Source: Citrus sinensis (taxonomy: Eukaryota; Streptophyta; Magnoliopsida; Sapindales; Rutaceae). Taken from it: a stretch of DNA of 64,000 nucleotides. This document shows positions 1 through 64,000 of the stretch, in pieces. Below the pieces are notes generated by a model that saw only the letters and a program-made list of their open reading frames with translations, was not told the DNA's origin and ran no database searches. Made by a program: the position numbers and the translations under genes. Every line of letters begins with the position of its first letter. Within the stretch, counting starts at the first letter, position 1. Location: positions 5,934,001 to 5,998,000 of the forward strand of contig NC_068562.1 of assembly GCF_022201045.2 (NCBI RefSeq), read 5' to 3'.

Positions 1-1814
1 GAGGAATTGTTCCATTTGAAGGTACGTATGATTTATCCTACAATTCGCTGTCTATTCCTATATTACTGTAATTTGTATTACTTACAAACTTTTTGGTTAT
101 AAAGTTAGATATAAAAATTAAAGCTTGTATTTGAACTAATATAATTTACATAAGACACTTATATCCATCATCATCATCGTCACGTACGTATAATGATCGT
201 GTAAGTAATTAATTGACACATGATACTAATCCTCTGCTACATAGTTGAAATTCAATATTTATATTTCAACTTTCTAAGAATAGTTTTATTTAGAATTAAT
301 TTCAAATTATTTTTTTATAAAATAATAATATTCAAAATACCTTCTAAATTATCATAAATCTCCACTCACCCCATTATATTTATAACATAATTTAATTTTC
401 TTTTAGGGTTTAAGTGGCAACTGCCGATCATGAGCAATGACCGCTCGTAGATCGAGTTTCGAGAAAGAAAAAAAAAAAAAAAAAAAGAGTGCAGACTAAG
501 ACCATAATGCAATTATGCATATCGGACAACTTTCTTGGAAAACACCAAAAATAAGAAAATAGATAGACACGTGTGAGTTATCCGATTTGTGTAATGTTTA
601 CTGATTTACTCGACCTACCCGTGTATTTAATCTAACCAAAATGTTGAGTTGGCAAGTGATATAAAAAAATGATGGGCTTTCGAATCTGCATTAATTATGT
701 ATACTGTCAAGGATTCGGCCGTAGTTATGCTAATTTCTGAACCCAAGTAGCCAATGATTAAAACTTTATGGGCCTTCAAATTTTTAGTTACAGCTCAGAC
801 AATCTATTTAAGGATAAATTTGGGATTTAGAAAAATAATAATTAAGGAACATTATTGTAATCTGAACTGCGTCGTGTTACAGATGAAAAATTCCTTACGG
901 ATGGGACTCTCGATGCAGCTGTTGATTGGGTACCCGGCATGAGCAACATGCGATTAAAGGACTTTCCAAGCCTTATGAGAGTCACTGATGCTAACGATAT
1001 CTTGTTCAATTACATGAAAACAGAAGTGCAAAACTGCCTGGAATCGTCCGCAATCATATTTAACACGTTTGATGAGCATGAAGGTAAAGTGTTAGAGGCT
1101 ATTGCTTCCAAGTCCCCTAACATTTACACAGTAGGTCCACTTCACTTGCTTTGTCGGCACTTGCCCGAAAGTGAATTCAAGTCATTCAGATCAAATTTGT
1201 GGAAGGAAGATCCAGAATGTCTCAAATGGCTCAACGAAAAGGAACCCAATTCCGTTGCTTATGTGAATTACGGTAGTATAACTGTGATGACGGACGAACA
1301 AATGAAAGAATTTGCATGGGGTCTTGCAAATAGCGGGCACCCATTTTTATGGATAGTTAGGCCAGATATGGTAACAGGTGATTCTGCGATCTTATCCCAA
1401 GAATTTTACGAAGAGATAAAGGACAGAGGAATGATAGCAAATTGGTGTCCGCAGGATAAAGTGCTCTCCCACCCATCAGTTAGTGTTTTTTTAACCCACG
1501 GCGGTTGGAATTCTATTTTAGAGAGTGTAAGCGGAGGTGTTCCTATAATTTGTTGGCCTTTTTTTGCTGAGCAACAAACAAATTGTAGATATGCGTCTAC
1601 AACTTGGGGCATTGGCATGGAAGTGAATCGAGATGCAAGCCGGGAGGACATTGCGGCTCTTGTCAAAGAAATTATGGAAGGGGACAAAGGGAAGCTAATC
1701 AGGCAAAATGTTCAGGATTGGAGAAAGAAAGCTGAAGCAGCCACAGATGTTGGAGGAGCATCTTTCAATAACTTCAATAAATGCATCAAGGAAGTTCTAC
1801 ATTATCATCGCTAG
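1..1814 (+). CDS. UGT85-family UDP-glycosyltransferase, 3' part (5' end outside window)
   Basis: Transfers a sugar from a UDP-sugar to a small lipophilic acceptor in the cytosol; UGT85 (group G) members act on terpenoids, cyanohydrins or cytokinins, and the acceptor here cannot be told. The window opens inside exon 1: bases 1-21 encode GIVPFE plus the first base of the next codon, followed by a GTACGT donor. Exon 2 runs 883-1814 after TTACAG; the split codon reads D, giving GIVPFE-DEKFLTDGTLD, the usual UGT85 junction. The PSPG sugar-donor box is intact (WCPQ, HGGWNS, E, GVP, WP, AEQQ; about 1443-1600). The frame is open to a TAG at 1812-1814. The intron is 861 bp. Exon 1 lies upstream, so intactness of the whole gene is unknown. 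A broken paralogue faces it at 4154-5906. Confidence 0.93.
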
Positions 1815-3319
1815 AACATATATGTTTGGTAATGTTGGTTTCCCATTTCAAATATCGTATTCTCAGCGTTATGGTTCCCGTGAGTTAGTTGTACTTTCAT
1901 ATCCTATGTGATTGTTTAATAACTTGTATTTCTGATTTTTCATCACTAGTTCCACTCAGCGGGGGAAAAAAAGTTTCATCAATTTCTCATTATTATACGA
2001 ATCAAAAAAAAAAAAAAAAAGGAGCAAAGTAACAAGAACTTGCAAACCACTTCTTCGTCAGGGAGTAATCATCTTAAGATTAAAGGTTTCAAGTCTTTAG
2101 TGTTATGGGAATATATTAAATATAAGCCCTATTTGATAATGTAGTTGGACAGCAGTAGTTTTAAGCTACAGCGCTAAAATATCCAATAAATATTATTATT
2201 ATAATTTAAAAATTGTATTAATTTATCAAACACTTCTATGATAAAAAAAAAATTGTAATAATTTATTTTGCTATTCTTGTCAAAATTTTATTTAAAAATC
2301 ACACTTATAATATACTAATAATTTTTATTTCATAATCACAATTTTTTCTTCAACAACAACAATAATTTTTAAATTACACCACCTTAATATCAAATAAGAC
2401 TGTAATGCTACATAATAGGACCCATTTTAAATATGTCCCAAAATTTCAGACCCAAGTAAAAGTGCGGAGTCCAAAATTGAAATTGCCACTCTTCTGACAG
2501 GTCTAGTTTTCCAGACAAAACCTTATGTAAAATAAATAGGTTTAGCATAGCTAGATAGCTCATATACAGTATCGTAGCTCTCTAAATGGATCCAAGCAAT
2601 TCTCCTATTGCATGTACTGAAGTGTTTTGGTAACCATTCCCCCACAAGGCAATATTAAACCTTTTAATGCAACTTGCCAAATACTGAGATTCATTAAAGG
2701 GTTGATATGACTTTGTGGTGGGGTGATCAATACTAGATGAGTTTTTTTTTTTTTTTCAAGTTAAATTATGAAGCTAACCAGATGATATTCAGGGTTTGAG
2801 TTTAAATTGTTGCTGAGTTTCTATAGAAGGGATATGCCGATCCTAGCTAGCAAGAGAATATTACATACTATTTATGATTCCAATTTTCAGATTTTTTTTC
2901 TTCTGACGGTTTCAATGCGTGAAACGACTATATATTCTTGTTGTAAGTAGTTTTATGGATCAATATTCAGTAATGGATCTTAAAACAATATTTCTGAAGT
3001 TTTATGCTCTTATCTATGTATTTTCTTGTGTTCTTATACTTGTACATTAATTGTAGCAATAGCTCGTGTCAATTTGCCGCCCACCAAATTATATACTTTT
3101 GTTTTCCTTTCCCAAATATATGAGTGGTGTTCAAACATTAAACATAATATTTTCAACGTAAGAAATTTTATGACTCAACTAATTGGCACTCACCTACTAA
3201 ACTTCTACTTCATTAACTTTATAGTATTTTTTTTATTCAATATTAATGAAACTTAATAATTGATACAAAGAAAACACGAAAGAAAAGAAGCACTAATAAT
3301 GGATAAGTGCGCCAACCTA
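1815..3319. other. Intergenic region 3' of the UGT gene
   Basis: A+T-rich, with homopolymer A and T runs near 2006 and 2740 and no credible coding sequence. A stretch at about 2127-2400 begins CCTATTTGATA and ends TATCAAATAAG, which resembles the right end of a candidate element at about 60470-60740. It could be a decayed hAT-like MITE, but I cannot find matching target-site duplications. An open frame at 3026-3256 has no family resemblance and is treated as chance. Confidence 0.4.
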
Positions 3320-3327
3320 AACACACA

Positions 3328-3947
3328 TAGGGATGGCAAAATTCTCCATGGGTTTAGGGCCCCATGGAGCCCCACCCCAAATGGGAAAAATTTTTAATAA
3401 ATTTTGGGGAATGGGGTGGGGTTTGGTATTGCACTCCTCACCCCACCCCCACCCCAATCCTCATTATATATAAATATGTTAATAATTTTTATTTTATCAA
3501 CTATAATGTCAATTAATAATTTCTTAATTTTTATGTAATATAAACATGATATGAGTAAAAGAAAACCCTACAATATTTTTTAATTTTAAAATATTATTAT
3601 ATTTTATTTTCTCTTTTAAGGTGCTGTTTTCTTTAAATATTTTTCACTTTTAATATCAGTTTAAGTATTATTTCAAACTTTTAGAGATTTAAAAAAAAAT
3701 TAAATACTTTATAATATGGTGATGATTTTATTTTAAGTCTAATTTTTAATTTACTGAAATCATATTTTTATATCTACTATAAAATAAGTAAATGTGGAAT
3801 GGGGTGGGGATAGTGGAATCATTCTCCACGTGGGTATTCCCCATCCCCAACCCACTAAATTTGTTGGGGAATGGAGGCAAAAAATTTTAATGGGGTGGAA
3901 AATGGGGTAGGCATCCTCACCCCCACCCCGCCCCATTGCCATCCCTA
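3328..3947 (+). mobile_element. hAT-type MITE, copy 1 (620 bp)
   Basis: Terminal inverted repeats TAGGGATGGCAA / TTGCCATCCCTA, flanked by a perfect 8-bp target-site duplication AACACACA (3320-3327 and 3948-3955). Terminal repeats of this form with 8-bp duplications are the hallmark of hAT-superfamily transposons. The subterminal regions are rich in CCCCAC and GGGTGGGG motifs in both orientations, and the centre is A+T-rich and non-coding, so the element is non-autonomous. A longer copy of the same family lies in opposite orientation at 23222-24211. Confidence 0.9.
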
Positions 3948-4153
3948 AACACACAAGCCCTTGAGCAATTATATATTCATCACAATTACAATAAACACAC
4001 CTTCTTGTTATACCACTGGTTCTAAACACTCAAAAACTATACTACTGGTTCTAAACACTCCAAAACAAAATATTAAATTTATTTCATCTGTTTGTTTGGA
4101 ATATACAATATGTGCACTGTTTTGAGGTGCCATATGAAACATCGTTTATGAAT

Positions 4154-5906
4154 CTATTTAAATTCTTCAGCTTTCTTCTTCCATTCCAAAGCCATACACT
4201 CGATCCCCTTCCCCTTGTCCCCTTCCATCATTCCTCTAACCAGAACTTCAACTTCATCACGCTTTACATTCTGATTAATCTCCATGCCAGTCCCTCGACT
4301 GCTCATCGAAGAAAGGCCTTAACAGACTACACGAACCCCGTGGCATACACTTTCAATGGTCGAATTCCAATTCCATCGGCTATGAGTTAGAAATGCAACA
4401 GCTGCAGGGTGACAGAGGACTTGTTCTTGAGGAGACCAACTCACTAGGAAACCTCTATCCCTAATCTCTTTGCAATATTCTCTCGGTAACATTGCTGGAT
4501 TTCCTGCAGCCGCCAAACCAGGCCTCACTACCAACAAAAATGGGTGATTGCTATTTGCAATACCCCACTAATTCGTTAACCTGTCGGTCCGACATCACAG
4601 TTATGCTGTCGAAACTAACAAACACAACCGACTTCTTTTGCCTTTGACCAAGCCATTCCAGACATTAGAAGTCATTTCTTTTGCCAGAGAATATATTGTT
4701 GTCGGCATAACCGATGCAGTTAGCTCAAAAGGGAGTTCAGTCACTTCCGGGCCGGGATTCAATGATTGTTGAATGAACGAAGTCAGTGGCCGACCAGGGC
4801 TTGAGAGACGCGAAACTCTTTCAAGCAATAAGGGTAGCGGGCCTATTGTGTAAATGCGAGGGAATTTGGTCTAACACTTCATGTTCAAGCTCATCAGATG
4901 CGTTTTTTTTTTTAATAAGCATCAAATGTGTTGAGAATGATAGCGGATGATTTTAAGCAATTTTGTATTTCATCTTTCATCTGATGAAACACGGCTATAT
5001 ATGTCTTCATCGCAGATATGTCCGTACATATCGTAGTTCTAGAGATGCGTCGTGTGACGTGTATTGTGGAACGCATTTATTGGCAGCATACGCGGGGAAA
5101 ATTCTTGGGGGCTCGGATATATAGTTTCAACATAGTTTTGCCCGGATATATAACCGTCTATATATATTTTTTATTTGCCACTGAATTCTTGCCACCTGGA
5201 TCTATTACCTGCTTTTTACTTGAGAAGTACACGTGAGTGCGCCTAAGACTCTCCTTGATGACATACGGGATAAAAAAAATCAGAAATTACTTTTGGGTCT
5301 TCTATAAATTATATGTATTTTTCTTGGATTGGACAATTTTGGTAAAATGACATCTAATATGGCCTTTCATTTCATCTGCATGTCGATGTACACAAAATAT
5401 ATCAATATCATTTCGGAATTAATTGCAGAAGGAAAGTTACCTTTGAAAGGAACAAGGCCTTTTTGGATGAGTTCGCCGAAAGACAAATAGGCCATAAAAC
5501 CAAAAGCAGAGGGAGCATAGAATTGAACTTCTGGGTTGCGAAGCTCCGAAGGAGCTTTAATGTAAAAGTCATGAGCCCATCACATACAACGCATGTAACT
5601 GGAGGATTATTCAGCCTAGCCAATAGCTTTCTTCAAGCACCCAGGCAGCTCTTTTGAATCGAATCTGATAGAGCCCGCAAATCACGTGTGGCATCAACGT
5701 CCGAAAGTTGCAGCACATCATGTATTGCTTCAAGCCAAAAATCATGTAAGCCTTTTACAAAATCTAGCCCTCTGGAGCGAATTAAACGTATGTGGTTGTT
5801 TACAAAATTACGTAAAAGCCCCTGAAATGTAGTAGTTTTGGTAATTGCATTGACCTTATGCTGGATATGGAACAAACACAGCATGGGGTTTGTTTAATGA
5901 ACCCAT
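4154..5906 (-). pseudogene. UGT85-family glycosyltransferase pseudogene
   Basis: The minus strand preserves nearly a full UGT85 gene in pieces. Exon 1 begins at ATG 5906 (MGSLNKPHAVFVPYPA), hits a stop at once where a glutamine is expected, then continues in other frames through the HIRLIRSRGLDFVKGL and NNPPVTCVVCDG regions to GLVPFKG and a GTAACT donor near 5437. Exon 2 begins near 5020 and reads NCLKSSAIILNTFDA, is interrupted by a T-rich insertion near 4905-4913 with a stop, shifts frame near 4640, and has a damaged PSPG box (HSRWNWNSTIESVCHGV instead of HGGWNS...GVP) near 4330-4420. The C-terminal stretch GTGMEINQNVKRDEVE to KAEEFK ends at TAG 4154-4156. There are at least two stops and several frameshifts. 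It is oriented tail to tail with the UGT at the left edge, so it is probably an inverted local duplicate. Confidence 0.93.
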
Positions 5907-6312
5907 ATTCGTCGACGAAGCAAACATATTGATGAACTCATTTTTAAGCTAAGCCAACTAAGTAGGTGGGAATTAAGACTCCTCCAGGCTTATTGGCTGC
6001 TCGAAGGTTCACTGGCTTATATAGAAATTCGCAGCTATTTTCTCCCGGCACTTTCAATGCAACTATTAGATATATTTTTCAATATTTATTAATTGTAGGA
6101 ATACCTTGAAAAGAAAAATGTGAAAGTGATTAGTTGTTTATGTGCTCATAATTTAGAATTAGATAGAATAAAGTGTTTCACAGACTAGAAATATCTTCTT
6201 CTTTCTTAATTCTTCTATGTACTTTGTCTGTCCACGTCCATTTAACTTGTATGCATACACGTTTGGCCAGTTTTTCTCTTTTTAATTATTTGCCGCCCCA
6301 TCTTTGTTGAGG
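5907..6312. other. Intergenic spacer upstream of the UGT85 pseudogene
   Basis: No gene or repeat structure was recognised. A TATATAG-like sequence near 6017-6024 lies about 110 bp upstream of the pseudogene's old start codon and may be its relict TATA box. Confidence 0.3.
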
Positions 6313-6321
6313 ATTTCTAAT

Positions 6322-6939
6322 GGAAAATTTACAACCGTCTACCTGTTTGTTTTGTCTTTTTAAAAAATACACAAATATTTTTTTTTTCGGCGCGCCACCT
6401 GAAGTTTGCTTTTTGTTGCATTCGTCCACTTCCGTCTAATTTCCGTTAGTGGATTTAATAGAATGTTAACGAAATGACATTTTTATCCCTCAAAATTACA
6501 ATTTAACCCAAAATAAATGGAAATTGGAGATAAATTGGATGAATTTATTTTTTTTCAAAGGTGGATGCTAGAAATTGGAGGAAAATAATGTTTGTTGCTT
6601 TCTAAATTTAGAAAATTTATATTTATTTTTTTGAAAGAGAAAAAATAAATACAAATTTTCTAAATTTAGAAAGCAACAAACATTATTTTCCTCCAATTTC
6701 TAGCATCCACCTTTGAAAAAAAATAAATCCATCCAATTTATCTCCAATTTCTATTTATTTTGAGTTAAATTGTAATTTTGAGGGGTAAAAAAGTCATTCC
6801 GTTAAGTTTGCTAATGGAAATTAGACAGAAGTGGAAGAATGCAACAAAAAGCAAACTTCAGGTGGCGCGCTGAAAAAAATAAGTGTTTGTGTATTTTTGA
6901 AGAAGACAAAACAAACAGGTGAACGATTATAAATTTCCC
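6322..6939. mobile_element. Mutator-type foldback MITE (618 bp, almost wholly palindromic)
   Basis: The left arm (GGAAAATTTACAACCGTCTA onward) is repeated in reverse complement at the right end (through CGATTATAAATTTCCC). The arms stay nearly complementary for about 290 bp each, meeting near 6630. Flanks are ATTTCTAAT (6313-6321) and TTTTCTAAT (6940-6948), a 9-bp target-site duplication with one mismatch. Long terminal repeats beginning GG(G)AAATTT with 9-bp duplications point to the Mutator/MULE superfamily. There is no coding capacity. A transcript through it would fold into a long hairpin. Confidence 0.85.
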
Positions 6940-7210
6940 TTTTCTAATTTCAAGAATCAAGATAAAAAGTTTAAAGCTAACAATACCTGAATAAGAAGAG
7001 TACCCTGCCGTAATGCATACTATCGTCATTATCACGAGGCAGCAGCCCTCAGCAGAGCATGCCGCATTATTTGATTAATAAATCAAGAGACTAAAAGAAT
7101 GAACCACGGGCATCAAACGATACCGCTAAGTGCTCAGAGGAGGCCACTAATAAGATTTAGGAAAACGATAATGAGCATCTTTTACCCTTACTACCTAACA
7201 AAAAAGAATA

Positions 7211-7655
7211 GGGTTAATTTTGTCATGCCCCCAAATGCTTCAACATATTTCACCACGCACCCATATATTTCGAAAATACTCACTCCACACCCAATTCCGT
7301 TATTTTGACCGTTTATTCTAACGGTCAAAGGGCAAATTTAGAAATTCATATCCTAAATATTATTTGATGATGATAAATTAAATTTATTTGATAATTTAAT
7401 TGATGGAATTATTATTAATTACCTTTAAATAAAATTTTTTAATGTAAACATTAATTATTAAATTAACATTTTATCTCATTTTATTTTTCTCTAATTCAAG
7501 ATAAGGGGTATTTCGGACATTTACTTAAATTTCAAATAGGACCGTTAAACATAACGGTCAAATTAACAGAATTGGGTATGGAGTGAATATTTTCGAAACA
7601 TATGGGTGCGTGGCGAAAAATGTTGAAACATTTAGGGGCAGGATAAAATTAACCC
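7211..7655. mobile_element. Mutator-type MITE (445 bp)
   Basis: Terminal inverted repeats begin GGGTTAATTTTGTCATGCCC and end GGGGCAGGATAAAATTAACCC, with inverted similarity extending about 120 bp inward; both arms contain the shorter palindrome GACCGTT...AACGGTC. It is bounded by a perfect 9-bp target-site duplication AAAAGAATA (7202-7210 and 7656-7664). The middle is A+T-rich and non-coding. The GGGTTAATTTT terminus and 9-bp duplication fit a MULE-derived MITE of a different family from its neighbour at 6322-6939. Confidence 0.9.
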
Positions 7656-7664
7656 AAAAGAATA

Positions 7665-8473
7665 ATATCCCATGCTTTGTCTGAAGACTGCCCATCCAAA
7701 TGACACAGACTAAACCAAACTAAGCATTCGAATGATTTTTATGCTTTAGTAATTTTTGGTGGTGCGCAATCGAGGGGACACTGGATCGAGTATAATTTCA
7801 GAATTCATACAACCCCTGATAATAAAATCTAATGCATGAAAACAAAGCCGTCCGACAACTCCATGGGCATTGACCCTGCCAAAAAAATAAAAATAAAAAT
7901 AAAAATACATAGTTCAGAACAATTCGAGTAGAAATACTTGTTCAAGTATTAAACTTAGATCCCCATTCACACATTGACAGATATACAATTCATTTTGAGG
8001 GAATGAATTTGACCCCTGCAGCCATGATCAATAATCATTGACCAACGAGCGAAGTAAATAAATAAATAAAACCATTTCATCACAAGTGCACATTCGCAAA
8101 AATCATCAAGCTGTTGCAAAATTAAAGGATGGTATTATTGCACAAAATCTAGTCACACTCCAAAAAATAATTAATAGGTAACTTATGAAATCAAGTAGAA
8201 AACAAAATTAAAGAGGGATGCATCTCCCATTTCACCTCCATTAACCATTCTCAAAGATATCTTCTTGTGGTCAAAAGTATAGCAATGTAATTTCACCTAC
8301 TACTACAGAAACTTGCTTACCCCATTTCCTCAGCTCAGACACACTGAGAACTGTCAAATTCAGAAATCCCCTTATCATAAGCCATATAGACTCAGCAATG
8401 ACCGCCATAGAATGAAGAATGTTTCTTCGGGGTGAGCAACATAAATTTGATAAACATAAAAAGGCCCAAGCAA
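7665..8473. other. 3' flank of the DnaJ gene
   Basis: Non-coding. The half next to 8473 is presumably the 3' untranslated region of the minus-strand DnaJ gene. A simple AAAAATAAAAATA stretch lies at about 7885-7905. No other gene or repeat was recognised. Confidence 0.4.
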
Positions 8474-11400
8474 CTATCTCCTGCTTGCTGTCTTTCCCTT
8501 GCTCAGATCAGCAAGCTCCTCAATAAGTTTTCTCTCTTCACTGCTCAATCTTTTCGGGATTTCAACTTGGACGCGTACCAACTGATCTCCTCTCATGTTG
8601 CTTTTATTTAGTACTGGTACCCCTTTCTTTGCCATAACAAGTGTTGTGTTCGGCTGGGTCCCAGCTGGGATCTTCAAATCAACCATGCCATCCACTGTTG
8701 GGACCTTTATGGTAGTCCCCAAAATTGCATCTATATATGACACTTTGCAGGTATATAAAATGTTGGTACCATCACGTTTTAGCACAGGGTCTGGGATAAC
8801 TTCAATAACAACAAAGAGGTCACCAGGAGAACCACCTCTCCTTCCAGCATTTCCTTCTCCCCGTACTCTTAAACGGCTCTCAGTGTCCACACCAGCAGGA
8901 ATTTTCAGACTGATCCGCTTTGTCCTCCTTACTCGTCCGTCCCCAGAACACGTGTTGCAAGAGGTAGACACTTCCCCGGTCCCACCGCATGAAGAGCAAG
9001 TCATTACCTGCTGGAAGACACCTAACGGAGTCCTTGCTGATGAGACTACTTGTCCCTGGCCACCACAGGTACTACATGTAGATGGCTTTGTCCCTGGCTT
9101 TGCACCAGAACCATTGCAAGTGCCACAGGTCTCAAGACGTGTTATCTCAATCTCCTTTTCAACGCCAAAAACAGCTTCCTTGAAATTTATGACAAGGCTG
9201 TAATATTCATCTTGTCCATCAACTGCTCTGCTCCTGGAAGCTCTGCTTCCCATGCCCCCCATTCCGCCCATACCACCCATGCCCTCAAATAGTGATTCAA
9301 ACAAATCGAAAGGATTGCTGAAATCCTGGCATGCTCAAGTAGTTGATCCAAACTGGAGAATTAGAAGGGGCCAACAATAAATATATGCAATAATCAGTGG
9401 AAATTTAACTTACCCCCATGCCCATACCAGCACCTTTAAGTCCAGCCTCCCCATATTTGTCATATAAAGAACGTTTCTCATCATCTGACAGAACCTGAAG
9501 AACAGAATGGTTGTATTCCTTAAGATCAGATACTTTACACAATGAACAAAGTTCAATCATAAAATGCATAACTGAACCTTTTTTACCTCATATGCATTGC
9601 TAATTTCCTTGAACTTCTGTTCTGCATTAGGTTCTCTACATAATACAATTAAATGATTCCAAAAGTAAGCAAACTTAATTTTTGGAAGATTCATACAAAC
9701 GAAATGGTAAGCTTTTTAAGTATTGTAACTTCCTTTTGAGATTATAGATAAAGAGAAAGAATGAGAAAGAACTTACTTGTTTACATCCGGGTGATAACTC
9801 CTTGCAAGCTTCCGATAAGCTATAAAAGATAAGTTTGAAAAGAGCCAGTAACATTAATTGACAAAATTTACAGGCAGCTACAAGTGACAATTGAGAAACA
9901 TTATGCAGCAAACCAAGAAAAAGGAATATCCAGCGAATGTTTGCTACTTGAATGTAATTGATTAGGTGTACAAAAATACATAAGTTTATACTTCACCTTC
10001 CCAGATACTAGTTATAACTGTCCCATTTTAACTATAATTTATAGTCACCATTCTAGTGAACTGTAAAAAGATTTTTATCAGCGTCAGTCACCAACTCAAG
10101 TATATATATTTGCAGCACCTTAACATTTACAGTTTTGTGTAAACTACATAAGGTTTTCTGCAATTATATAATATTTCTCATAAAAAGACCATATTATATG
10201 TGATATAACCACTTTAAGTTATGGTATTGCTTCAACTTCAAAAGCAGCAGGACTTCAAAGAAGAAATTAAAATCAGTTATGTCATATAAAACGTAAATCT
10301 CTTTTCCCATGGACTTAGAAGAGTAAAAGGATAATGAAACACAAGCAAATTGTATATGCAGCTAAACTGAGAAACAAACAGAGAGACAAGATATAATGGA
10401 CAAAAGATGGTACTGAATACTAATAAACTACAAGGCAAAGTGCGAAAAATAGAAAATAGTAATATTCATGGAGTTAGTAAAGATGAAACTCTAAATAATT
10501 CTGTAACCTTCAATTCAGACAACCACAAAACCTGGGTTAATTATCAAGCTTCAATAATTCGCAAAGTCATAATTAAACACAAAGTTGAATATCACACCAA
10601 AAAAGAAAGCAGAGAAGGACAGATCACAGATATAATGAACGTGATAGACCAGCTCACACCAGAAAAAATCGTAAGTCTACATACCGCTTTTAATTTCAGA
10701 TTTACTTGCATTTCTTGACACCCCTAGAACTGAATAGTAGTCCTGCACATGAATACAATCACATGGTGAACATATCAATTACATCAACAGTGCCAAAAAA
10801 ACAACAAATAAAGCCTATACTCACACTATCAGCTCTAACGATCAATCGTGCTCCCCTACGACGGTATGAAGTCTGAGATGGACTAGCATAAGATAACAAA
10901 GAGAAGGACTTGCGTGAAAAAAAGCTTGAACTTGGAGCAGCCAGACAGCTTAACCTGCTTGTGATGCTGCAGAATAGTACGATATTAGTTAGACACCCTT
11001 CACTAATCACTAAAATACAAAGTCTGACAATATGATATATCGAGCTTCAAACCATTGCCCACTTGAGAGAAACAATAAACTACTTCAGCCACCAAACAAT
11101 AATATTCAAATACATCACATCAAATTTCTGCAATAGAGAAACCCCCATCCCATTTCTAGTTAGATGACATGTGCAAGCTGACTATCTAGCAAAGATCCAC
11201 ATATCACATTTCCCATCATACACAAAGGACTCATAACTCATCCTTAGGACTGCACGTGGAAGTATGTAACTATTTGATGTCAATGAAAGAATATACATTC
11301 AACCAATCAACTATCTAAACCCAACCAATACATCTTACACAGAGACCAGATGGTTATCAACCATTTTTTCCAATTTTCTCTGACATGTAGCTTCATAAAA

Positions 11401-11574
11401 CAGAAGTTTCAATATGTCAAAGGATTTAAAAAAAATCACAAATTAATGAGAAAACCATTCAAGATAAATGGCACCTAGCAGGGCTAAGGAGATTCATCTC
11501 TCAGACTTCTTATTGCAACCCCAAACAACCTTAAAAAATCATTTTGATCTTGATCAGACAGACAGCGACCATTT

Positions 11575-11616
<42 letters not shown>

Positions 11617-12838
11617 GAGGTGTCCAATAACAATATGTTCAAATCTATGATCAGATAATGTAAAAGGGCTTCCTCTATTTTTCACACGAGTAATTAAAAA
11701 ATCATCTTCAAGTATCATCATTCTTGACAATCAACTAACAACATGTACTCTTATCTTTCAAGATTAATTCAACAGGCACTTGTTAATCACTCACTCTTCT
11801 TGCAGCAGGCCTCTTTTCCTTCCCCAACTGGCATAACGGCAATTGTGGTCAAAGAAGTGAAAAGTGGACAGCAACCAGTCATTTTTGGTGCATTATGCTC
11901 ACAGAGGAATTACCACCCAGAGTGTTAACAAAAAAATATACATGTGCAACACATATCATGTTTCGTTAAATATTAACAAATGGATATTGGTCTAAGAAGT
12001 TTTGAGAAGTCCACTCACATTCGAACTTTCTTCTTCGGCTTTCCACAAGATAAATATGAATTGGTTTTTTATCATCTTATATTTTCAGATCAATATGGAA
12101 TTGGAGTCAATCATTTTATAGATTGATCTTTTCCATCTTCCGCAGGAGATACCTCAATGTAAACGTAATTCGATGAGTTTGAGAATAATCTAGAAGAACT
12201 CTAGTTGAGGACAAGTCAAACAACCACCTCAGACCCACTATTCACAATTAACCTAAGCTTTTCTTTTCCTTTACTCTGCCCGTAATGGCTTTTCTACTAT
12301 CCTCCACACATAACAGGACCTTCACAGCCCTTGCATCATATATCTATAGTACAGGTAACTTCGAACTAGAAAGCACATATAAATAGGATTATCAGAGCTC
12401 ATGGAAGTTCAAAACATTACAAGCAACATATAACGACATTTAGTCGATGGACGTATCAGACGTTCTTAAAATAAAATGTGTTCTTATTTTATACTGGGCA
12501 CAATTTTTTTTTTTTTTTAATATTACTTAATCAGCAGGGTCACTTGGAAAAAATGCATTACAGCAGAACATGCTGCGTTCAAACATGCTCATGGGCCAAC
12601 CACCAGGCCTCAAAGACAGCACAGCTTTATCAACTATTTGGAAATCTAGGAGTATATAATTTCATTCAAACTAGCCAGTATAATACTTCCACATATATGA
12701 AGGGACAAAATCAACTAATAAAGGTGCTCACCCAGATTGGCATGTTGACATCCTGTTTGGGGTAGAGGATCTTAGCATAAACTGAGGACGAATACCCCAC
12801 TGAGCAACCCATGTACTTCCACAAGGTATAATGGCCAT
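8474..12838 (-). CDS. Plastid-targeted DnaJ (type I Hsp40) co-chaperone, DJA5/DJA6-like
   Basis: Co-chaperone that delivers clients to stromal Hsp70 and stimulates its ATPase; Arabidopsis DJA5/DJA6 act in plastid iron-sulfur cluster assembly. Seven coding exons on the minus strand: 12838-12732, 10966-10825, 10742-10685, 9819-9777, 9635-9587, 9494-9414 and 9325-8474. They sum to 1332 bp, giving 443 aa, the family's usual length. Residues 1 to about 80 are Ser/Arg-rich, like a transit peptide. The J-domain starts at DYYSVLG (about 84) and contains the HPD triad (SYHPDVNK). A G/M-rich linker (GMGGMGG) follows near 175. Four CxxCxGxG zinc motifs ([32 protein letters not shown]) lie from about residue 227. 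The C-terminal client-binding domain follows. The 1.8-kb first intron holds a (GA)n microsatellite. A 5'-UTR intron (about 12894-13534) is likely. Confidence 0.95.
11581..11612. repeat. (CA)n(GA)n microsatellite in DnaJ intron 1
   Basis: A short CACACACA run is followed directly by about 13 GA units. It lies inside the first coding intron of the minus-strand DnaJ gene and is likely length-polymorphic. Confidence 0.9.
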
Positions 12839-14266
12839 CTAAGTTGTTTTAGCAAGGGAAAAGGGGCTGATCAACTGGCCTAATCTGAGTTTCCTGCAAA
12901 CAGAAGAACATTTTTCAGAAAAGAGCAAGCCAAAAAGAAGAATACAAACATAGTAGAAGTTTAAAAATCAAAATGATAAAACAAAATCCTTTAGAATCTG
13001 GAACAAAATTATTTGCAGCATCTGGATATTGACTAAGACAAATAATTTGTTCGCCAGAAAACAAAAAGATATCAATTGACATCCACAGACTTTATCAAAA
13101 GCAATGCCAATTAAAATGGTAGCTATACTAGTAATCATATTGCTTATTAGCTCAGAAAATTATATTTAATTATTATTTTCCACAACTCACTCACATGCAG
13201 CAAAGCACATTTTCCCAAAATATTAGGGTTTTAATAATTAATACCCCACAACAAGAAAACTTAATAGGCAATTGCACGGGAATAAAATGGCAAAAGAGAC
13301 CTAAATAAGTAAGAAAATAATAGAAACATGAATGACAATAAGCAAAAAAACAGCATTAAATATAAACATAAATTCACACAGTAATTTTTTCAATAACTAC
13401 AGACACAAATTTATGGAAATACGAATATACAGTCCAGAAATGCCGTTAGGTAGTACGTAAACTAAAAAAAAAATAACTTTTTTTTGGGTGACGAAATTAG
13501 GGCAGCTAAAGAGAAGCCATGTTGCAAAACGAACCTGACTGTTGTCGTTTAATCTTATCTTCTCCGTCGTCTCGTTCCCTCTTAAAGGTTTTAGAGAGGG
13601 AGAGCAGCGGAAGAGAAGCGCACGAGCAGTTGGAGGATGAGGCTAGTAGGCTACAACAACTCTCTCAATTTTACTGGAGAACAAAATGTACACACTGATT
13701 AAGGAGGGCTATGATTCTCTGCTTTTTCATTTACTGATTTAGGGTACAGATTCGATGCTCAACCGTTAGATTTAAATTTAACATGGACCGGAGCCGGGCG
13801 GACCGGTGAACCCGGGTCGGAATTAATTAGATAAATATCGTTACTAGAGTCTTCTAATGCACAAATAAATTACTAGAATTTACTTAGAAAAAAAATCAAG
13901 TACGCTCCGCTTATATATATTTAACATTTTGTAATTGGAAATTAATATAATCAATGAAACTAAAAGAAATACAATATATATTTCTTAGCGGTATTGTTTA
14001 TATGGGTAATTAATAGATGAAATATATTTTATATTGATGACATCATAATTAATATATCACATTTTTTTTCTAATATTACATACTTACGTACACAATTTCA
14101 AATAGATATACAAGTGTAAAATTTCAAAGGTTAATTCAAAATTTTAATTTATAAATTTATAAAAACGTGTACTCCCATAACATAAGATGAGGATTAAACA
14201 CTTAATTTTTAAAATAAATAGAGGAATTATTGTCTACGGCCCTATAAAGTTGTTGGTAATGTATTG
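12839..14266. other. 5'-UTR and promoter region of the DnaJ gene
   Basis: On the minus strand, a probable 5'-UTR exon (from about 13640 down to 13535) ends at a CAG|GTTCG donor and joins a second UTR exon (12893-12839) after TTTGCAG, just before the ATG at 12838. Farther out (13780-13830) is a G+C-rich block with GGACCGG and CCCGGGTC motifs, then A+T-rich DNA. No additional gene was recognised. The UTR intron is inferred from splice consensus only. Confidence 0.5.
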
Positions 14267-14275
14267 CTTTGATTA

Positions 14276-14861
14276 GGGTAATTTTTAAAAACCTCCCCTT
14301 AGGTTTGAGGCTATTGCAAGTAGATGGTGAAAATTATTTTATTTGTAAAAGGCCCCCTACCGTTAGTTAAAATTTTCATTGACTAACTGTTGACTTTGAA
14401 AAGATAATATTACCCCCAATATTTACAATTCTAAATATTTATAATTTCATAAGTAATTAAAATAATTATTTTCATCATGATCAAGTTATTGATATTTCCT
14501 TAAAATCTTAAAAAAATAAAATTACAAATCTTAAAATAATTTTTTTAAAGTTTGTAATAAAATTACAAATCTTAATTATTTGATATAAAAATATAATTTT
14601 TTAAAGTTTGTAATAAAATTACAAATCTTAATTATTTGATATAAAAATATAATTTTTTTTAAGTTTGTAATTTTTTTTTAAAGATTTTAAGAAAATTTTA
14701 ACTGACGTAAATTATTATTGGGGGTAATATTATCTTTTTAAAGTCAACAGTTAGTCAATGAAAATTTTAACTAACGGTAGGGGATCTTTTACAAATAAAA
14801 TAATTTTCACCATCTACTTGCAACAGCCTCAAACCTCAGGGGAGGTTTTTAAAAATTACTC
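14276..14861. mobile_element. Mutator-type MITE (586 bp) with an internal tandem duplication
   Basis: The ends are GGGTAATTTTTAAAAACCTC and its inverted counterpart GAGGTTTTTAAAAATTACTC, with extended arms of more than 100 bp (both carry TTTGTAAAAG-type, TAGTTAAAATTTTCATTGAC and AGTTAGTCAATG-type blocks in inverse order). It is bounded by a perfect 9-bp target-site duplication CTTTGATTA (14267-14275 and 14862-14870). The centre contains a 56-bp tandem duplication (14541-14596 and 14597-14652). It is non-coding and probably MULE-derived. Confidence 0.9.
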
Positions 14862-14870
14862 CTTTGATTA

Positions 14871-16394
14871 CAAGTGTGTTTTTGTAAATTTTGTTTAATA
14901 TATATGTTAAGCACGTCACGTGTGATTTTCACAAGATAATTTCGTAATTATTTGACTGCGCTGCCTGCTTTGTATATGTCAATCAAACAAACAGTAGATC
15001 GATACATGTATGTGAACGTGCGACTCAGATTCAGCTCCCCAGGTAAAGTGAGCCCGGCCCGTAGTAACAACTGACTGGCTTAGACTTTTGTGTTACTTTA
15101 GTCTTTGGGCAGCTATTGCCTGTAGACATGATTGACATTTGCTTGCCTCAGGCTGAGTCAGGCTGTACAAACTACAAAGGGCTTCAATGGGCCAAGCCCA
15201 ATCCTTTACGTTTTATTTTCTTTTTTTTTTTATTCCGACAACTGTCTTCTATCTGTAACTACAACAAATTATTAAATAATAAAATTAACTCACTCATCTG
15301 ACTAGACCTTAAGGAAGATTGTTTTCTACTATTAGAACTAGACCTTAACTTCCCACTAAAAAGTATACACCTTAGTTAAAAATTCTCTTTTTATATGAAC
15401 TTTTAAACTTATAACGCCTCGTATATGTTTATATATTGTAAATTTTTTTATTAAGTATATAACAGATTCTTCTTCTAAATTTTTAAACGCGATGGAATCG
15501 AACACCCCCACTTTTTTCCTGAACAAAGGTTGGTAAATGGTGATCTCTATATACGAGCTTCTGAAATCCAATTGACTAGAAATCAGAGCAAACGATGGCT
15601 TAAGCTATCAATAATTCAGAACTGTACATATGCTTTTGAAGATACACATATATATTCGTGGAGATAATAATGGCATATATTCGCTCTTAAACACTCGCAA
15701 AAAGTACATTAAATATGTGTTTGAGAAGTTATTCCAACCTTCTCTTAGAATACTATAATCAGATTTGAGTGGTGCTGTAAATCAAGTTTGAACTAATAAA
15801 TCCATTCGGTGACTATTAATCCTAAGTACTAGTGTCGCTTGATTTTTATCTTAACCCGACACCGTGTAAGACACGGGAGGCTGGAAAAAATGCTTCGAAA
15901 GTCCTTTTGAGACACATATGAAGTAGTAAACAAATTAACCAGTTTGCTGCCTATAGATATAGTTATTTAAAGATAAAGTATTAACTAATGAGTTCTATTA
16001 AGGCATGTCTTGAGAGCATATACGTAATGCTTATTTTGAGACTTGCTTAAGATATTTGCTATTTAAATTCAAAAATCTCACTGCACCATGTACATTAATT
16101 TATTTGTATAATTGTATGTTCTGATATTTGCTATTTAAATTCATCCCCCCCCCCCCCCCCCAACCCCCCCAAAAAAAAAGAAGTTAAAGTTGTGGATTGT
16201 TTAACTGGTCATGTAAGACAGAAAATTACTCTCTACTGTTTACATTCACTGTTACCTAATGAAGTCAATATTCCTTTAAGAAACTTAGAAGTTAATCAAA
16301 AATCACTACATGACAGCATAAGCATCTACTTTAACCTTTCTAGCTAGCTAGAGATAACAAGAGATGAGCAAAACCAAAGCACTCAGCAGAATCA
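14871..16394. other. Intergenic region upstream of the WAK-like gene
   Basis: A+T-rich with no credible gene. A long C tract (about 17 C, then AA and more C, then a run of A) begins at about 16145, some 230 bp upstream of the next gene's start codon. It could fold as a G-quadruplex or i-motif, or it could be a length-unstable tract. The last 60 bp (about 16335-16394) probably belong to the leader of the next gene. Confidence 0.4.
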
Positions 16395-17665
16395 ATGGCA
16401 ATCCTGTTTTCCTTCTTCATCTTCCTCCTCCTCTCCCTCTCTCCCCCACAGCGCACGTTAGCCGGGGACCAATCCTGCCGCCCAACCTGCGGCTCACTAA
16501 AGCTCAAGTACCCTTTCGGCAGCGGATACGGCTGCGGCTCCCCACGGTTCCACCCCTTCGTAACGTGCGAACCCACCTCAAACCAACTCACCCTCACAAC
16601 CCACACTGGCTCATATCCTGTAACTTCCATATCCTACGCCACCTCAACCTTAACCATCACGCCGCCCTATATGTCAACATGCAACTCCATGCAACAGTCA
16701 CCCAATCTGGGCCTTGATTGGACCAGCCCGTTTCAGCTCGGCCCATCAACTTTCCTCCTCCTCTCATGCCCCTCACCGACCTGCTCCCTAGCCATCAACG
16801 GCTCCCCTGTCTGTGACTCTTCATCCTCCCACCTCTGTGACTCCATTTACACGTGTCCCTCCGTCACCGGCCTCGGACTGCCGATGTTTCCGCCGAGCAA
16901 CACGTGTTGTGTTTACTCTCCCGCAAATTTTAACAGCAAAGGTGAATTGGACCTGCGGTCGTTGAAATGTGAAGGATACACGTCGATTGTGTCTCTCCAG
17001 GATTATCCGACAGACCCGAACCAGTGGCAATACGGGGTTTTGCTGAAGTACGCAAACGGAGCTTTTGATATTTATGACATCGATAATAAATGCAACGCCT
17101 GCGAGGAGAGTGGCGGTGTATGCGGATACGCTCCTCCCGGTAACTCTTTTATTTGCGCGTGTGATATTGGTTACAATACAACGACCCAGTGCCGTAACTT
17201 CTTCAACAACGATCAGGAGCAAGAGATTTTTTGGAGCTCCGCGTCGTTACAGATCTGTAAGTGTTTTATTAAATTATATTAACTGCATATGCAAAAGGTG
17301 TGTGGATGAGCCCCGGAACAGCAGATGCTTTGCATGCCAGAACCGGTATTGCAAAACCACGTCAGTTTTTGTTATTCATAGGGGAATATGCCAAAGTGAT
17401 TTGTCTTTTACCATAAAGACGTTTTCATTCTAGGACGTGAGATTATATATATATATATATATATAATAAATAAATAAAAGGCCGTGGGGAATGCATATAT
17501 ATGTATGTAATTAGTTGCTAATTACCGCGTTTCTGTTCTAACTTTAAAGCACGGCAGCTAAATTGTTGACTTCTAAATTGACTTCAATTTGAATTTATAT
17601 GTTTGATTCATGTTACAGGGAAGAAGTGGTTTTGGATTTTGGCTGGTTTAATTCTAATCATCTAG
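16395..17665 (+). CDS. Wall-associated-kinase-like galacturonan-binding-domain protein without kinase
   Basis: Secreted or membrane-anchored Cys-rich protein of the GUB_WAK_bind type, which in wall-associated kinases is the pectin-binding extracellular part. Exon 1 is 16395-17256 and exon 2 is 17619-17665; the split codon gives ...SASLQI-WKKWFW..., 302 aa in all. Residues 1-23 form a signal peptide (AILFSFFIFLLLSLS), followed by CRPTCGSLKLKYPFGSGYGCG, the classic WAK N-terminal motif, and many paired cysteines including a CNACEESGGVCGY cluster near 235. The short C-terminal hydrophobic stretch (WFWILAGLILII) replaces the transmembrane/kinase part. It resembles the Arabidopsis kinase-less proteins of the At3g17350 type (from memory). 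The start is chosen for the signal peptide; an out-of-frame ATG lies upstream at 16364. Confidence 0.88.
17442..17466. repeat. (TA)n microsatellite in the intron of the WAK-like gene
   Basis: About 11-12 TA units within the single intron of the WAK-like gene, followed by AATAAATAAATAAA. Confidence 0.85.
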
Positions 17666-19284
17666 CAGCTTTCGGAGCAGGACTGCAGGAGATATCGGCT
17701 GATGAGTACAGTCTGTAAAATGTAAATCTTAAGCTTGAAGTGGTTTTGTTTTTGTATGGAGAAGTTATCAATCAGCCGAAATTGGTAATGTTTGCAAAAT
17801 AGAAATAAGAAATGATCGCCATTCTTGTGATTCACAATTAAGTAAGCATAATGAATCAAGATCCTCTCATTATCTGTTCTTCTTTTTTTTGAGTAAATTT
17901 GATTGATGTGATTGAAAATTAATAAATTAAAAAGTAAAGGTAATTAAATCTTAATTATATATTAAGACTAAAAGACAAATTGTTCTGTAAAAGATTAAGA
18001 GAGCTCAGATCATGAAAATATCTTAATATGTAATGAAAAAGTAATTAACGATTATCATGTGCAACACATCTCATAGAAAGTCCTAGTGAAAAGAGATTTT
18101 TTTAATTTTTCACCATGACACAGTAAATTTGAATATTTGATTAGGTATGAAATAAAGGCCAATCCTTAAAATCTGGAAGAAATGAAGAAAAGAAAGACAC
18201 AGTTCTGGTTGATCTTCCCCTTGCTCTATAGTAATGCCGCCGGGGTTACATATGATAAGCTGGAATAAAGTTATTCCTTTCTTGGTGAGACTAGCTAGAG
18301 ATTCTCCGCTTCTTATATTCTCAATTATGCAATTGATTTGGTGAAGTATCATCTACCCAAAAGCAACAAGCATACTGCCTTACCACTTGAAGAAAATCTA
18401 ACACACATAATAATCTACTCTTTACCAGCTTCTAATTGTGTCGATTGCCCTTTCTCTTGTTAGAATTACTGTACATAGAAATTAATAATCCAGGTTTCAG
18501 AAACAATTTACATGCTAAGTTTGGGCTTTGTAAGACGCCAAATATCCATATAATGCCCAAGGGGTTGATTCATGGTTCATAACTGTTTCTTGACAATATG
18601 TCAATATTCCTGATGCTATATTTTTCCAAGGCAGGTCAATTTCGTTGTTAATGGTGAGATTATGAATTCAGATTAAAGAAAAAAATTCTGTCCACAAACA
18701 AACTATTGGCGTAAGAAGCTCCAGTTAATCATACATTTTGATAGGCAAATGAGATGCTTAATTAATAAAGCAGTGCTCAATACATTAAACAAAGCAATAG
18801 AAGGTAAACGGCCTTAAGGGTTAAGAGAGATATCTGATTTCAGGAATTCCACAAGAATTGATCAAAGATTAATCATGAGCAACCAAATATGTGTAAACAA
18901 TCGGGAGAAAAAAGAATAGTAGTTCCTCGTATAATTCAATGCAGAAAATAGCATTTCTCCAAAAACAAATGACCACCATTCATGAGGACAAAAGAAGTGG
19001 ATACCAGCCTATTAATATATCATCATTTGATGAAACATATCAAACCCAAGGGTTCATGTAGCTAAATAGCTTGTTTTCTCAGAAAATGTCCTATTTTCTA
19101 TAATAATTTAACAATTCTATATCTTCTAAATGTACAAATGCAAACCTTTACAGACTTCAAAGAGGTAATGTTATCCACACACTATATATATAGATATAGA
19201 TATAGATATATATCTCACAATCTAGGCTCAGCTAACAATTGGGCAAACTCCTTAATTCTGTTTTCATTTTTCTTGGCATACCTT
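17666..19284. other. Convergent intergenic region
   Basis: Lies between the 3' ends of the WAK-like gene (+) and the alpha/beta hydrolase (-). It holds the presumed 3'-UTRs, A+T-rich DNA and a TATATAGATATAGATATAGA simple-repeat stretch at about 19180-19215. No gene was recognised. Confidence 0.4.
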
Positions 19285-21522
19285 TCAATCTAACTTGCGG
19301 TCATTGCTGTGATTTCCGTTCTTAGATTGAGGAAGTTGATCAGTGAGGAAAGCTTTCATGGATTTGTACATTTCTTTTGGCTTCTCCATATTGACTGCAT
19401 GTCCAACTTTCTTTAAAATTTTTAACTCTGCATTGTCACCCAAGTGCCTGTAGTGTAATAGAAAGCCATCATAAAAAAATTTTAAAAAAAAAAGTTAAAA
19501 AACAATTCACAAGGCAGAGATATCACACAAAACTCACTTGGTTTGAAGAAAAGATGAAAATAAGCAAGGAGCTTCAAGTGGCTAAAATAAAATAAATACA
19601 TGTGTGTGTGTGTGTATTTTATTCATTTCATTTACAGGAAATAGGTAAAAGGTCCAAGCCAGTTAAGATGGTTTTTATATTTGGAAGATATTCTGTCAAA
19701 AAATCATTTCTCTACACAAAAATGTAAAATGCCAAAACCCTGTACTAAGCGTGTCAAGTAGTTGAGAGTAACCTTTTTAATCTGTGAGCCAATTCCACTG
19801 GGAATACCTGGTCATGTTCTCCCCAGATAATAAGAGTAGGCTGCAAAATGGAGAAAGTAAATGCCTATCAGAAGATGCCAAGAATTAAGGAAGAAAAATG
19901 AAGATTTCAAAATAGTCAAAATTACTTAAGGCTGAAATTTTTGACAAATGTATTAAGATGTGGAAATAACCTGGGTTATCTTGGGAAGATCAGAGAGTTT
20001 TCTTCCCTTAAATAATAATGCCTCAATCAACTCGTTCCTCTCCTTAAGGTATGTCGTATACATAACCTGCACAAAATCAAAAATTCACAAAACAGAAGTC
20101 AGGCAAAACAGAACAGGGAATATAGTAAATCAATAATAGCGGACTTCCAAACATGTAAACGGCACCAATCAAAAGGAAAACATGCTTTCTTGATCTTGAT
20201 GACTAAAACTTCTCCACAGACAGTAATTTAAATGAATTGTACTTGGAAATTGAACACTTGTTGACCTTTAATTGTCAGTTTACGAAAGCTTATCACAGAC
20301 ATAAATATTAATGAGAAAGGGAACGAACTTCTTGAAGATCTTTTAACAAGGTAAAAATGATGTCGTCTGTTATACAAGTAATTATCTGGTCATCAAAGAG
20401 CCTAGCAAAAAGGATTACAGCAAATGTTGCCAGAAAAAAGCACAGTAATATAGGACACATTAGCAGTTTATGTCTGTCATACAACTCCAAGATGCTTCAG
20501 GCTAGTTTTGCTTTTATGATTTTCAGACCTTAATTACATCTAATCACTTGGCTGCTAACACAATAAAACCCAAAAAAGCTAACCTCTTTTCATCTGATTA
20601 CAGTTCCAATTTCTAAACTATATTGATCCCATAAGTGACGTTGCTCATTTCAGGAAGCACACTAGCGCACATGAAGCAAGCAATCATGCAGGGGTCGGGA
20701 ATGAAGTTGAAGTGTTGGATCAACAAAGCAGTGCCGTGTGCTACTGTAATTGATTACGGAACCTCTCAGGTTTTATTTAATACTAAATAGAATATTTGAA
20801 AAAATAAATAAAAATCAGTAATTAATTTAATAAATCCAAAATAAAAATGAAACAAATTTGAAATTTGGGAAATGAAAAGAAAACTACTCAGTACTTACGC
20901 CGATAAAATCACGGAAGAAACAGGAAGGGATACTTTTAGGGGGCTTGTAGAAGGTTAACTTCAACAGCTGCCTCACTTTCTCGGGTCTCTGAGGGAACAA
21001 AATCTCGGCAGCTTCGTTAATGTTCATAACCTTAAACAACCCGTCATCCATGTCCTTTTCCTCCATGCACACCCCGGCGCATATTAGCACCACCCGCCCA
21101 ACCTTCTCCCTAAACTGTGCCGCCATGCTGTAGCCCACGAACCCCCCGTAGCTCATCCCGACGACGTGCGTCTTGGCGACGCCGTGGGCGTCGAGAAGGC
21201 CCATCACGCACCGCGCCTGGAAAGACTCGGACCGGTCCGGCCGGGAGGTGTAGGAGTCGCCGAAGAACAGCAGGTCGGGAACGTAGACGTTGAACTTGGA
21301 GATTAAAGGAGAAATGAAGTCGGCCCATTGCCACATTGCGTTGGCGCCGATGCCGTGGATGAGACAGAGATTTGGCTTGTTTTGTTTGTGCGTCTTGGGG
21401 ACCCAGCAGTGCATGACCGTGCCCTCTCCCAGATCGACGGTCGAGGATTTGAGACCGGAGTGAGCGAAGCTGTAGCGATAACAAGAGTTTCTTGCTGCAG
21501 TGAAGCTGAAACACTTGGCCAT
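19285..21522 (-). CDS. Alpha/beta-hydrolase-fold protein
   Basis: Serine hydrolase-like protein; the substrate is unknown. Minus-strand exons: 21522-20899, 20066-19971, 19840-19773 and 19447-19285, summing to 951 bp and 316 aa. The oxyanion region is HGIG (56-59). The nucleophile elbow is GMSYGG with Ser124. The acid is Asp250 in GEHD, and the base is His279 in VGHAVNMEKP, so the triad is complete. Short exons 2-4 keep the frame across consensus junctions. It resembles the Arabidopsis At2g18360/At4g36610 group (from memory), whose roles are poorly defined. There is no clear signal peptide; the N-terminus (MAKCFSFTAARN) is short and Arg-containing. Exon 1 is noticeably G+C-richer than its surroundings. 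Confidence 0.92.
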
Positions 21523-23213
21523 TATCTGCCAGAAGAATCTGAGTCTTTGTCTTTTTCTTTTTTCTTTTTGGGTACCTTTTTTCTGAGAAGTTGTCGATCA
21601 GTGATACAATGAACAAAACCAAGTGTTCTAATCAGAGCATTTAAAGCAGAAGAGAAATTATGGAAGTAAAAGACTGTGTGGGCGCAAATACAACTTGTGC
21701 GACAAAGAAAGATAGAAAAATTTACATCGACTCACTGGACCGTATTTGTAATAATGTCTTGCCATACATAAAACATTAATGTGAAGTAAGCCAGTAGTTT
21801 AAAGTGTGGTGGTTGGAACGTATCCTCATAATTGCGAGATTATGAGTTTAAACTCCTATAATAAATTTATAAAATTTTATTAATTATGTAATATTTAGTT
21901 CGATTTTGCACAATAGATATATAAAATTTATAAATTAATTTCCGTAATTATTTAATTATAAAATATTTATAAATTAATTTTAATAATTATCTGATCATAA
22001 ATATTAACGTACTCATCTCATAAAATATGAATTATAATTAAAAAAAAAGTGAAAAAACTTTATACGTAACTTCATAATTGCTGCATTATTGGTAAGTTAA
22101 AAATACATGCATATGCACTAATTTTGTGCTCCCACACTTTTTTATTTTACTAATTGGTCAGTTTCAAATTAATATTTATGTTTTAAAATTAAATTAAGGA
22201 GACAGTAATAACCAATTCGTCTTATTTTGAATCTCTTTCACGAACAAAATTCTCTCCAACAAAAGTAATCGATTGTTCTTTGTTTCTAAAGGACGAAAGC
22301 TGCCTTGGCATAAGATTCTTTGAGTAAGCAGTTTATTCAACTATTTTCACCTTCTAGAAAATGATTTTTTAAAATTATAACGTTGAGAAAAAAAAATTGA
22401 AATTTTTAGATTAAAAAATAATTTTAGACCACAAGTTCATGTCTGGCGGCCTAGATTCTGGAATCTGGATAAATGGGTTAGGCTTGATTGGCCCCTTTAT
22501 ATATTTTGCATTTTGTTTATACAAAAATGGACGGCCAGCAAAATCTTTCTATCTCAATTTGATTATTATTTGTTTAGGGGAAAATAATTATTTAAAAGAA
22601 AGAAAGGAAAGACAAAAAAAGCGAGGGTTGTTGTCTTGTTGTTGAGCTACAACCAATGGGGATCAAAGAAGTAGAGCCAGCTCATCGGTTCCTGTGTCAG
22701 CTTTTAATAATTTCTTTTTATGGAACCATTAGATAATTGGTTCATTTCTAAAATAAAATAAAATAAAAATAAAACATTGCAGAGAGCGCCTAATAAATTT
22801 TGGACAGCGTACAGTAAGAGTTGTGCAGTTTTGACCATTTAAAATTAAAAAAGGAATACGGGTATTGCAGTTATTGTGGACTGCGGTTCTATTGGCTCGA
22901 CTTTATGGGAATGAGACAATGAGTCCTGTTTTTTGTGTACTCTAATATTTTACGAATTGATGCGTGGATGAGATCTTTAATTTAATATAATAACTATTTA
23001 TACGATGATTTTTTAAAGTAAATAAATAAATATATATATATATATATTATAATATTATTTATTTATTATATAACTCATATAATATTTTGATATATTTTAA
23101 AATTTTTCGTACTTAATTGTGATAAATTATCACCCGATCACTTCAACTTTATCAAAATTACAAGTCTATCTAAGAATTTACTTAATGTGCATTATTTTGT
23201 TTTGGTTGGTTCA
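21523..23213. other. 5' flank of the hydrolase gene and intergenic DNA
   Basis: The first 100 bp are the probable leader and promoter of the minus-strand hydrolase. At about 21795-21880 there is a tRNA-like stretch (GTGGTTGGAACG ... GAGTTTAAACTCC) that could be a decayed SINE head, but the boxes are poor. The rest is A+T-rich, with a (TA)n run at 23031-23048. No gene was recognised. Confidence 0.35.
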
Positions 23214-23221
23214 GTTCAAAA

Positions 23222-24211
23222 TAAGGATGGCAATGGGGTGGGGTGGGGGTGGGGAGGCCTACCCCATTCCCCACCCCATAAAAAATTTTACCCCTATTCT
23301 CCAATATATTTAGTGGGGTGGGGATGGGGAAGTCATTCCCATATGGGAAATGACTTCCCCATCCCCACCTCATTCCATATTTACTTATTTAATTATTTTT
23401 ATAATAAGTATGAATACATAATTTCAATAAATAAAAAATTAGAGACTTAAATAAAATAAAATCATCACCATTTTATAAAGTATTTAAATTATTGAAAAAA
23501 ACTTCGAAAGTTTGAAACAATATCTTGAAATAATATCAAAACTACAAAATGTTTGGATAAATAATAACTAAAAGAACAAAAATGTATAGAAAATGTTTCA
23601 AATCCTTCTTTCTTTGGCTTCATCTTCTCTTTATCATATTCATATAGCCTATGATTGTCACTTTAATCCTGCAATATCAAATAATAAAATTAATTACAAG
23701 CCAAGATAAAAATAAGCATTAAATTGCATATTTGCATATACTTTCGTATGTCAAGTCAAGATCAAGCTATAATTAAAGTATTAGCGTATAGTAAAATATT
23801 TTCAACTTACTGAACTTTGCCGAAAATTGTTGAAGAATGAGGTTGGATTTGTTTGAAGGAATCAAAGTAGCGGCAGTTAGGAGAGAAAAGAAAAAAATAA
23901 TATTGTTTAGGGTTAAGTAGGAATTGTATTTTAGGAATTTTTTTAATTATAATATATTTATTAATCTATATTAGTTAAAAAATACTAATTAATATTTTAA
24001 TTACTAAAAAATTAGCAAATAAAATTTAAAAATATTTTCATATAATGGGGATTGGGGTGGGGAGTGCAAAACCAAACCCCACCTCATTAATGATTTGGGG
24101 ATTATTTTTCATCCATTCCCCACCCCATTCCCCAAAAATTATTTAAAATTCACCCCATATGGGGCGAGGCCCCATGGGGCTCCAAACCCATGGGGAGTTT
24201 TGCCATCCCTA
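23222..24211 (-). mobile_element. hAT-type MITE, copy 2 (990 bp, inverted relative to copy 1)
   Basis: The ends are TAAGGATGGCAA and TTGCCATCCCTA-like (TTTTGCCATCCCTA), flanked by a perfect 8-bp target-site duplication GTTCAAAA (23214-23221 and 24212-24219). It shares the CCCCATGGGG and GGGTGGGG subterminal blocks and A+T-rich interior of the copy at 3328-3947, in reverse orientation, plus about 370 bp of extra internal sequence (around 23580-23950). It is non-coding, so it depends on a transposase elsewhere. Confidence 0.9.
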
Positions 24212-24219
24212 GTTCAAAA

Positions 24220-27200
24220 GCATAATGAAATTAAATTTAAACTAGCTAGTCCATAATTTTATAAACTAAACATTAGAATTGAATCGAACTAAACTAAATT
24301 AATCCAAGTTCAATTTTGTTTGATTCTATGATTTGGTTCGAGCAATTATTTTTTATACTTTATGAAAAATGACATAATTGTAATATACTATTACTACAAT
24401 AATAATCTTCACAAAATTAAACAACACAATAAAGTGCAACAATTGTCAAGAAATTCCTTGTAAATTACAAAAGAAACTTCAAATCTTCATTACTGCTGAA
24501 TACTCTTCCAATTAACATTTTTTGATCATTCAACTTTTACATTCATAATACCTATAGGGTGCGTTTGGTACACTGTATTGTATTATGTTGTATTGCATTA
24601 TTTTAATGCTGGTGTATTATGTTATGCTGTATTGCATTAGTATTATATTATAACAATACTGTACAATGTTTGGTGCTACACTATACTGTAATAATTTTTA
24701 ATTAAACTATATTTGGTGTTACATTATATTGTATTAATTTTTATGATTAATTAAATTAAATAATTAAAAATTATATTTATTAATACTTAGAAAAATAATA
24801 AATATAGAAATCTTAATTGTAGAAATTTAACAATTTTTTAGTAAATATTAAAAATTAATGATTAAATTTCTAAAATTTGTATTATAATTATGATAAAATA
24901 AATTTATAAAATTTAATATTATATGTAAATAATAAATTTAGATTATAATTGTTAATATAAATTAATAAATTATTATTCAATAATATTAAATTATATTTTA
25001 ATTTACAATATATTATTATTTTTACATTTTAATATATTAATAAATTTATAATTTAATATAAATAATTATAAATATTTAAATTTGTATAAATTTAAATAAT
25101 ATTAATTTTAAAATTAATATTAATGTAAATAATATTATAATATTAATATATTGTTTACATTAATCATTAATCATTAATAAATAAAATAATATTATCATAT
25201 AATTCTAACAATAACTTTGCACTATCAATCAATCATTTCGTAGTTGACTACATAAGAGTTTCTTTAGAAATCTTTACAAATAAATTGAATTAGTAGATGC
25301 TGCTAAAGGGAGTGGTGAAGCCATACGCAAAAAGGAAGAGACTCGTAGAATAACAGAGGTAAGCATACCAACTGTTGAGTCCAAATAAAATTAATTGATT
25401 GAAGAGATTATATAATATATCTTCTATATTAGAGTATACTTTTTCATAAATTAGATTATTTTTATATGTGTATTCGATTAATCACATTATGATTAAATAC
25501 ATGTGGTACGAACCCAACAAATGAGATAGCATATATCGATAATATTAGGAAAAAAAAAATCATTTGATTGTGCATATAGGCACACCAGTTGACATATTAA
25601 CACTCTCTAAACTCGAATATAGCCATTACTCGTGTGTCGAGTGATTTACCGATAAGGTGTTAACTCACAGATACTACCATTTGTTAACATATAATGCCAC
25701 TCGCAATAGTGTTAATTGCTACATGATAAACGTTGTTTGATATATTGCATAAGAAATGCCAACTTCTTTTTTTTGGTTAAAAAAAAAAAGAATAAAGATG
25801 TGCTAACTCATTTGTATTAAATTTTCACTCTGACACATGTTGGACCTTACCATAATAACTTTAAATTATAAAGAGTACAGAAATGTTACCAAATATTTTT
25901 TATGCATCTTAAAAGCATCATTTTGTTTTTAAACCAAAACTTGTTCCAACAAAATCATCCAAATTCATTTGAACCCACAAATTTTCTACATGAAAACCCA
26001 TTGAGAATATCAAATTTGCCGATTTCAAAATTAAGTGAATGCTTTGGATAGATCGACCGGTGATAGGTTGCGAGACATCATCAGAACTTTGAGACATAAT
26101 TTAGGTTTTGTTAGATCGGCCCAAAAATTCTACGTTGTTCAATTGATTGGATTACTATGGGTAAGTAGCACTTTTTTTCTTTAATTTTTTAGCTTATATT
26201 TCATATTATTTTGTTGGCCTGCCACGTTAGATAAAAAAATGGGTAGATCTTGAATTCATGAAGATTTTGACTGATCATTACATAAAAAATTGAGTAGATC
26301 TCGAATCTAGAATGATATTGACACACAAGCAATATAGGGATAAAATTAAACCAAATTCACTGATTTTTTTAATTATTTTTTGTGTATAATAATTTTGATT
26401 CATGTATCTGTGCTTAATTTTTGTGCTGCTTGTTCATTTGGTTGTTGAGGTAAACCATATATTTTTAAAATTTTGAAAAAAAGAACATTATTTTATATAT
26501 TTAATCCTATAATAGTAATTAATATGTAACTTAAGATCTTTAATTATTATAAATGCTTACTTATTTTCACATAAGACGATTTTTAGTGTTTATAGAACAT
26601 CGTTCCTTATTCGTCAACTAATTACCACATGTACATATTATCATGATTGAATAAAGTATATATATGATAATGAATGAATAAAAAATAAACAGTAAGAATA
26701 CCCATTTTTTTAAAGAAGATAATCGACTTTTAATAACTTAACAAATTTGAATTGATTTATAGTGCTTATACTATAAGTTACAGATATGTTGTTGCAGTCA
26801 AACTTTATTAATTATTTTTAATTGACAAACCATATGTATAAGTTACAGAAAATAAAGCATGAAAGCAGTGGGTGTAATGAAAGCAGAAAATAATCCCTAT
26901 TATTTTTATAATAACAATAATTTTATTGCAGTAAAATTTTAAAATATTACTTTTATTTTTAAACATATTTTTATTCATATTTATTATAAATTAAGATAAA
27001 TTATACAAATAAAAATTAAAATAAAATAATTAAGTACTAAAAATAAAAAATATATATTTCATGTGAACAAAAAATTAATAATAGGATATCTTTCTTGTAC
27101 ATTTTATTATTTTTTAAATATTTTTCTCATAATAAATATATATCTTATATCCCAAAATAAATTATCAAGCAAATAACCCATTCACCTCCCTTTTCTTTCA

Positions 27201-28703
27201 ATTTTTTTTGGTGTTAGTGGGCCTTTTGGATATTATAAAAATAGTAAGAGGTAAGTGGCATTGATATTGAGGTCTGCTGTACGAAAAAAAATAAAATTGT
27301 AACTCCAAAATAAAAATTAATAGTGTATAGTAAATGTAACTTTAAAATAATTATTTTGATAAAATTAATAAAGATATTATAAGTTTTTTTAATATAAGTA
27401 GTAGATTAAATTAATTCAAATTACAATAATTAATGTTTAACAAAATTTTAATATTATAATTTTTAAGGCACAATTATTTAATTTCAACACCAAATAAGGT
27501 TTAAGTGTGAATGATTCAATAATCAAATTGTTATTTGTGGGTTATGTTCTAAATAGTCTGTATGTGTTATGGTACAAATTTCATTCACATAAATTGCATA
27601 TGAAAACATTGAATTTATAACAAATTTTGACAAGTCATCCTCATATAAGTTTTATAAAACAGAGCATGATTGTAGAAAAAATAAAGTTGCTTGCAGTAAT
27701 AGTGTTGACCTAATTTTTTTTTTTGATAAGTAGTGTTGACCTAATTTGATAATTAATAATGTTAGAACATATCCAAAAGTCTCTATAAATTTTATTTTTA
27801 AAATATCTATTTGCTTACCCATGTGGCAAATGGAAGGGTAGAAAAATATGATATTCTCCAAAAGACTCTTCAAATAAAAATAAGTTAATAATATTTTAAT
27901 CAAATAATTATTTTTTAAAAAAAAAAGTCAATAGCAATTAAAACACTTCTCTCTCTTTCTCTAATAAAAAATAATAAAATAAAAATAGGTTAATATTATT
28001 TTAATCAAATAATTATTTTTTTAAAAGAAAAATCAATAGCAATTAAAATACTTCTCTTTTTTTCTCTAATAAAAATAATAAAATATAAATTGAAGAGGAA
28101 GAAATCAACTCTCTAAATTTGAAGAGAGAGAATCATTTGTTATTTAAAGAATTTTAATTAGAGTGTCTTTTAGAACTTTAAATATTGTTGTGCGTGTACC
28201 ACTTCAAATAAATAATAAAATTTTATTTGAAAAACTTTTTGGTGATGCTCTTAGTCATTATTAAAAATGTATCACAAACATGGTGCTTTGAGTAATGATT
28301 TTAGATATTTTTTTTAAGAAATACATTTCATGTCCATTGAGAAGAAAAAAAGAAAGAATAGATTTTATTCTTGTCGTTTTCGTTAATTTTGAATTTACTT
28401 ATTTACTCTGCGCACTATAAATTAGAATTTTAAATGCTCTACGTGGGACTATTATTTTTTTAATACAAGTGTCACATTTTCATTACTTTATTTTGTTGGT
28501 AGTGTAGTTAAAAGTCCATTAATTAGGCTGACATTATGGATTTAAGAAGTGACAAAATTGTAATTTCCGAAAAGCATTTATCAAAATATTAAACAAAACA
28601 AGAAACTTGGAAAACCGGTAATAATAAGTTCATGAGTCGTAATTGAAAAGTTTTTATTTTTATTTTTTTTTTGAAAAAGTTGTAAAGATTAGAAAGAAAG
28701 AAA
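24220..28703. other. Large A+T-rich intergenic region
   Basis: No credible coding sequence. At 24556 there is an end-like motif TAGGGTGCGTTTGGTACACTG of the kind seen at hAT-like MITE ends, but no matching opposite end with a target-site duplication was found. A direct tandem duplication lies at 27876-28085. The remainder is long A/T runs and low-complexity DNA, consistent with decayed transposon remains. Confidence 0.4.
27876..28085. repeat. Two-copy tandem duplication, about 105-bp unit
   Basis: Both copies run AAAAATA(A/G)GTTAAT, TTTTAATCAAATAATTATTT, a run of A, GTCAATAGCAATTAAAA-type sequence, CTTCTCT(C/T)n and CTAATAAAA. Copy 1 begins at 27876 and copy 2 at 27981. They differ by scattered substitutions and small indels, so the duplication is not very recent. 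Confidence 0.85.
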
Positions 28704-28744
28704 ATTGGCGGCAACTTTTGCGGGCAAATGAAAATTTTTGCCGC
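28704..28744 (+). promoter_or_regulatory. Cluster of three E2F-like sites upstream of MET1
   Basis: Three matches to the plant E2F consensus WTTSSCSS fall within 41 bp: ATTGGCGG (28704-28711, +), TTTGCCCG (28728-28721, minus strand) and TTTGCCGC (28737-28744, +). They lie 164-204 bp before the MET1 start codon, in the promoter or leader. MET1 in Arabidopsis is a cell-cycle-linked gene reported to be under retinoblastoma-pathway control, so the placement is functionally sensible. Binding is inferred, not shown. Confidence 0.6.
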
Positions 28745-28907
28745 CCATTTTATTTTCTTCAGTTTCTCTATATCTCATCCATTTGTGTATTTTTGAAAAG
28801 AGAGAAAAAAAAAAAAAAATCAATCAGCGACCGTCGTAAGAATAGACTTTGACATTGCAGCTCCTCCGTCAAATTCACAAGAATCTAAGAGCAGAAGAAA
28901 GTTGAAA

Positions 28908-31900
28908 ATGGGATCGGCGGCTCTGTTGGATTCAAAAGAGTCGAATGATCAGAAGGCCACAGATTCTTCAGGTAATTTTTATTTTATATTTCTATGATAA
29001 ACTTTTGTAAGTGATTATTGAAAGCAATAAGTGATATTAATCTTGTTGTGTTGCTTCGTATTCCCAAATTGCATATGGCTTGTGATGAATAAACCCTTTT
29101 CAGATTTTAGGTTTCTAGTGAGGTTGAGATCTCTAGTGTAACTCATAATGACAATTGTTGTTAGTTATTATTACTGTTATTTATTTATTTATTTATTTTT
29201 TTAATTAGGCTTCACTCTTTATTGACTTCATTTTCATTGGTTCCTTTAATATCTGTGCAAATTCATCAAGTGTCGGATTAAGGACACTATTCATTTTTGG
29301 GTATTATAGCGTGTTCCTCATATCTTAGCAATTAACGAAGAGAATCTTGGGTTGGTTAGTTTTGCAGATTCAATGCTATTTCTTATAGTCACCCAGCTGT
29401 ATGTTTGTGCGTAATGTTTGAAATTCTCTGTCCCCATGCTTATGCCAAATACTTGTGCGTTTTTAGATTGCTTTTCTGCTTTTATTTCTCCTTTCTTTTT
29501 CTTAGTGCAGTGCATCAATAATAATAATATCTTCTTAAGCTCAGAAGCTTACAATCTATTTATTGTGTTGCTGTTGTCTTTTGTAATAGAAATGAAGAAC
29601 AAGAAACGGAAACCAAAATCTGAAGTTCCTGAAACAAAGGACTCAACAAGTGGCCAGAAAGAAAAAATGAAAAAATTGTCCCAGGACAGTGAGGAGCCTC
29701 GGAAAAGGCCAAAGCGAATGGCTGCTTGTACTGATTTCAAAGAAAAATCTGTTCGTATATCTGAAAAGTCCTATCTAGTTGAAGCAAAGAAAGATCAGTA
29801 TGCAGATGATGAGATTGTAGCTGTAGGCCTGACTGCTAGGCAAGATGGTGATCGCCCCAATAGAAGGCTAAACGATTTTATTTTGCATGATGAAAATGGT
29901 TTGCCGCAGCCCCTTGAAATGTTGGAAATTGATGATTTGTTTATTTCTGGTCTCATATTGCCCCTACAAGAAAGTTCTGACAGAGAGAAGGAAAAGGGTG
30001 TCAGATGTGAAGGCTTTGGACGGATAGAATCATGGAGCATCTCTGGTTATGAAGATGGTTCTCCTGTAATATGGCTTTCTACTGATATAGCTGATTATGA
30101 TTGCCTTAAACCAGCCAGTAGTTACAAGAAATATTATGAACTTTTCTTTGAAAAGGCTCGGGCTTGTATAGAGGTTTACAAAAAACTGTCAAAAACTTCT
30201 GGTGGGAACTCTGATTGTAGTATTGATGAGTTGCTTGCTGGGGTGGTCCGATCAATGAGTGGAAGCAAGTGCTTTCGAGGTGGGGTATCCATCAAAGATT
30301 TTGTAATTTCTCAGGGTGAATTTATTTTTAACCAACTAATAGGTTTGGATGAGACATCAAAGAAGAATGATCAGAAATTTGCAGAATTGCCAGTTCTTGT
30401 TGCATTAAAAGAAGAGAGTAGCAAGCGTGAAAACTTTGTGCAAGTAAATGCTGCATCTTTAGGTGGTAATTTGGCTATTGGTTCTAAAGTTGGAGATGGA
30501 GATGGTAAAATGGATCAATACGGTTCATCCACTTGTCCAGCTGATGAAGATGAGGATGCAAAATTGGCAAGGCTTTTGCAAGAAGAGGAGCTCTGGCAAT
30601 CGAAGAAGCAGAAGAAAACACAGGGTTCAACTTCTGGAATGAACAAGTTCTACATCAAAATAAATGAAGATGAGATTGCAAATGATTATCCTTTCCCTGT
30701 ATTTTACCGACCATCTGAGGAAGAATTTGATGAGCTCTTAGCTTATGATAGTGATTATGACAGTTGTGACATTGATCAGCTCCCCCGAAGGATGCTTCAT
30801 GATTGGTCACTTTACAATTCAGATTCAAGGTTGATTTCCTTGGAGCTTTTGCCGATGAAACCTTGTGAAGATATTGATGTGACAATCTTTGGGTCAGGAA
30901 AAATGATTTCTGATGAAGGAAGTGGATTCTGTCTTGATACTGATTCTAGTCAGTCTACCTCGGGGGTTTCAGGAGCACAGGATGCTGGAGGGTTTCCAAT
31001 TTATTTGAGTTCAATCAAGGAGTGGATGATTGAGTTCGGATCGTCAATGATTTTCATTTCTATCCGAACTGATATGGCTTGGTAATGTGCCTATTTTCTT
31101 GCATAATGGTTCAACATAGGCTTTTTTTTATAAAAAATTTTTTTCCCTGCTTTGTCTTGTTATTATTTTGCCTGTACTTGTTGAGGTAGGTGTCTGTAGA
31201 AATGGTTTTTATTAATGTCTCATGTTTATCTTTGCTGGGAGAAGTTTGAAATTATAAATTCACGCATTAAAAAATAATTTAGAATTAGCAAGAATAAGTG
31301 ATGGGTAGATTCAGTCTGTGTATATCAAGAAAAAAAATCTTGGCAAATCATTGCTATTATTTTCTAAAATATTCTTGAGAACGGGGTATCGGTGATATAA
31401 TTACAAAATCTGTATTGATGACCAGGGCAATTTCTATCCATATTCCAGGTACAGACTTGGCAAGCCATCAAAACAATATGCTCCTTGGTATGAACCGGTT
31501 CTGAAAACAGCAAGAGTTGCAATAAGTATTATTACAATGCTGAAGGAGCAAACTCGAGTATCAAGGCTTTCTTTCACAGATGTAATCAAGCGGTTATCGG
31601 AGATCAAGAAGGATCAGCATTCTTACATCTCTTCTGATCCAGCTGCTGTTGAGAGATACGTGGTTGTGCATGGGCAGATAGTTCTGCAACTTTTTGCAGA
31701 ATATCCTGATGAGCAGATCAAAAAGTGTGCATTCATTATTGGTCTTATGAAAAAAATGGAGGAGAGACACCATACCAAATGGTTAGTGAAGAAAAAGAAA
31801 GTACAAAAGAGTGAAATAAATTTGAACCCTAGAGCATCTATGGGACCTGTAGTAGTATCCAAAAGAAAGGTTATGCAGGCAACAACAACAAGACTTATCA

Positions 31901-34900
31901 ACAGAATTTGGGGTGAGTACTATTCAAATTACTCGCCAGAAGATGGAAAGGAAGAAACTGCTTGTGAAGCCAATGAGGATGAAGAGGTTGAGGAGCAAGG
32001 GGAAAATGAAGAAGATGACACTGAAGTGGAGAAACTAATTTTGGAGGAAAGACGAATATCTTGCTCAGTGGCAGTGCAAATTAAATCACGTTCTACTAAG
32101 AAGGAAATAACATGGGAGGGGGAGTGTGTGCGCAAATCTGGTTTGGCTCTTTATAAAAAGGCAATTGTTCATGGAGAAGTGGTTTCTCTAGGGAGTGCAG
32201 TGTTGGTGGAAGTTGATGAATTGGATCAACTTCCTGTCATCTATTTTGTGGAATACATGTTTGAAGCCACAGGTGGATGCAAACTGTTTCATGGAATAAT
32301 AATGCAGAGAGGATCTCATACTGTTCTTGGCAATACAGCTAACGAGAGGGAGGTATTTCTAACAAATCAGTGTAGGGATTTAGAATTGCAGGATATTAAA
32401 CAGACTGTGGTTGTTGATATTCGATCAGTGCCTTGGGGGCATCAGCATCGGAAGGATATTGCCAATGCCGATAAAGTCGACAGAGCAAGAGCAGAGGAGA
32501 GGAAGAAGAAAGGACTGCCAACAGAATATTACTGTAAAAGTTTGTACTGGCCCGAAAGGGGGGCTTTCTTTATTCTTCCTGTTGATAGTATGGGCCTTGG
32601 TGTGGGTTCTTGCCATGCTTGTGGCACAAAGGAGTCTGAGAAGGAAAAAGAAACATTTAAAGTGCATTCAAAGACCAGTTTTGTGTATGGGACAACTGAG
32701 TACTTTGTTCATGATTATGTCTACATAAGCCCCCACCACTTTACATGGGATAAAGCTGAGGGTGAAACTTTCAAGGCTGGGAGGAATGTGGGGCTGAAGC
32801 CTTATGTTGTTTGCCAACTGTTGGAGATCATTGTCCCAAAGGAACCCAAGCGAGCAGAAGTAAAATCTACCCAGGTCAAAGTTAGAAGATTTTTTAGACC
32901 AGATGATATTTCAGCAGAGAAGGCATATTGTTCTGACATTCGAGAGGTATGAGATGCGTAAAATAGAAAACAAAAAAAACTTTCCCTGCATCTCTTGTAA
33001 TTCTTTGGCTATATTATTATGATGGTACGCAAAAGCCCTTTCCTTGGTATCTTATGGACCTCCACTGATCTGTGTGGCTTAATTTTCAGGTCTACTACAG
33101 TGAAGAAACACATCTTATTTTTGTTGAGGCTATAGCAGGGAAATGTGAAGTCAGAAAGAAAAATGACATTCCTGCTTGCAATGCTCCTGCAATCTTTCAG
33201 CATATCTTCTTCTGTGAACATCTGTATGATCCTTCTAAAGGGTCCCTCAAGCAGGTAATCTCTCCCTTTCTTCCTAATTTGGTAGTGCTCTTGTTTATCA
33301 TTTATTTTTTTTTTTGGGAGTTTGAAGGCTTTAAAACTGTGTTAATTACTTCTGTACCATTTCAAGTTGCATATAAGGAGACTTTCCTCTATTGGATGCT
33401 ATTTTATCTTTTCAATTTCATTTGTGAACAGCTGCCTGCTCATATCAAACTGAGGTACTCAAGTGGGAGTCTGGATAGTGAAGCTGCATCAAGAAGGAAG
33501 AAGGGAAAGTGTATAGAGGGAGAAGACGAGTTAGAAGTTGAGAAACAAGGAGGGGCATCTCAGGAAAATCATCTCGCCACATTGGATATTTTTGCAGGCT
33601 GTGGTGGCTTGTCGGAAGGATTGCAACAATCTGGTACATTTAGTTTAGTCTACCATTTTTTTTTTGTTTGGGGGGGGGGGGGGCAGAATCTGTTTGTAAT
33701 GCATATTTTTCATGCCCTTCCTGACTGGCCATTCACTTTTGCCAAAAAAAAAAAATCTACAGGGATATCATCAACCAAGTGGGCGATTGAATATGAAGAA
33801 CCTGCTGGAGAAGCATTTAAACTCAATCATCCAGAGTCATTGATGCTTATCAATAATTGTAACGTGATTCTTAGGTCAGTGGTTGCATTGAGATGAACAT
33901 GCATCCTTCCTTATAATATTGAGATAATTGATTATGGCTTGTATTGCAGGGCTGTGATGGAGAAGTGCGGGGATGCTGAGGACTGTGTATCAACTTCTGA
34001 GGCTGCTGAATTGGCTGCATCACTAGACGAGAATGTAATTAACAATCTGCCTTTACCAGGGCAGGTGGATTTCATTAATGGTGGTCCTCCATGCCAGGTA
34101 ATGTGGATTTCGGACCTTACCTCTGCTATTCAATATCGTGAGCAACTTTTTGACTTAAAAGCAAATGTTTGTTTTTTCCCCAGGGGTTTTCTGGTATGAA
34201 TAGGTTTAACCAAAGCACCTGGAGTAAAGTCCAGTGTGAGATGATCTTAGCATTCTTGTCTTTTGCTGATTACTTTCAGCCAAGGTACTTCCTCCTTGAG
34301 AATGTCAGGAATTTTGTCTCGTTCAATAAAGGACAAACATTCCGTCTAACATTGGCTTCACTACTTGAAATGGGTTATCAGGTACATGTTGCCCTACTGC
34401 TTAAGAGGGAATTGATTGTTAACTTTTATATGTTATATTTATTGAAGCATGCATGGCATTTATGAATTTTGCATGCAGATAACTTAGCTAGCTATCTTTG
34501 CATTTAGGTGAGGTTTGGTATCTTGGAAGCTGGAGCCTTTGGAGTTTCTCAGTCACGAAAACGGGCATTCATATGGGCAGCCTCCCCACATGATACCCTC
34601 CCTGAATGGCCCGAACCAATGCACGTATTTGCTGCCCCAGAGTTGAAAATCATGTTATCTGATAATTATCAGTATTCTGCTGTTCGGAGTACCGCAAATG
34701 GAGCTCCTTTCCGGGCAATGACCGTTAGAGATACAATAGGTGATTTGCCGGCAGTAGGTAATGGAGCTTCTAAGACAATTATGGAGGTAAGAAGGATTCA
34801 AACACATTTATTTGGGGGGATTCATTTGTAGTTTTGCACACCGAGAAGTTTTTTGAAACTATGTGGATCTTATTTTTGACATTTTGTTTGACAGTATCAA

Positions 34901-35658
34901 AATGATCCTGTCTCATGGTTCCAAAAGCGAATTCGAGGGAATATGGCTGTCTTGACTGATCATATATCAAAAGAAATGAATGAGCTGAATCTCATTCGTT
35001 GTCAAAAGATTCCAAAGCGGCCAGGTGCTGATTGGCATGACCTTCCAGATGAAAAGGTGCCAACAGCAGTAATTAGGTTCTTGCATATTTCTGTTTAAGC
35101 TTCGGCTTGTAAATGCTTGTTTTAATATTCATGAAATGCAGGTTAAATTGTCTACTGGACAAGTGGTAGATTTGATACCTTGGTGCCTGCCTAACACAGC
35201 CAAGCGACACAATCAATGGAAGGGGCTATTTGGAAGGCTTGATTGGGAAGGCAACTTCCCCACTTCCATTACGGATCCTCAACCCATGGGCAAGGTGGGT
35301 ATGTGCTTTCACCCTGACCAGGACAGGATTCTGACAGTTCGTGAATGCGCCAGATCCCAAGTAAGTTCTCAGCTTTCATAGTTCACTCCTTTCTTGTCAT
35401 CATATTTAAGTTTGACTATTTCCCGGTAGTGATTCAGAATCAAAGATACAATCTGATTTCATGATTAAGAGAACTAGTTTGGTGCAGCTGGGTATCACCT
35501 GTTTTCTTCTGTTAATGCAGGGTTTCCCCGATAGCTACCAGTTTCATGGCAGCATTCAACACAAACACCGTCAAATTGGGAATGCTGTCCCACCTACTTT
35601 AGCATTTGCACTGGGAAGAAAACTCAAGGAGGCTGTCGAAAGTAAGAGGTCTACATAA
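28908..35658 (+). CDS. MET1: DNA (cytosine-5)-methyltransferase 1, maintenance CG methylase
   Basis: Copies CG methylation onto the new strand after DNA replication, in the nucleus. Twelve exons: 28908-28971, 29590-31081, 31449-32946, 33090-33254, 33432-33633, 33763-33874, 33950-34097, 34184-34381, 34508-34786, 34895-35056, 35142-35360 and 35521-35658; 4677 bp, 1558 aa, the expected length. In order: a Lys-rich N-terminus; two replication-foci-targeting (RFD) regions ([20 protein letters not shown] and the [15 protein letters not shown] segment); an acidic linker; two BAH domains (about 690-1050); then the C5-methylase domain with motif I ([13 protein letters not shown]), catalytic PCQ (Cys1226), ENVRNF (Glu1266), QSRKR and the C-terminal RQIGNAVPP. 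There is no animal-type CXXC finger, as is usual in plants. All key residues are present. The convergent neighbour is the Smr-domain gene. Confidence 0.97.
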
Positions 35659-36686
35659 CGGGAAACTTGGCTTATTTCTGTATCATCCATTCACATACAT
35701 GAGGTATAGAAGGGTTAATGAGTGATAGTCAGCATTATAGTTGTTGAGAGCGCTGAAAGAAAATTGTCTGTCGATTCATTTCATATTTTTGGGCTGAAAT
35801 TAGTTGCCCAACTATTGAATTTGCAATTTCTTTAAGACTGTATTCACGAATCTGTATTGGATTATCAATCTTGTGTTCCTTTGGGAATTCTAACAAATTG
35901 AAGAAGTTAAGGGTCGGTAAAACAAATGCTTACCCACAATTCAAACCAATCACAAGCCAAGCTCTAAGCAGGTAAAATCAGGTCCATCGCTTCTCTATTA
36001 TATGGGTGCATGAATTTGAATAAATTTTATTCAAAGTTGAACTCAAATTAGAACTTTTGACAAAAAATTGTTGATTATCCACTTGAGATTTGCAACTTTT
36101 CATTTTTTTTTTTTAAATCGTGTTAACATTTTAAAAGGAATTCATCGTCTTTTTTTTTTAATATTCAATTAAGACAAAAATTTAAACTACTAACAAGGTA
36201 AAACAACATTTTTACCTCATCCACTGGTTACAAGAGACAAATTAAAAAAAAAAAAAAGAGCATCTGAAAATGCATTTTCCAGTTCATAGAGAAATGATAC
36301 CAGAACAATATGTCGGTCATATACTATTTGATCGTATTAGGGTAACAATGGGGCTACATTTTTTAATTGAAAAAAAAAATGAAAGTCAAGTAAACAAAAT
36401 CTCAGTTATAACCTACATGGCCCAAAAAAAAAATGACACCATAGTATTAATGAGTGAAATTATATTCTGAATGTTGCACCAACCGATAATTAATTATTTG
36501 ATATTTCTGATAACAATGAGGACCCTTCCAACTAGTACTAATGTACATAGGCGTCATCAAACAGAGTAATTGTGAAATCAGAAACATCTGTCTGGAATAA
36601 ATCCCTCTACTAAAATGATGAAGTACATAATAATTTATGATGCAAGGCTATGAATCTTCACCAAAGTTTATTTTTTGCCGAAATGT
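35659..36686. other. Convergent intergenic region between MET1 and the Smr-domain gene
   Basis: Holds the two 3'-UTRs and A+T-rich DNA with homopolymer runs. No gene was recognised; an open frame at 36270-36470 has no family resemblance. Confidence 0.4.
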
Positions 36687-38849
36687 TCACCTCTGACGAA
36701 ATTTAGGTCGAACTGTGATCACTCCTGGCCTTGCCTCATCAAAACGATACCTGTTATATGGGGTAAGCAATCAGTATCTACCTGTGTATCAAAAAATTAA
36801 TAAAACATATGAAGGAGAGAAATGGGAAAAGGGGGTCACCGGCTTTCACTGAGAAAATTTTTAACTGCTTTTGGCAGTGCAGCCTGTCCCCGGCTATGAT
36901 TACCAATGCCTGTAAGAGAAAATAAAGCAAATGAGTGAAACTGTCCTCTAGACAAGAGTAAAAGGCTGAAAGCAAGTGCAAGACAAACAAAAGCAACTTA
37001 GAGAGTAGCAGGAGAGCATGCACGTTTGTTGTCCACAGGCATCTGTCATTCATAAAATGAAAAAACATACCCATAATAACTTGCAATGATTTTTGAAAAA
37101 ACGTACCTGTAATAACTTGCAATGATTTTTGTATCTGCCTCAATGATGATCGTTGTTTATCCACAACCTCCATGTCCATACAACCAAAAGACTCAAGTGA
37201 TGCAGTACATACCATCCCATTCTTTGACTTAACTTTCTTCGGAGATACTGAACAGTTCATAGGTCTCTGCATCTCAATTTTTTGCAGGCGTTCTTGCAAG
37301 GCCTGAACAGCTTCTGCTGCATGAAGACCATGTAAGTCCAACTTCCACATGTCATTTTCACTGTTCCTGATGCCTAGAATTTCTTTGGCAGCTTTGGAGT
37401 TGAGCCTTTCAGCAATTAACCATTCTTTCCGTGCCTTCAGCGAGTGCTGCTGGGCCGAAAAATGATCACCTCTTAGATAGGCATTATTGGCTGCCTTGGA
37501 GTGCTGAGATGCTGATCTGCACAGTGTAAAAAGTGAAAATCCTCAGTATCACTTATCTAGAAGTTCAACGCTCTTAAATTTCAAAGAAATCCACTAAATC
37601 TGTTACCAAAGAAACCCAAAGAAAAAAGGGAAAGAAAGAAGAAGAAGAAAACATATCCATATAGAATAATGTGTTAAAAAATTTTGGGATGAACATTGCA
37701 TGTAGAAACATAAATGTGATTCATGCCTCAATGCAACTCAATGTCAAAAGAGTGCACAGCGATTGTGTGCATTTTTACACAAGTGGAACCTTCCTCACGA
37801 ACACTTGGCCGTGCCATTTATAATCAGAGGCAATAAAAAATATTAAAATTTGATTCATATCAGAAACTTGAGATCATAAAATTCGTAAAAGATTTAGATT
37901 TTCACAAAGTTATTGAGCCTGAGTTTCCATCGTGCTGCATTGAGTTTAAAACTTGCATAGGAACATATAACATCCACGGCAATTGAAAAAAGAAAATGAG
38001 TTTTGCTATACATTTTACCATTTCCTAGATCTTGCATCCAGAACATAGCCAAGTTTGGCATATACATCTATTATCTAGCACATCAACCCTACATTAGCCT
38101 GCATACCTCATCATCTTCATTGCATCTTTTCGATGGACCAAGTAAACATCATCCTCTTCCCACTCGGGCTCAATAGGTAGAGATGATAACCGTTCCATAA
38201 TCGATTTCATACCATCATCTTTATCAGAAACATTTATCACACTGGAGGCACGTACATCTACTGATTCTATGAAGTTGTCGTTAACACCGTCCCCAGTAGT
38301 AGTGCTTAAATTAGAAAGGTCTAATGCCTTCTCTAAAAAACAAATTTCACCACCCTTTCTGTAACATGGAGACTCATCAATCGTAGAACTCGATTCTGCA
38401 ATTTTTGTTTCCTTATTCTCTTCAGCGCTGCCACTGCTGGAAACCATTCCTTCCAATAAATTTGAGGCCCGCTTGATGTCGTTATCAACAGCTTCCATGA
38501 GATCTTCAATCAAGCTATTGTCAGCCCAAGAGTGAAGCGCTTTGAGTTTCTTGAGGGCCAAATCACGACTGTGTTGCTCAATCGCCTTATGCCCATGCTT
38601 CCCTTTATAATCACACTCATTTTCCTCTGTTAAAGTTGGAAATTCCACAGAGGGGCGAAGAACAGAGGAGAAAGGCTTTACTAACACATCAGTATTTCTT
38701 GATACATTTTCACAGTTACGAAGAGAGGTGAGAGTGCTTGATATGGGCGGATAAGAGTCCTTGTCAGTCTCAGGAGCAAGACCTTGTTTCTGCCGCTGCT
38801 TGAGATCAAAAGCAGCCCAGCCAGGTGATTTCACCCTTGTTAATGACAT
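36687..38849 (-). CDS. DUF1771 and Smr (small MutS-related) domain protein
   Basis: Smr domains bind or nick nucleic acids; the plant function is unsettled. Minus-strand exons: 38849-38107, 37516-37107, 36909-36840 and 36750-36687 (1287 bp, 428 aa). The start is the ATG of MSLTRVKSPGWAAF; the frame stays open two codons farther but without another ATG. Residues 1 to about 245 are low-complexity and acidic, with a helical ALKKLKALHSWADNSL segment. DUF1771 follows (SASQHSKAANNAYLRGDHFSA...LKARKEW). The Smr domain has LDLHGL (LDxH motif), then VITGIGNHSRG, then YRFDEARPGVITV. It resembles Arabidopsis At5g23520 (from memory). A 36-bp duplication at the exon 2 donor offers a second in-frame splice site. 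Confidence 0.9.
37065..37136. repeat. 36-bp tandem duplication spanning a splice donor
   Basis: The unit ACRTACCyrTAATAACTTGC... is repeated once, at 37065-37100 and from 37101. On the minus strand each copy carries a donor: GTACGT (37106-37101) ends the canonical exon, and GTATGT (37070-37065) lies exactly 36 nt downstream. Use of the second adds 12 residues in frame (GTFFQKSLQVIM) just before the GIGNHSRG motif of the Smr domain. Confidence 0.85.
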
Positions 38850-40826
38850 TTTCACATATGAAGAGCTAGAAGCGATACCAATCTTGTGTCATGCGCTGCT
38901 GTATGGCGATCGTTGGCCCCCTTCTTATGATTGAGACGGAGTCTTCAACTTGCAGTCTTGTTTTGAGGATACCACAACTCAAGGATACAACTTACAAAGG
39001 GACCTAACAGACAACAGATTTTAAAACAAATAAGTTTGAAATAAAAGCTGATTTTTTCCCCGCTTTCCCATTAAGAAACGGAAATGATATTCAACAGTGT
39101 TGATAAAAAAACATACAATAACACTACATAAGAAAGTAAGAAACAGGCTGCTCTTTCAATAACAGCTGTTATTGCTGTAAACAAATGCTAACGTATTTGG
39201 TAATACGAAATAACGAGTATTAACGACTATTGTAGGTTTAGTTTTCATCTAACAAATAGCAGATACTCGAAGCCGAAGGCTTTTCGTTTAACAAAAGAAC
39301 CGATAGAAAATCGCCAACAATTCCATGGACCCAAAAAAAAAAAAAAAAAAAACAAATAGACCGTGCTTATTTCATACTAAACGAATTATTAATAAAAACA
39401 AACAAATAAAAATAAAGCAACAGGGAAAACACCTGTATTTGCTGAGAGAGATAGACAAACTATACACGATTCTTCAGCGTTATTTGGGAGGGAATAATAA
39501 CCAAGGCGTGAGTCGATCTAACGGCTGAGAAGAGATCAACAGAAACTTATAAGAATCAAACGGCTTGTATTGTGAAAGAAAAGCAGCTCGGACGACAGAT
39601 GATGAACCACTGCATCTCTGTTTATCCATAAACTCTTTCTTCGTTGCTGCTGGTTGACTTTCGGAAACGCAGATCAAGATTTTTCTGCTGTGGTGGTTTC
39701 CTCGACCCAAGACTTCGAGGGGGTATAAAAAGGAAAATCACAACAGACGAACTGCCTTTCCGAATTGACTAAAATCTCCTTAACCATTAAAATAAGGATC
39801 ACACGGTTCGGGGTAAAATTGGAAAATCGGTAAGTGCGGACTTTGATAAAATATTGACTAAAAGAAAATTAACGGAGACTAAAATGAAACGTTAAGGACG
39901 GTAAAAAAAAGGGGGATAAATTTGACGCAGGTAATGGTATTATTGAAATTTAAAATGGAAGATCGGGATGTTTTTGTAGGTAATCCGACGGCTGAGAAGA
40001 TTTGGCAGCAATTTTCAAAAGCCAATCATTCAATGAAGAGATTCGATACGTAATCCCGTATTTGAACGTTCAGAAGGTTCAGAGTTTGGGAAAAAAATAA
40101 AATAAAAAAATAAAAATAAAAGGAAACTGAATCTGTGGGACAGAGAGAGAAGATGCGCGTATCGCCCTAGGCGTCATAAGTTAACAGGTAATGTGATATG
40201 TCAGTGCCATCGCCCTTGATTGATCTCTCAAATTTGACAACTCTGTTCAACTAGTCAAAGCATTTTACATCTTCTCAATTGAGCTCGAGTTCCAATCTGG
40301 TTCCTCTCTCTGTCATCGTTTAAGCATCTCCGATTTGCAATTCTTATCAAGCAAGTTCGTCTCTCCCTCATATCAAATTTTACATGCGTTTCTAGCTCGA
40401 TTTATTGATTAATCTTCAATTTTATATTTAGGTGTATTAAAATGACGCTTTTCGTCATCTGAATTCGGTTCAAATGTCGATCAAGTTTGAAATCAGCTGC
40501 TTGAATTGATTAAATTTGATTTTTTTTCTTTATGCTGGATCGAACTAGCAAGTGTTGAAATTTGCACGTAATTCTCTCAATTTATATATTTTTCTCAATG
40601 GATCCGAGTCGACGTGTACCTTGTTACATTGACTTAATCTTAGTTATGTTACTTTCTGTTTAATTATGCTTTTGGATGCTAATTGTGGATATTAAGAAGC
40701 AAGATGCTTGCAGGGAGCAGGTGTCTGCGCCGAATATTGATTGTACATTAGCTGAGGCAGTGTACTGATTTCTTCTTGACTGATGGTTGAAGCCTCTCTG
40801 CTTGTCAAATTGCGATACTGAGTAGA
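38850..40826. promoter_or_regulatory. Bidirectional promoter region between the Smr-domain gene and LCB1
   Basis: The two genes diverge from this 2-kb interval, which must hold both promoters and leaders. The LCB1 leader probably starts in the TC-rich stretch around 40250-40370 and may contain an intron with a donor near 40355, because the DNA between there and the ATG is T-rich and intron-like. Poly-A runs lie near 39330. The element boundaries are not defined by the sequence alone. Confidence 0.4.
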
Positions 40827-43800
40827 ATGGCATCTTTCATTTTGAACTTCGTTAATACTATGCTAAATCGGGTGAAATTGGCCTTAGATTCTCCTTCTGC
40901 CGGAGCGGTTGTTTTTGGAGTGCACATCAGCGGTAGGCTTCAAAATCCAATATACCTGCTAGTATTCTTGTCTGTTTAACAGCTGGACATTGTTTGATTT
41001 ACTTAGATGTCTTTGCAATCTGATGATTCAGGTCATTTATTCGTGGAAGTTCTTCTTCTGGTGGTCATCCTTTTCCTACTTTCTCAAAAGAGTTACAAGC
41101 CTCCTAAGCGACCGCTGACAAAGAAGGTTTGTGCTGCAGTTTTATTATCAACTCTATATTTCATTTGTTCAATTCCTGTAAAAATGAAGCATTTGGGTTT
41201 CTTCTTTCAGTTAAGAATATTACTAATGGTAAGGGTGATAGGCACTTCTGTTATGATAGCAAGCTTAATATTTATTAGGTGGATTCTTATTCTACAAGTT
41301 TGTTAAAAGAAGCAATAATAGTAACAAGTTACTGGCAAATCTGTCTTGTATTCATTTTTAAGTATATCCTTTATATTGGATTTATCAAGAAGGGAGGTTG
41401 GTGACTGTAGTCAATTTATAATTTTTTCCATGGGCTTTTCTGCAAGTGTGGTCTTTGGATAATGTTCTTGACGTTGTATGGTTACACACATCACCATCTC
41501 TAGCTGCCAAGACCAGGTCTGTTTTGCTGTTTTATATGGAGAATGCTGAGTATTTTGACCTAGGCCTGCTTAAGTTGATTTCATTTCTCTCTGCTGCTGA
41601 ATGAAACATATACCAATGCAATTGCAACTCTGTCTGATTTGAAATTCTAAAAGATTTAGTCAGAATTTCCTGAAAATGTTGCGAAAAACTGAAAATATGT
41701 GATTTTTGATAAATTTCTTGCTAGGATATAAATTAAATTCAAACTTTTCTGAAAGTATAAAATCTTTGTCCTGTGTTGTTATCTGTTAAGCATCATGACA
41801 TTATCAAGAATTTCTCCATCTAACGTATGTGATTAAATGTATTTCTTCCTTTATGAGGTTCATCTGTTTATGCATGTATATTCAATTTGCCATTATATTT
41901 ATTATCTCTCATTTGAGCTATATTTATCAAGGCTAAGTTATGGACATAGTGTTGTATGGTGTATTTTTAGATTTTAATTTGTACTAAATCTTTTGATTTA
42001 ATATCCTATAAAAAAAAAGTCTTTTGGTAATACCACCTATTTTGGTGTTGGTTATCTTGCATCTTACGAACATTGCTTAAATATTTTGCATGATGACCGT
42101 AGGAAATAGATGAGCTATGTGATGAGTGGGTTCCAGAATCCCTTATTCCACCGATTATAGAAGAGATGCAATGTGAGCCTCCAGTGCTGGAAAGGTGAAA
42201 AAAGAAAGTTTTTTTTTATGGTAGAATTCTATTTGACTCTTGAAAAATTATATTTCTTGTACTTTTATATTATATATTATTTTCTGGCCTGCCATCTTGG
42301 ATTCAGTGAATACCGTCTATCTTCTTATTATTAATTTTATGTTCCTTTTTTTTCCTGCTCTCTTTACATCAGTTGAGTTTCTTTCATTGTCATTACTGCA
42401 AATATCATATGAATTAAAGTGTAATTTACAAAACCAATGTTATTCGCATTACCTTTTCTTAAATAAATTTGATCTCGGTGTTTGTAAAAATAATTTTTCT
42501 TTTGTGTAAAATGTTTGTTTTATAAGATACTTGCAGGAAATTGTCATATTGAGATTATAAATTCTTTCTAGTCACTTATTGTCCAGAGTCATGCAACTTA
42601 AAATTTTATACACATTAAATATTATGCCCTGACCACACAGTAGTCAAATAGTATTCTGAAAGATAGCCTGGCTGATGAGTTGCTTTTTATGCAGTGCTGC
42701 AGGGCCGCATACAATAATTAGTGGAAAAGAAGTTGTGAATTTTGCTTCAGCAAATTATCTTGGATTGATAGGACATGAGAAATTACTTGTAAGAAAGACT
42801 GTTTTCATTGTCAAATTAATTTTTTCCCCATGATAATAGATTTTGTTGGATAGATCAGTCATAAAAATATTCTACCTTAGGAGTCATGTACCTCTGCATT
42901 GGAGAAATATGGTGTCGGCTCTTGTGGACCTCGTGGCTTCTATGGAACAATAGGTCAGACTGAGCTTTGCAACTACTTTCAAAATGGACTAAACTGAAGT
43001 TACTTTTGTTTTTTTTTTTAACTATATGGGCATGATGCACATTTTTACAAGTTTCTTTGTTCAGATGTTCACCTTGATTGTGAGGCCAGAATTGCTAAGT
43101 TTCTTGGAACTCCTGATTCAATCCTCTATTCTTATGGACTTTCCACCATGTTCAGTGCAATTCCCTGTTTCTGCAAAAAAGGAGATCTCATTGTTGCGTA
43201 AGTATTGGAGTCTTGTAAGTTAAACTTTCAGTGCTCTCTCTCTCTCTCTTCCCCCCCCCCCCCCCCCCCCAAAGAGAGAGTAAATTTAGAGTTTGCATTA
43301 TGATTTAAATCAGTTATTGTAAGATGATCAGTATTTCTAACGGTAGTAAGTGGAAATGTAATTATTTCTCCTTTCTGTGTGTGTCATTGCTGTGGCCTCA
43401 ATTTGTTGACCTAATATAATTTTTGTTCAATTTAGAATTTTCCCTTGCTAAATGACATTTCACTGTCCTTACTAATATATGATTACATCTAGAGATGCCA
43501 ATTTATGACATTGGCGTTGATCTTGCTCTTTCATGATATTGCCTAATAACCTCTTTGACAATATTAAATGGAGAAACAGCTGTATTGGCGATTGGAAATT
43601 TTGAACCATATGGGATTAATTTGAGTTATAACTAATCAGATGCTTTAAAGGAATGATTTACATGGTTATAAGAGCAATACTTTAAGCCACAATGTTTCTT
43701 GTTTCCCCTATTTTCTAATATTTGATGGTACTCTTTTCATTAATTACTTGGTAGCTTCCTTATATTGGCTCAGGATTGGAGCTTTTGCTTCTTAATTAGT

Positions 43801-46272
43801 TTTCTAAATAGAAGTTGTTCTTGTTTTCTTCTTCCAGTGATGAGGGAGTGCATTGGGGAATTCAAAATGGCCTTTATCTCTCTAGAAGTACAGTTGTCTA
43901 CTTCAAGCACAATGACATGGATTCTTTACGAAATACTTTGGAGAGGGTCACTGCTGATAACAAGCGGGCTAAGAAACTACGACGCTACATTGTGGTTGAG
44001 GCCGTGTATCAGGTATCCCTTGTGAAATGCTACATTTGCTACTTATGTCCTTGATGTTTAAATGTAATTTGAAATGCTAGAGTGAGATAAGAAATAATAA
44101 AAATTTTTATGCTAAAATTTGTAGAATTCTGGGCAAATAGCGCCGTTGGATGAGTTAATCAGATTGAAGGAGAAATACCGGTTCCGTGTTTTTCTGGATG
44201 AGAGTAACTCATTTGGTGTACTTGGTCGTTCTGGCAGAGGCCTTACTGAGCATTGTGGAGTTCCGGTATGTTCTGAAGATTTATTATGCTATTATTTTTG
44301 TTTTAATCTCTGTGACTTATGGTGGTATGGCCTTGTAGGTTGACAAGATAGATATTGTAACTGCTGCTATGGGACATGCATTGGCCACTGAGGGGGGATT
44401 CTGCACGGGTAGTGCTCGAGTTGTTGATCACCAAGTATGTAAATTATGCTTTATGAAAACCATCTAGATTTGAGTTGCAGTTTAATATTGTTTCTGAAAA
44501 CGTTTCCAATATTGCAACAAGTCATAAACATATTAAATGCATTCGGTGCTGCATTTGAAAAATATGAATTGAATGAGATTAAATTCAGTCAAAGTTAGCA
44601 GCACCAACTTGCGGTTGTTTTATGCGTTTTTGGAAAATGAGATTTGTGAAAACATATTTCTACTCTATTTCTCAAGATTAATAGCACTTGACTTACTTTC
44701 ATTCTTTTCATTCTCCAACAACTACTATCAAGAATCAAGATACACTACTAGGTCTAGGTGCATCCTCTGATCCTTCAAATGCAAATTGATTCTCTTTTCA
44801 TTTCACCCAAAAGAAAAACAAACAAAAATGAAAGATAAAGAAGGTTGTGAAACAATACTGAAAAGTTCTGAACTATTAAGATGAACACGGAAATTTTGGC
44901 AAATGTTTATATCTTTATTAATTTACAAATGCTAATTACTGGCAGCGATTGAGCAGTTCTGGATATGTTTTTTCTGCTTCTTTGCCCCCATACCTTGCGA
45001 GTGCTGCAATTACTGCTATTGATGTCCTTGAAGAAAATCCTGATTTGATAACAAAACTGAAGATAAACACTGCCATATTGCGGACAGGTAGGTTTCTAAA
45101 TCACTTTTTACCATCATAAACTTGCTTCATGTTCTGATCCCAAAAAATTTTTTTTTTTACTTTTTTGGTTATATATTGGTGTAAGCATTCATAAAGGTTG
45201 TTTGCATTTTCATATATAACATTGTGATGGCTTTTAAGAATTAGTGCTTGATATGATGTAAGACGTTATTTTGGATTATAGAATTTTGTTATTTTAGATC
45301 TTTCGATATTTTCTCTTTTAATTAAAATCAGTTATGGTATGTGTTTTAGTATTTTATTTCCATTATAATTGCGATTTAGTTTCTCTACTAAGTTAACTTA
45401 TGGAAGTAGGTTTATTCTATTATAAATAGAAAGGTCTTATTATTGTTCTCATAATTTCAACTTCAATTATTCAATAAAACCCCTCTTCATAATTCCTTTG
45501 GGATTATTTATCAAAATCTCTCTTGTAGAGTCGTTTAGATTATAACGTCATCTAATCTCACTTTTAAACGTTGTCAAAATCTGATTGAGTTGTTTGGATT
45601 AGAACGAGATCTAATCACACTTCGATTAGAGTGTAACCTAGTCTGGTTGGCTTGGTCTGGTGTTAGAACGATATTTAGTGTTTTTCTACCCTATCAATTT
45701 GCTTCTGCTACCCCACCCTGTCATGATAGAGCATGCCTTCACAACAATCAAATCTTTTTTATTGGTAGCATGGAAATTGAATGATTCTTGGCAATTGAAT
45801 GATTCTGGTGGTGTACCTAAGAACTGAATTTGGAGTTATCCTTGACTTTTTGTATTGGGCCACCGCAGGCTTATCGGATATTCATGGGCTCTCAATTGCG
45901 AGTAACCCAGAATCACCCATTGTTTTTCTCATCCTAGAAAAGTCAACAGGTTCAATGAAAAATGATCTACAGCTGCTTGAGGATATTGCTGATTGGGTAA
46001 GCATTGTTCTTTGGCGTCATACTTGAATCTTTATTTGTTATTTGTTTAGTCAATATCTGTGTTGATTCGGTTTTCTTTTGCTTTTACATTTGCAGGCTTT
46101 GAAGGAAGACGGTGTATTTGTTGTCACTTCGAAAAGATCAATGCTCGATAAATGTCGTCTGCCTGTGGGAATTAGATTATTTGTTTCTGCTGCCCATTCA
46201 GAAGCTGACCTGGTGAAAGCTTGTGAATCTTTGAAGAGAATTTCTGCAGTGGTGCTGAGGGACCGTAATTGA
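40827..46272 (+). CDS. LCB1: Serine palmitoyltransferase LCB1 subunit
   Basis: The regulatory subunit that pairs with LCB2 in the endoplasmic reticulum to condense serine with palmitoyl-CoA, the first step of sphingolipid synthesis. Twelve exons: 40827-40932, 41032-41126, 42103-42194, 42695-42788, 42881-42953, 43065-43197, 43838-44012, 44125-44265, 44339-44434, 44946-45087, 45869-45996 and 46096-46272; 1452 bp, 483 aa, as in Arabidopsis LCB1. One membrane segment lies near residues 36-55 ([16 protein letters not shown]). The aminotransferase-like fold follows, with [13 protein letters not shown] (Cys144, the position equivalent to the human SPTLC1 neuropathy site) and [21 protein letters not shown]. 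As expected for LCB1, the PLP-binding lysine is absent ([12 protein letters not shown]), since catalysis uses LCB2. It looks fully intact. Confidence 0.96.
43233..43280. repeat. (CT)n and C-homopolymer tract in LCB1 intron 6
   Basis: About eight CT units are followed by some 20 C, then AAAGAGAGAG. The purine tail can pair with the CT run, leaving the C tract in a loop. It lies inside the intron between exons 6 and 7, and its length is likely variable. Confidence 0.85.
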
Positions 46273-49200
46273 GTTATTCACACAGCATCTCATACTGCAC
46301 CAGTTCCATTGCATCGGATATGTTTCTGAATTGGCATTCATCTGTCAAACAATTTTGTTATTCAGGTATGCTCCCAAAGGGCTGCAGTTGTTGATAATTG
46401 TGTGTCATTCATTGTATTCATTTTTAATTGTGTTTTTCTTCGTGCTGCTTCCCAGCATGGAGCATGTTCAACTTAGCTCGAAGCTTTTCAGAACGACAGA
46501 ATTTGCTGACTTTTGTTAGTTAACAATAGAGAGATAGATGGTTTACTTTAGGGTAGATTGTTTACTTTACGGTATTAATAATTGCAGTTACCTTTGATTT
46601 TGTTTTTTCTTCTTTTTTTTTTGGGGTGGGTGGGGGTAAGTCTGCAGTTGCTGCAAAGCTTTTAGCATGGCTTTAGACAAACAGTAATGGTTTTGATGAC
46701 TAATTAAAACTGAGCATGAAATTATCTACAACTTTAGCCTCATAAAGTTTTGAATGTATAAGAACTGATATCAAATTGTGTATGCCTAGATTTACCTAAA
46801 CTCTTCTGCTATCTAACAACCGTACAATGATCTAATCTGAATATCTGATATACCCCATTAAAAATAAAATGAATAGAATTTTCTGGAAGTGTCCAAATGT
46901 TCTCAAGTAATCCAATTAATTTAAGAGAACTAAACTTATTAGCTTTAAGCTGGCTGCCAGCCATTTGCAAAATCACACGTAGTGGATCATGAACTAGCAG
47001 TTCCATGTTATATAGGATTCCTTTCTTGTGAATAATTGTGAATCCGATTCCTTGTGTTTTTAAGACCAATAAATAATTTGCTGAGTTGTACATGGGCGGG
47101 AGACCTCTGATATTTTGTAGGAAAATGTTATTTGCGTAAGGTGTTGTGCATGACAAATAAAATAAGAATACTTGCTTGTAAAGATAAAATTAATTAAATG
47201 AATGAATTTATTTCTTTTAAACGTTTGTTGTTTTCAGTGGTCACGTGTAATATTATGCGTCATTTCACGTGTAAATAGTATTACTCTATCTTAAATATAT
47301 GTTGTTTCCAGGATATATTACGCCATTTGTGAGCGCCATGAAATATGTGTATATGAATTTTTCAAGCTTGTAATGGTTATGCCAATGGTCTCATAACCTA
47401 TTGGCAACGCCTACGCTCTTAGAGTATATGGATTCAACTCATTTGAGTTTGGATAAAATAGAATATTGAGCTGCATCATAATAGACTTAATGTAAAATAA
47501 TCATGATAGATTTTTTTTAATAAATATCAGTAAATTTCGATTGTAATATACATATAAAAAAAAGTTATATCACACTATGTAGTAATCAGAATCTAGCTAT
47601 AAAATTAAGCTTAAAAAACAACACCTTAATTAACTTTTCACAGAAAATCAGTTCCAATACAGTGTACTGAAATTAATTCTAGCTCACAATAAAATTCGGA
47701 AAAAAAAAAAACTATGCAGAAATCCGTCTACGGTACAGAGCAACTTTAAACAAATGCATGGAAAGGATATCGTGACTATAACTGCAGTACAACACTTGTA
47801 ATTTCTTTGATGAATTTAAAGATAATGAAGGGCATAGTATTCTGCTTCCAAGATGAATATGAAGCATCATATAATCTTTTGAACTCAAACTAATGTCATA
47901 CTCATTTGGAAGCAGAGCACTTTAACTTTCACCATGATGATGATCACGACGATGATGATTAGAAAATCAAAAGGAATAGAGATGTTATTTAATCCCATCG
48001 TCTACCAATCCGAGTTGGTGAAAATTTTTATGCTGGTTTGCTGTGGATCATGCTCGATCACCAATGTGAGTGGTTTTTTGAACTTTTTTTTTCTGTTGTT
48101 TATACGTTTTGCTATTGCTTTTGTTTCTTTATTTGGGCTTCTTTTTTTTTTTTTTTTTGGGCTTAATTTGTAGCTATTGTTTCTGATGGGTGATGTTGTT
48201 TATCAAGTGAGGAGTGATTAATTAATAATGGATACATTAATCAGCGAAATGGAAGTTGAAGATTTGGAGGTGGACCGCGCTTTCAAACCAATCCTTACAA
48301 GTAACGTAACTTCTAGTGAATGTAACATGGATGTGGACCCAGCTTTCATATAAGTAGCTTTTACATGCTTTATAAGAATTGTAAGTTGGGGAGCCACTAA
48401 AGTATATTTAATGTAATTTATATCCATTTACATAAATAGTGTATGGTGTGGGGTTCACGCATTGTACATGTGAGTGATATAAATTATATTTAAATGTAAT
48501 TTAACATTTACTTTGTAAGTTATTCAGACTGTAATCTAATAAACCTTAAATAAAAATATCTTAAAAAGTTTTTTTAAAAACAAAGGTTCTTTTTTTTCAA
48601 TAAAGATGTCCATATTGCTTCCATAGTATTTTACAAAGGAGAAAGAATGCAACTGACTTCACTTAATCATTTTTAATTGAGAAATAATAAATTCCTAAGT
48701 ATTCAAACCGTTGCTCTCATATTTGCGAGAGCAAGTGGTCCACCGATAAAAAGTAGTTTTGTTTGTTTTACTTACATATACACGAGGAACTTTTTTTTTC
48801 TTCTTTTCATTCGGTTAAACACATTTTACTTAAAAAAAATCATTCAAGAATGCATGAGATTTTAAATGAGAAAGAATTAACCATTTTTATACAGAAAATA
48901 GTAAAAGAAAAATTAGCAGAAAAACATAAAAAGACATAATAAAATTTTATCTTATAGTAATGTGCTATTTTTATACTATTTTGTATGCACATATCATTAT
49001 TGTTCACTCCATGAAAGAGACCTACCTCAAATTATCTTAATTGAAATTCAATCGAGAATTCATGTGCATTAAAAGTTTGTTGTAATTCGTGGTTGATATA
49101 ATATAATCGAAGGCCAATCCAAAAATATCAAATCTAAAGGGAAAACAAAAAAAAAAAATCTCTTACAACCGAAACATTCAACTTCAAAATTAAAAATTAA

Positions 49201-50402
49201 TGGAAGTTATTGCAAAGGGGACACCTTGAATACGGCATCTTTAATGTCATTATAGTGCTTTGCTAAATTACACCTTAAGGAAAATACAATTCTTATAAAA
49301 TATGTAAAAATTAATAGTATGACATTGATTAATATATTTTTTATTTTAATGGAAGAATTTTTACACTCACAATGTGTGAGTATAAAGATTTTTAGGAAAT
49401 ATAAAAGAATACACCGAATATTAAAACAGATTTAAAAATTTAAACAGTATTTTAAAAGATGAATATACACCGCATAATAATTTAGTATGTCAATATTAAA
49501 AGAAAAAAATAATAATAAGATGATTGATGAGCCATAAATTACATTCATTGAAAGTTAGTAAGACCCTCTTTATTACCGTCATTGATTGATCAGGGATGCA
49601 GCGCTGTATCACAGACTCCATTGATTATGCCTGCCACCTTGCCACATCTACAGTCTAATCCTAACAATCCAATTAAAGAACTTTGGGACTCTTCCCTCTG
49701 TTGTTGAAGTGGAGAAGTTATTTCCGCCTCTCACAAACTGAGTTGTGGGTCTCATTTGAGCCCACACCCTTGTGAGAGGCTGTAAGGTAGTAAAATCCTT
49801 TGTTATCTCTTTGCTCAAAAGAGATACGCATGGGAGTCAACTCACAAACCAATCAATTGGCTGTATTCTTAATCCAATCAATAGCCGACAAGTATTCGCA
49901 CATGGTCTACAGATTTAAATAAAATAAGTTAAAAATTTTCACAACAATTAAATGCAAGACCACCTTTATTTGTACACTTACACAAACGTTTGATTATGCT
50001 CTCACTAACATTTGAATAAATAAATCTACCACACCCATATTAACTAGAGAAGATTGATTTTTGAATATTTGGTGATCAGACCTAGCGCCCTAAAATAAAT
50101 CATCCACTGTGACAAAAATAATATCGATTAATTAGACCTAATAATTTTTTGATTACAAAATACCAATAACATTGTTATCATGATTACAAAAAACAACAAT
50201 TAGCTATGCTTTGTTTTAAAAGAAAAATATTTTTATTAATGAAGTACTTTTTATTCATAGATTATCTCATTAAGCACACCGCATCTCACAATATAAATAG
50301 CACAATATTTTATACTTCTCCACAATACCGACGGACACCAAGGCATTCCTCCGTAATTTACGAATATTACGAGATTTATTATGTAAAAGTAAAACACACC
50401 AC
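46273..50402. other. Intergenic region between LCB1 and the carboxylesterase
   Basis: It starts with the LCB1 3'-UTR (to about 46600). The rest is A+T-rich with no credible gene. A stretch at about 47375-47455 reads like a decayed tRNA-derived head (GGTCTCATAACCTATTGGCAA ... GGATTCAACTC) and might be SINE-related. Short open frames at 46809-47156, 47934-48173 and 50206-50457 show no family resemblance. Confidence 0.35.
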
Positions 50403-51398
50403 TTATATTTTAGATATCCTCTTGGATATAAAATCTTTAATTTGTGAAATTAACTGAGAAGCCTCGGGCAATTCCGGAAAAACATAAAACGCATGGATCA
50501 TGTTTGGATACTCGATCAGTGTTGCTTCTTTTCCTGATTTTTTCAACCACTCGTAATATCTTCTTTGCCAATCCTGCAACGGGTCGAACCCCCCCACCAC
50601 CACAACCGTGTCCGGATATTCCAAGCCCGAAACATCCACCGCGTTGGGCCCACTCACGTTCGATGCTTCGTGGTCTCGATTTGACCCGTCTGGCAAAAAC
50701 GCCTTCCATATCCAGTCGGTTCGGGCCGTGGAGACCAAAGGCGACCCGGATAATCGGATCTCCGACTCGGTTCTCTCCTCGCCGCCGAAGAAGGGTTGGA
50801 TCGAAACCAACCCCAGAAGTTTGACGAACCGAAATGGAGACCCAGAAGCCCGAAGTGCCACGTGGTGGGCCAAGTTGGCACCCGCACTGTCGCCCGCTAA
50901 GAAGCACCTAGACAAGTCGGCATTGGGTGGTAACACGGAATCGCGATGGTCGTCGAGGAATCTCAGAACGTCGAACCCGTCGTCGTATTGTGAAGGGTAA
51001 CGATGTTCGGGACAGAGACGGTAGTTTACGGACACGACAAAAGCGGGGAATTTGCGGGCGAAACGACGGCAAACGGCGTCGTAGGATTTGGAAGCGGCGC
51101 TGAGGTAAGTGAAGCCACCTCCGTGGAAGAAAATGAGGACGGGAAGGGAAGGGGTGGAATCGGTGGGGGTGAAGAGACGGAACCAGAGTGGGCGGGAGGG
51201 GTCGACGGTGACGTCAGATGTGGAAACGGAGTTGACGGGGTTGGGATTAGGACGGCTCTTGACGTCCAGGAAGTTCATGAGACGACGGTTGATGGTGCCG
51301 TCAGGGCGACGGCCGGAGTCGCCGATGGCGGAGACGAAGGTCAGAGCAAGTCTGGTTGTCCATGGGATAGCCGGTTTTGCGGGACTGGTGGTTCCCAT
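50403..51398 (-). CDS. Plant carboxylesterase (CXE, GID1-like alpha/beta hydrolase)
   Basis: A single-exon, 331-aa member of the plant hormone-sensitive-lipase-like carboxylesterases, which hydrolyse small esters. The oxyanion-hole motif is HGGGF (92-96). The nucleophile is Ser171 in GDSAG. The acid is Asp272 in GGFDPLQD, and the base is His302 in [10 protein letters not shown], so it should be an active esterase, not a GID1-type receptor. [17 protein letters not shown] is also typical. It most resembles Arabidopsis CXE18 (At5g23530, from memory). Its coding sequence is strikingly G+C-rich in this A+T-rich window, which leaves long open frames on the opposite strand that are not genes. A (GAAA)n and poly-G stretch lie just upstream (51440-51530). 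Confidence 0.94.
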
Positions 51399-53914
51399 TC
51401 TCGGAGGGAAGCAGATGATGATGATGGTTAAAATAAATGGGGGGGGGGATTTGTTCTTCTATTTCTAAGAATCTAATAATAGTGCAGTTGTTCTGGTGGT
51501 ATAAGCCAAAATGAAAGAAAGAAAGAAAGACGAAAATGTTACTTGTGGGGGTTGGAGTCAGCTACGTAATCAATTTACTCTGAACTGAAACCTACTTTTG
51601 ACAAATGGGGGGCAGGCGACATTGATTGGCCATTTCTTTTACAAACAGCTGCTTGTTGGTTGCCACATCCCAACTACCTTTCGCTGCCACACAGTTGATG
51701 CTCTAGGTCTTCTAGGATGATATGAGCTACATGCTGGATTGTCAACTTGCCTTCGTGTTGTTTTTCATTTCTCGTGTCAATTTCAATGTTCAACTTCAAA
51801 TGCCTTTACAAATTCTGTTGCATTTCCAAGAACCCACTCCAATCTCCGTTGAGCCTTTACCAATCTTACAATAGGCAAATGATATTAACGAAAATATAAT
51901 TTATATTTAACGTATAAACAAAAGACTAATTATTATTATCATTATTATTTAAGAGAAAAAAGTTTAGAAAAAAATTTAGAAAATGAATTTTTGTTTTGAC
52001 AAAAATACTATGAACTCAGTAAAAAATTTGTACTGATTTGCTGAAAATTAATTTCTCGAGAAAAAAAAAAAGAAGGTTCTTGTAGAAGCCCAACAAGTTC
52101 TTAGAAAAACAAACGTATCAACTTTCCTGCCCTTTTTCCTCACGGGGCGAAAAAACTAAAAAGCAGCTGAAAAAACAAACGAACAGATTGCAAGAACCGA
52201 AACTGGTTCAGTTACTTTCAGCCTGGAATTGATTCGAGTATCGAAAGTAAATCTAAAGTTGTCTGGCAAATTTGCCTTTATTCGGCGAAATTGTTTAGTA
52301 TACATTCACGCATTCGTCTCTAATAATAGGGGATCAATTATTATGTACAATTTGTTGTACGGGCTTGGAGCAGTGTATCCGTCGATCAATAATTGTACTA
52401 TACATTTATGTATTATTAAATATATTAAAACATAGATTATCGTCTAATCATAATCATATGCAGCCTTCTTGGTCATTTGTATTTGCTTGTAACGCCCCTC
52501 CATTCCTATAAATAAATTTATTACATGCGCCTCCATTATTGTTTGAAGATTAATCACTATCCATCTGCTCTACGAACAACCTCTCTCTTTTTGAAAAGCA
52601 ACTTTTATCAACACAATCTTATAATAAATAGATTGACGCTTAGCTTTTTGCTTACCCACTACCAAAAACCCCATATCCAATTTGTATATTGTGTCACAAT
52701 TATATGCTAAATCATAAAAAAATATAGAATTGACAACTATCTATGTTATTTTTTTTTATACGTATCGCACTACTCTCAAAAGACATGGTTAAAAAATTGA
52801 AAAGGAAGATTAAAGCTGCGATTAGCTAGCGAAAGCATAGAGATGAAGCTTTGATTTGAACGGAAACATATAATGGTTTCGGCAAATAGAAAATTAGTAG
52901 TAAATGAAAGAAACCTGCAGAGATCTGAACGTGGCAAACAAAGAGACTAACATAAGGAACGCAGGTCATGTGGATGGACAATCATATCTGAAATGCTTGC
53001 AATTGCATTTGTAATTGAAATATAAAAAAATAAAAAAAAAAATCTTTTGAAGATCTTTCCATTTCAATTTCCTAGGACTCACCCTTTTAAAAGTCACACC
53101 ACTCATATGACATATATATGTAATATATTGTGTTTTGGATCGATCGATCTATAGTCCCAAAGAAAGGGCAAATTGGCTTAACCAAATCCACACACATCAA
53201 CTCTTGGTTTTTTGTTTATTATTTCTTTAAATAATTACTCAATGTTAGTTTGTTACATACCAGCATTCTTCAACGGGATAAAATTGTACCCGTTAGATTT
53301 CCATTTATTTAAGTGGACCTCATTTATTTAAATGGATCCAACGACTGGTGCAACTGTGGCACGGTATCACAGTTGTACTGTAGCCTGACCCTCTTCAACG
53401 TTAAATTATTCTATTTGTGATGTTTTCGTTGCTGAAAATATTTGCTGATATCTTAGGAAAACATACCTTATATGAGTACGTGGCAGTCTCTTGACGGACC
53501 ACGATACTAATAAGACAGCTCACAATAATCAATTATCATCATCATCCCAATAATTTTGTGAATCTCAAATCAATCACTTGGTACCCCACTTTAAAGGAAT
53601 CAAGCCATCAAGGGCATAACTTAGACCTAACTTGCTCTTTTTGTTTCTCCCCAAAAACGGATACCAATCACAATTTTAGAGCCTTTGTTTATATTTGTGC
53701 TTTACTACTTGCTACTGTCTTTTTGACACGTGTTGGCTGCGTGTTATGCATGCAATTCATTCGACGTTTGGCAGTCTTTAGTTTTATTATTAAATTATTT
53801 AAATAATCACCACCCATCAAGCTCCTGTCGTCTATTATATATTAAGGGAACCCTAGCTTTTGCTTCTTGCTCAATACAATCAATCAAGCTCCAAACTAAA
53901 AGAAAGAAGGAAAA
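51399..53914. other. Intergenic region, divergent promoters of the carboxylesterase and BPS1-like genes
   Basis: Non-coding. A G run (about 10 G at 51439-51448) and a GAAAGAAAGAAAG repeat (about 51513-51530) lie in the carboxylesterase leader. The middle is A+T-rich with no recognised gene; short open frames at 52229-52435 and 53558-53806 show no family resemblance. A TATA box for the next gene is listed separately. Confidence 0.4.
53836..53843 (+). promoter_or_regulatory. Probable TATA box of the BPS1-like gene
   Basis: TTATATATTAA at 53835-53845, about 75 bp before the ATG at 53915. That would put transcription start near 53866 and give a leader of roughly 50 nt (CAATACAATCAATCAAG...), a normal plant arrangement. 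Confidence 0.55.
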
Positions 53915-54892
53915 ATGAAGTACTCATCATCATCATCATCATCAATCCTTAGAAGCTTGTCCTTTGGGATTCCGATGAGGTTATCGGCAGCTTCTTCGGC
54001 AGTCGTCCCTTTGCCGATCAGAAGCTCATTTGACCGGCAACTCACAGCAGAGCTCGATGCCCTACAATTATCATCATCTGCTTCCTCTAATGAGTCTCAT
54101 TACACATGGATCTTACAAGCCCTTAAAGCTTCAACCACTGCTCAACAAATAACCTTAGCTTCTCTTGCAAACCATGGCCCGCTTCAAGATTCAGATAGAA
54201 AAATCATCGATCAGTATCTTGATTCCAATATCAGAATGCTGGATGCGTGCAATGAGTTAACGGAGAGAATAGAGATAGTTCATAACTACGTAGAATCATT
54301 AAGAGTAGTTTCACATTTGCTCGAGGGCAGTGCTGAGCTTCATCCGGCTACATTAGCCAGAATAGGAGGAGCTTTAGATTCATGTCGAGTCATGGAAAGA
54401 AGAGGCAAGGAAATGGCCAACTGTAGCTCTGGATTAAAGAAAATCCTACGCCAAATGCAAGATTCAAGATTGGGAGAAATGTTGAGTGGGTCGATGGCCT
54501 TAACGTCCACAGTGTGTGCAATTCTTGAAAATGCTCTGTCATTCAAATCAAAACGTGGGTTGTTGCCGTTAATGCAACCTCAGTCACAAAAGACTTCATG
54601 GTCTTGTTCATTACAGCAACTCCAGAATGGAGTGAAAGAGCAAGGAAAAACTAGCTCAATCATTGGACTATTTGAGGTGCAGCAACTGGTAAAGGTTAGT
54701 AAGGGCTTGCGGGATCAAATGAAGCACAGAAAGCAGAATGATCATCAGCTTAGAGTTGATGTTGAGGAAATGAAAAGAAGTTGTGGGAAAATGGAAGAAG
54801 GGATTAGACCACTAGAAGAAAGTGTCAAGGAGTTGTACAGAAGTTTGATATCTGTTAGAATGGCTTTGTTAGGAATATTGCCTCAGATCTAA
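53915..54892 (+). CDS. BYPASS1 (BPS1)-like protein
   Basis: Intronless, 325 aa. In Arabidopsis the BPS1 family limits production of a root-derived mobile growth inhibitor; the biochemical activity is unknown. A Ser-rich N-terminus with PLPIRSSFDRQLTAELDAL is followed by helical regions typical of the family: WILQALKASTTAQQITLASL, the D-IIDQYLDSNIRMLDACNEL block (about 100-120), NYVESLRVVSHLL, a middle hydrophobic segment (MLSGSMALTSTVCAILENAL) and a C-terminal coiled-coil-like MKRSCGKMEEGIRPLEESVKELYRSLISVRMALLGIL. The start is the first ATG after a plausible TATA box. It probably matches the BPS1-like/DUF793 (ROH1) group, but which subgroup is uncertain. Confidence 0.82.
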   Translation: MKYSSSSSSSILRSLSFGIPMRLSAASSAVVPLPIRSSFDRQLTAELDALQLSSSASSNESHYTWILQALKASTTAQQITLASLANHGPLQDSDRKIIDQYLDSNIRMLDACNELTERIEIVHNYVESLRVVSHLLEGSAELHPATLARIGGALDSCRVMERRGKEMANCSSGLKKILRQMQDSRLGEMLSGSMALTSTVCAILENALSFKSKRGLLPLMQPQSQKTSWSCSLQQLQNGVKEQGKTSSIIGLFEVQQLVKVSKGLRDQMKHRKQNDHQLRVDVEEMKRSCGKMEEGIRPLEESVKELYRSLISVRMALLGILPQI

Positions 54893-56335
54893 ACCATTTG
54901 AGCGTGCAATTATAAGAAAGCCAGGTCACTACAGTTGTAAAAATTTAACTCTGATTTTGACTATGTCTTGTCTGATGTATAGCTCGATTAGTGAAGATTG
55001 ACAATATTTTTACATATACATAATTTCATAGTGTTATATAATTGGGTTTTACATTGATGATTATTTGCTTTCTTTTTCCTTCACAATTTCATATCTTTCT
55101 CTTTTTTAATTTATTTTTAACAAAAAAGGAAAAGAAAAGAAAAAGAAGGTCATTTTTTTAATTAATAACTCTTTCTAAGTTTTTGGTTCAAAAGCTTGTA
55201 AAAAAACACCCATCCATTTGAGAAGATCTTTCATAATTTTGCAACATTATTACTCATCCATTCACTATTTATCACATATTTATGCATATTATCAAAATTG
55301 ATTGAAGTATACACGTGGCAATCAGTAAATGGAAAGAGAGTAATGCTTCAGGAGCACTTAAGAATTTCTCATGGCGTTCACTGACTAAAATGTACACTAA
55401 TGAAACTTGTCAATTCTAGTAAATTTTCTTCAAACATAAAGGATTTTTAAAAAATATCTCCAAGCTTATCAACTATGCAAGATTCTAGAGGCAGGGGTAC
55501 TAATAAATTTCAAAATTGATTATATAAAGTGAGTTTATCGAAATTAAAATCTTAGGTGACCGGAGTAAGGAGCAAAAGATTAACGGGACTGCTTTATACA
55601 GTATTAAAAATAATTATGTTCATTATTTTAAATAAATAAATTAACGGGTGTTGATCGAAAATTTTTGAAGTATTACATATTTTGAACTTTTATGTGATCT
55701 CTCCGTTCCAAGGCTAACTGTAAGGATGATCTAACAGTACTTTTTCACTGTAAAATTTTCTACACATATGCCATGTTTGTACTTCATAAATTCAAAAGAA
55801 AAGAGGAAAACGATATGGCACCTTCAAAAATTGTAGCTATTTAATTTGGCACTAATTAAAATGAACGTCACAACTAGACTAGAATTTGGTAATGGGCACT
55901 CTTGTAACTCTTGACACAAGGATAAAAATAATCATCATTTACAGAGGAAAATGAATGTGGTGTAGCACCAACATAATTGTGTTGAGGGAAGCAACGACTA
56001 GCAACGTTCTTTGCTGGCTTTCAGCTTCAGCCACAACAGCTTGCGGTATGTCAAGCAGAATCATTATCCATGCAAAATCTGAATCCATGAATCATCAAAC
56101 TGTAGTGCCAGAATCAATCCAAAATTCCTTACTTTCCTCCCATAAATAATTTCGAAAAAATATGGGGAGAGCTAAAACCAGGTGGCAAATGTCCTCAAAT
56201 CAAATGATTCTTTTACACTACCATATCGATTGGTAGCAAAATGGAAATCTCAAGCCTAAGATAAATTACTCTGAACAGAGGAGGACAAAAAATGTACAGC
56301 ATCAGTACCAACTTATAAAGTCCGGCTTTTGCAAA
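54893..56335. other. Convergent intergenic region
   Basis: Lies between the 3' ends of the BPS1-like gene (+) and the Harbinger-derived gene (-). It holds the two 3'-UTRs and A+T-rich DNA. I see no terminal inverted repeat of a Harbinger element here. An open frame at 55955-56149 is unremarkable. Confidence 0.4.
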
Positions 56336-57688
56336 TCACCATTGATCCAATTTGTTTATGAAATCATTCCACATAGCCGCTGCAATTGATTCTCGCATTG
56401 CTGAAGCAATTTGCTCCTGCATAGAAGAAGCTAACTGCATGTCAAATTGATCCTCAAAATAAGGCATCTCTTCCTCTGGCTCCCCATTGACAGTAGCAAA
56501 CAACCAATCATTTTTTTCCTCACGTCGGATGTAATTATGTAGAACACAGGCAGCGATAACTATATCCCTTTGGATATGAAATGCATACTGAGGGGCAAGT
56601 TTGAGAATAGGAAATCGAGTTTTCAGCACGTTAAATGACCTCTGAATGACATTTCTTAGTGATGAATGCCGATGATTGAACAGCTCCTTTGCATTTCTAG
56701 GCAATTTATTAGCACCCCTATATTCATGCAAGTGATACCGAATTCCTACGTATGGAGCAATAAATCCTTCTGTGTTTGTGTAATCCATATCAACCAGGTA
56801 ATAGTTTCCTGAAACATTGAAGACTTAATCATAAGTATTAAAGAAGAAAAACCAAGTATATATGTGCAATAAGTTGCATGCTTTTGCAACATCTCTATTT
56901 TAGAAGAACCTTCTGGAATGTGAGGAAAATTCTGATCTGGATCATCTAAGACTGCCCTTAACACTCGTGAATCTGCAACAGAGCCTTCCCAACCTGGGTA
57001 AATGAATATAAACTGTAGGTCAAATGTACATGCTGCCAACACGTTTTGTGATAATAGACCTTTCTTATTACGAAATTGCGATTGCTCTTTTGCCGGGACA
57101 TGTGCAGGGATGTGCATACCATCTATGACACCAATACAATCCTGAGTTGAAGAAATAAAGTGAATGACAAACAATAATGTGCATAAAATATAAGAAAAAA
57201 GCTGATTAGATATAAACCTTGAAATATGGGTAAAACCGATGACTACAGAGAATTTCTGGAGGAGTGGTCTGTGGTGGGGGCTGCAAGAATTCACGCGACA
57301 GTGACTTGATTGCCTTCAAAACATTATTGAAATGCCGGCTGATGGTCTCACCTGAATGCTGAAACCGCTCTTGGATTACTCTATTACGCTCATTATGACC
57401 CACAATATTCAAAAAAATTGCCAGTTGCTCCTCTATTATAACACCAGAAGTATCACGTAGCATGCCTCTCTGTCTAAGTGTGTCAGATAATTTGTGGAAA
57501 ACGTGTTTATCCATTCGAAACATTTGCCGACATATATCATCATGTCCTTCTAGAACTTGAGTCATAAATCCACTTCCACTGGGTGAGATACCACGCTGAG
57601 GTTGCTTGACTATGCTGTTATAGTAGTAGAAGCCAGCAGCTGCAGCAACTAATTCCATCTGATCCAATTCTAAGTCATAATCATCCAT
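56336..57688 (-). CDS. PIF/Harbinger transposase-derived protein (HARBI1/ALP1-like), catalytic Glu replaced by Gln
   Basis: Minus-strand exons: 57688-57218, 57141-56910 and 56808-56336 (1176 bp, 391 aa). The start is MDDYDLELDQ, just after a likely 5'-UTR intron acceptor (TTTCTACAG); the frame is open to an earlier ATG at 57745. An N-terminal helix-turn-helix region (IIEEQLAIFLNIVGHNERNR, SGETISRHFNNVLKAI) precedes a DDE_4 nuclease domain: Asp164 in GVIDGMHIPA, Asp214 in GWEGSVADSRVL, but Gln290 in HSSLRNVIQRSFNVLK, where active family members have Glu. The frame and splice junctions are intact and no flanking terminal repeats are seen, which argues for a co-opted gene instead of a live element. 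Relatives such as Arabidopsis ALP1 are domesticated Polycomb-interacting proteins; At5g41980-type proteins are similar (from memory). Confidence 0.85.
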
Positions 57689-57998
57689 GCTACCAGACAA
57701 ATCTGTAGAAATAGAATCAAATGCAGTATACATAACAAAATGCAACTAACTAATATAAAGAGTGAGTGCCCAGAAAGCAATCTAATAAATACTTGTGAGT
57801 TTCAAACACAAGCAATAATGAAACAAGGAATAAAAAGCTGACCCTCTAATTATCATTTATAATTATAATATTTCGACCAAATAAAAAGCAATAACTTATA
57901 GTCGAACTAATTACAGATGTGAGTTCTCAGCAAAACTATGATCATACCAGAGCTTTGGAATTAAAATGTACAAGACTATTCATGTCACTTAAAACTAT

Positions 57999-58412
57999 TC
58001 AACTAGAGGAAGCATTACACTTCCTCTGCAACCACGGGAACCTTTTCTCACTCTTAAGAGATAAGAATGTTTCTCTCGCATTGGGGTTCTCAAATAAGTC
58101 CAACGCAAAAAAGTAAATTCGTTGATCAACACCTTGCATGTCATCCAAAACTTTAATGCATTTGCTTATCGAAAATCGTTCTTCATTCTTCGTAATTGCA
58201 GCAGCCCTCATTTTTGAAGCAGCAGCTATTTCTAGCATTGCTTCCACAATTGCATCACCAGCAGCCTTACGATTTCTCTTGCGACGTCCAGAACTTGAAG
58301 GAGTCACAGGTTGGCGCTTGTTGTGTCCATCTAATATGTTACCATCATCTCCAGAGCCCGAAGTAGCATCCTCTTCCACGTAATTCATTGGTGCACTAGG
58401 ATCAATAGACAT
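57999..58412 (-). CDS. Harbinger accessory (Myb/SANT-like ORF) C-terminal-domain protein
   Basis: 137 aa. A low-complexity N-terminus with a basic nuclear-localisation-like patch (GRRKRNRKAA), an Ala-rich helix, and a C-terminal domain (FSISKCIKVLDDMQGVDQRIYFFALDLFENPNARETFLSLKSEKRFPWLQ; seen as ISKCIKVLDDM, YFFALDLFENPNARETFL and KRFPWL) that matches the tail of the Myb/SANT-like proteins encoded beside PIF/Harbinger transposases. The N-terminal Myb/SANT DNA-binding domain is missing. It sits 310 bp upstream of the transposase-derived gene on the same strand. A leader exon near 59085-59170 ending AATT|GTGAGT, spliced to AG just before ATG 58412, is likely. The family call rests on recalled similarity of the C-terminal block. 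Confidence 0.65.
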   Translation of the reverse strand: MSIDPSAPMNYVEEDATSGSGDDGNILDGHNKRQPVTPSSSGRRKRNRKAAGDAIVEAMLEIAAASKMRAAAITKNEERFSISKCIKVLDDMQGVDQRIYFFALDLFENPNARETFLSLKSEKRFPWLQRKCNASSS

Positions 58413-61310
58413 GCCCTTAAATTTTAATACATATCAACAATCAAGTACTTTTAGCCCAACTTTCTTCATTCAAAAATAAAAATAAAGCCCATATTCATTC
58501 CAATTCTCTATAATGAAATTATCCTAGTCCAATGGCAAATAAAGCACTCATAAACACAGATGGTTTTGAAACGAAGCAAGGCAAATGGCCAACCACGTAA
58601 AAGCCATGAACCAGTAACAAACTTCCAACACAAAAAGAATCACTGGAAAAGAACTACTCAACTTAGTTTGAGAGATTATATCATTTCCAGATAAGTTGAC
58701 ACCAGCTTCATTATCCTCATAATTTCAATGATCTCTTTTACCAACACATTCTTTCAAATATTTCTCCAATCTAAAATATTGTAACTTGAAATTTCAGAGC
58801 CTATGAATGCGTTACTTACATAGACAATTAATACTCCAAACACAAAGAAGGCGGAGAAATCTATGGTGATTCAGACTTTACCAAGAATTGACCCAATTGA
58901 ATATTTTGAATTAATCAGCTTAATACAGACAGCGGTGCTAATTTACTTTATTCAATTAAACAGGATATGAACTAATTTAGTGATATAAACCCTAGTTTCT
59001 TGATACATTTATTCAAGAAAAGACAAATTAAAATAATAAATGAAACCCGAGTAAAAGGGTAAAAGAAAGTGAAACTCACAATTCAGACATGTAGGTTATA
59101 CTCCGTTGCAATGAGAATCAAATTAGGGTTTAGTGGGTTTCCGTTTCAAACAGATGGAAAAGCATTGTTTTTGCGAAAATCAAATAGACACTGTTTTTTA
59201 CTATGAATTAATAATATCTATATGAAGAGAATAAATTCTTACCCAGAACCCCGAGGCCGGGAGAGATATTTCTAGGGCCGGTAAAATTTGACACACTTGA
59301 TCATCAGACATGAATATTACGTGAATAAATAAGTATGGAGTCATTAAATTTCTTAGGATTATTAAATATATCGGGTTTAAGCGCATATAATTTTTTTCCG
59401 ATTAAAGTTCTCGATCTATTTATCTAAAAATGATATAATTATATTTTTTATTTTAAATTAATTTGTAGATTTTTGTTATCAAAACTCAAATGTTGAATAT
59501 TATTCTTTTTTTTTTATTTTTTTTGAAAGGATAAATATATTCATAATGTTTTATTTATAAAATTTTATATAAACTTAGAATTTCAATAGTATAAATATGT
59601 AAAATATTAATAGATATATGTGTTTTATAATATTAATGTATAATATTATTTGTATAGGTATATAATTAAAAATTTAATAGTGTAAATGAGTAATATTTTG
59701 GTAGATATATATATTTTATAATATTGGTAGATTATATATATATACACACACACACGTATAAGTGGGTTGGTGATAACCCATTTATTTTTTATATCATATT
59801 ACAATCTCAATATTTTGACACGATTATTAAATTAATCGTATTGCGATCAATTTAAATTTAATACGACATGAATACGACCTAGTAATATATTTTGTCAACT
59901 TTAGATATTTCTTCTCTTAAAAGTTTAATAGATCAAATGAATGTGGTCAAAATCCAACTGTGATTGACTGCCCATCTTTATTTATTACCATAATTTTTTT
60001 TAAGTAGTAAAACAAAAATTATTTTGTATAAATTGATGTGTTTGCAAAGGTATTAATTGAATAGAAACAAAGGGAGATATTAATAAACGAAAATTAGATA
60101 CGAATGATATTAAACTTCCTAATTAATATCACAATATTGATATTAATTATAAATTATATACATATAAAATAATCACGCATGTTGAAAAGTCACGAATATG
60201 TGTTCACCTTTTTTTACCCCTTCCCATTTTCTCTACTTTTTTTTTAAGAATTAGCATCATAAAAATTAAATTAAAAAAATACAAGACCCAAATGGAGACC
60301 AAAGTACCTTTCTTCCGAAATTATTTCAGAAATATTAGTTATGCTATCTGCATTTTTTTTTGGTTCGTACATTTTATCAAGGCAAAATGCCATTAGATAA
60401 TAAATTCTTAATAACATCATCTAATTTTAAATCAACGCGGATTTGTCTTGTTATAAATGTTCCTCTTGGGGTGCGTTTGGAATTGAAATTGAGCAACAAC
60501 TTAAAAGTTATATCACAAAAAAATTTAATAAACACTAACTGCTGTAACTTAAAAAATATATTGATATAATTTTTTACTTATACGATGAAAAATTTATTAT
60601 ATCTTCAATAATTTTATTAAAATTATTATTTAAAATTTCTATTTACTACATATTATTAACTTTTATTTTATAATTACATTATTTTTTTTTACATCAGCTA
60701 TAAATTAAAATTATAACACCTTAATATCAAATAGGACCCTAATCCATCATATTCCTCGTTTTTTCAAAAAAGACTATTCATGGTCTTTGTTCACCGTCAA
60801 CGGCTATTAAACATTCTACGGCATTACATGTATGAAACAGAAAAATCTGCCTAATCCCAGTACTAATCCAAAAGAAAAGACTACATTACATTCACAGTTC
60901 CGTTAAAAATCAATTCAGCACCAATGACATTACACCTACCTTACCAACCTTGCCACCCTTCAGCTTTTCAAATAATCTACAACGAATATGCAAACAACTA
61001 ATTCTCTTCTGCTTTTATTCCCAACCCCACGCCCCCCAAAAAAAAAAAAAACTCTTCTGCCAATCAAAAACCTCCGCTCTAAAGTTCTGAGAAGGCTGCA
61101 GTTGGTGAACTTGGATATCCACTAGCCTACTCATGAAATAATTAACTACATTCCATAATTACACATGTAATGTCAATAGCAATTAGCGGGTGTGCGAGAG
61201 ATATTCTAATCACACGTCATTTCGCATTGCATTCTTACAAGGAGTTGTTCTGTTTCACACATCAAACCAAGATAAAAAATATTGTACATACAAGGAGACA
61301 GGCACAACTG
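58413..61310. other. Intergenic region upstream of the Harbinger-derived pair
   Basis: 58413-59170 probably holds the 5'-UTR intron and leader of the accessory-like gene. The rest is A+T-rich; a (TA)n(CA)n microsatellite lies at about 59734-59755. At about 60470-60740 is a possible hAT-like MITE (GGGGTGCGTTTGGAATTG ... TAATATCAAATAGGACCCTA) with partly matching inverted ends but no convincing target-site duplication. No gene was recognised. Confidence 0.4.
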
Positions 61311-64000
61311 TCAATCCTTAGATAGGAAATGCACCCGTGCAAGGGTGTATTCTTTCCCAGCAATCCAAACGCCAGTTTGTGACCACTGCACATCCTCCCA
61401 GTCAAGATTTTCTTCTATTACCTGTCCATGAAAAAAAATGTTATCAAATAGAAGACAAAAGAACCACAACTACATCGTTTCTAAGCAATGTACAGAACAG
61501 ATGGATTTATGCACCAAGCGAGGCCCACCACGCATGTTTGTTATGCAAAATATTGCATCAATGTGCATATATGATTGCACATGAGGAAATTTAACAGGAT
61601 AGGCAAAATAGATGCAATTTTGCTAAGTTGGACCAACATGCCCTATGCTGAGATGGGAAGCAGATGCCAAGCACTCGTCAATACAAAGTTTCTGGCAACT
61701 CAGGAGTGCTTCCAAGTTCCAAAGATGAACCTCCATTCGTTTTAGTTCTAAACAGGCAATGATGTCGAAAGAAACAAGTGAGATGAAGTACCTCCACATG
61801 CTCAGGAGGCAGTGGGATCCCAATGGAACGCATAACTTTTTGAGGAAGGGGCTTCTTACAACGAGACCAACGAAAAACATCAGTCATAATATTATCACCA
61901 TCAGTCTTTTCCTCATTTGTGGAATGTAAAAGGTGATTTTGAGACTTTTCTGTCTCTGTATCATGAGACTCAGATGCTGGAACAGCTTTTACCATCTTCT
62001 CTCCCGCAAAAGAGAGTTCATACCTGCAGATAACAACTCAAAAGATCAGAAAATACAAACCATTACCAAGAAATTGCCACATGTACTTTAGAGATTCCAA
62101 TATCCAGAAAATTATTCTGATTTGAGGCTATAAATCATTTTCTTCTTACACAAACAAATGACAATAGACTTTAATTCAAGTGACTAGTTTCATTCATAAC
62201 AGATATGAAATGAGAAAATACTATCAGTTAAAAAAAAAAAAAAGAATTGATAAAGTTGTACCCCAAGACCAACAGGAACAAGCAGAATGCAGAACTTCAA
62301 AGCTATATGCAGCTCTTCATAAAAGCAAAGCCTAATCCTATTCCATCAACTTGGAAACTTCACTAGGATGCTTCCGGATCTTAAATTTGGAACTTAGCAT
62401 CTCCAGTTAAGTTCAGGTTTAATGCATCTGATCCGTAAATTGTCGTATTCCAATGTTCCACGAAATCACATGATGATGTAAATATGTGATCATATCTCAG
62501 TATAGTTTCTTTAATTTGATCATTGGTGCTATGTAGCATTAAGAACAAAAGAGAAATAAGACAATAATAACATCAGAATAGAGGCAGATAGAAAACAATT
62601 ACATAACAAATTTATTAAAACAAAATATCATGTTCCAAAATCCCAAATGACAATCAAACAACCTGTGCAAACAATTTATGTCAATAACAAGATAGGAAGA
62701 CTACCTGCAAGAATGTGTTTCTAAATAAAGAACTTCCCCCTTCTTCAAACGTGCTGATGTATAAAGGGGCTTCTTCAGACCTTTATCAGCAACAATACTT
62801 ATACTGTACTTAATCCTGAATAAGTTGCAGGCATTCAGATTAATTAGTATCGGAACACTTGAATATCGAGGAGATTCAAAAAATAAATAAATAAATAAAA
62901 ACCAAGAAAAGCAATTATCAGGTATATTCAATTATTTCTAACTGTAATGCTGAGAAAAGCAAGGTCACAACGTCCCAACTCTCCGTGCACATAAACATTC
63001 AAACAAATTTTCCAACAATAAACTGATATATGTACGTAAATGCATGCTAGAAATTATGAAAAAGAAGATTATATGCATACCAAGGTTCATTGCAGAGGTT
63101 GTACTGAATTGTGACTTCTCGCACGAATCTTTGTTGCCGCAATGCATTCTGAAGAATGAAAAACATAAAGCGAGCCAGTTGTTATTTAATACAAACAAAA
63201 CATATACATAAATGCTCACACATACCCACATGTGCTACACAAGAATATGTGATTCAAAACATAATTGTCTTTGCAGTCCAAGTTATCTGACAATCATTTA
63301 GAAGCTTTGTTTAAGACAGATGGTTTTCAGAGCTGGCCTAACTCGGTGGCTTTGAAAGTCTTCTGTATATAAGCTACATTAAGACAAAGAGGGTTTTCCA
63401 GGTGCACCATGCCAGGTGTTATTTGACAATCTACCAAGTTGAATACACAATGAACACACTACATTTGCCAATTCTGACCCTAATTAAAGATTTAAATGAA
63501 CTAGGACAAATGGAGAGATATAATGGAAAGTCATCCACTGATGCAATCCCAACAAACATAAGTAGCTGAGTGATACCGATGCTGCAGCCCTAGTAGTCAT
63601 TGTCCGTTCCACTGCCATGGGAGCAAGGGTAGGCTCCACTGTTGATGAGTGAGTAAGACAAGGCTCTAGATCAATAGTTCCACCTCCTTTCTGCAATTTA
63701 AAAAACAGAAATTCATATGTGCATAACTATTAAAAAGTGTTAAACAACCTGTAAGCTACTAACTTCTACCAACTCAATAGCACTTGCTAAAGTTTTTATG
63801 CAAAAGAAAAGGGCATTTTAAGTCCAAAAAATTAGAATTATTGATTGAATTCCGACTCCATCAATCCATGCAACCATCCAATCTTTAACGAAAAAATGAA
63901 GCATCATTAATGAGACATCTGAAGCAGAAAAAGGCAGAGATAACTAGTTTGTCACCTTCACAATGCAACACTTCTCAACACGGTAACTACAACCACTTCC
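61311..64000 (-). CDS. Unrecognised conserved-looking plant protein, C-terminal part (5' end outside window)
   Basis: Six minus-strand exons join in phase with consensus splice sites: 64000-63956, 63690-63577, 63148-63081, 62815-62705, 62023-61792 and 61421-61311 (stop TGA at 61313-61311), giving 226 residues of the C-terminus. The visible product starts GSGCSYRVEKCCIVK, then KGGGTIDLEPCLTHSSTVEP, an NALRQQRFVREVTIQYNLC segment, an IKYSISIVADKGLKKPLY / GEVLYLETHSCRYELSFAGE segment, a polar stretch (SESHDTETEKSQNHLL), FRWSRCKKPLPQKV, and ends ENLDWEDVQWSQTGVWIAG ... ARVHFLSKD. There is no signal peptide or membrane segment in this part. The cysteine- and tryptophan-rich, evenly spliced structure suggests a real housekeeping gene, but I do not recognise the family. 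Confidence 0.75.

Follow-up and report, generated by a model that had tools for sequence, protein, structure and literature searches.

The closest described systems are pairs of host proteins that derive from the transposase and the accessory protein of Harbinger transposons. According to the accessible portions of the articles cited in this paragraph, one ALP1/ALP2 partner brings its counterpart to PRC2 (PMC7282668), and rice PANDA makes contact with PRC2 (PMC9129072). HDP1 and ALP1 have both lost the DDE catalytic triad (PMC7282668); in ALP1 the broken triad reads DGA, and the Trp required for binding to DNA is missing from ALP2 (PMC4671723, PMC7282668). HDP2 retains all three Trp on which DNA binding depends (PMC7282668). 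The C-terminus of the accessory protein contacts the N-terminus of the transposase in Ping, HDP2 and ALP2 (PMC7282668).

Here we analyze a 64,000-nucleotide stretch of Citrus sinensis DNA (C7:5934001-5998000, hereafter the window) within a 300-Mb genome of 11 contigs. As an initial annotation made from the sequence alone had proposed, the window contains a transposase-like gene with an accessory ORF on the same strand, 310 bp upstream (Table 1). The transposase-like gene (minus strand, 57688-56336) has three exons and a stop-free product of 391 aa, with GT-AG joins and introns at residues 157/158 and 234/235. Two alternative open joins would yield 396 aa and 381 aa; by our own reading, the 391-aa join agrees best with the exon ends of L043, a relative on chromosome 1. 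The intron positions match those of L043 and of transposon copies in the same genome, and the end of exon 1 is common to L043 and several of these copies. The product matched Pfam DDE_Tnp_4 over the whole profile (1-158 of 158; 81.7 bits, cut-off 24.8, E = 5.7e-23) and aligned from residue 1 with the transposon copies L033, L034 and L039. A PDB sequence search gave no match at E up to 1. With an open frame of 391 codons, GT-AG joins and both D164 and D241 in place, the earlier description of a preserved frame, introns and two catalytic Asp residues was borne out. About 23 kb away, at 29415-32952, lie frames with DNA methyltransferase 1 replication-foci and BAH domains, which we take to be probably a MET1-type gene.

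Table 1. Features of the linked pair and its surroundings, in window positions.
Feature	Positions	Strand	Content or basis
Transposase-like exon 1	57218..57688	-	residues 1-157; N-terminal part
Transposase-like exon 2	56910..57141	-	holds D164 (codon 57123-57121)
Transposase-like exon 3 and stop codon	56336..56808	-	holds D241 (codon 56791-56789) and Gln290
Gln290 codon CAG, replacing the third catalytic Glu	56642..56644	-	alignment with transposon-type relatives
Inter-gene gap, 310 bp	57689..57998	-	acceptor-like CAG ends 57703; donor-like site ends 57948; TATAAA at 57861
Accessory ORF, 137 aa, without Myb domain	57999..58412	-	open frame, profile and tblastn searches
At2g29880 C-terminal-like region, putative interaction module	58020..58136	-	residues 93-131; below-cut-off Pfam match and alignments
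Putative promoter and 5'UTR exon of accessory gene	59043..59250	-	read by eye

The catalytic residues of the window transposase are D164 (in GVIDG), D241 (in YYLVD) and Q290 (in RNVIQRSFNVLK), giving D-D-Q and no intact D-D-E triad. The region around Q290 presumably conforms to the R(3)E(6)K signature seen among related transposases. We aligned 26 rows from the genome, 20 of them transposon-type copies, some damaged; the alignment omitted a spurious match (L001), the window again (L010), duplicates (L017, L018, L024, L025) and L009, which has fewer than 200 aligned residues and carries Val in column 290, one residue off a Glu. All 20 transposon-type copies had Glu at position 290, with Asp164 in 18 and Asp241 in 19, which upholds the reading of the CAG codon as a replacement of the third catalytic acid. 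These copies are only a sample, since the exon-level matches listed set a lower bound of 146. Elsewhere in the alignment, the third position was Asp in L043 and Lys in L002 and L003. Two long open Harbinger-derived frames, L004 (C4:2921475, 356 aa) and L005 (C8:28565777, 363 aa), also read D-D-Q, so the Gln of the window is not unique; their third acid was perhaps lost independently. The initial annotation had named the same Gln in clearly active transposases as evidence against it; none of the 20 aligned transposon copies has this Gln, which recurs in the open frames L004 and L005. According to work cited in PMC4671723 (in its accessible text), transposition drops drastically when a single triad residue of Ping is mutated. 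The D-D-Q transposase of the window has probably lost the ability to cut.

To set this substitution beside the rest of the protein, we considered the 56 columns that do not vary across five or more transposon families. Seven of them are changed in the window protein (C68S, M91I, A162V, R183K, M199L, E290Q and G294N). Five of the changes are conservative, the exceptions being E290Q and G294N, a second departure near Gln290 that was absent from the initial annotation. Of 286 variable columns, 162 carry a residue in this protein other than the majority one. L043 departs at 12 of the 56 invariant columns, sharing M91I, R183K and M199L with the window protein. In a leave-one-family-out control, departures in individual transposon copies ranged from 1/56 to 20/61 invariant columns, and some copies departed less than the window protein (L032 at 1/56, L034 at 2/58). 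The small number of departures at invariant columns, with E290Q and G294N among them, suggests that the scaffold was retained and the neighborhood of the active site altered. Selection acting on the transposon ancestor could also account for this pattern, which alone does not tell such selection from selection by the host.

The only Pfam match of the accessory ORF was to the At2g29880 C-terminal domain, at 20.6 bits and thus under the cut-off of 26. With the Myb domains of relatives as queries, a tblastn search of 56001-64000, which extends up to 5.6 kb beyond the accessory ORF on its upstream side, produced noise only (best E = 0.2); together with the missing Pfam Myb match, this agrees with the loss of the Myb domain described earlier. 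Myb-like coding sequence lies upstream of the accessory C-terminal part in transposon copies such as L036, L033, L034 and L028. In L011, a relative on chromosome 5, the Myb and C-terminal parts occupy separate frames that resemble two exons, so the Myb domain may have been lost along an exon boundary. What the window accessory appears to keep is a C-terminal part matching the transposase-contact region of the published relatives, making it a putative binding partner of the transposase.

The closest intact relatives of the pair are L043 (C1:13455403-13456882) for the transposase and L011 (C5) for the accessory. In a whole-genome protein search with 148 matches listed and the best 106 of 375 candidates scored, L043 summed over its exons reached about 347 bits (145.6 + 82.9 + 118.8; 48-56% identity), the best of the 148 listed, followed among the transposon copies listed by C5:24420874-24422060 (~292 bits) and C2:17639031-17640172 (~278 bits). 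By single stretches, eleven listed transposon copies outscore the best exon of L043 because their exons 1 and 2 continue as one stretch; only identity and summed bits therefore favor L043. A search with L043 exon 3 returned, after itself and a broken chromosome 8 copy at 77-80%, the window gene. IQ-TREE on 20 rows, omitting L002-L005, L007 and L041, grouped the window protein with L043 at 95.1/97. FastTree on all 26 rows did not pair the two directly, placing the window protein with the distant L002-L005 (0.43) and uniting this group with L043 (0.937). Anchoring both alignments to the window protein may have shortened its branch.

The accessory showed a parallel kinship. Its search returned L011 at E = 1e-23, then a five-stop copy on C7 and weaker matches, and the C-terminal exon of L011 returned the window accessory at 8e-23, so that the two are mutual best matches. 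The first exon of L011 encodes a Myb_DNA-bind_3 domain (59.3 bits). We obtained a dN of 0.409 for the transposase against L043 (364 codons; pS 0.715, saturated) and of 0.390 for the accessory against L011 (107 codons; pS 0.717, saturated). That both partners diverged to a similar degree and show mutual kinship suggests a joint separation of the two genes from the dispersed pair; with pS values near saturation, this reading is suggestive and stops short of proof. The window pair thus looks like a linked, Myb-less sister of L043/L011. Accessory searches of the genome found no accessory gene beside L043. We take L043 to resemble At5g41980 and At5g41980 to be HDP1, and the dispersed pair may correspond to HDP1/HDP2 of Arabidopsis. 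In the accessible part of PMC5715367, At5g41980 is counted among exapted transposon genes. By our own reading, a Leu occupies the third Trp position in the Myb domain of L011 and makes its match to HDP2 weaker.

Other relatives have not stayed intact. An accessory-like copy at C7:896971 (L045:3993-4277) is decayed, with five stops and no transposase remnant within the surrounding 9 kb, and an L043-like copy at C8:5144524 is decayed by one stop and a frame change. That these two are broken indicates that related copies do decay, a point in favor of retention of the window pair. No true relative turned up among viral contigs, phages, plasmids, or bacterial and archaeal genomes; one viral-contig match (L001) was rejected as a chance similarity in a phage-like contig.

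We scanned for termini, defined as 14-bp inverted repeats with at most two mismatches and TAA/TTA flanks, on the left at 54.0-56.3 kb and on the right at 58.45-62.0 kb. Consistent with the initial annotation, no terminal repeats with a TWA duplication were detected around the pair by this low-sensitivity scan. It recognized clear termini at just 3 of the 16 control loci of transposon type, so the missing termini are weak evidence. Dropping the duplication gave eight matches at one mismatch or fewer, of which the six shown are all A/T-rich. Among the controls, the clear termini were those of L028, L029 and L037 (GGTGGCGTTTGTTT, 0-1 mismatch, TAA or TTA duplications); two (L034 and L039) had a weak A/T-rich match, as did L043, which is no transposon-type control, and 11 had nothing. 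L028, L029 and L037 are Harbinger elements of ~3.8-3.9 kb in which both genes are recognizable. We found no near-identical DNA copy of either gene among the best candidates (the top one being L043, 70% over 182 bp), and no listed match in the whole-genome protein search exceeded 56% identity besides the gene itself. The check for near-identical copies that the initial annotation had recommended thus found none among the scored candidates. The window pair is low in copy number, and both its frames are intact.

Upstream of the accessory, positions 59043-63116 recur in head-to-tail order at C7:5998616-6002700 (90% over 4148 bp, spacing 5.57 kb); we followed the duplication to C7:6002700, the end of the examined sequence (the window to 64000 and C7:5998001-6002700; L048, L052). 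Its left break falls in the inferred intron 1 of the accessory. The noncoding stretch 59251-60720 differs from its tandem copy at 13.7% of sites (K2P 0.154, 19 gaps). The block 59043-59250 differs at 5 of 208 sites (2.4%), the least of seven measured tandem blocks, the others differing by 6.5-19.4%. The duplication also includes a small minus-strand neighbor gene with ORFs within 61311-62037; the pair is flanked by this duplicated neighbor on one side and a BPS1-like gene on the other. Capture of a host promoter by the pair, considered for the 156 bp upstream of the accessory that recur at 98% farther upstream, was dropped, as the repeat is a head-to-tail tandem duplication most simply read as copying the pair's own upstream block.

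One possibility is that the pair is a dead transposon, an old PIF/Harbinger insertion whose lineage is otherwise lost here and whose frames stayed unbroken by chance without serving any function. The genome indeed abounds in transposon-type relatives that share this gene order and these introns (at least 146 exon-level matches). However, the low-sensitivity scan detected no termini with a duplication, the protein matches listed stay at or below 56% identity, and all 528 codons of the pair are open. When the pair was assumed to be older than the tandem duplication (~0.077 per lineage), simulation predicted ~4.3 new stops, with a probability of ~0.01 for no stop and of ~0.0008 for no frame-breaking indel. 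At that assumed age, the frames would very likely have been disrupted by neutral decay. We consider a functionless transposon possible but somewhat unlikely.

The 310-bp gap between the genes probably holds a leader intron of the transposase gene. An acceptor-like CAG lies 14 nt ahead of the transposase ATG, and the best-scoring donor-like site in the gap is the one given in Table 1. Because unlinked L043 has the same acceptor spacing, the leader intron may be ancestral. A 50-bp segment of the gap, 57849-57898, has 94% matches at nine other sites in the genome and is a small repeat fragment. For the accessory, we placed the end of a 5'UTR exon by eye at 59080, with a donor-like ATT/GTGAGT and an acceptor-like TTTAAG before 58415; the donor scores only -0.2, which makes this placement weak. 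All splice scores come from a rough frequency matrix.

The transcript structure bears on two further explanations. The transposase alone might have become a host gene, leaving the accessory ORF as a functionless leftover, and this would suit a transposase that seems to have its own leader, with the acceptor spaced as in L043, next to an accessory that has lost its Myb domain and has weak 5' splice sites. Yet the 137 codons of the accessory are open at a dN of 0.39 from L011 (pS saturated), the related copy at C7:896971 is broken, and the block upstream of the accessory, at 2.4%, is the least diverged of the seven; co-option of only one gene is distinctly unlikely in our view. The two ORFs could also form a single fused gene, in which a donor at 58019, near the accessory end, is joined to the acceptor at 57703 to produce one accessory-transposase protein. 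This join is in frame and stop-free, but its donor scores -2.7, against 1.0 and 1.9 for the donors of the transposase gene and 4.0 for a site past the accessory stop, and L043 has an equal acceptor spacing with no accessory gene found beside it by accessory searches. We regard the fusion as very improbable.

Co-option of the two genes as a pair is likely from these comparisons. The lost Glu and Myb domain, the open frames and the absence of detected termini and close copies all fit the co-option proposed by the initial annotation, and they stop short of proving it. In a more specific form, to which we give about equal weight for and against, the pair would be an immobile PIF/Harbinger remnant retained by the host and acting as a dead protein-protein module. 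A single insertion would have brought in both genes, which the host then kept adjacent; the D-D-Q transposase would presumably no longer cut, and the accessory would have shrunk to its C-terminal, transposase-binding half. Both genes would be expressed and under selection, with the accessory C-terminus still binding the transposase N-terminus in the nucleus. Because the accessory lacks a Myb domain, such a pair would need another DNA-binding partner or would work by competition. Either another DNA-binding protein might recruit the pair, or the pair might compete with Myb-bearing L011 for an L043-type protein; in both cases a chromatin complex would be tuned in the manner of HDP1/HDP2 or ALP1/ALP2.

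We tentatively extend this model, in a form that we judge rather unlikely, to a split of the two-gene unit. The dispersed pair would have kept Myb-bearing L011 and L043 with its Asp, and the linked pair would combine a dead transposase with a Myb-less, microProtein-like partner. This partner would occupy either the window transposase or an HDP1-like protein of the L043 type, bringing no DNA binding with it, and would thereby restrain or redirect a chromatin complex.

A linked plant pair stripped of its DNA-binding half but still carrying its contact half would reveal what hosts retain of the transposition complex. With a dispersed sister pair present in the same genome, partner choice and competition become open to direct test.

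Among known systems, the linked arrangement has its nearest parallel in insects. As far as the accessible text of PMC9710019 describes them, the PIF pairs APLG/APM, LPLG2/LPM2 and DPLG7/DPM7 each comprise the adjacent transposase and accessory of one insertion, and the Anopheles pairs are single copy, with terminal repeats not found; the window pair is likewise adjacent and low in copy number, and the low-sensitivity scan detected no termini around it. Purifying selection was measured in the insect pairs and seen for the lepidopteran genes (PMC9710019). The insect accessory genes keep a MADF/Myb-like domain (PMC9710019), unlike the window accessory. The initial annotation had called a linked pair a notable variant; linked co-domesticated pairs have already been reported in insects (PMC9710019). 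We found no linked Harbinger-derived pair in a plant in the titles and abstract openings of mainly non-subscription literature.

Among plant genes, we take L004 and L005 to resemble the ALP1/At3g55350 clade. They are only ~26% identical to the window protein, and with the different intron arrangement of that clade, kinship with ALP1/ALP2 is not supported. The ALP1 clade has one intron near the 5' end, and two in Arabidopsis ALP1 (PMC4671723, in its accessible text), an arrangement different from that of the window introns. ALP1/ALP2 are nevertheless alike in combining a transposase-derived and an accessory-derived protein, and PANDA is the PRC2-associated ALP1 homologue of rice. In contrast to the linked, Myb-less window accessory, ALP2, the best described of the plant cases considered here, is not adjacent to a nuclease gene and still has a region that derives, in diverged form, from Myb. 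HDP1/HDP2 of Arabidopsis, which are associated with the IDM complex and MBD7, are likewise transposase- and accessory-derived Harbinger partners; of the linked window genes, the accessory differs by lacking the Myb domain kept in HDP2.
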